Shown one piece after another: positions 1 through 29,747 of a DNA stretch of 29,747 nt. A model generated the notes under the pieces. The model ran no database searches and was not told the DNA's origin. It saw nothing but the letters and a program-made list of their open reading frames with translations. Position 1 is the first letter of the stretch. Each line of letters starts with the position of its first letter. The stretch lies in IMG/VR virus record IMGVR_UViG_3300017740_000048, positions 1-29,747 of that record. The stretch is one strand, 5' to 3'. Source of the stretch: a virus. The translations under genes and the position numbers were made by a program.

Positions 1-513
1 AGCTATCTTAACTACGTAGTTGAGAATTGGATGGAAGAAAATAAACTTGCTATCCAAACTGGTTTGCGTACAGAAATCGCTGAAGGATTCATGAACAACT
101 TGAAAGATTTGTTCACTGAGTCTTACATCGAAGTACCAGAATCTAAAGTTGATCTCGTTGATGAATTAGCAGAAAGCGTTGAAGAACTGGAAACAGCTCT
201 TAATCAAACAACTGCTAGATCAATCGAAATGCAGGGTGAATTAGAAGAATTGCAGCGCGAAAAAATTGTGCGTGAACATTCGTCTGATCTCGCCGAAACT
301 CAAGTTGAAAAACTTATGAAGTTGGCCGAAGATCTTGACTTCGAAGATTGGGATACTTTCTCTACGAAAGTTGTTCAAATCAAAGAATCATACTTCACCA
401 AAAAAGTAACTGATACAGCTGATATTGTAGAAGACGATGATGGATCTGATCCAGTAGCCGTTTCTTCATCAATGGAACAGTATCTTAGTGCAATCAAGAA
501 AACGCAAAAATAA
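1..513 (+). CDS. 22: Prohead core scaffold protein gp22 (5' truncated)
   Basis: Scaffolding protein of the T4 prohead core, which shapes the capsid and is later degraded by the gp21 protease. The frame is open from base 1 (SYLNYVVENW precedes the first Met), so the gene starts upstream of the window and the ATG at 31 is internal. The visible part is acidic and helical, with a coiled-coil-like stretch (DLVDELAESVEELETALNQ) and the motif GLRTEIAEGFMNNLKDLF that is typical of gp22 in marine T4-like phages. It lies directly upstream of gp23, as in T4. Identification rests on family resemblance and context. The missing N-terminus cannot be assessed. Confidence 0.88.
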   Translation, partial: SYLNYVVENWMEENKLAIQTGLRTEIAEGFMNNLKDLFTESYIEVPESKVDLVDELAESVEELETALNQTTARSIEMQGELEELQREKIVREHSSDLAETQVEKLMKLAEDLDFEDWDTFSTKVVQIKESYFTKKVTDTADIVEDDDGSDPVAVSSSMEQYLSAIKKTQK

Positions 514-526
514 TTGGGAGTCCAAA

Positions 527-1876
527 ATGCAAAATGCACAATCCTACGATAAGTTGATCGAGAAATGGGCACCGGTACTGAATGAAGAATCAGCTGGTAC
601 TATTAGCGATCATCACAGAAAAGCTGTTACTGCAGCAATTCTTGAAAACCAAGAAATCGCTCTCCGTGAGCAAGGCCTCATGGAAGCTCCAACTAACGCA
701 GCCGGCGCAGGTACTGTCGCTTCTGGCGGTGCAGCTGATAACTGGAATCCAGTTCTTATTGCACTAGTCCGTCGTGCAATGCCTAACCTAATGGCATATG
801 ACATTTGCGGTGTTCAGCCAATGTCAGGTCCAACTGGCCTCATCTTCGCGATGAAGTCACGTTATAAGACTACTCTTGCTGGCGTAACTAATGGCGACGA
901 AGCTCTGTTCAACGAAGCCGCTGTCGGTTTCTCAGGCGATTCAAACGCTACAGCTAACGGTGATCCATCAGGACTTATCGGCGTAACTGACGCCGGTGGT
1001 GACTCATCTATCGATAACGACCGTACAGGCCCAACACTTGGCGATCCATTCACAACAGCTGAAGCTGAATCACTCGGCGAAGCTGGTGGACAAGCGTTTG
1101 CTGAAATGGGTTTCACAATCGATAAAGCCACTGTGACTGCTAAGTCACGTGCTCTAAAAGCAGAATACAGCTTGGAATTGGCCCAAGACCTTAAAGCAAT
1201 TCATGGTCTTGACGCTGAAACTGAGTTGGCAAATATTCTGTCAACTGAGATCATGGCTGAAATCAACCGTGAAGTTGTACGTACAATCAACTCACAAGCC
1301 AAAACTGGCGCATCAACAACTAACACACAGCTAAACGGTGTGTTCGACATCCAAAATGATGCCGATGGTCGTTGGTCAGTTGAGAAGTTCAAGGGTCTGA
1401 TTCTTCAGATGGAGCGTGAAGCTAACGTAATTGCTAAAGAAACTCGTAGAGGAAAAGGTAACTTTGCTATCTGTTCATCTGACGTAGCTTCTGCACTTGC
1501 AGCTTCAGGTATGCTTGACTACGCACCTGCAATGAATACAGCACTGAATGTTGACGATACTGGCAACACATTTGCTGGAACTCTAAACGGTCGTATGAGA
1601 ATCTACATTGATCCATACGCAACAGGCGATTACATCAACATCGGTTATAAGGGTACAAACCCATATGACGCAGGTGTGTTCTATTGCCCATACGTTCCAC
1701 TAACAATGGTACGCGCAGTCGGTGAGGATACATTCCAGCCGAAGATTGGCTTTAAGACTCGCTACGGCATGGTCTCAAATCCATTCGTTGGTGCATCACC
1801 AGCAGACGGTTTGGCTGCCGCTAAGAGCAACCAATACTACCGTATCTTCCGCGTTGACAACATCCTCGGCGCATAA
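527..1876 (+). CDS. 23: Major capsid protein gp23
   Basis: Builds the hexameric lattice of the T4-type head. The start at 527 (MQNAQSYDKLIEKW) is chosen because GGGAG lies just upstream at 516-520. The frame is open further upstream, but that would overlap gp22. 449 residues, against about 520 in T4. The N-terminal propeptide is probably cut by the gp21 prohead protease after Glu53 (GLME|APTN), which fits the (L/I)xE consensus. Hallmark segments are WNPVLIALVRRAMPNLMAYDICGVQPM and the C-terminal FKTRYGMVSNPF. Codons are richer in C and G at third positions than in neighbouring genes, as expected for the most highly expressed phage protein. A terminator follows at 1901. Confidence 0.97.
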   Translation: MQNAQSYDKLIEKWAPVLNEESAGTISDHHRKAVTAAILENQEIALREQGLMEAPTNAAGAGTVASGGAADNWNPVLIALVRRAMPNLMAYDICGVQPMSGPTGLIFAMKSRYKTTLAGVTNGDEALFNEAAVGFSGDSNATANGDPSGLIGVTDAGGDSSIDNDRTGPTLGDPFTTAEAESLGEAGGQAFAEMGFTIDKATVTAKSRALKAEYSLELAQDLKAIHGLDAETELANILSTEIMAEINREVVRTINSQAKTGASTTNTQLNGVFDIQNDADGRWSVEKFKGLILQMEREANVIAKETRRGKGNFAICSSDVASALAASGMLDYAPAMNTALNVDDTGNTFAGTLNGRMRIYIDPYATGDYINIGYKGTNPYDAGVFYCPYVPLTMVRAVGEDTFQPKIGFKTRYGMVSNPFVGASPADGLAAAKSNQYYRIFRVDNILGA

Positions 1877-1900
1877 GGTATCGCAATAACACTTAAACTT

Positions 1901-1927
1901 GGGCGGCTTCGGCCGCCCATTTTTCTT
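1901..1927 (+). terminator. Rho-independent terminator after gene 23
   Basis: A perfect 7-bp GC stem (GGGCGGC 1901-1907, GCCGCCC 1912-1918) closes a TTCG tetraloop and is followed by a T-rich tract (ATTTTTCTTTCT from 1919). It would end gp23 transcripts and separate them from the next late gene. Confidence 0.93.
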
Positions 1928-1936
1928 TCTAATGAG

Positions 1937-1944
1937 TATAAATA
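1937..1944 (+). promoter_or_regulatory. T4-type late promoter box TATAAATA
   Basis: Exact match to the T4 late promoter element read by host polymerase with gp55/gp33/gp45. It follows the gene 23 terminator and precedes the ATG at 1950 by only five bases, so the transcript should begin at or very near that ATG. A match to an 8-mer alone is weak evidence, but the position is convincing. Confidence 0.7.
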
Positions 1945-1949
1945 GATAC

Positions 1950-2471
1950 ATGGCAGATATAACCGAAAATTTTAATTATCTTCAACCTACTAGTTTTAAG
2001 CTAACTATAGATAGGCGTAATTACCCTAATCTAGAATTCTTTTGTCAGAATGTAACACATCCTGGTATGCTCATGAGTTCTGTAGAAATGCCATATCAAA
2101 AAGTAGCTGGTGTTCCATTTCCTGGAGATAAACTAACTTTCAATGAATTATCGTGTAATGTTATTTTAGATGAAAATTTGCAAGGTTATTCAGAAATGTT
2201 TAATTGGATTAGAAGATTGCTTGATACTAATTTAGATAGAAATGTACCTACCCGGGCCCAGAGGCGCGGGAATGCAATGAACAATCCACCAACATATGCT
2301 GATGTTACACTTTCTATTTTGTCGAGTCATAATAATCTAACTAAACAAGTTCGATATATAGATTGTGTGCCTGTTGCTTTAGGCGATATCGTATTCGAAT
2401 CGACAGCTTCGGGAACAGAATTTATAGTGTTCAATGCAGCATTTAGATTTAATTATTTTGAATTAGTATAA
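1950..2471 (+). CDS. Putative tail-tube-family virion protein (gp19/gp54-like)
   Basis: A 173-residue protein beginning MADITENFNYLQPTSFKL. The pattern of PTSFKLTIDR, FFCQNVTHPGM, PFPGDKLTFNEL and VILDENLQGYSEMFNWI resembles a family of tail-tube-like structural proteins common in marine T4-like phages, so a role in tail tube or baseplate is likely. I cannot decide between tube monomer, tube initiator and an unnamed minor tube protein. The position between 23 and uvsY would also suit a gp3-type tail completion protein. The ATG at 1932 (MSINRYM...) is in frame, but the late promoter box lies inside that extension, so 1950 is preferred. Neither start has a Shine-Dalgarno. Confidence 0.6.
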   Translation: MADITENFNYLQPTSFKLTIDRRNYPNLEFFCQNVTHPGMLMSSVEMPYQKVAGVPFPGDKLTFNELSCNVILDENLQGYSEMFNWIRRLLDTNLDRNVPTRAQRRGNAMNNPPTYADVTLSILSSHNNLTKQVRYIDCVPVALGDIVFESTASGTEFIVFNAAFRFNYFELV

Positions 2472-2476
2472 TTTGA

Positions 2477-2505
2477 TTTACAAATTGACTTTTTTGTGGT
2501 ATAAT
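2477..2505 (+). promoter_or_regulatory. Early-type promoter for uvsY
   Basis: -35 TTTACA (2477-2482), 17-base spacer, extended -10 TGGTATAAT with TATAAT at 2500-2505. Only seven bases separate the -10 box from the uvsY ATG, which implies a leaderless or nearly leaderless mRNA. Confidence 0.88.
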
Positions 2506-2512
2506 ATACATT

Positions 2513-2959
2513 ATGTTTGATCTTAAAAAAATACATGAAATGTGGGCTACTGATAGCCAAATTGACAAAATGAAATTGGACGAAGCGTCACGTTTGACAC
2601 CGATGCTTCATTCTAAATATCTTTCTCTTCTTTCAACAACTAAATTGCAATTAAAGAAAGCTGAACATCAGCAAAAAATATTATTGCGTGATAAATGGCT
2701 TTGGTATAATGGTAAGATGTCGAAAGAAAAAATGGATGCACTTGGTTGGACATATGATCCAACAGATGGTCTTAAGATTCTAAAAGGTGAAATGGAGTAC
2801 TATTATAATTCTGATTTAGATATACAAAAATCAGAAGAAAAGCTTCAATACTATAAGACTCTAATAGAGGTATTAACAGAGATTATAGATAATCTCAAAT
2901 GGCGACATCAAACAATACGTAATATTATTTCATGGAAACAATTCGAGTCTGGAAACTAA
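2513..2959 (+). CDS. uvsY: UvsY recombination mediator
   Basis: Helps load UvsX recombinase onto single-stranded DNA coated with gp32. 148 residues (T4 137). The C-terminus IRNIISWKQFESGN parallels the T4 ending, and the protein is basic and helical as expected. Position directly before uvsW matches T4-like gene order. The start follows a strong promoter by seven bases and has no Shine-Dalgarno. No ATG further in offers a better ribosome site. Its last 28 bases overlap uvsW, so the two are probably translated from one mRNA. Confidence 0.92.
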   Translation: MFDLKKIHEMWATDSQIDKMKLDEASRLTPMLHSKYLSLLSTTKLQLKKAEHQQKILLRDKWLWYNGKMSKEKMDALGWTYDPTDGLKILKGEMEYYYNSDLDIQKSEEKLQYYKTLIEVLTEIIDNLKWRHQTIRNIISWKQFESGN

Positions 2960-4404
2960 ATCATTCGAATCTCTTTGTAGATTGCGAAAGCGGTATAAGC
3001 CAAGAGCTAAATGAGTTTTTCTCATTCTATGTTCCAGGTTATAAATTCATGCCAGCATTTCGCAATCGGGTATGGGATGGTAAGATACGACTTTATAGTA
3101 GATCTACGAATGAATTACCAGCAGGATTATTTTATCATTTATCTGAATTTTGTAAGAAACGTGGATATATACTAAGTCCACAATCTTCTGCGTATGGTGA
3201 TCCAAATGAACGAATCCGCATCTCTCCCTCTGACCTTGGGCTATTTTGCGATAGCCTTAATCTTCCTTTCGCTCTTCGTACCTATCAGTTTGAGTGCATT
3301 GGAGAAGCGATCACTAGAAAAAGAGCAATCCTCTTATCCCCAACAGGATCAGGAAAATCTCTAATAATCTATGCATTGCTTCGTTGGTATCTAGAAACCT
3401 ATGAAGGCAAAATACTAATTATTGTTCCTACAACATCATTGGTAGAACAGATGTATTCTGATTTTGCTCAATATGGGTATGACGTAGAAACAAATGTCCA
3501 TAGGATTTATTCTGGTAAAGATAAAGCCACCGAAAAACGCGTGATTGTAAGTACATGGCAATCAGTGCATAGATTACAGCAACAATGGTTCCAGCAATTT
3601 GGTTGTGTATTTGGAGATGAATGTCACGGATTTAAATCAAAATCATTGATGACTATTATGAACAAATGTAGTGAAGCAGAATTTAGATTTGGAACAACAG
3701 GAACATTAGATGGAGCTCAAACACATGAACTCGTACTCCAAGGTTTATTCGGTAAAATATACCGCGTTACCACAACAAAAGCCCTACAAGACAACGATAC
3801 TCTCGCCAAGCTCTCCATTAAACGAATCGTACTTGATTATGCAGAAAAAGTACGTAAGGAATTTGGTCCGAGAGCATATCAGGATGAGATCGACTACATT
3901 GTAGGTCACGAAAAACGAAATAATTTTATTAAAAATTTAGCTATAGATATGAAGGGTAACACATTAGTATTATATAACTATGTAGAGAAACATGGTAAAC
4001 CGCTTTTTAATTCGATAAGAGATAAAGCAGATTCAAGCCGTAAAGTATTTTTTGTTTCTGGAGATACACAAACTTCTGATAGAGAAGCCATTAGAGGTAT
4101 TGTTGAAAATCAAAAAGATGCCATAGTTGTGGCTTCGCTTGGAACGTTTAGTACTGGTATAAATATAAAAGAACTACACAATATTATATTTGCTTCTCCA
4201 TCAAAGTCGCAAATTAGAGTATTACAGTCAATTGGTAGAGGTTTAAGAAAAAGCAGTGATGGTACTATAACACAGTTATACGATATCACAGATGATTTGA
4301 GTTGGCAATCGCGTCAAAATTTTTGTTTATTACATTCCTATGAAAGGCTTAAAATGTATAAGAAAGAACAGTTTGATCATAAAACTTACAAGGTAAAGCT
4401 ATGA
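2932..4404 (+). CDS. uvsW: UvsW superfamily 2 DNA helicase
   Basis: RNA-DNA and branched-DNA helicase that, in T4, removes R-loops and switches origin replication to recombination-dependent replication. 490 residues (T4 503). The N-terminal region (HSNLFVDCESGISQELNEFFSF, residues 11-32) matches the small UvsW domain. Walker A is SPTGSGKS (136-143), the motif II box is GDECH (228-232), and the C-terminal helicase motif VI is QSIGRGLRKS. It overlaps uvsY by 28 bases and the next gene by four (ATGA). Some stretches (about 3181-3340 and 3770-3850) have more C-ending codons than the flanks. Confidence 0.96.
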   Translation: METIRVWKLNHSNLFVDCESGISQELNEFFSFYVPGYKFMPAFRNRVWDGKIRLYSRSTNELPAGLFYHLSEFCKKRGYILSPQSSAYGDPNERIRISPSDLGLFCDSLNLPFALRTYQFECIGEAITRKRAILLSPTGSGKSLIIYALLRWYLETYEGKILIIVPTTSLVEQMYSDFAQYGYDVETNVHRIYSGKDKATEKRVIVSTWQSVHRLQQQWFQQFGCVFGDECHGFKSKSLMTIMNKCSEAEFRFGTTGTLDGAQTHELVLQGLFGKIYRVTTTKALQDNDTLAKLSIKRIVLDYAEKVRKEFGPRAYQDEIDYIVGHEKRNNFIKNLAIDMKGNTLVLYNYVEKHGKPLFNSIRDKADSSRKVFFVSGDTQTSDREAIRGIVENQKDAIVVASLGTFSTGINIKELHNIIFASPSKSQIRVLQSIGRGLRKSSDGTITQLYDITDDLSWQSRQNFCLLHSYERLKMYKKEQFDHKTYKVKL

Positions 4405-4904
4405 TAAATCTCAAACAGCTAAAACTTGCAAATGACGAAGAAATTATTTGCGAGGTAATAACAGAGCCTACTGAAGATGCACCAGATCTTGTAATTAGAA
4501 AGGTGTTAAAACTGATGTGTGTTGACGATTATGAAAGAAATGTTAGATATTATTCATTCAAACCATGGATGTCATTTACAGAAGATGTGTCAGAATTACA
4601 AACTTTAAATTCATTACATATCATTGGCCAAATGAATCCATCGATTGATCTAACCGTACATTATGCTCAAGCCATAAAAGAAGTTGAGAACTCGACTAAA
4701 AGTCGTAAGATCTTAAATTTAGATGAAGTGTTAAGCGAAATAGATATTGATGAAATGTCTGAAGAAGAAATGGATTCGTATTTAGATTATAAGTTTGCAA
4801 AAATTAAAAATGAAAAATCAAAACCAGATCTAAAAATCGTCGACCCTATAGATTCGGGAGATACTAATATTATAAGATTTAAACCAAAGGGTACAGTACA
4901 TTAA
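4401..4904 (+). CDS. Conserved T4-like protein of unknown function
   Basis: 167 residues. The N-terminal half (INLKQLKLANDEEIICEVI ... VRYYSFKPWMSF) looks like a small beta-barrel, and similar proteins lie between uvsW and 55 in marine T4-like phages. An Sm-like fold is possible but I cannot show it. The middle and C-terminal part is acidic and helical (LNLDEVLSEIDIDEMSEEEMDSYLD) and ends in a basic tail. ATGA overlap with uvsW indicates translational coupling. No catalytic motif is visible. Confidence 0.7.
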   Translation: MINLKQLKLANDEEIICEVITEPTEDAPDLVIRKVLKLMCVDDYERNVRYYSFKPWMSFTEDVSELQTLNSLHIIGQMNPSIDLTVHYAQAIKEVENSTKSRKILNLDEVLSEIDIDEMSEEEMDSYLDYKFAKIKNEKSKPDLKIVDPIDSGDTNIIRFKPKGTVH

Positions 4905-4950
4905 ACGCGATGGTCTATCTCTCTCCCCCAAAGCATGCTTTATTATACCA

Positions 4951-4958
4951 TATAAATA
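4951..4958 (+). promoter_or_regulatory. T4-type late promoter box TATAAATA upstream of gene 55
   Basis: Exact TATAAATA in the 156-base gap between the unknown gene and gene 55, about 50 bases before the early promoter. It would give gene 55 a second, gp55-dependent promoter. A perfect 12-bp palindrome AAAGCATGCTTT (4930-4941) lies just upstream. Its arms leave no loop, so I do not call it a terminator. Confidence 0.5.
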
Positions 4959-5005
4959 GGCTTTTGTACACCAAAAAACGCACATACATAGAAAAAAAAT
5001 AACTG

Positions 5006-5034
5006 TTTACATTTGAAGCCCACTGTGGTATAAT
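5006..5034 (+). promoter_or_regulatory. Early-type promoter for gene 55 operon
   Basis: -35 TTTACA (5006-5011), 17-base spacer, extended -10 TGTGGTATAAT with TATAAT at 5029-5034. Transcription would start near 5041 and give a leader of about 20 bases with AAGGAG at 5048-5053 before the ATG at 5061. Confidence 0.9.
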
Positions 5035-5060
5035 AACCTATATTATGAAGGAGAAGACTA

Positions 5061-5654
5061 ATGGCACGTTCAAAAAGAGCAAGTATCCATTATGTAAATA
5101 ACGCAGAATTTTCCCAAGCCGTGGTTGATTACGTATCTGTAGTTCAAGAAGCTAAAAAAAATTCACAAGTTCTGCCCATTGTACCTGACTATATTGCTCA
5201 GTGTTTCTTACGAATCGCTGAAGGTTTGTCTCACAAATCTAATTTTATTCGCTACACATATCGCGAAGAGATGGTTATGGATGCGGTCGAGAATTGTTTA
5301 AAAGCTATCGAAAACTATGATATTGAAGCAGCTACACGCACAGGAAAACCAAACGCATTTGCATATTTTACACAAATTACTTGGTATGCCTTTCTTAGAA
5401 GAATCGCAAAAGAAAAGAAACAACAAGACATTAAAATTAAATATCTTACAAAATCTGGCATTGAAAGCTTTATCGATAATGAATTAGGTGATGAAATGAC
5501 TCAACAAGTTGTTGGAGCTTTTGTCGATACTTTACGTGATCGTATTGAGAAAGTACGATACGTTGATACTGAGGTAAAACAATTTGTAAAAGAAGAAAAA
5601 AAGAAGCGAAGAACTAGATCAGTAGATTCTGATTTAATGGATTTTTTAAAATGA
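5061..5654 (+). CDS. 55: Late-transcription sigma factor gp55
   Basis: Recognises the TATAAATA late promoter as the sigma-like subunit on host RNA polymerase. 197 residues (T4 185). The core FIRYTYREEMVMDAVENCL and AFAYFTQITWYAFLRRIAKEKKQ is the sigma region 2-like segment that defines the family. The tail is highly basic (KEEKKKRRTRS) and ends SVDSDLMDFLK, a hydrophobic/acidic ending like the peptides that tie gp55 and gp43 to the sliding clamp. A good AAGGAG precedes the start. The stop overlaps gene 47 by four bases, so sigma and nuclease are co-expressed. Confidence 0.95.
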   Translation: MARSKRASIHYVNNAEFSQAVVDYVSVVQEAKKNSQVLPIVPDYIAQCFLRIAEGLSHKSNFIRYTYREEMVMDAVENCLKAIENYDIEAATRTGKPNAFAYFTQITWYAFLRRIAKEKKQQDIKIKYLTKSGIESFIDNELGDEMTQQVVGAFVDTLRDRIEKVRYVDTEVKQFVKEEKKKRRTRSVDSDLMDFLK

Positions 5655-6712
5655 AAGTAGCAGTACTCAATGACACACATTGCGGCATACGTAACTCTTC
5701 CGAAATCTTTCTCGAAAATGCAGGGAAATTTTACTCAGAAATCTTTTTTCCTTACTGTCAAGAAAACGGGATCGAACAAATCTTACACTTGGGCGACTAT
5801 TATGACCATAGGAAATTTGTAAACTTTAAAGCATTAAATCATAATCGTAAAGTCTTTTTAGATCCTCTTCGTAAATATGGTATGAAAATGGATATTATAC
5901 CAGGTAATCACGATACGTACTTTAAAAATACAAATGACTTAAATTCTTTGAAAGAATGCCTTGGTCATTATATGAATGAAATCCATATTGTGATGGAACC
6001 TACAGTTATGGAATATGGTTCGTTAAAGATTGCACTTTTGCCTTGGATTAATGCAGAAAACTATCAATCATCTATGAAATTTGTAGCTGAATGTAAAGCT
6101 GATTGGTTGGGCGGTCATTTAGAACTGCAAGGTTTTGAGGTTATGCGTGGTTTAAAAAACGAGCATGGCCAAGATGCATCTCCATTTAAAAGATTTGAGC
6201 AAGTACTAACTGGTCACTATCATATACAATCTAAGAAAGACAATATTTGGTATCTTGGTTCTCAACTGGAATTTTTTTGGAATGATGCACATGAAGATAA
6301 ACACTTTGCAGTAATTGATACTGAAACTCGAGAGATTATTCAAATAAAAAATCCATACACTTTATTCGAAAAAATAGTGTACAATGATAACGAAACAGAG
6401 TATAATAACTATGATGTTTCGCACTTAGATAATAAATTTGTAAAGATTGTTGTTGTTAATAAAGCAGATCAATTTACGTTTGATCGATTTGTTGATCGCA
6501 TTCAAAACCGAGATATTTACGAATTAAAAATTGCTGAAAATTTCAGTGAGTTTATAGGTGAAAACGTTGATGATGACAATATGAGTTTTGACGATACCCA
6601 AGATATTGTTGATACTTATATTGATGCTGTTGAAACAGAGCTTGATAAAAACAAAATTAAAAATCAAGTTCGCGAATTAATGATTGAAGCACAAGCGCTT
6701 GAGGTTGCATGA
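5651..6712 (+). CDS. 47: Recombination nuclease gp47 (Mre11/SbcD family)
   Basis: Nuclease subunit of the gp46/gp47 complex that resects double-strand ends and degrades host DNA. 353 residues (T4 339). Metallophosphoesterase motifs are NDTHCG (D8, H10), GDYYDHR (D49, D52, H53), GNHD (N86, H87, D88) and the distal GHYH. The C-terminal region after about residue 260 is acidic and probably docks on gp46. It overlaps gene 55 by four bases (ATGA) and gene 46 by four, so the 55-47-46 genes form one tightly coupled operon. Confidence 0.96.
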   Translation: MKVAVLNDTHCGIRNSSEIFLENAGKFYSEIFFPYCQENGIEQILHLGDYYDHRKFVNFKALNHNRKVFLDPLRKYGMKMDIIPGNHDTYFKNTNDLNSLKECLGHYMNEIHIVMEPTVMEYGSLKIALLPWINAENYQSSMKFVAECKADWLGGHLELQGFEVMRGLKNEHGQDASPFKRFEQVLTGHYHIQSKKDNIWYLGSQLEFFWNDAHEDKHFAVIDTETREIIQIKNPYTLFEKIVYNDNETEYNNYDVSHLDNKFVKIVVVNKADQFTFDRFVDRIQNRDIYELKIAENFSEFIGENVDDDNMSFDDTQDIVDTYIDAVETELDKNKIKNQVRELMIEAQALEVA

Positions 6713-8421
6713 TTAATTTTAATAAACTTCGTTATAAAAACTTTCTTTCTTCTGGAAATACATTTACTGAAATTAACTTAAATGAATATAAAACAACATT
6801 AGTAGTAGGAGGTAATGGTGCAGGCAAATCAACAATGCTTGATGCTTTGTCTTTTAGTCTTTTTGGTAAGCCACACAGAAATATTAATAAACCTCAATTG
6901 GTCAATTCAATCAATGGCAAGGGTTGTGTGGTTGAAGTTGAGTTTTCTATTGGACAAGGCCAATTCAAAATAATTCGTGGTATTAAACCACAGATATTTG
7001 AGATTTGGAAAAATGGCACGATGATTAATCAATCGTCTCATTCAAAGGAATACCAAAAAATTCTAGAATCAAATATTTTAAAATTAAATCATAAATCGTT
7101 TCATCAAGTTGTCGTATTAGGTTCTTCATCTTTTATTCCATTCATGCAGTTATCTGCTTGGGTACGAAGAGAAGTAATTGAAGATCTACTTGATATTAAC
7201 GTTTTCTCGAAAATGAATATTCTTTTAAGAGAAAAATCAAATATTTTAAAACAACGATTATCTGATATTGAACACACACAAGAAATAAACAAAACAAAAA
7301 TAGAAACACAAAACAAATATATTCGCGATATTACAGCTCTTACAAATGAAAGTAGGAACCAATATGAACTTAAGATACATGCATCGCAGAATCTCATCGA
7401 TGAATTACAGGCTAAGAATAGTGAGCTTAGCGTCGGACTCGATGAATCTGTATCAGAAGCCGATGAAAGGCTACGATCTTTACAGGATAGGAAACAGGAC
7501 CTACTCCTCCGAAGTCAAGATAGGCAGACGCGTCTCAGCCACGTCGGCATGCGGATCACCTTTTTCGAAGAGAATGAGACGTGTCCCGTATGCGACCAAG
7601 CCATTTCAGACGGCCATAAACATGAGATTTTACAGTCAACTAAAGAATCTCAGGATCGGGGGAAGGCAGCGCTCAAGCAAATCGGAGTTGAAGGCCAAGG
7701 CGTGGAATCGGAGATTAAAGAACAGACTAGCGTACTTTCAACGCTTCGAGATAGGGTACATCAACTCACTACCAACTCGCAAGAGATTTCGAAACTCCAA
7801 CGTGACGTCGTAGAATTCCAAAAGTTTTTAGATAAAGAAGTCTCAGTAGATTTAGATAAAGCAAAACTTGAGTTAGTTGAACATCAAGAAGCAAAATCTG
7901 AATTACTAGAAGAAAAACTAAAACTATCTGAACAATTTAATTATAATACAGTAATTAATGAAATGTTAAAAGATACAGGCATCAAAACAAAAATTATTAA
8001 ACAGTATTTGCCTGTTATGAATCAACTAATCAATAAGTATTTACAAGTTCTAGACTTCTTTGTGCATTTTAATCTTGACGAATCATTTCAAGAAACAATT
8101 CGTTCTCGTCATCGCGATGAATTTACATATGCATCGTTTTCAGAAGGAGAAAAACAAAGAATTGACTTGGCTCTTTTATTTACATGGCGACAGATTGCTA
8201 AAATGAAAAACTCTGTTGCAACAAATCTTCTAGTTCTTGACGAAACATTTGATTCTAGTTTAGACCATGAAGGAATTGAAAATCTATTAAAGATTTTGCA
8301 TACACTTGACAATGATACTAATGTATTTGTTATATCACATAAAGGCGAAGTACTTGATGGAAAATTTAACACTAAAATTGAGTTTAAGAAAGAAAAGAAT
8401 TTTAGTAAAATGGTTGCCTAA
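6709..8421 (+). CDS. 46: Recombination ATPase gp46 (Rad50/SbcC family)
   Basis: ABC-type ATPase partner of gp47. 570 residues (T4 560). Walker A is GGNGAGKST (34-42). A zinc hook CPVC (C292, C295) sits at the tip of a long coiled coil. The signature is SEGEKQR (478-484) and Walker B is LLVLDE (D511, E512), followed by the D-loop SLD and the switch His in ISHK. The coiled-coil and hook section encoded by about 7400-7810 differs sharply from the rest of the gene: GC rises to 43-60% per 60-base line against about 20-30% on either side, and codons such as AGG, CGG, GGG and CTC appear. The ATPase ends look like their neighbours. Confidence 0.97.
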   Translation: MINFNKLRYKNFLSSGNTFTEINLNEYKTTLVVGGNGAGKSTMLDALSFSLFGKPHRNINKPQLVNSINGKGCVVEVEFSIGQGQFKIIRGIKPQIFEIWKNGTMINQSSHSKEYQKILESNILKLNHKSFHQVVVLGSSSFIPFMQLSAWVRREVIEDLLDINVFSKMNILLREKSNILKQRLSDIEHTQEINKTKIETQNKYIRDITALTNESRNQYELKIHASQNLIDELQAKNSELSVGLDESVSEADERLRSLQDRKQDLLLRSQDRQTRLSHVGMRITFFEENETCPVCDQAISDGHKHEILQSTKESQDRGKAALKQIGVEGQGVESEIKEQTSVLSTLRDRVHQLTTNSQEISKLQRDVVEFQKFLDKEVSVDLDKAKLELVEHQEAKSELLEEKLKLSEQFNYNTVINEMLKDTGIKTKIIKQYLPVMNQLINKYLQVLDFFVHFNLDESFQETIRSRHRDEFTYASFSEGEKQRIDLALLFTWRQIAKMKNSVATNLLVLDETFDSSLDHEGIENLLKILHTLDNDTNVFVISHKGEVLDGKFNTKIEFKKEKNFSKMVA

Positions 8422-8424
8422 CTA

Positions 8425-8453
8425 TGTACAATGCTATGTACATGTGGTATAAT
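8425..8453 (+). promoter_or_regulatory. Early-type promoter for gene 45
   Basis: -35 TGTACA (8425-8430), 17-base spacer, extended -10 TGTGGTATAAT with TATAAT at 8448-8453. It starts right after the gene 46 stop. Expected start near 8460, followed by GAGG (8472-8475). Confidence 0.9.
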
Positions 8454-8481
8454 AACTACTATATTAATAATGAGGTATATG

Positions 8482-9156
8482 ATGGAACTATCTAATAACA
8501 CACTAAATATCTTGAGAAATTTCTCTGGTATTAATCAAAACCTTCTTATCAAAGAAGGCAACACAATCAAAACAATTTCAGAGGCAAAAAATGTTCTAGC
8601 TACCGCAATTGTAGAAGAACAATTCCCACAACCATTTGGCATCTATGATTTGAATGAATTTATTGGTGTACTTGGTTTGGTTGATGGTCCTCGACTACAA
8701 TTTGAAGATGAGTCAGTCACTGTTGGTGATTCGACTGGTCGTTCAAAAGTTAGATACTTCTTCTCTCCCGAAGAAACTCTAACAACTCCACAGAAAGATA
8801 TTAATATGCCTGAGGCAGAAGTCAAGTTTACTCTTGATTCTGATACTTTGAATAAAGTGAAGAAAGCTGCTTCTACTTTAGGTCATAGCGAAGTATCTGT
8901 CTCAGTAAAAGATGGCTCATTATGTCTATCTGTGGTTGAATCCCAAAACTCAACATCGAATGCATTTTCAATTGATATTGATGGTGAGTTTTCTACACCT
9001 AACTTTAGTTTTGTTATCAACATCAATAATATCAAGATAATTCCTGGTGATTATAGTGTTGAACTAAGCTCAAAGTTTATTTCGCGGTTCATACACAAAG
9101 AGTTGAACGTTCAATATTGGATCGCACTCGAAAAAACATCTACCTTCGGAGGTTAA
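8482..9156 (+). CDS. 45: Sliding clamp gp45
   Basis: Trimeric ring that tethers gp43 to DNA and, in T4, also activates late transcription through gp55 and gp33. 224 residues (T4 228). The two-domain clamp pattern is recognisable: LNILRNFSGINQNLLIKEGN at the N-terminus, FGIYDLNEFIGVL in domain 1, FSFVININNIKIIPGDYSVEL in domain 2 and the terminal YWIALE. The frame is open back to 8431, but that region is the promoter. ATG 8482 has GAGG six bases upstream, and ATG 8479 is possible but badly spaced. Confidence 0.95.
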   Translation: MELSNNTLNILRNFSGINQNLLIKEGNTIKTISEAKNVLATAIVEEQFPQPFGIYDLNEFIGVLGLVDGPRLQFEDESVTVGDSTGRSKVRYFFSPEETLTTPQKDINMPEAEVKFTLDSDTLNKVKKAASTLGHSEVSVSVKDGSLCLSVVESQNSTSNAFSIDIDGEFSTPNFSFVININNIKIIPGDYSVELSSKFISRFIHKELNVQYWIALEKTSTFGG

Positions 9157-9163
9157 TTATAAC

Positions 9164-9388
9164 ATGGCAGATAAAGAACAAGTAGATCAACTTATGGATC
9201 TAGGTAATAAAGTTGCTCGTAGCACAATCGCAGTTGTCGATGCTATTACGCAACGTGGAGGCTTTAAAGGTGAAGAGTTGTCTACTATTGGTACTCTTCG
9301 CGACCAAGCTGTTCAAATGGTACAAGCTGTAGAAACAATGCAAGCTGATGCCGAATTTGAAGACGATGAAGAAGAGGAAGCAGCATAA
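9164..9388 (+). CDS. Small acidic protein between clamp and clamp loader, unknown function
   Basis: 74 residues with an amphipathic helical body (KEQVDQLMDLGNKVARSTIAVV, then a second helix near GTLRDQAVQMVQAVETMQ) and an acidic tail EFEDDEEEEAA. GGAGG at 9148-9152 sits 11 bases before the ATG, inside the end of gene 45. The location between 45 and 44 suggests a replication or transcription accessory role, but nothing in the sequence names one. T4 has rpbA in this neighbourhood; rpbA is much longer and I see no resemblance. Confidence 0.75.
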   Translation: MADKEQVDQLMDLGNKVARSTIAVVDAITQRGGFKGEELSTIGTLRDQAVQMVQAVETMQADAEFEDDEEEEAA

Positions 9389-9391
9389 ACA

Positions 9392-9420
9392 TTTACATTT
9401 GGCTTAATATGTGGTATAAT
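9392..9420 (+). promoter_or_regulatory. Early-type promoter for gene 44
   Basis: -35 TTTACA (9392-9397), 17-base spacer, extended -10 TGTGGTATAAT with TATAAT at 9415-9420. The leader carries GGAG (9434-9437) nine bases before the gene 44 ATG. Confidence 0.9.
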
Positions 9421-9446
9421 TATTTTTTGTTATGGAGCTTTTGTAA

Positions 9447-10388
9447 ATGTCTAATGACTTCCTTTGGGTCGAGAAATATCGTCCCTCTAAAATAGAAGAT
9501 TGTATTCTTCCTACTAATTTGAAGAATACCTTTCTCAAGATTGTAGAATCTGGTGAATTGCCTAATATGCTTTTTACTGGTTCTGCAGGTCTTGGTAAAA
9601 CAACCGTTGCTCGTGCACTATGTAATGAACTTGATCTCGATCATATCCTCATTAATGGTTCAGAAGAAGGTAATATTGATACTCTTCGTACGAAGATCAA
9701 ACAATTTGCGAGCACTGTTTCATTGCAGGGTGGCTACAAAGTAGTCATCCTCGATGAGGCGGATTACCTTAATCCTCAATCGACACAACCAGCTCTTCGT
9801 GGATTTATCGAAGAGTTCTCAAACAATTGTCGATTTATTCTAACATGCAATTTTAAAAATAGAATCATTGAGCCATTACATTCTCGTTGTGGCGTATATG
9901 AGTTCAATACTTCTAAAAAAGATATGGTTCAATTATGCGGCGAATTTATGGATCGTGCAGCTAACATTCTTTATAAAGAAGAAATATCATTTGATAGTAA
10001 AGTTCTTGCTGAACTAATTATGAAATATACTCCTGATTGGCGTCGTGTTCTTAACGAATTACAAAGATCTGGAATTGCAAGTGGTTGTATTGATGGCAGT
10101 GTTCTAATAAACATATCTGATCAAAATTATGACGAGCTTTTTCTTCACCTGAAAAATAAAGATTTTAAAAAGATGAGATCTTGGGTAGTCAATAATATAG
10201 ATACAGATGCTGCAGCAATTTTTCGGTCAATTTATGATCGTATGGTTGATAAGGTTGCAGCTCAATCAATTCCACAGCTAGTTCTTATTCTTGCTGATTA
10301 TCAATATAAAAATGCATTTGTTGCAGATCACGAACTCAACATAGTTGCATGTCTTACAGAGGTGATGGCTAATGTACAATTCAATTAA
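9447..10388 (+). CDS. 44: Clamp-loader ATPase subunit gp44
   Basis: AAA+ subunit that forms the gp44/gp62 loader for the gp45 clamp. 313 residues (T4 319). Opens with LWVEKYRPSKIEDCILP, as in RFC and DnaX-type loaders. Walker A is GSAGLGKTT (45-53), Walker B VILDEAD (D103, E104), and the SRC arginine-finger motif is S146-R147-C148. A short C-terminal collar domain follows. The end overlaps the glutaredoxin gene by 17 bases. Confidence 0.97.
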   Translation: MSNDFLWVEKYRPSKIEDCILPTNLKNTFLKIVESGELPNMLFTGSAGLGKTTVARALCNELDLDHILINGSEEGNIDTLRTKIKQFASTVSLQGGYKVVILDEADYLNPQSTQPALRGFIEEFSNNCRFILTCNFKNRIIEPLHSRCGVYEFNTSKKDMVQLCGEFMDRAANILYKEEISFDSKVLAELIMKYTPDWRRVLNELQRSGIASGCIDGSVLINISDQNYDELFLHLKNKDFKKMRSWVVNNIDTDAAAIFRSIYDRMVDKVAAQSIPQLVLILADYQYKNAFVADHELNIVACLTEVMANVQFN

Positions 10389-10665
10389 ACTTACTATTTA
10401 CACACAAAACGATTGTGGTTATTGTCATGAACTTAAAAGAAAATTAGATAGTTGGGGATACAACTTTGATGAAATCAACATTAGTTACCAAATAGAAAGA
10501 AAAGTTTTTCTTAAAGAACTCAATTTGCGTACAGTTCCACAGCTCTTCTGGAATGGTAAACATGTAGGACCAGCTAATAATGATACTCTTGGTTTTACAA
10601 AAGAAATGCTTGAGGCTGAATTAAATTATTACGACTATATTGGAGGAGTAGAGAACTTTGCTTAG
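10372..10665 (+). CDS. Glutaredoxin
   Basis: Thiol-disulfide oxidoreductase, 97 residues. Active site CGYC (C15-C18) follows the first beta strand (KLTIYTQNDCGYC), and the cis-proline loop is RTVPQLFWNGKHVG. In T4-like phages such proteins supply electrons to ribonucleotide reductase or keep phage proteins reduced. No reductase gene lies in this window. It overlaps gene 44 by 17 bases and the next gene by eight, so it is part of the 44-62-regA operon. Confidence 0.9.
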   Translation: MYNSIKLTIYTQNDCGYCHELKRKLDSWGYNFDEINISYQIERKVFLKELNLRTVPQLFWNGKHVGPANNDTLGFTKEMLEAELNYYDYIGGVENFA

Positions 10666-10861
10666 ATGGATACTTAATGGTGACGATGATACAGTGTATG
10701 ACGCTGTGTCTGTCAAAAGAGATTATACAACCTTAATATTGGTTTTTCTACTAACTGCTATTGGTTCGTTTTTCTTGTCAAAAGCTGGTTTAATTATATT
10801 GTGTTTAGGATCTTATGTAGGAATTTCTTTTGCACAAAGGCATGAAAGCAATATAGTATGA
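10658..10861 (+). CDS. Small membrane protein, unknown function
   Basis: 67 residues starting at TTG 10658, the only start codon near the operon junction. GGAGGAG at 10642-10648 supports it. The protein has a polar N-terminus (LRWILNGDDDTVYDAVSVKRDY) and a long hydrophobic section from about residue 24 (TTLILVFLLTAIGSFFLSKAG, then LIILCLGSYVGISFA) that could form two transmembrane helices with a tight turn. It overlaps glutaredoxin by eight bases and gene 62 by four. Small membrane proteins are common in T4-like early operons. No function can be assigned. Confidence 0.72.
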   Translation: MLRWILNGDDDTVYDAVSVKRDYTTLILVFLLTAIGSFFLSKAGLIILCLGSYVGISFAQRHESNIV

Positions 10862-11235
10862 ATCCATTTGAATATCTAAAAGCAATCAATGACACTAAAA
10901 AAGATATAATGGTTGATGATATTGCCGAGAAAGGTTATAATTCATACATGGTAAACCGTGGACTATCATATTTTCATGACACTGTTGTTATTGCAAATGA
11001 GATGAATCGGTATCATCATATTGATAACCGTTTACAATTTGACTTTTATATAAATATAATACGTAAACGGAAAAGGTTCTCTAAATGGTTGAAACCTGAA
11101 ACCGTAAGTGACGTGGAAGTAGTTAAGGAATATTATGGCTATAATAATGAAAAATCTCGCCAAGCCTTATCCCTTCTCACATCAGAACATATTAATGAAT
11201 TGAGAAAAAAGGTTTATAAAGGTGGAAGAAAATAA
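10858..11235 (+). CDS. 62: Clamp-loader subunit gp62
   Basis: Non-ATPase subunit of the gp44/gp62 loader. 125 residues, shorter than T4 (187) but normal for marine T4-like phages. The defining stretch is NPFEYLKAINDTKKDIM, then YNSYMVNRGLSYF, HHIDNRLQFDFYINIIRKRKRFSKW. The start overlaps the membrane protein stop (ATGA), and no separate Shine-Dalgarno is evident, so translation is probably coupled. The position before regA matches T4 order. Confidence 0.93.
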   Translation: MNPFEYLKAINDTKKDIMVDDIAEKGYNSYMVNRGLSYFHDTVVIANEMNRYHHIDNRLQFDFYINIIRKRKRFSKWLKPETVSDVEVVKEYYGYNNEKSRQALSLLTSEHINELRKKVYKGGRK

Positions 11236-11632
11236 ATTAGTTGAGTGGACACCTGCCTCAATGCTTGAGGTAACTCTAAACGAGCCAGATGATTTTCTGA
11301 AAGTTAGAGAAACACTCACAAGAATTGGTGTCGCATCCCGTAAAGATCAAAAACTATATCAGTCATGTCATATTCTGCATAAACAAGGCAGGTATTTTAT
11401 TGTGCATTTCAAAGAATTATTTTTGTTAGATGGTAAGAAATCTAATTTAGAAGAAAATGATATTGCACGACGTAATACTATTGCGCAGTTGATGAGTGAT
11501 TGGGGTTTAATTACAATTGAATTAGGAGCTAAAGTAGAACCGCTAGCACCAATGAGACAAATTAAAATTATTCCTTATAGAGAAAAAAATTCTTGGGAAT
11601 TATGTCCAAAATATAATATTGGAAACAAATAG
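11222..11632 (+). CDS. regA: RegA translational repressor
   Basis: RNA-binding protein that represses translation of early phage mRNAs by competing at their start regions. Residues 14-60 (MLEVTLNEPDDFLKVRETLTRIG, then LYQSCHILHKQGRYFIVHFKE) align well with T4 RegA, as does the ending CPKYNIGNK. The frame opens with GTG at 11222, inside gene 62, giving 136 residues. The ATG at 11261 corresponds to the T4 start and would give 123 residues. Neither has a strong Shine-Dalgarno, so the start is uncertain. T4 regA regulates its own translation, which fits a weak start. Confidence 0.94.
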   Translation: MEENKLVEWTPASMLEVTLNEPDDFLKVRETLTRIGVASRKDQKLYQSCHILHKQGRYFIVHFKELFLLDGKKSNLEENDIARRNTIAQLMSDWGLITIELGAKVEPLAPMRQIKIIPYREKNSWELCPKYNIGNK

Positions 11633-11647
11633 TTTATATATAATTAT

Positions 11648-11667
11648 GTACGCCGATAGTCGGGTAC
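11648..11667. repeat. Imperfect inverted repeat upstream of hsp20
   Basis: GTAC-G-CCGA-TA-TCGG-G-GTAC-type dyad of 20 bases (four plus four pairs with one central-arm mismatch) in the 64-base gap between regA and hsp20. It overlaps a TACAAT hexamer (11665-11670) that could serve as a -10 box. It lacks the -35/17/TGG pattern of the other promoters, so it may be an operator or an RNA hairpin in a differently regulated promoter. Confidence 0.35.
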
Positions 11668-11696
11668 AATACAACTGTCCCTAAACGGAGGTTAAC

Positions 11697-12164
11697 ATGA
11701 CAGGAAACTACGCATTGCCGCGTCAGGCATTCATTGGGTTTGATCGCATTTTTGATCAACTCGAAAATATCCACAGCCAAGCAAAAGACACTTATCCACC
11801 GCATAATGTAGTTCGCGAAGACGAATACAGATATATTGTGGAACTTGCAGTTGCTGGATTTAGTGAAAAAGATATTACCTTAGAAGTGAAAGATCATATT
11901 CTAACTGTGACAGCTCAACGCGAGCAACGCAGAGAACAAGAAAAATATCTTCATAAGGGAATCTCTGCGCGGAAATTCAAAAAATCCTTTCGCCTCTCAG
12001 AATATACTGAGGTACGAGGAGCTGACATGACGGATGGAATATTGTCGATTGGTCTCGAAGTAGTCCTTCCAGAAGAGAAGCGTCCCCAAATGATAACAAT
12101 CAATAGTCATAAGGGGAAAACTAATGACAGCACTAGCATTAAAAGGCTATTCTCTAGCACGTAG
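11697..12164 (+). CDS. Small heat-shock protein Hsp20 (IbpA-like)
   Basis: ATP-independent holdase chaperone, 155 residues. The N-terminal arm FIGFDRIFDQL resembles IbpA. The alpha-crystallin domain runs from about residue 36 (YPPHNVVREDEYRYIVELAVAGF) to GILSIGLEVVLPEEKRPQ, with the conserved GxLxIxL ending. Strong GGAGG (11687-11691) five bases before the ATG. Hsp20 genes of this type are frequent in marine T4-like phages, where they are thought to help virion protein folding. Its 3' end overlaps the next gene by 41 bases. Confidence 0.95.
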   Translation: MTGNYALPRQAFIGFDRIFDQLENIHSQAKDTYPPHNVVREDEYRYIVELAVAGFSEKDITLEVKDHILTVTAQREQRREQEKYLHKGISARKFKKSFRLSEYTEVRGADMTDGILSIGLEVVLPEEKRPQMITINSHKGKTNDSTSIKRLFSST

Positions 12165-12357
12165 TTCATTCATTACAACATTGTTTGTATGGATGGTAGG
12201 TTATCTATCTGCATTCGGTAGAGCAATTCAAGTTTCTAGACAAATGGAAGTAAACATGAAACTTGCTCACATGCTTAAGCATGAATATCCGCATGAAAAC
12301 TATGCAGGTATTTTAGCGATTCTTAACGATAAAACATTGAGGGAGTATTACAGATGA
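12124..12357 (+). CDS. Small protein of unknown function
   Basis: 77 residues, starting inside hsp20 with AGGGG (about 12112-12116) ahead of the ATG. The N-terminal part (LARSSFITTLFVWMVGYLSAFG) is amphipathic to hydrophobic. The rest is helical (VSRQMEVNMKLAHMLKHEYPHE) and ends NDKTLREYYR. The size and helical character recall DUF1127-type small proteins only loosely. The stop overlaps the next start (ATGA). Confidence 0.65.
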   Translation: MTALALKGYSLARSSFITTLFVWMVGYLSAFGRAIQVSRQMEVNMKLAHMLKHEYPHENYAGILAILNDKTLREYYR

Positions 12358-12524
12358 AATTGTTAAAATCAATTTTTAGTATGCGCTTCAGTGATGCAAA
12401 AAAAGGTGGTTGGCCTGGCACACCAATGGGGCAACCATTAAAGTATCGTGAATCGGTTTATACACTTGCAGAACTTGAGCGACGCTTAACTGCAGAAGTC
12501 AATGGCTTCGCAGGTAGATATTAA
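12354..12524 (+). CDS. 56-residue protein of unknown function
   Basis: Starts at the ATGA overlap with the preceding gene, with GAGGGAG about eight bases upstream. The sequence begins MKLLKSIFSMRFSDAKKGGW, has a glycine/proline-rich turn (GGWPGTPMGQP) and a helical end (YTLAELERRLTAEVNGFAGRY). A terminator follows five bases after the stop. No domain is recognised, but the start signals and coupling make it likely to be real. Confidence 0.68.
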   Translation: MKLLKSIFSMRFSDAKKGGWPGTPMGQPLKYRESVYTLAELERRLTAEVNGFAGRY

Positions 12525-12529
12525 TAAAT

Positions 12530-12557
12530 AAAGGAGCAGGGAAACTTGCTCCTTTTT
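12530..12557 (+). terminator. Rho-independent terminator after the hsp20 group
   Basis: Perfect 9-bp stem AAAGGAGCA (12530-12538) / TGCTCCTTT (12547-12555) with an 8-base loop, running into TTTTT. It ends the hsp20 group. The GGAGG of the next gene lies just behind it at 12561. Confidence 0.9.
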
Positions 12558-12570
12558 ATTGGAGGATTAT

Positions 12571-12729
12571 ATGCAAGGATCACCAAGATATTGTAAAAAT
12601 TGTGGTTGTAGATGCCATTGTCTAACAACAGAATGTAAAACATGTATTAATGATGTTTGTAATAGATGCGACTGTGATTTAGCTTATCTTAATAGAGATA
12701 TACCTGAAACTTTTATGGAGAGAAATTGA
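12571..12729 (+). CDS. Cysteine-rich 52-residue protein (metal-binding candidate)
   Basis: Starts at ATG 12571, five bases after GGAGG (12561-12565). Ten of 52 residues are cysteine: C8, C11, C13, C15, C17, C22, C25, C30, C33 and C35. The pattern is CxxCxCxCxC, then CxxC, then CxxCxC. Such density suggests binding of zinc or another soft metal, as in small zinc ribbons or metallothionein-like peptides. The C-terminal third (LAYLNRDIPETFMERN) is an ordinary polar tail. The stop overlaps the next start (TGATG). I know no named family with this pattern in T4-like phages. Confidence 0.72.
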   Translation: MQGSPRYCKNCGCRCHCLTTECKTCINDVCNRCDCDLAYLNRDIPETFMERN

Positions 12730-12836
12730 TGTTAGAAGATGATAAAGATAACGAATCTAAAGAATTAGATGAAGAAGAAGAACAAATAAACGGTGATATA
12801 TATAATAAAGAACCGTATTATGTTGGTTTACCTTAG
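12729..12836 (+). CDS. 35-residue acidic peptide
   Basis: Overlaps the stop of the cysteine-rich gene by one base (TGATG) and ends nine bases before the lysozyme ATG. The sequence is strongly acidic (MLEDDKDNESKELDEEEEQ), with a hydrophobic end (YYVGLP). It may be a real micro-protein or a translational linker to lysozyme. Its length gives little statistical support. Confidence 0.45.
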   Translation: MLEDDKDNESKELDEEEEQINGDIYNKEPYYVGLP

Positions 12837-12845
12837 GAGAAAATA

Positions 12846-13289
12846 ATGAATATAGACGTATTACGTGAACAATTAAAAATAGATGAGGGAGTAAAGTATG
12901 AAATCTATCTCGACCATCTGGATCTCCCTACTTTTGGCATCGGCCATCTTGTTCTTGACAGTGATCCTGAATTTGGCCAGCCAGTTGGAACAAATATCAC
13001 AGAAAGCCGAGTTAACGAGTGTTTCGATAAAGATGTTGAAATCGTGTTATCAGAATGCAGAATTCTCTACCCAGACTTCGATGATTTGCCAGAAGAAGTC
13101 CAACAAATTATAGCAAATATGATGTTTAATATGGGAAGGCCGCGCTTATCTAAATTTAAAGGAATGAAACGTAATGTAGATGCTCGTGACTGGATGGGAG
13201 CTGCCACTGAAATGGTAGACTCACAGTGGTATCGACAAGTTACGAATCGTGCCGATCGATTAGTAACAAGGATGCGCGCAGTTGGTTGA
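12846..13289 (+). CDS. T4-type lysozyme (glycoside hydrolase family 24)
   Basis: Endolysin that cuts peptidoglycan between N-acetylmuramate and N-acetylglucosamine. 147 residues (T4 164). The catalytic triad is intact: Glu14 (KIDEG), Asp23 (YLD) and Thr29 (PTFGIGHL), at the T4 spacing (E11, D20, T26). The ending SQWYRQVTNRADRLVTRMR matches the T4 C-terminal lobe. No signal peptide is present, so a holin is needed to reach the wall, and none is obvious in the window. GGAG lies six bases before the ATG. An unrelated +1-frame ORF with its own ribosome site lies inside (12898-13113). Confidence 0.94.
   Translation: MNIDVLREQLKIDEGVKYEIYLDHLDLPTFGIGHLVLDSDPEFGQPVGTNITESRVNECFDKDVEIVLSECRILYPDFDDLPEEVQQIIANMMFNMGRPRLSKFKGMKRNVDARDWMGAATEMVDSQWYRQVTNRADRLVTRMRAVG
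12898..13113 (+). CDS. Possible nested membrane-protein gene inside lysozyme (speculative)
   Basis: A 71-codon ORF in the +1 frame of the lysozyme gene. GAGGGAG (12885-12891) is spaced six bases from its ATG. Its first 12 bases of ribosome site (GGAGTAAAGTAT) are identical to those of mazG at 16168-16179. The product starts MKSISTIW, has one hydrophobic helix (ISLLLASAILFLTVILNLA) and a polar, helix-prone tail. That is the layout of an inner-membrane lysis accessory protein. Against it, +1 frames of phage genes tend to encode hydrophobic residues, and the ribosome-like string also encodes the catalytic DEGVKY segment. Confidence 0.25.
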   Translation: MKSISTIWISLLLASAILFLTVILNLASQLEQISQKAELTSVSIKMLKSCYQNAEFSTQTSMICQKKSNKL

Positions 13290-13563
13290 ACTCACTGAGT
13301 CAGCACAAGAATATTTAGAAAAAGTAGGACAGCCAAATGTCTACCTAGGCGTGCAGGGAGGAGGCTGTTCTGGTTTTACTTATGTGTGGGATGTAACCGA
13401 TAAAGAACCTACAGTCGGCAATCTAGTTGTAGATGAAATGGCTGAGATGTTTGTTATTGGATGTACAGTTGATTATGTAACTGAACTAGGCGGATCTTAC
13501 TTAAAAGTCATAAATCCTAATGCAACCGCTTCTTGTGGTTGCGGAGAATCATTTGCTGTTTAA
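13282..13563 (+). CDS. A-type iron-sulfur carrier (IscA/HesB family)
   Basis: Carrier that hands Fe-S clusters to target proteins. 93 residues. The three conserved cysteines are present: C29 (QGGGCSGFTY) and C85, C87 in the C-terminal SCGCGESF motif. The frame starts at TTG 13282, eight bases inside the lysozyme gene. No ATG precedes the conserved ELTESAQEYL, so this start is accepted. A likely client in the same genome is the radical SAM protein at 23368. Phage-encoded HesB-like proteins are known in marine T4-like phages. Confidence 0.93.
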   Translation: MVELTESAQEYLEKVGQPNVYLGVQGGGCSGFTYVWDVTDKEPTVGNLVVDEMAEMFVIGCTVDYVTELGGSYLKVINPNATASCGCGESFAV

Positions 13564-13575
13564 CGAATTTAACAG

Positions 13576-13604
13576 TGTACAAATCTATCAAAATTTGGTA
13601 TAAT
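13576..13604 (+). promoter_or_regulatory. Early-type promoter for gene 43
   Basis: -35 TGTACA (13576-13581), 17-base spacer, extended -10 TTTGGTATAAT with TATAAT at 13599-13604. The short leader contains GGAGG (13616-13620). Confidence 0.9.
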
Positions 13605-13624
13605 ATACCTAATTTGGAGGTTGT

Positions 13625-16123
13625 ATGTCAGCATTTTATACGTCGGTAGTTCGATATGGTAACTCTATGTTGTATCGTGGTTATGATGGTCTCGGTAAAA
13701 GAGTTTACAAAAAAGATAATTTTAAACCAAGATTCTTTGTTCCTGCAAAAAATGATTCAGCATGGCGTGGACTCGATGGTGCAGTAATCGGACCAGTTGA
13801 GTTTGACTCTATGCGCGAGTCAAAACAATGGCTCGAACAATACCGCGATGTCCAGGGTTTAAAAATCTATGGTCACGCAAATTATATTCATCAATATATT
13901 ACACAACGTTATCCTGGCGATATTAATTGGGATCGTGATAAAATCAATGTAAGTACTATCGATATTGAAACTGCGTACGAAGATGGTTTTCCAGAACCTG
14001 ATATTGCAGATCAAGAAGTACTAGCTATCACTATAAAAAATAATATTGACGGCGTATATCGTGTGTGGGCTATGGGTGACTATGATGTAGAAAAAGCCCT
14101 TATCAAACCTTTGCGCTATATTAAATGTGATGATGAAATAGATTTGCTTCTTAAATTTTTAGATTATTGGTCTATGCCTTCGTCATATCCAGATGTTATT
14201 ACTGGTTGGAATGTAAAGTTCTTTGATATTCCTTATTTAGTCAATCGTGTCAATCGAGTTCTTGGCCTTGAGTCAGTCAAGAAGTTTTCTCCATGGGGTA
14301 TGGTTGATCATCGTAAAGTAAATAAACGAGGTCAAGAAGCTACAACATACAATTTAGCTGGTATTCAAACTCTTGATTATCTTGATTTATTCCAAAAATT
14401 TGGTTACACATATGGTGCACAAGAGTCGTATAAGCTTGATCATATTGCAAAGGTAGTACTCGGAGAAAAGAAACTTTCTTATGAAGAATCTGGCTCTCTT
14501 AAAAATCTTTATAAAGATGATTTCCAAAAATATATTGACTATAATATGAAAGACGTTGAACTTGTCGATCGTCTCGAAGATAAGATGGGTTTGATTACTC
14601 TTGCTATGACTGTGGCTTACAAAGGTGGTGTAAATTATACTGACACATTTGGTACCACTGCAATATGGGAATCGATTATATATCGCAAACTAAACTGGCA
14701 ACGTACAGCTCCACTCGTGCACGGTGATGAAATGCTTAAAGAAAGATTTGAAGGTGGTTATGTAAAATCACCTCAAGTTGGTATGCATGATTGGGTTGTA
14801 TCTTTCGATTTAAATTCTCTATATCCTAATATCATTGTGCAGTGGAATATGTCACCCGAAACTCTTAACAAAGATGCATCATATAATAAACCAAATGGTG
14901 TAGATTACTATATGAATGCTCATCAAAAACACGATGACATGTATACAGTTGCAGCTAATGGTTCAACATATAGTAAAAAATCTGATGGTATTATTCCGAA
15001 TATTATTATTGATTATTATGATGAACGTAAATCTATTAAAAAAATGATGCTTGCTGCAGAGAATCAATATCAAAAAGACAAATCAATTGAACTTGAAAAA
15101 GAAATTAGTCGTCTTACTAATTCACAAATGGCTATTAAAATTCTTATGAATTCTTTGTATGGTGCTATTGGTAATCAATACTTCAAATATTTTGATTTAC
15201 GTATTGCAGAAGGTATCACACTCACTGGTCAATTGGCAATTCAATGGGCTGAACGTGCTGTAAACGTTGAGATGAATAAATTACTTAAATCAAAAGATGA
15301 TTATGTTATCGCAATGGATACCGATTCATTGTACATTAATTTTGGTCCACTAATTGAAAAATTAAAACCATCTGATCCAGTTGCATTCCTCGATAAAATT
15401 TGTAAAGAACATTTTGAGCCATGTATTTCAAAAGCATATGATAAACTATATGATAATATGAATTGTCATAAACCTCGCATGGAAATGGGTAGAGAAGCAA
15501 TTGCAGATCGAGGTATATGGACTGCAAAGAAAAGATATATTCTGAATGTACACAATAACGAAGGTGTACAATACAAACAACCTAAATTAAAAATCATGGG
15601 TATCGAAGCAATTAAGTCTTCGACTCCTGAAGTGTGTCGAGATAAATTTAAAGAAATATTCAATGTTATTATTTCTGGTAATGAATCTGATACACAATCG
15701 TATATTCAAAAATTTAAATCTGAGTTTAAACAATTACCTCCTGAAGATGTAGCATTTCCTCGAGGTGTAACTAATATTACAGATTGGCGAAATAGACATA
15801 CTATCTACAAGAAAGGTTCGCCGATTCATGTACGTGGTTCACTCATATATAACAAAACACTTAAAGAATCTGGTATGATGAATAAGTATGAAGCCATTCA
15901 AAATGGTTCTCGTATAAAGTTTGTATATATGAAACGTCCTAATACTATCAAAGAAAATGTAATTGCATTTCCTGATGTGTTACCAAAAGAATTTGGTTTA
16001 CATAAACATATAGATTATGACAAACAATTTGAAAAAACGTTTATCGAACCACTAAAACTTATTCTTGATTCAATTGGTTGGACAGTTGAACCACAGAATA
16101 CACTTGAAGATTTTTTTGTTTAA
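13625..16123 (+). CDS. 43: DNA polymerase gp43 (family B)
   Basis: Replicative polymerase with proofreading exonuclease. 832 residues, shorter than T4 (898), which is usual in marine relatives. Exo I is TIDIETAYEDG (D113, E115), Exo II is VITGWNVKFFDIPYL, Exo III is YNMKDVELVD. Polymerase motif A is SFDLNSLYPNI (D395), motif B KILMNSLYGAIGN and motif C AMDTDSLY (D565, D567). The C-terminus TLEDFFV is the peptide expected to bind the gp45 clamp. It is a single uninterrupted ORF with its own promoter and a strong GGAGG, without a split or intron. Confidence 0.98.
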   Translation: MSAFYTSVVRYGNSMLYRGYDGLGKRVYKKDNFKPRFFVPAKNDSAWRGLDGAVIGPVEFDSMRESKQWLEQYRDVQGLKIYGHANYIHQYITQRYPGDINWDRDKINVSTIDIETAYEDGFPEPDIADQEVLAITIKNNIDGVYRVWAMGDYDVEKALIKPLRYIKCDDEIDLLLKFLDYWSMPSSYPDVITGWNVKFFDIPYLVNRVNRVLGLESVKKFSPWGMVDHRKVNKRGQEATTYNLAGIQTLDYLDLFQKFGYTYGAQESYKLDHIAKVVLGEKKLSYEESGSLKNLYKDDFQKYIDYNMKDVELVDRLEDKMGLITLAMTVAYKGGVNYTDTFGTTAIWESIIYRKLNWQRTAPLVHGDEMLKERFEGGYVKSPQVGMHDWVVSFDLNSLYPNIIVQWNMSPETLNKDASYNKPNGVDYYMNAHQKHDDMYTVAANGSTYSKKSDGIIPNIIIDYYDERKSIKKMMLAAENQYQKDKSIELEKEISRLTNSQMAIKILMNSLYGAIGNQYFKYFDLRIAEGITLTGQLAIQWAERAVNVEMNKLLKSKDDYVIAMDTDSLYINFGPLIEKLKPSDPVAFLDKICKEHFEPCISKAYDKLYDNMNCHKPRMEMGREAIADRGIWTAKKRYILNVHNNEGVQYKQPKLKIMGIEAIKSSTPEVCRDKFKEIFNVIISGNESDTQSYIQKFKSEFKQLPPEDVAFPRGVTNITDWRNRHTIYKKGSPIHVRGSLIYNKTLKESGMMNKYEAIQNGSRIKFVYMKRPNTIKENVIAFPDVLPKEFGLHKHIDYDKQFEKTFIEPLKLILDSIGWTVEPQNTLEDFFV

Positions 16124-16126
16124 TGG

Positions 16127-16155
16127 TTTACAATCGCCGCGATATGTGGTATAAT
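16127..16155 (+). promoter_or_regulatory. Early-type promoter for the mazG operon
   Basis: -35 TTTACA (16127-16132), 17-base spacer, extended -10 TGTGGTATAAT with TATAAT at 16150-16155. It lies four bases after the gene 43 stop. GGAG (16168-16171) follows in the leader. Confidence 0.9.
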
Positions 16156-16180
16156 AATAGAAATAATGGAGTAAAGTATA

Positions 16181-16603
16181 ATGCAGCAATGGCATAATGA
16201 TATTAATGATATGCACAAAAAATTTGGTGTGCATGATTGGGTTCGTGAAGAATTAAATAAAAAAGATAAAGATTGGTCGCGACTAAATAAATTTTTACAA
16301 TTCAGAATTAATTTTCTAAAAGAAGAATTGAATGAAACTGAAGAAGCTTTTAACAATAAAGATGCTGCTGAAGTTGTAGATGGCCTTATTGATCTGTGTG
16401 TGATTGCAATTGGTACTCTCGATGCTTTTGATGTTGATGCACAAAAAGCATGGGAACAAGTACATACAGCAAATATGACTAAAGAACGTGGCGTAAAAGA
16501 ATCTCGCCCTAATCCACTTGGATTGCCAGATTTAATTAAGCCTGAAGGATGGGTTGGTCCAAATCATGACGACAACATTGGGAATATCACTAACGCTCTT
16601 TAA
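16181..16603 (+). CDS. MazG-like nucleotide pyrophosphohydrolase
   Basis: All-alpha NTP pyrophosphatase, 140 residues. The metal-binding pattern KEELNETEEAF (E48, E49, E52) with AEVVDGLIDL (E64, D67) is the MazG/dUTPase-like EExxE...ExxD motif. The segment WEQVHTANMTKERG is also typical of the family. Natural substrates of phage MazG proteins are debated (non-canonical or host nucleotides, ppGpp). Given the neighbouring hydroxymethylase, hydrolysis of unmodified dCTP, like T4 gp56, is an attractive but unproven role. The end overlaps the next gene by 38 bases. Confidence 0.87.
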   Translation: MQQWHNDINDMHKKFGVHDWVREELNKKDKDWSRLNKFLQFRINFLKEELNETEEAFNNKDAAEVVDGLIDLCVIAIGTLDAFDVDAQKAWEQVHTANMTKERGVKESRPNPLGLPDLIKPEGWVGPNHDDNIGNITNAL

Positions 16604-17507
16604 TAGTGTGTTTGATAATAAAACTGAAAAACGTATTGATGTTGCTAACTTCGATGCGTTTGAACGTACTTTGTATTCGTTATCAGAAAAGCCTAGAGCT
16701 TCTAAAAAAGATGCAGACTTAATTTCTCCTGCTGTATATGATATAAGTACTACACGGGCTAATCGCAACGTTTTAGAATGGGGTGGTTGGTGCGCTGTCG
16801 ATGTTGACGATATGCAATTTGAAGGTGAATTAAATGATGCACTCATTAAGTATACTCGTAACTGGCGTTTCGTGTGTTATTCTACTGCTAGCAGCACTGT
16901 CAGTTTTCCAAAGTTCCGTCTTGTATTTCCACTTAAAAGAACGCTATCGAATGGCGAAATTTCTAGTTTCAATTTCGCGCTACAGAAAGCCATCGGAGGA
17001 ATTGGAGATGAGCAGACAAAAGACCTTGCTAGAATGTATTATATTCCTGCGAAGTATGATGGTGCTAATAATTTTATCTTCTCTATCGATGGTGATTTTA
17101 TTGATCCAGATGCATTAATGAAAGAATTTCCATATGAACAAAAATCAAGCTCATCTCAATTCTTCGATCGATTACCAGAAGCAATCCAAAAACAAATCAT
17201 TGAACATAGAAAAGGACAGCTCGATAACACTAATGTGGTGTGGTCGTCCTATCGCGATTGTCCCTTTTTCCCACGAAATATGGAAGCAGAATACAGAACA
17301 ATAACAAATACTGGTTGGTATCATAAAATGTATCAAATTATGGTAGCAATTGCAAGTAAAGCTGTTCGCAATAATTATCCAATTACTGCGAATGAAATCG
17401 CTAAATTATGTCAAGAGCTAGATGCAGAAACTGGTAATTGGTATAAAAATCGTCCTATAGATAAAGAAGCAGATAGAGCGTTAGAATATGTGTACAAAAA
17501 TATGTAA
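16566..17507 (+). CDS. Putative prim-pol-like (archaeo-eukaryotic primase fold) protein
   Basis: 313 residues from ATG 16566. An upstream TTG at 16554, with GAAGGA spaced four bases away, would add four residues. WCAVDVDDMQF (D79, D81, D82) resembles the metal-binding DxD of prim-pol enzymes. YSTASSTVSFPKFRLVFPL and DLARMYYIPAKYDG match the layout of plasmid and phage AEP-like replication proteins. The usual histidine after the serine in motif II is not seen (STASST), so activity is uncertain. The C-terminal 90 residues are helical (MVAIASKAVRNNYPITANEIAKL) and could bind DNA. No T4 gp61-type primase is in this window. Confidence 0.55.
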   Translation: MTTTLGISLTLFNSVFDNKTEKRIDVANFDAFERTLYSLSEKPRASKKDADLISPAVYDISTTRANRNVLEWGGWCAVDVDDMQFEGELNDALIKYTRNWRFVCYSTASSTVSFPKFRLVFPLKRTLSNGEISSFNFALQKAIGGIGDEQTKDLARMYYIPAKYDGANNFIFSIDGDFIDPDALMKEFPYEQKSSSSQFFDRLPEAIQKQIIEHRKGQLDNTNVVWSSYRDCPFFPRNMEAEYRTITNTGWYHKMYQIMVAIASKAVRNNYPITANEIAKLCQELDAETGNWYKNRPIDKEADRALEYVYKNM

Positions 17508-17519
17508 ATGTGGTATAAT
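17491..17519 (+). promoter_or_regulatory. Early-type promoter for the hydroxymethylase operon
   Basis: -35 TGTACA (17491-17496), 17-base spacer, extended -10 TGTGGTATAAT with TATAAT at 17514-17519. It overlaps the end of the preceding gene. The next ATG is only nine bases downstream of the -10 box and has no Shine-Dalgarno. Confidence 0.9.
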
Positions 17520-17528
17520 AGGTGTATT

Positions 17529-17987
17529 ATGAAAGAATCAGTTAAAGTCCTACAAGAGTGTGCCGAACTTCAAGTAAAGAAAGGCAACGATTATCAAAAC
17601 GAGTTTTCTCGTATTAAACAAGCAGACTATTATCCGAATGGTGTGTCAACCTTACTTGACATTAATCATGCAAAAATGCTTCGTATGCAGTCTGTTGTTT
17701 CAGCTATGATGGCTGATCCAACCTATCAACCAAACTTTGAATCAATCGAAGATTCAGCCAAAGATATGATTAACTATTGTTCGTTTATTGTGTCTTATTG
17801 TCGTGGTAAGATGGATGGTCAAGATCCAACTCGTGATTTTCTTAATCGTCCAAATACAAAATTAAAACAAAGACCAGTAGAATACACTAAACCAGAACCT
17901 GGTGAAAAATATCCTGCTAGAGAAGATGTGCCGGCTGAACTATGGGGTAAAGATATTAAGGAAGTGATGTCAAGTGATGAATGTTAA
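17529..17987 (+). CDS. Nmad1/DUF1599-like protein (nucleotide-modification associated)
   Basis: 152 residues from ATG 17529. The frame is open to 17508, but that part is promoter. ECAELQVKKGNDYQ, then YYPNGVSTLLDINHAKMLRMQSV, then NFESIEDSAKDMINYCSFIVSYCRG resembles the helical DUF1599 family, also listed as nucleotide modification associated domain 1 and related to MazG-type folds. The C-terminal 45 residues are proline-rich and probably extended. It is the first gene of the unit containing dCMP hydroxymethylase. Family assignment is by memory of the motif, and activity is unknown. Confidence 0.6.
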   Translation: MKESVKVLQECAELQVKKGNDYQNEFSRIKQADYYPNGVSTLLDINHAKMLRMQSVVSAMMADPTYQPNFESIEDSAKDMINYCSFIVSYCRGKMDGQDPTRDFLNRPNTKLKQRPVEYTKPEPGEKYPAREDVPAELWGKDIKEVMSSDEC

Positions 17988-18630
17988 AGATATTAGAAAT
18001 CATTTTATTAATGAATTAAAAAATGAAAGATTTACTACAGATAAAACAGGCCAAAAAACTATTGAAATGATTGGTGCTTCATTTATTGCAGATGAAGAAT
18101 CTATTTTTGGTAAACCAAATAAAGAATATATTGATGCAGAAATAGATTGGTATTTGTCTGGATCTACTAATATCAACGATATTTATCCAGACGATCGCGA
18201 TCCTCCAAAAGCGTGGCAAATGGCTGCAAATAAGTATGGAGAAGTTAACTCAAATTATGGATACCTTGTATTTGACGATAAGTGGTTTCGTCAATATGAT
18301 AATGTCGTTAACGAATTAACTTTAAATAAAGATTCTCGTAGAGCGTGTATGGTTTATAATCGTCCATCAATTTGGGTTGATGCATTTTCAAACGACAAAA
18401 ATGATTTTATTTGTACAAATGCAGTTACATATTATATTCGAGACGATAAATTGCATGCTGTAGTGCAGATGAGATCTAATGATGTGGTTTATGGTTATAA
18501 AAATGATTACGCATGGCAAAGCTATATGGTGCATTCAATTTCAAACGGTTTAGAAATTGATCAAGGTACTATTACTTGGCAAGTGCAAAATCTACATGTA
18601 TATGAAAGGCATTTTGATCTTGTCGAATAA
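17977..18630 (+). CDS. 42: dCMP hydroxymethylase (thymidylate synthase family)
   Basis: Converts dCMP to 5-hydroxymethyl-dCMP with methylene-tetrahydrofolate, as T4 gp42 does. 217 residues from ATG 17977. GTG 17974 is an alternative with better spacing to GGAAG. DKTGQKTIEMIGASFIADE, then SRRACMVYNRPSIW, CTNAVTYYIRDDKL and MRSNDVVYGYKNDYAWQ follow T4 gp42 closely. The nucleophile is C146. Asp177 takes the position where thymidylate synthases have Asn and where T4 has Asp179, which selects cytosine over uracil. It ends LHVYERHFDLV and overlaps the deaminase gene. The phage DNA therefore probably contains hydroxymethylcytosine or a derivative. Confidence 0.9.
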   Translation: MNVKDIRNHFINELKNERFTTDKTGQKTIEMIGASFIADEESIFGKPNKEYIDAEIDWYLSGSTNINDIYPDDRDPPKAWQMAANKYGEVNSNYGYLVFDDKWFRQYDNVVNELTLNKDSRRACMVYNRPSIWVDAFSNDKNDFICTNAVTYYIRDDKLHAVVQMRSNDVVYGYKNDYAWQSYMVHSISNGLEIDQGTITWQVQNLHVYERHFDLVE

Positions 18631-19081
18631 ATGGGACATCAGATACCTTGAGCTAGCAGAACTTGTAGCAACTTGGTCTAAAGATCCGTCAAGCAAAATC
18701 GGTGCAGTGGCAGTAGGATCTAAAGGTGAAGTTCTCGCTCAAGGCTATAATGGTTTTCCTCGAGGAATACATGATCTTGCGAGTAGATATACAAACCGCG
18801 AGGTCAAATACAAATATGTTGTTCATGCAGAAATGAACGTCATATATAATGCTACGTATAATGGAGTTTCTTTAGATGGATCTACAATATACGTATCTGG
18901 TTTGCCAGTTTGCTCTGACTGTGCAAAGGGTATAATTCAAGTCGGAATAAAAAGAGTTGTTATGAAAGAACAAAATATCCCACAACATTGGGCAGAATCG
19001 TGGGGAATGACAGCCGGAATGTTCGACGAAGCAAATATTAGTTGGGAGTTTATTAATGTCAATGATTCACGAAGGTCATGA
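18602..19081 (+). CDS. dCMP deaminase
   Basis: Zinc enzyme that makes dUMP from dCMP and so feeds thymidylate synthesis. The zinc and catalytic motifs are VVHAEMN (His-Ala-Glu) and LPVCSDCAKG (PxCxxC variant). The N-terminal WDIRYLELAELVATWSKDPSSKIGAVAV is typical. The start is uncertain: ATG 18602 gives 159 residues (MKGILILSNKWD), and TTG 18620 with AAAGG upstream gives 153. Both lie inside the end of the hydroxymethylase gene. Together the two genes partition dCMP between hydroxymethylation and thymidine synthesis. The 3' end overlaps the next gene by 26 bases. Confidence 0.92.
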   Translation: MKGILILSNKWDIRYLELAELVATWSKDPSSKIGAVAVGSKGEVLAQGYNGFPRGIHDLASRYTNREVKYKYVVHAEMNVIYNATYNGVSLDGSTIYVSGLPVCSDCAKGIIQVGIKRVVMKEQNIPQHWAESWGMTAGMFDEANISWEFINVNDSRRS

Positions 19082-19295
19082 AGATTATATGAAGCGTAGA
19101 ATGGCAGAAGAATCCAAAGGTAGAACTACGGGAGATGTCTATAATGAATATAGTAATTTAAGATTGACAAAAGAAATAGAAGAATTAAAAGAACGCCTAA
19201 AGCGTGTTGAAACTGATATGGCATACACACAAAAAATTAGATTTGTTGATGCTGAAAGTCCCGAAGAACAAAAAATATATGACTTACGAAAATAG
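19056..19295 (+). CDS. Small coiled-coil protein, unknown function
   Basis: 79 residues with GGGAG (19044-19048) seven bases upstream. The middle LRLTKEIEELKERLKRVETDM is a clear short coiled coil. The ends are charged (HEGHEDYMKRRMAEESKGR and ESPEEQKIYDLRK). It is embedded in the modification operon between deaminase and the first large unknown protein, so it may scaffold or pair with one of them. Confidence 0.7.
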   Translation: MSMIHEGHEDYMKRRMAEESKGRTTGDVYNEYSNLRLTKEIEELKERLKRVETDMAYTQKIRFVDAESPEEQKIYDLRK

Positions 19296-19303
19296 GAAAT
19301 AAA

Positions 19304-20479
19304 ATGTCGCTTGAGTTGACTGAATATTATGATGAGTTCATTCGTTATTTTCACCTTGCTAAAGATCAACAAGTAAAATGTAATGTAGCTGATGAAGAAC
19401 CGTATGGTATGATTCCTCATATGGAATCAAATATGGATGATGATCTTATGCATTGGATTGAATTATACGATGTAGTTGAGCGTAAGTTTGCAGGATTCTC
19501 ACAAATTATGAATGATTGTTGGTCCGGTTGGACTGACGATCATCCATATTGGAGAAAGATGCAAGCCGGTCTTCATTGTGATCAACGTAAAGTTGTAGCC
19601 GAAAGTTGGACTGGTAAACATAAAGATTTTGATTTGCCTGAATGGTTATATCTTTTTATTTTACATAGAGTGTGTGGATCTGCTATTAATTATGCAACTA
19701 AGCCTTCTGGTTATCATAACACTTTATTATTTACTTTGCATAAAGCCAAAACTATTGAAGAAATGATTTGGCATATGAAAAGACATACCAGTCCATTTTA
19801 CACTTCTGTTGGTTATCAGTTTCCTAAGTTTCCTAAACCACCAAAAGATTCAGGTTATAAAAGAAGTGGAGATTATTATTTAGCAGAATTTGCTCCTCGG
19901 CTTGCAAGAGAAATGGCAGAGTGGTTACAATCTGCAAACGAAAGAAAAGATCTTCGAGAAATCGGAGAATACATGGGGAAATGGAACGAAAAAAATGGAC
20001 TCAATAGGTACACTTTTCAATATGCTGCTGTTGTTGCCGATATTTGCGATTGGTATCCACAGTATGTCAACAAAGAATCCCATTTTTATTATGGTACTAA
20101 TGCAGTGGAGTGTATATCTTATTTGGCTAAGCCCACTGTTAAAATAAAAAAAGAAGTATTCCTCGATAAAGTTATGGATAAAATTTATGAGGATACAAAA
20201 TCGTATCCATATAATGCTGAAGATGTCTGTTGTGATTTTATTCGATGGGTTGAGAATTATATGAGACCTGGTGCACATTACTCACATGTAGATATGGATA
20301 ATGTTTGGTCTTCATGTAAAATTAAAGATCATCCATTTGGTAGACAGAAAGCTATGTTAGAATTAGGTTTAGTTGAAACTTTTAATAACCGCAAACATCA
20401 TCCATCAGATGATACAGTTCTCAATGAAGTTGGTATTTCTGTAGAAGAATATAAGAAAAGATGTATAACGCTACACTAG
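19304..20479 (+). CDS. Large protein of unknown function in modification operon (A)
   Basis: 391 residues, not recognised with certainty. It is rich in Trp, Tyr and His and predicted helical. Notable stretches are SGWTDDHPYWRKMQAGLHCDQ, WLYLFILHRVCGSAINYATKP, GYHNTLLFTLHKAKTIEEMIW, SHFYYGTNAVECISYLAKP and RWVENYMRPGAHYSHVD. The last two, a late glycine-containing segment after a helical body, recall loosely the helical phage enzymes that modify thymine in DNA (amino-acid:DNA transferase or HMU-kinase helical families). This is inference from context. The end overlaps the next gene by 19 bases, so products A and B are likely made together. Confidence 0.6.
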   Translation: MSLELTEYYDEFIRYFHLAKDQQVKCNVADEEPYGMIPHMESNMDDDLMHWIELYDVVERKFAGFSQIMNDCWSGWTDDHPYWRKMQAGLHCDQRKVVAESWTGKHKDFDLPEWLYLFILHRVCGSAINYATKPSGYHNTLLFTLHKAKTIEEMIWHMKRHTSPFYTSVGYQFPKFPKPPKDSGYKRSGDYYLAEFAPRLAREMAEWLQSANERKDLREIGEYMGKWNEKNGLNRYTFQYAAVVADICDWYPQYVNKESHFYYGTNAVECISYLAKPTVKIKKEVFLDKVMDKIYEDTKSYPYNAEDVCCDFIRWVENYMRPGAHYSHVDMDNVWSSCKIKDHPFGRQKAMLELGLVETFNNRKHHPSDDTVLNEVGISVEEYKKRCITLH

Positions 20480-21447
20480 AATCTTTTATGGGATCAGATG
20501 ATAATTCAATTGTATATAGAAACACATCAGAACCAATATTAAAAAAAGGTAAAGTTACAAACCATCTTCTAGAAAAATGGTCACTCGAAGAACGAATGCA
20601 AAAGTTCTTCGAGTTTTGTCGTGCGTATGATGTAAGAGAAGAACCTTTGCTTAAATCAAATCCACAACAATTTTCCCATCGCTTACACTGGGATGAGATG
20701 CCTTATGTTGAAGAAATGAAACATGAAAAGGATGTAGAAAAACTTTTACATCATACTATTGTTTGGTCGTTTAGTAATGAACATTGGTTGACTTTTAGAA
20801 CATTACGAGATCATGGTATTGATGCCATGAAAAATAGATTTATTACAGAAAGACATGCAAGATCAGATTTATTTCAGGTATATTATCCTAAAGGTACTAA
20901 GGTAAAAGAATGGCTTTGTGAAACACCACAACAAATCGCAAAAGATTGTTATCCGCTTTTGCAATCAAATCGACCATTAAAAATGATGGAATTGGCATCT
21001 AAACTTGAGAAACATACGAAAGAAAAATACGGATTTAGAAACGTTATGTATCCATATAAGAATCTATCTCGTCACATAGCTATGGCAAGACCTGATCTCG
21101 TTGATCCAGAATCGTGGGTCACGCCAGGAACATTATCGTTTTATGGGTTATGGCAAATATTTGGTGGAAAAAACTTATTCGGTAAAACAAAATTTGAATT
21201 AGATGAAAATGGTAATTACGAACCTATTAATGACCAAGCAAAATGGTTAGTAGAACAATTTAATACTTTAGCTGCGCATAAAGATAATCCTATGGAGCGG
21301 CAATATAATATTAATATTGAAGATAAAGCTTGTATGTGGTGTAAACATTTATTTATTAAACATGGAGTCAAATCTACTACAAAGAAAATTCCATATGAAT
21401 GGATTTATCCACGTAATTTTTCTCTAAAAAAAGGTTTACATTCCTAG
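20461..21447 (+). CDS. Large protein of unknown function in modification operon (B)
   Basis: 328 residues, not recognised. It is helical and aromatic-rich like its upstream neighbour. Segments of note are VWSFSNEHWLTFRTLRDHGI, YGFRNVMYPYKNLSRHIAMA, SWVTPGTLSFYGLWQIFGG and the C-terminal EDKACMWCKHLFIKHG with a CxxC-like pair (Cys-Met-Trp-Cys). The last element could bind metal or be a substrate site. The start is a bare ATG inside gene A without a clear Shine-Dalgarno, so it depends on coupling. It ends just before a promoter. DNA-base transferase activity is a hypothesis only. Confidence 0.6.
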   Translation: MYNATLESFMGSDDNSIVYRNTSEPILKKGKVTNHLLEKWSLEERMQKFFEFCRAYDVREEPLLKSNPQQFSHRLHWDEMPYVEEMKHEKDVEKLLHHTIVWSFSNEHWLTFRTLRDHGIDAMKNRFITERHARSDLFQVYYPKGTKVKEWLCETPQQIAKDCYPLLQSNRPLKMMELASKLEKHTKEKYGFRNVMYPYKNLSRHIAMARPDLVDPESWVTPGTLSFYGLWQIFGGKNLFGKTKFELDENGNYEPINDQAKWLVEQFNTLAAHKDNPMERQYNINIEDKACMWCKHLFIKHGVKSTTKKIPYEWIYPRNFSLKKGLHS

Positions 21448-21463
21448 CATAATTTGGTATAAT
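21435..21463 (+). promoter_or_regulatory. Early-type promoter for the PLP/radical SAM operon
   Basis: -35 TTTACA (21435-21440), 17-base spacer, extended -10 TTTGGTATAAT with TATAAT at 21458-21463. The ATG of the PLP gene is six bases after the -10 box, so the mRNA should start on or next to the initiation codon. Confidence 0.9.
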
Positions 21464-21469
21464 ATACTT

Positions 21470-22414
21470 ATGTCACACGATAAACACGTAATCGATAATA
21501 TTAATAAAGATGTTCAGGCTTTGCTTTTAGATGGTGTTACATCGCGTCAAGAAGCAAAAGAATATTATCTCAATTTAGCAGGTAGTTGGATAGATCCTAA
21601 CCCTGCTCCAATAGTGGAGACATATAATGGTGTACGAGTTGTACGAGATGATCTCATTACTGGATCAAAGGTTCGCGGTGGCGATTGTCTTATATCTGGT
21701 CTTAATCACTCCACTCTTGTTTATGTTCAGCCTCGCACTGGTTTGGCAGGGGTTTCGCTTTTGGATGTGGCCAAACGAAGAGGAAAACGCGTTAAACTTT
21801 TTATGCCCTCCTCAAAAAGAATCTCTCATCATCAGGCTTGTTGTATTGAACGGGGTGCTGACTACGAGTTTCATCGTGTTGCTGCCATGCCTAATCTTAA
21901 TAGGATAGCAGAAAAATGGGCAAGAGACAAAGAAGATGCATTTTTTATCCCGTTAGGTTTAAAGCACGAACGCGTTACGGCAGGCATCGTAAAGGTAGCT
22001 GCAACAATACCAGAACCAGAAGAAGTATGGACCGTAGTATCTACAGGCGTACTTCATCGAGCATTACAGATCGCGTGGCCAAACGCTAAGTTTCATGCTG
22101 TTGCTGTTGCTCGTAATATGAAAGAAGGCGAAGTTGGACATAGCAATATTATATCTGCGCCTGAACCATTTACTAAAGAAATTAAAGAAGGCTTGCCGCC
22201 CTTCCCAAGCATAAACACATATGATGGAAAAGCATGGCGTTATATCCCTAAAAATACTGATAGGGACATCTTATTTTGGAATGTAGGTACTGAACCAGTA
22301 CTAAACGATGATACTATATACGATAGAGTTGATTCATATAGAAAGTGGACTAAAGATGAAAAAAATACTACTCACGGGTCTGGGACCAATCTCGAACAAA
22401 ATACATTCGCATAA
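21470..22414 (+). CDS. PLP-dependent enzyme, fold type II (tryptophan synthase beta-like)
   Basis: 314 residues. VRDDLITGSKVRGG holds the expected Schiff-base lysine K67 in a context like ACC deaminase and D-cysteine desulfhydrase. TGLAGVSLLDVAKRRGKRVKLFMPS followed by CCIERGADYEF repeats the family's 'small-residue loop, Rossmann helix, alcohol/strand, GA-x-V/Y' order. The C-terminal WNVGTEP may contact the cofactor ring. Such enzymes eliminate, deaminate or rearrange amino acids. In known thymidine hypermodification a PLP enzyme tailors the amino-acid adduct. Its promoter makes it leaderless. Bases 21661-21900 have raised GC and unusual codons. Confidence 0.8.
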   Translation: MSHDKHVIDNINKDVQALLLDGVTSRQEAKEYYLNLAGSWIDPNPAPIVETYNGVRVVRDDLITGSKVRGGDCLISGLNHSTLVYVQPRTGLAGVSLLDVAKRRGKRVKLFMPSSKRISHHQACCIERGADYEFHRVAAMPNLNRIAEKWARDKEDAFFIPLGLKHERVTAGIVKVAATIPEPEEVWTVVSTGVLHRALQIAWPNAKFHAVAVARNMKEGEVGHSNIISAPEPFTKEIKEGLPPFPSINTYDGKAWRYIPKNTDRDILFWNVGTEPVLNDDTIYDRVDSYRKWTKDEKNTTHGSGTNLEQNTFA

Positions 22415-23387
22415 AGCTGCGCAAGCAATAATTTATGCAGATCAGCTTAGCGAAGCTGGTATGGATGTAACGGTTAATTTAGTCAGTAACAAAATTACTG
22501 ATTATACCCCGTATGAAGAAATTTATTTCTATCATGGATCTGATTGGAGTGGCAATTTAAATTTATTTGGTGGTATCGAAGCATATGCAAATACTCAATT
22601 TGTTTCTGCTTTATCACATTTTAATGGTAAAATCAAATCGATCATTGTTGACTTTCCTGATTATGCTTCTATGTTCCTTGATAGATTACAGAAAAAAAAT
22701 ATGCAATGGAATAATGTGCATTGGGAAAATCTTAGAAAACTACAAGGTGAAGCCGAAACAATAGATCCTAATACGATTAAGAGATATAGAAATATTGCAT
22801 TCGGCGATAGTCATGCGATATGTATGTACCGTCCCGGATGGGAGAATATATCTGTACCATTTTCTACACTTCATGGATCTATTAATAGAGGATTTGAAGA
22901 GTTTATTCCTGAAGGCGGAGAGTATGATAATATAGAAACATATTTTGGTAATATTGATATACGTCATCATTTATGTAGATTTGATAATCCAGTCGAAGAA
23001 GCTAAAAAATTAGCTGATAGATATGGAAAAGAAGTCGATCGTATACGAGCACTGCATAAAGCAAATGTCACAGCATGGGAACCACTACCTATTGAAGATG
23101 AAGCTCGTAAAATTCCAAAAACTGGATGGTATAAAGGCACACCATTTTTTGGAAAGTGGCAACAACGTGATGAGGTTCGTAATGCATTTAATGAAAGATT
23201 AAAGTCTCACACACAAGTTTACGAGTGGACTCAACCATTATTAAATCCTATTGGTCAATTAAGTTACGAAGCAATGGAAAAACCTCAGTCAGTTCATCTT
23301 TCTCGTGAATCATATCCTCATTGGCAAGGAAAAAAATGGACAGAGAAAGAAGAATACGGAGCATCGCTTGAAGCATTCTTCGCATAA
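22356..23387 (+). CDS. GDSH-motif protein, SGNH-hydrolase-like
   Basis: 343 residues from ATG 22356, overlapping the PLP gene by 59 bases. The N-terminus MKKILLTGLGPISNK with AAQAIIYADQLSEAGMDVTV looks like the first Rossmann unit of a glycosyltransferase or epimerase. A second part has NIAFGDSHAICMYRPG (candidate nucleophile S152) and YFGNIDIRHHLCRF, the pairing seen in SGNH-like 'GDSH' proteins. A catalytic DxxH is not obvious; RESYPHWQGKKW near the C-terminus may be its counterpart. A sugar, acyl or nucleotide-linked substrate is possible. No specific reaction can be assigned. Confidence 0.6.
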   Translation: MKKILLTGLGPISNKIHSHKAAQAIIYADQLSEAGMDVTVNLVSNKITDYTPYEEIYFYHGSDWSGNLNLFGGIEAYANTQFVSALSHFNGKIKSIIVDFPDYASMFLDRLQKKNMQWNNVHWENLRKLQGEAETIDPNTIKRYRNIAFGDSHAICMYRPGWENISVPFSTLHGSINRGFEEFIPEGGEYDNIETYFGNIDIRHHLCRFDNPVEEAKKLADRYGKEVDRIRALHKANVTAWEPLPIEDEARKIPKTGWYKGTPFFGKWQQRDEVRNAFNERLKSHTQVYEWTQPLLNPIGQLSYEAMEKPQSVHLSRESYPHWQGKKWTEKEEYGASLEAFFA

Positions 23388-24552
23388 TATATGTGTATTA
23401 CCGTGGGTGCATGTCAATCTAAATCCAAACGGCGAAGTCGTACCATGTTGCGTATCTACTAATAACTATGTAATTGGTGATTTAAATAATCAGCCAATAG
23501 AGGATATATGGAATAGTCCTCGTATGGTTAACTTACGCCAACAGTTTTTAGATGGTAAAAAGCCTAAGATTTGCACACGTTGTTTTTCGAAAGAAGAAAC
23601 TGGTGTAAGTAGTAATCGTCAACATAGTAATGAAAAATTTGCTAAAGAGCTAGCAGAGATTAAATCACCTATTGCCGATTTAAATCTATTACATTGGGAC
23701 TTTAGATTTAGTAATTTATGCAATTTTAAATGTCGAAGTTGTGGGCCAGAATTTAGTTCATCTTGGATACCAGATTCAAAAAAACTTGGTAGACCTTATA
23801 ATAATAAGATTCTTAAGAATAAAGAATCAAATATCTATAATTTAATTGATAAAAATATTTTTAAGGTAAAAAGGATATATTTTGCAGGCGGAGAGCCGCT
23901 TTTAATGGACGAACATTGGTATATACTAAGTGAACTTGATAGATTAGGCAGACACGATGTTGTATTAGAATACAATACCAATATGTCTACTCTAAAAAGA
24001 GGTAATAAGCATGTCTTTGATTATTGGAAAAAATTTGATGTGCGCTTATGGCCAAGTATTGATGAGATACATGAAAGAGCCGAAATTATTCGCTCAGGTA
24101 CTCAGTGGAATAAAGTTGAAGAAAATCTAAAAGAAGTTATTGCAGCAGGCATTGAGCCTTCACCTTCTATAACAGTTAGTGTTATGAATGTACACCGCTT
24201 GCGTAATATTATAGATCATTTAGTTAATATAGGAATACGAATTGATAAAATAGGATTCAATATGCTGCATTCACCTGCGCATTATAATATTAGTGTTATG
24301 AATAATGCTGCTAAACAAAAAACTTTATCTGATATAATGAATATGATTTTGGATTATAGATTGCAATATAATTTTAACATGAAAGAAAAACTACAACAAA
24401 TTATTGCGCAACTGAAAACTCCGCAAGATTGTGATGGTTCTATAAAATTAGAAATTATCTCGCATAAAATCGATATCATTCGAAAAGAAAATTTATTTAA
24501 TTCAATCCCAGAGTTAAAATCTAATGTACAAATAGATGAGAATATGGTATAA
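23368..24552 (+). CDS. Radical SAM protein with N-terminal twitch/SPASM-like cluster
   Basis: 394 residues from TTG 23368, preferred because GGAG (23358-23361) is six bases upstream. GTG 23305 is also in frame but has no ribosome site. The radical SAM cluster is C118-x3-C122-x2-C125 (LCNFKCRSCG), and YFAGGEPLL is the GGEP motif. Uniquely placed at the N-terminus are C9, C27, C28 and C69, C72 (NICVLPWVHVNLNPNGEVV, PCC, then CTRC), a twitch-type auxiliary Fe-S site as in 'twitch domain-containing radical SAM' proteins of marine phages. It probably modifies a small molecule, peptide or nucleic-acid base. It overlaps the GDSH gene by 20 bases. Confidence 0.88.
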   Translation: MKHSSHNICVLPWVHVNLNPNGEVVPCCVSTNNYVIGDLNNQPIEDIWNSPRMVNLRQQFLDGKKPKICTRCFSKEETGVSSNRQHSNEKFAKELAEIKSPIADLNLLHWDFRFSNLCNFKCRSCGPEFSSSWIPDSKKLGRPYNNKILKNKESNIYNLIDKNIFKVKRIYFAGGEPLLMDEHWYILSELDRLGRHDVVLEYNTNMSTLKRGNKHVFDYWKKFDVRLWPSIDEIHERAEIIRSGTQWNKVEENLKEVIAAGIEPSPSITVSVMNVHRLRNIIDHLVNIGIRIDKIGFNMLHSPAHYNISVMNNAAKQKTLSDIMNMILDYRLQYNFNMKEKLQQIIAQLKTPQDCDGSIKLEIISHKIDIIRKENLFNSIPELKSNVQIDENMV

Positions 24553-24553
24553 T
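24525..24553 (+). promoter_or_regulatory. Early-type promoter for uvsX
   Basis: -35 TGTACA (24525-24530), 17-base spacer, extended -10 ATGGTATAAT with TATAAT at 24548-24553. It overlaps the end of the radical SAM gene. AAAGGAG follows before the uvsX ATG. Confidence 0.9.
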
Positions 24554-24576
24554 TGACCAGTTAAAAGGAGTTTTAT

Positions 24577-25620
24577 ATGAGTATTATGGATAAACTAAAG
24601 AAGAACAGCAAGGTAAAAGAATCAGAAATCCTTGCAGATTCAAAGTTCTTCAACGAAAAGGATATGGTACCAACAGATGTACCTATGCTTAATGTTGCAT
24701 TATCTGGTTCTATCGATGGAGGTTTGGCACCTGGCCTTACAGTACTTGCAGGTCCATCAAAACATTTTAAAACATCATTCGCACTTATTATGGCTGCAGC
24801 ATATATGAAAAAATATCCAGATTCTGTTATGTTATTTTATGACTCTGAGTTTGGTTCACCACAAGCATATTTCAAACAATATAATATCGATACTTCTCGC
24901 GTGTTGCATACACCTATTGCTAATGTAGAAGAACTTAAGTTTGATATTATTGCACAACTTGAAGAACTCGATCGTAATGACAAAGTTATTATTGTTATTG
25001 ATTCAGTTGGTAACTTGGCATCAAAGAAAGAATTAGATGATGCTATTAGCGAAAAGTCTGTAGCAGATATGTCTCGTGCTAAGTCACTTAAAGGCTTATT
25101 CCGCATGACTACGCCGTATCTAAATATGAAAGACATACCACTCATCGCGGTAAATCATACATATATGGAGATTGGTTTATTTCCAAAAGCTGTAGTTTCT
25201 GGTGGTACAGGTATATATTATTCAGCAGATAATATTTGGATTATTGGTCGTCAACAAGATAAAGTAGGTACTGAAATCAAAGGTTACCATTTTGTCGTTA
25301 ACGTGGAGAAATCAAGGTATGTTAAAGAAAAGTCTAAAATTCCTATTTCTGTTAGTTGGGACGGTGGTGTGCAGTCCTATAGTGGTCTTTTGGATGTTGC
25401 TATGTCTGGCAATTATGTTGCTAAGCCCTCTAATGGTTGGTATTGTCGGGTTGATCGTACTACTGGAGAATTATTGGACCCAAAAGTTCGAGAAAAAGAC
25501 ACCCTCTCAGAAGAATTTTGGTTACCGATATTAGAAGAAACTGATTTTAAAGATTATGTTAGAGAAAAATTTATGATTGGTGGTAAAGAAGATAATGATC
25601 TCGACATACAAGAAGCATAA
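24577..25620 (+). CDS. uvsX: UvsX recombinase (RecA family)
   Basis: Strand-exchange protein for recombination-dependent replication. 347 residues (T4 391). Walker A is GPSKHFKTS (59-67), close to the T4 form. Further markers are MLFYDSEFG, VIIVIDSVGNL (Walker B), IAVNHTYMEIG and VSGGTGIYYSADNIWIIGR. The acidic end GGKEDNDLDIQEA is usual. AAGGAG precedes the ATG at good spacing. The stop overlaps the next gene by 26 bases. Confidence 0.97.
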   Translation: MSIMDKLKKNSKVKESEILADSKFFNEKDMVPTDVPMLNVALSGSIDGGLAPGLTVLAGPSKHFKTSFALIMAAAYMKKYPDSVMLFYDSEFGSPQAYFKQYNIDTSRVLHTPIANVEELKFDIIAQLEELDRNDKVIIVIDSVGNLASKKELDDAISEKSVADMSRAKSLKGLFRMTTPYLNMKDIPLIAVNHTYMEIGLFPKAVVSGGTGIYYSADNIWIIGRQQDKVGTEIKGYHFVVNVEKSRYVKEKSKIPISVSWDGGVQSYSGLLDVAMSGNYVAKPSNGWYCRVDRTTGELLDPKVREKDTLSEEFWLPILEETDFKDYVREKFMIGGKEDNDLDIQEA

Positions 25621-25912
25621 AGAAAACGAAACTTATCAACTAGTTCCTGGTCCTGAGTATGCGCAAAATTGGCATATTAGAATCTTAGAAGGTAACTTTA
25701 TCGAAACAGTTATTGAAGTTGGTACAATTAGTTTTAATGAAGTTGATGAAGGAGTCTTAACTTATAATTTTCAGATAATTGAAACTCCAGATAATACTTT
25801 AACAATTGATAATCCAGATCTTCAATTGGTTGTTGGTGAAATCTTAGAAGAAATTATCCATGCATCAATTGAAAATAATGATGGCAGTATTCAAGTGCGA
25901 GAGAAGAAATGA
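25595..25912 (+). CDS. Conserved small protein downstream of uvsX, unknown function
   Basis: 105 residues from ATG 25595, inside the end of uvsX. A TTG at 25577 would add six residues. It starts MISTYKKHKENETYQLVPGP and contains NWHIRILEGNFIETVIEVGTI and LVVGEILEEIIHASIEN, a beta-rich half followed by helix. Similar proteins follow uvsX in marine T4-like phages. No catalytic residues stand out. It joins the next gene by an ATGA overlap. Confidence 0.72.
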   Translation: MISTYKKHKENETYQLVPGPEYAQNWHIRILEGNFIETVIEVGTISFNEVDEGVLTYNFQIIETPDNTLTIDNPDLQLVVGEILEEIIHASIENNDGSIQVREKK

Positions 25913-26340
25913 AAATTTTAATTTTTGGTTTGCCTGGCTCAGGAAAAACTACACTAGCAGAACCACTCGCCAATTTATTGAGTGCAGTATGGATTAATGC
26001 TGATAAAATTCGTTCTTATTACGAAGGACCTGATATGAATAAATGGGACTTTAGTCCTGAAGGAAGAATGAGACAAGCATTAAGAATGCGGCATTTAGCA
26101 GATGGTGCTGTAATGGCAGGTAAAATTACTGTTACAGATTTTGTTTGTCCAACAGAAGCAGCAAGAAAACAATTTGATCCAGATTTTACAGTTTGGATGG
26201 ACACTATTAAAGAAGGTAGATATGATGACACGAATAAAATGTTTGAAGATCCGCCAACATGTGACTATCATGTAGCCAAATGGTTTGATGATACTCATTC
26301 ACAATTATTACCACTTATTAAGAAATATATGGAGAGATAA
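25909..26340 (+). CDS. APS-kinase-like P-loop kinase
   Basis: 143 residues. Walker A GLPGSGKTT (7-15), then AVWINADKIRSYYEG (the D-x-[VI]-R motif of adenylylsulfate kinases), DFSPEGRMRQALRMRHLAD and GKITVTDFVCPTEAARKQF with the DxxP-like region. The lid and end are short (VWMDTIKEGRYDDTNKMFEDP). The family phosphorylates APS, but phage relatives also phosphorylate hydroxymethylated bases or sugars. Here, near hydroxymethylase and tailoring enzymes, a base or nucleotide hydroxymethyl group is a plausible acceptor. That is inference. Confidence 0.82.
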   Translation: MKILIFGLPGSGKTTLAEPLANLLSAVWINADKIRSYYEGPDMNKWDFSPEGRMRQALRMRHLADGAVMAGKITVTDFVCPTEAARKQFDPDFTVWMDTIKEGRYDDTNKMFEDPPTCDYHVAKWFDDTHSQLLPLIKKYMER

Positions 26341-26341
26341 A

Positions 26342-26587
26342 ATGGAAGCAGCAATTATACTAGGATTATTAGGTTATGGTATGCATCAATATATGGATCA
26401 TAATGATAAGCCAACTACAGAATATGTTTATTCTACTCAAACAACCGAAGATGTTGAAAGCTGGGCCAAAATCAATAATCAAATTAAAACAATTGCTCAA
26501 GTTGATTGGTCGAAAGCTGGCAATTCAAAGGTTGGTGATTCTCCTGAAACAGGTGTTCAGTGGGTATTCATTACAGGTGGAGAATAA
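26342..26587 (+). CDS. Small protein with N-terminal hydrophobic segment, unknown function
   Basis: 81 residues, with GGAGAG (26330-26335) upstream. The first 13 residues (MEAAIILGLLGYG) are hydrophobic but too short to be a sure membrane anchor. The rest is polar (HNDKPTTEYVYSTQTTEDVE, then WSKAGNSKVGDSPETGVQWVFITGGE). The gene sits between the kinase and the nucleotidylyltransferase and touches the latter at its last base. No family is recognised. Confidence 0.65.
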   Translation: MEAAIILGLLGYGMHQYMDHNDKPTTEYVYSTQTTEDVESWAKINNQIKTIAQVDWSKAGNSKVGDSPETGVQWVFITGGE

Positions 26588-27003
26588 TGCAATTTAATCC
26601 ACTAAATCCTACAGTTCAAATGCTTGGTCGTTGGCAACCTTGGCACCCTGCTCATACAGAGTTATTTAAAAAATGCCATTCCATGACAGGTCAAGTTGCA
26701 ATTATGATTAGACAGGTACCTGAAAAGAGAGAGGCAAACTCTCGAGTGCCAGGTCAAGATGATAATCCATTTGATATTGAAACTGTAAAAGAAAAAATTA
26801 TTGCAGAATTATTCATGCATGGGTTTACAATTGATGAAGATTATGTTATAATGGTTGTACCAAACATCGTTGACATTGGATATGGTCGTGATGTTGGTTA
26901 CACATTTACCGAGCATGATCTTGGTGCTGATATGCACAGTATTTCGGCCACTGAGATTCGAGCGCAGATGAGAGAAGACGGGAAACTTGCAGACAAATCT
27001 TGA
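26587..27003 (+). CDS. HxxH nucleotidylyltransferase (NadM/cytidylyltransferase-like)
   Basis: 138 residues from ATG 26587 with GGAG four bases upstream. GRWQPWHPAHTELF (H20, H23) is the nucleotide-binding T/HxGH-type motif, with Ala in place of the second-position Gly. ISATEIRAQMREDG is the C-terminal ISxTxxR phosphate-binding motif. The frame resembles NMN adenylyltransferases and related cytidylyltransferases. Substrate is unknown. With the P-loop kinase two genes upstream it could activate a phosphorylated intermediate as a nucleotide adduct. It overlaps gene 41 by 17 bases. Confidence 0.83.
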   Translation: MQFNPLNPTVQMLGRWQPWHPAHTELFKKCHSMTGQVAIMIRQVPEKREANSRVPGQDDNPFDIETVKEKIIAELFMHGFTIDEDYVIMVVPNIVDIGYGRDVGYTFTEHDLGADMHSISATEIRAQMREDGKLADKS

Positions 27004-28363
27004 ACAGACAATCCTACGTAATCTATTAACAGATGAGCAATATATGCGTAAAGTATTGCCATTCATAAAACCAGATTACTTTGAAGGTGTCTATCGTATA
27101 TTATTTAAAGAAGCAGGTAAGTTTGTTGCTAAATATAATAAACTGCCAACATCTGAATCTTTTAAAATTGAATTAGATCAGACAGATCGATTGACTGGTG
27201 AACAATATACCATTGCTGTTGATATTCTACCTAATTTATTTTCAAAAGAAAAGATTGATGATCAATGGTTACTTGATACCACAGAAAAATGGTGTCAAGA
27301 TAGAGCAATATATAATGCAGTAATGGAATCAATTACTATTATTGATGGTAAACATGAGTCCCTTACGAAGGGTGCTTTACCAGATTTATTAAGTAAAGCT
27401 CTTGGAGTTGCATTTGATACAAATGTCGGTCACGATTATGTAGAGAATGCTGAAGATCGCTTTGATTTTTACCACAAAGAAGAAGATAGGATTCCATTTG
27501 ATCTCGAATATTTCAACAAAATTACAAAAGGTGGTGTACCGAGTAAAACACTTAACATTGCTCTCGCAGGTACTGGCGTTGGCAAGTCTCTATTCATGTG
27601 TCATGTTGCTAGTGGTGCTCTTGTAGAAGGTCGTAATGTTCTATACATTACAATGGAAATGGCTGAAGAACGTATCGCTGAACGTATTGATGCTAATCTA
27701 TTGAATACGCCTATTGATCAGTTACCCAATCTATCGAATGAAATGTTTATTACAAAGGTTCAAGATTTAGCCCGTAAAACAGCAGGTAAATTAATTGTTA
27801 AAGAATACCCAACTGGCTCTGCACATTCTGGACATTTTCGTGCATTGTTAAATGAACTAAAACTTAAAAAACAATTTACACCTGATATTATTTTTATTGA
27901 CTACTTGAACATATGTGCATCATCTCGTATGAAGGCAATGGGAGGATCGATTAATTCATACACTTACATTAAAGCAATTGCTGAAGAGTTACGTGGTCTT
28001 GCGGTCGAGTTCGACGTACCGATCTTCTCTGCAACGCAAACGACTCGTAGTGGTTATGGTAATTCGGATGTTGGGCTTGAAGATACGTCCGAGTCTTTTG
28101 GATTACCCGCTACAGCAGATCTAATGTTTGCCCTTATTTCTACAGAAGAATTAGAAAAACAAGGTCAAATGATGGTTAAACAATTGAAAAATCGATATAA
28201 TGATCCTACATCATATAAGAGATTTGTGATAGGCGTAGATCGATCAAAGATGAGATTATTTGATGTTGATGAAAATGAACAAACATTGACAGATGATACA
28301 CCAGTTTTTGATAAGACAGAAGCTCATGAAAATATGTCAAAGTTTAAGGACTTTAAATTATGA
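26987..28363 (+). CDS. 41: Replicative DNA helicase gp41 (DnaB-like)
   Basis: Hexameric 5'-3' helicase of the T4 primosome. 458 residues (T4 475). Walker A AGTGVGKS (194-201), MEMAEERIAERIDANLL, Walker B DIIFIDYLNIC, and the ring motif SATQTTRSG. KITKGGVPSKTLN and FRALLNELKLKKQF are shared with T4 gp41. The start is TTG 26987, inside the nucleotidylyltransferase gene. No ATG lies before the conserved N-terminal helix. Bases 27961-28140 have about 45% GC against about 20-28% on either side. Confidence 0.96.
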   Translation: MQTNLEQTILRNLLTDEQYMRKVLPFIKPDYFEGVYRILFKEAGKFVAKYNKLPTSESFKIELDQTDRLTGEQYTIAVDILPNLFSKEKIDDQWLLDTTEKWCQDRAIYNAVMESITIIDGKHESLTKGALPDLLSKALGVAFDTNVGHDYVENAEDRFDFYHKEEDRIPFDLEYFNKITKGGVPSKTLNIALAGTGVGKSLFMCHVASGALVEGRNVLYITMEMAEERIAERIDANLLNTPIDQLPNLSNEMFITKVQDLARKTAGKLIVKEYPTGSAHSGHFRALLNELKLKKQFTPDIIFIDYLNICASSRMKAMGGSINSYTYIKAIAEELRGLAVEFDVPIFSATQTTRSGYGNSDVGLEDTSESFGLPATADLMFALISTEELEKQGQMMVKQLKNRYNDPTSYKRFVIGVDRSKMRLFDVDENEQTLTDDTPVFDKTEAHENMSKFKDFKL

Positions 28364-28893
28364 TAGGACTTGGCTTCACCGGTGGTATGGATAGTACAAT
28401 GTTGCTATACGAATTACTGAATGAAACCAAAGAACATATTGTTTGTATAACTAATGATATTAGATCACGTAATACCGTAGCTCATAAAAATGCAGCTAAA
28501 GTACTTACTAAATTTAAATCAGATCGTATAACACATTACACTGATAGCACTTATGGAGTAAATCATATTCAAACATATATTCGTGCTATTGATAAGTTTA
28601 AACTAACTGATTTTTATGCTGGCACAAGTAAGATAGCAAAACATATACTTAATGATACACGTCATACAATGATGAATGGAAATGATCGCATAGACTTTCG
28701 TAATCAAATAATAAGCGATGTCAAAATACATCAACCATATTTTAATTTATATAGGACAGATATTATAAAAAAATACATTAAATATGATATTATAGATATT
28801 ATGCATATGACAAATTCATGCGATAAATTAATTGAAATACCGTGCGGTGAATGTCAAGCTTGTAAAGATAGGGAATGGGCTTTAAATGGATAA
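28360..28893 (+). CDS. QueC-like PP-loop protein (short)
   Basis: 177 residues, about 40-50 shorter than cellular QueC. GFTGGMDSTMLL (residues 5-16) is a PP-loop ATP-pyrophosphatase motif with Thr for the usual Ser of SGGxDS. Four C-terminal cysteines C154, C162, C165 and C168 (SCDKLIEI, PCGECQAC) match the zinc site of 7-cyano-7-deazaguanine synthase. QueC makes preQ0, used for queuosine or for 7-deazaguanine in phage DNA. No QueD, QueE, FolE or transglycosylase gene is in the window, so the pathway would need genes elsewhere or the substrate differs. ATGA overlap with gene 41. Confidence 0.75.
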   Translation: MIGLGFTGGMDSTMLLYELLNETKEHIVCITNDIRSRNTVAHKNAAKVLTKFKSDRITHYTDSTYGVNHIQTYIRAIDKFKLTDFYAGTSKIAKHILNDTRHTMMNGNDRIDFRNQIISDVKIHQPYFNLYRTDIIKKYIKYDIIDIMHMTNSCDKLIEIPCGECQACKDREWALNG

Positions 28894-29422
28894 AATGTTA
28901 GGTGGTACTGGAAGAGAAAAGTTTCCAGACTATGAACAATCAAGGCGAAGTGTTGTCGATAAATTAATTAAAGAAAACAATCTTACGTTTGGCGCAGAGC
29001 TTGGCGTGCAATCAGGTTATTTATTTTTCCATCTTTTAGATACACATCCAAATTTAATTCTTTTTGGTGTAGATTCTTGGATGGGTGTAAATAGAGATGC
29101 ATATGCCAAAATGAAAAAAGAAGTAAATGAAAAAGTGCGTAATTATAAAAATGGTATGATTATGAATATGACTACAATTGAAGCTGCAGAAAAAACTCCT
29201 GATGCAACATTAGATTTTGTTTTTATCGATGCAGATCATTCATATCCATCTTGTAAAATTGATATGCAAAAATGGTTGCCAAAGATAAAAGTCGGTGGTT
29301 ATATTATTGGTCATGATTGTGAAGTTCCATCAGTAAAAAAGGCTATTCAAGAAGTATTTGGAGAAAATTATCAGAAGGATGTTGATCAAGTATGGTACGT
29401 ACAAAAAGTAATGACAGAATAG
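28886..29422 (+). CDS. Class I SAM-dependent methyltransferase
   Basis: 178 residues. The SAM-binding glycine motif is GAELGVQSGYL, followed by LFGVDSW at strand 2 and DFVFIDADHSY (motif IV, acidic), then VGGYIIGHDCE. This arrangement is that of the Methyltransf_24 type, which acts on sugars or small molecules. No DNA-methylase NPPY or DPPY motif is present, so it is not an ordinary adenine or cytosine-N4 DNA methylase. The start overlaps the QueC-like gene by eight bases, and the end overlaps the next by 31. Confidence 0.85.
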   Translation: MDKMLGGTGREKFPDYEQSRRSVVDKLIKENNLTFGAELGVQSGYLFFHLLDTHPNLILFGVDSWMGVNRDAYAKMKKEVNEKVRNYKNGMIMNMTTIEAAEKTPDATLDFVFIDADHSYPSCKIDMQKWLPKIKVGGYIIGHDCEVPSVKKAIQEVFGENYQKDVDQVWYVQKVMTE

Positions 29423-29610
29423 AATTAAGCACATATTGGGGTGATGATGAATTTAGTCACCGTAAAGCATACGTAATGAAAAATTCACACGGTTATTATG
29501 TAGATATGTGGGAACATGAACAACTTATTGAATCGCGATCTTTATACGAGCATAGTGAAAGATACGCTGAAGACTGTGCAGAAAATTATGTAATGGGAAT
29601 ACCTAAATGA
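29392..29610 (+). CDS. Small conserved protein, unknown function
   Basis: 72 residues starting inside the methyltransferase gene (ATG 29392). YVMKNSHGYYVDMWEHEQLIE reads as a small antiparallel beta-sheet, and the end SERYAEDCAENYVMGI is a helix seen in short hypothetical proteins of marine T4-like phages. It joins thyX by an ATGA overlap, which supports translation. Function unknown. Confidence 0.72.
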   Translation: MVRTKSNDRIELSTYWGDDEFSHRKAYVMKNSHGYYVDMWEHEQLIESRSLYEHSERYAEDCAENYVMGIPK

Positions 29611-29747
29611 CAGTTAGATTAATTAGCTATAGTAAACCACCGGAGGAACTCTATGTCGGTAACGATCTCCAAGAACTTATTGCTTACGCAGCCCGTGTCT
29701 CGAATCCCTCGAACCAAGATAACACCGAAACCTCGGAAAAATTATTA
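29607..29747 (+). CDS. thyX: Flavin-dependent thymidylate synthase ThyX (3' truncated)
   Basis: Only the first 47 codons are in the window. MTVRLISYSKPPEEL, then LQELIAYAARVSNPSNQ and TSEKLL is the conserved ThyX N-terminus, where ARVSNP is the hallmark. ThyX makes dTMP from dUMP with FAD, NADPH and folate, downstream of the dCMP deaminase at 18602. The ATG overlaps the preceding stop (ATGA). GC is raised and more codons end in C (for example CTC, TCC, AAC) than in the gene before. The RHRxxS active-site motif lies outside the window. Confidence 0.9.
   Translation, partial: MTVRLISYSKPPEELYVGNDLQELIAYAARVSNPSNQDNTETSEKLL

Follow-up and report, generated by a model that had tools for sequence, protein, structure and literature searches.

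How might the genes gathered around a T4-type dCMP hydroxymethylase in this viral DNA modify cytosine? Replacement of a base's hydroxyl by an amino-acid-derived group is so far documented only for thymine-type bases, and the thymidine hypermodification of phages M6, ViI and phiW-14 involves a 5-hmdU DNA kinase, an amino acid:DNA transferase (AADT), a PLP enzyme and a radical SAM enzyme. The initial annotation of the window (the whole metagenomic IMG/VR record IMGVR_UViG_3300017740_000048, 29,747 bp, within which gene content was judged) suggested that comparable chemistry acts on 5hmC. The open reading frames that it named are all real and correctly placed, and they are interleaved with uvsX and gp41, as it had described. 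We consider it likely that positions 17974–23387 hold the central genes for hypermodifying cytosine, through AADT/PLP chemistry carried out on 5hmC. This compact block, which the T4-like phage fragment studied here shares with many uncultured phages from aquatic habitats, probably exchanges the 5hmC hydroxyl for an amino-acid-derived group. The original proposal is supported in that a dCMP-specific hydroxymethylase is linked with an M6-family PLP enzyme and with two proteins that have the AADT/HMUDK-helical fold; it is not supported on the kinase step or on the membership of the accessory genes. All features discussed below lie on the plus strand.

The product of 17974–18630 is a TS/dCMP-hydroxymethylase homologue (PF00303, E 2e-18; phrog_160, E 9.5e-50). 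It shares 51% identity with T4 gp42 and has both the catalytic Cys and the substrate-specifying Asp at the 177-equivalent position, as expected of a T4-type gp42 and as initially annotated. This dCMP-specific Asp is kept in all 61 distinct hydroxymethylase homologues examined. The M6-like TS homologues in the alignment have Asn at the same position, and the window enzyme is thus not a dUMP-specific (Asn) hydroxymethylase of the kind found in the thymidine systems. The overlapping gene at 18557–19081 encodes a dCMP deaminase, again as first proposed (PF00383, E 1e-19; phrog_174, E 2e-44), and such a gene lies beside most blocks but not all. A small conserved protein (17508–17987) is a near-constant neighbor upstream of the hydroxymethylase. 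The label Nmad1-like given to it was not confirmed: its matches are the unnamed family phrog_1485 and a second match of unnamed type, with none in Pfam.

The two large helical proteins reported downstream, X1 (19304–20479) and X2 (20461–21447), are indeed orphans with largely helical AF2 models (pLDDT 87 and 90, respectively). IMG/VR contains at least 484 matches to X1 and at least 418 to X2, and tblastn found neither in 50,697 cultured phage records. No Pfam, PHROG, NCBIfam or PDB sequence matches either protein beyond chance; influenza haemagglutinin hits to X1 (E 0.03–0.08) were dismissed as chance, and the fold search of X2 against the PDB likewise returned chance matches only. Foldseek, a check proposed in the initial annotation, links both models to AADT-domain and HMUDK-helical proteins. 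X1 matches A0A6J5L8T5 (“Amino acid:DNA transferase domain”, TM 0.90) and also the HMUDK helical protein of phiW-14, while X2 matches A0A6J5LCY1 (AADT domain, TM 0.91), followed by HMUDK helical and aGPT-Pplase1 proteins. The motif E-x3-C-x3-[KR] is common to X1, X2 and most AADT/HMUDK proteins, and the two proteins show a weak profile similarity to each other (E 3e-4). The HMMs PF18724 (amino acid:DNA transferase) and PF18723 (HMUDK helical) recognize the M6, phiW-14 and ViI proteins used as positive controls and match neither X1 nor X2. Comparisons by hhalign with the AADT/HMUDK families were weak (E 0.04–0.2), reaching no significance with either three-sequence or nine-sequence alignments. 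Because the Pfam models miss these proteins and hhalign is weak, their assignment rests on structure and motif, which support X1 and X2 as predicted members of the AADT/5-hmdU-DNA-kinase helical superfamily.

The third core gene (21470–22414) encodes the fold-type II PLP enzyme recognized at the outset, as its match to phrog_7093 (E 4e-41) and a Lys67 that is invariant in its family confirm. The M6 PLP protein falls in phrog_7093 as well (530 bits), and hhalign supports the relationship with a probability of 96.5 (E 9e-10). The window enzyme thereby belongs with the tailoring PLP enzymes of the thymidine systems. In phage M6, the member of this family is encoded beside the amino acid:DNA transferase. 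The gene order in the M6-type phage MW2 is AADT, PLP enzyme, radical SAM enzyme, P-loop kinase, helical protein and TS.

The last core gene (22356–23387) encodes the GDSH protein, whose GDSH motif, noted in the initial annotation, proved invariant. The annotation gave this protein no weight, although it is conserved as well as the transferase-like X1 and X2. Its N-terminal residues 2–114 align with the beta-glucosyltransferase (BGT) family by hhalign (probability 96.3, E 1.8e-9; backed by negative controls), and PF09198 (BGT) gives a weak, sub-threshold match in 9 of 27 family members. This region corresponds to the N-terminal acceptor/DNA domain of GT63, with the BGT catalytic Asp100 aligned. 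Beyond it lies a conserved SGNH-like region with invariant GDS, GxID and VH. Across the window and nine records related to it, T4 AGT (PF11440) had no match and full-length BGT (PF09198) had sub-threshold matches only, the top ones inside GDSH proteins. The earlier statement that the window holds no glucosyltransferase is therefore correct for complete enzymes and overlooks a related N-terminal domain. The homology to BGT, with its catalytic-Asp region, is the ground for an alternative in which the block glycosylates 5hmC. The GDSH protein would then be a divergent enzyme of glucosyltransferase-like type that loads the hydroxyl with a sugar or an acyl moiety, and X1, X2 and the PLP enzyme would act on the substituent or on nucleotides. 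We regard this as unlikely, since the homology stops at about residue 114, where an SGNH-like part replaces the UDP-glucose-binding C-terminal half of BGT, and since sugar addition needs neither two AADT-fold proteins nor an M6-family PLP enzyme.

The conservation of the block was assessed on 41 independent, flanked IMG/VR loci, in whose selection the PLP and GDSH genes played no part. X1, the PLP enzyme and the GDSH protein are each present in 40 of the 41 loci and X2 in 37, all block genes being on the same strand with a median span of 4.1 kb. The exceptions are four loci that miss X2 and one that has X2 alone. A gp42-type dCMP hydroxymethylase adjoins the block in 33 of the 41 loci, at a median distance of about 1.6 kb from X1. 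A side clade (G003 and G008) carries X1, X2, the PLP enzyme and the GDSH protein without a dCMP hydroxymethylase; the TS in these records is canonical ThyA only, or none is present, and PF12851 (TET/JBP) was not found there as a source of 5hmC. The substrate may therefore differ in this clade. The same clade favors the view that the block modifies another base or works at the nucleotide level, the hydroxymethylase being a mere frequent neighbor in a T4-like replication cluster. As a general explanation this is quite unlikely, given the adjacency of the hydroxymethylase in most independent loci, the BGT-type domain within the block and the presence of a GDSH fusion in gene-42-positive Aeromonas phages.

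The remaining genes were identified correctly in the initial annotation, as family and motif matches confirm, but their assignment to the pathway is not supported. They encode a twitch radical SAM/SPASM protein (23305–24552; NF033640, 338 bits against a cut-off of 170), a P-loop APS-kinase-like kinase (25909–26340; PF01583, E 7e-7), an HxxH nucleotidylyltransferase (26560–27003; WHPAH), a QueC-like PP-loop protein (28360–28893; PF06508, E 1e-11) and a methyltransferase (28886–29422; Methyltransf_24). The radical SAM gene is patchy and limited to the closest relatives, the kinase, nucleotidylyltransferase and methyltransferase genes are also patchy, and the QueC-like protein has 29–30% identity or is missing in many relatives. 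Because these five genes are restricted to close relatives while the block persists without them, they are not part of the core; the QueC-like and methyltransferase genes were dropped from it on their absence from most loci. That the full list forms one pathway is very improbable: all are neighbors in the window, and the kinase and nucleotidylyltransferase genes are split genes matching the N- and C-terminal halves of the two-domain family phrog_10255, but in most loci where the core is intact, each of the five is either missing or represented by an unrelated gene.

The hydroxymethyluracil-DNA-kinase step of the original proposal is likewise unsupported, as the long relatives have no P-loop kinase of the M6 type in common. 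Strong matches to the P-loop 5-hmdU DNA kinase of phrog_800, the M6 HMUDK family, were confined to M6 and ViI, with one moderate match in G003; other matches in relatives were short P-loop ones such as gp46. A conserved small P-loop kinase was not found among six genomes. The kinase at 25909 lies outside phrog_800 and was rejected as a general missing DNA kinase, being absent from most loci.

We propose the following order of events for the 5hmC version of AADT/PLP chemistry. By analogy with T4, the gp42-type enzyme would make 5-hydroxymethyl-dCMP, which would be incorporated in place of dC. The BGT-type domain of the GDSH protein may, judging from its homology, grip 5hmC and its hydroxyl on DNA. 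The hydroxyl could be activated either by a non-orthologous kinase or by the SGNH-like half of the GDSH protein, and X1 and X2, as their fold suggests, would exchange it for an amino acid. The PLP enzyme would then trim the amino acid, following the M6 reaction order, in which its relative is believed to act in this way, for example by decarboxylation. The expected product would be a restriction-resistant C5-methylcytosine bearing an amino acid or amine. It is possible, though doubtful, that the route is kinase-independent throughout, the GDSH chimaera both binding 5hmC through its BGT-type domain and activating the hydroxyl through its SGNH-like half (e.g., as an ester) before X1/X2 substitute the amino acid, which the PLP enzyme then trims. 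If true, many uncultured aquatic phages would contain a previously unknown base, and Aeromonas phages 44RR and 31 would have a related version that uses the fusion protein.

Like M6, ViI and phiW-14, the window combines a hydroxymethylase of the TS family with a phrog_7093 PLP enzyme and a pair of proteins that have the AADT/HMUDK-helical fold. In contrast, its hydroxymethylase is of dCMP rather than dUMP type, X1 and X2 are unmatched by Pfam models, a conserved P-loop DNA kinase is lacking, a BGT-SGNH protein belongs to the core, and the radical SAM enzyme is optional and of another family. T4 5hmC glucosylation (gp42, alpha-gt, beta-gt) resembles the window in its gp42-type hydroxymethylase near uvsX-41 and in the relation of beta-gt to the GDSH N-terminal domain, whereas the window has no AGT or complete BGT and its tailoring genes encode AADT-fold and PLP enzymes. 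In the 5-carbamoyloxymethylcytosine system of the MetaGPA 5hmC carbamoyltransferase, an Asp177 TS homologue also makes 5hmC that is later derivatized, with dCMP deaminase and PRA-PH neighbors; however, a carbamoyltransferase acts there, and PLP enzymes are not mentioned in the text (PMC8670742). The 5-carboxymethylcytosine-glycine amide of CmoX/CmoY likewise places an amino acid on phage cytosine, but the enzymes responsible, a carboxymethyltransferase and an amide ligase, have no relation to those of the window (PMC12783734). If a version acting on cytosine is conserved and widespread, it would extend amino-acid-type chemistry and define two superfamily branches missed by Pfam models.

Modification of 5hmC by this block would likely shield the DNA against bacterial restriction. 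A question left open in 2010 (PMC2993671) concerns T4 relatives that have gene 42 but lack glucosyltransferases, Aeromonas phages 44RR and 31 among them: by what means is their 5hmC protected or decorated? A cytosine version of the chemistry would bear on this question, and these cultured phages offer a testable case. Phage 31 has gene 42 and no glucosyltransferase (PMC2993671). Its ORF233c is a GDSH homologue fused to a C-terminal HMUDK_hel-like domain, which is matched directly by neither the X1 nor the X2 HMM and for which PF18723 alone is the top match, at a sub-threshold score.

Four genes of the window form a conserved block: those for the orphan helical proteins X1 and X2 (at 19304 and 20461), a fold-type II PLP enzyme (21470) and the GDSH protein (22356). 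Among 41 loci, selected without the PLP, GDSH or hydroxymethylase genes, with duplicates removed and at least 4.5 kb of flank on each side, X1 is found in 40, X2 in 37, and PLP and GDSH in 40 each; 33 of the 41 have a gp42-type enzyme. Where present, the block genes lie on a single strand, with a median span of 4.1 kb. In IMG/VR, X1 has at least 484 matches and X2 at least 418; neither has any among cultured phages. In one clade, the genes are ordered GDSH-X1-X2-PLP and sit away from the uvsX-41 region; the block travels between genomic positions. Within the longer gene list read as one pathway in the initial annotation, these four are conserved, whereas the radical SAM, kinase, nucleotidylyltransferase, QueC-like and methyltransferase genes vary in presence even between close relatives. 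Diverged X1 copies (~30% identity; L142:12791-13804 and L162:12063-13097) are sited after PLP rather than before X2, and one locus carries an X2 homologue (L136:8175-9110) with the other core genes missing from 19 kb.

Predicted dCMP hydroxymethylation by the 17974 product is well supported by its 51% identity to T4 gp42, by the Asp equivalent to thymidylate synthase residue 177 in 61 of 61 distinct homologues having the motif, and by MetaGPA work showing independently that Asp177 marks cytosine-modified contigs (PMC8670742). The alignment places both the catalytic Cys and this Asp in the product, in agreement with its earlier reading as a dCMP-type enzyme; M6-like and SH-Ab 15599 hydroxymethylases have Asn there.

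Pfam, PHROG, NCBIfam and PDB sequence searches returned no matches for X1 or X2. Both AlphaFold2 models are of good quality (pLDDT 87.2 for X1, 89.9 for X2; pTM 0.87 each). Searching viral models with Foldseek brought up, for each protein, close homologues annotated as 'Amino acid:DNA transferase domain-containing protein' (AADT; TM 0.90 for X1, 0.91 for X2). Next came 5-hmdU DNA kinase (HMUDK)-helical proteins of phiW-14, phiRSL1 and Lucky3, and X2 also matched an aGPT-Pplase1 protein at probability 0.97; beyond the AADT-named homologues, probabilities are near 1 and TM modest (0.35–0.53). The X1 and X2 families are weakly similar (E 3e-4, probability 38%). Every member of both carries E-x3-C-x3-[KR]; in most AADT and HMUDK proteins, E-x3-C occurs with a Lys or Arg close by. 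The structural check proposed for these products thus yielded AADT and HMUDK matches, but the Pfam AADT and HMUDK models, which do detect the M6, phiW-14 and ViI proteins, gave no match to X1 or X2, and profile-profile scores against small AADT/HMUDK alignments were below significance. From their modeled folds and this motif, X1 and X2 are called putative members of the AADT/HMUDK fold superfamily, outside both Pfam families.

The T4 beta-glucosyltransferase (BGT) search gave sub-threshold matches only, the best one per record being the GDSH protein (six records). PF09198 matches 9 of 27 GDSH family members, and a seven-homologue BGT profile aligns to family residues 2–114 with an hhalign E-value of 1.8e-9; negative controls (X1 and X2 against BGT, GDSH against AADT) gave about 0.5. 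All hhalign E-values given here refer to single comparisons. The aligned stretch takes in 'NxFGG' and the position of Asp100, the catalytic residue of BGT. The C-terminal part is un-BGT-like and, with its invariant GDS, GxID and VH, is tentatively SGNH-hydrolase-like. Neither alpha-glucosyltransferase nor full BGT was found in the window or in nine related records (118–183 kb), so the statement that the window has no glucosyltransferase holds for complete enzymes, although the N-terminal domain of the GDSH protein is BGT-related.

The Aeromonas phage 31 homologue (ORF233c, 795 aa, L272:10001-12388) fuses a GDSH-family part to a second domain, for which the top Pfam hit is HMUDK_hel, with a sub-threshold E-value of 9e-4. 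This fusion occurs in cultured T4-like Aeromonas phages with gene 42 and without glucosyltransferase. Petrov et al. describe 44RR, 31 and 25 as having gene 42 but no glucosyltransferases, and state that the existence of other 5hmC modifications in such phages is not known (PMC2993671). Stenotrophomonas and Tenacibaculum phages also have GDSH relatives. Directly downstream of the block, the related record G007 encodes a C5-cytosine methylase (PF00145; L228:4928-6130) and a glycosyltransferase-like protein (L228:6189-7157); an additional modification is therefore possible in some lineages.

The PLP enzyme falls in phrog_7093 (E 4e-41), which includes the M6 enzyme encoded beside AADT (530 bits). 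Its profile, set directly against the M6 protein, aligns at E 9e-10, and Lys67, the putative Schiff-base residue, is invariant across 25 diverse members. Another tie of this family to DNA modification is a single Erythrobacter phage R6L protein (L273:3621-6236) in which a ParB-like domain and a DNA methylase are joined to the PLP domain.

Sequence comparisons and models show a dCMP-type hydroxymethylase, an M6-family PLP enzyme, AADT-type folds and a BGT-type domain in tight linkage. We propose that the BGT-type domain would bind 5hmC in DNA, that the bound 5hmC would be activated, that X1/X2 would then substitute an amino acid onto it, and that the PLP enzyme may trim the attached amino acid. 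In M6-type systems, a P-loop DNA kinase serves this purpose. Its family shows no conservation among the relatives, and the six genomes compared have no small P-loop kinase in common; this gives no support to the HMU-DNA-kinase-type step of the initial annotation. Activation may be performed either by unrelated kinases according to lineage (the APS-kinase-like 25909 product in the window) or by the GDSH protein in place of a kinase step.

One clade has the block in records without dCMP hydroxymethylase: G003 has a canonical ThyA, and G008 has no TS-family gene. TET/JBP was searched for in this clade and not found. In the GDSH-X1-X2-PLP loci of this clade (L057, L143, L152 and L157), dCMP hydroxymethylase is not nearby. 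In G003 and G008, the two records examined, a small gene ahead of GDSH is by eye similar to that for the small conserved 17508 product.

The 29,747 bp of the window are a complete IMG/VR virus record, and the phage's own genome is incomplete. T4-like genes encode a major head protein, a uvsW-kind DNA helicase, gp46/47, the clamp loader, a family B polymerase, primase, uvsX and gp41. All genes named earlier were located, with the Nmad1 label of the 17508 product not confirmed. The N-terminal kinase and C-terminal HxxH nucleotidylyltransferase halves of phrog_10255 are two nearby genes (25909-26340 and 26560-27003), so a known two-domain protein appears split in the window. In two relatives, small genes between dCMP deaminase and X1 are found at L199:16309-16728 (no Pfam match) and L223:8655-9122 (UDG-superfamily-like; PF03167 E 4e-4). 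In G004, a related record, a Tryptophan-halogenase family protein (PF04820 E 1e-91; L240:1593-3065) is encoded between DNA polymerase and the block.
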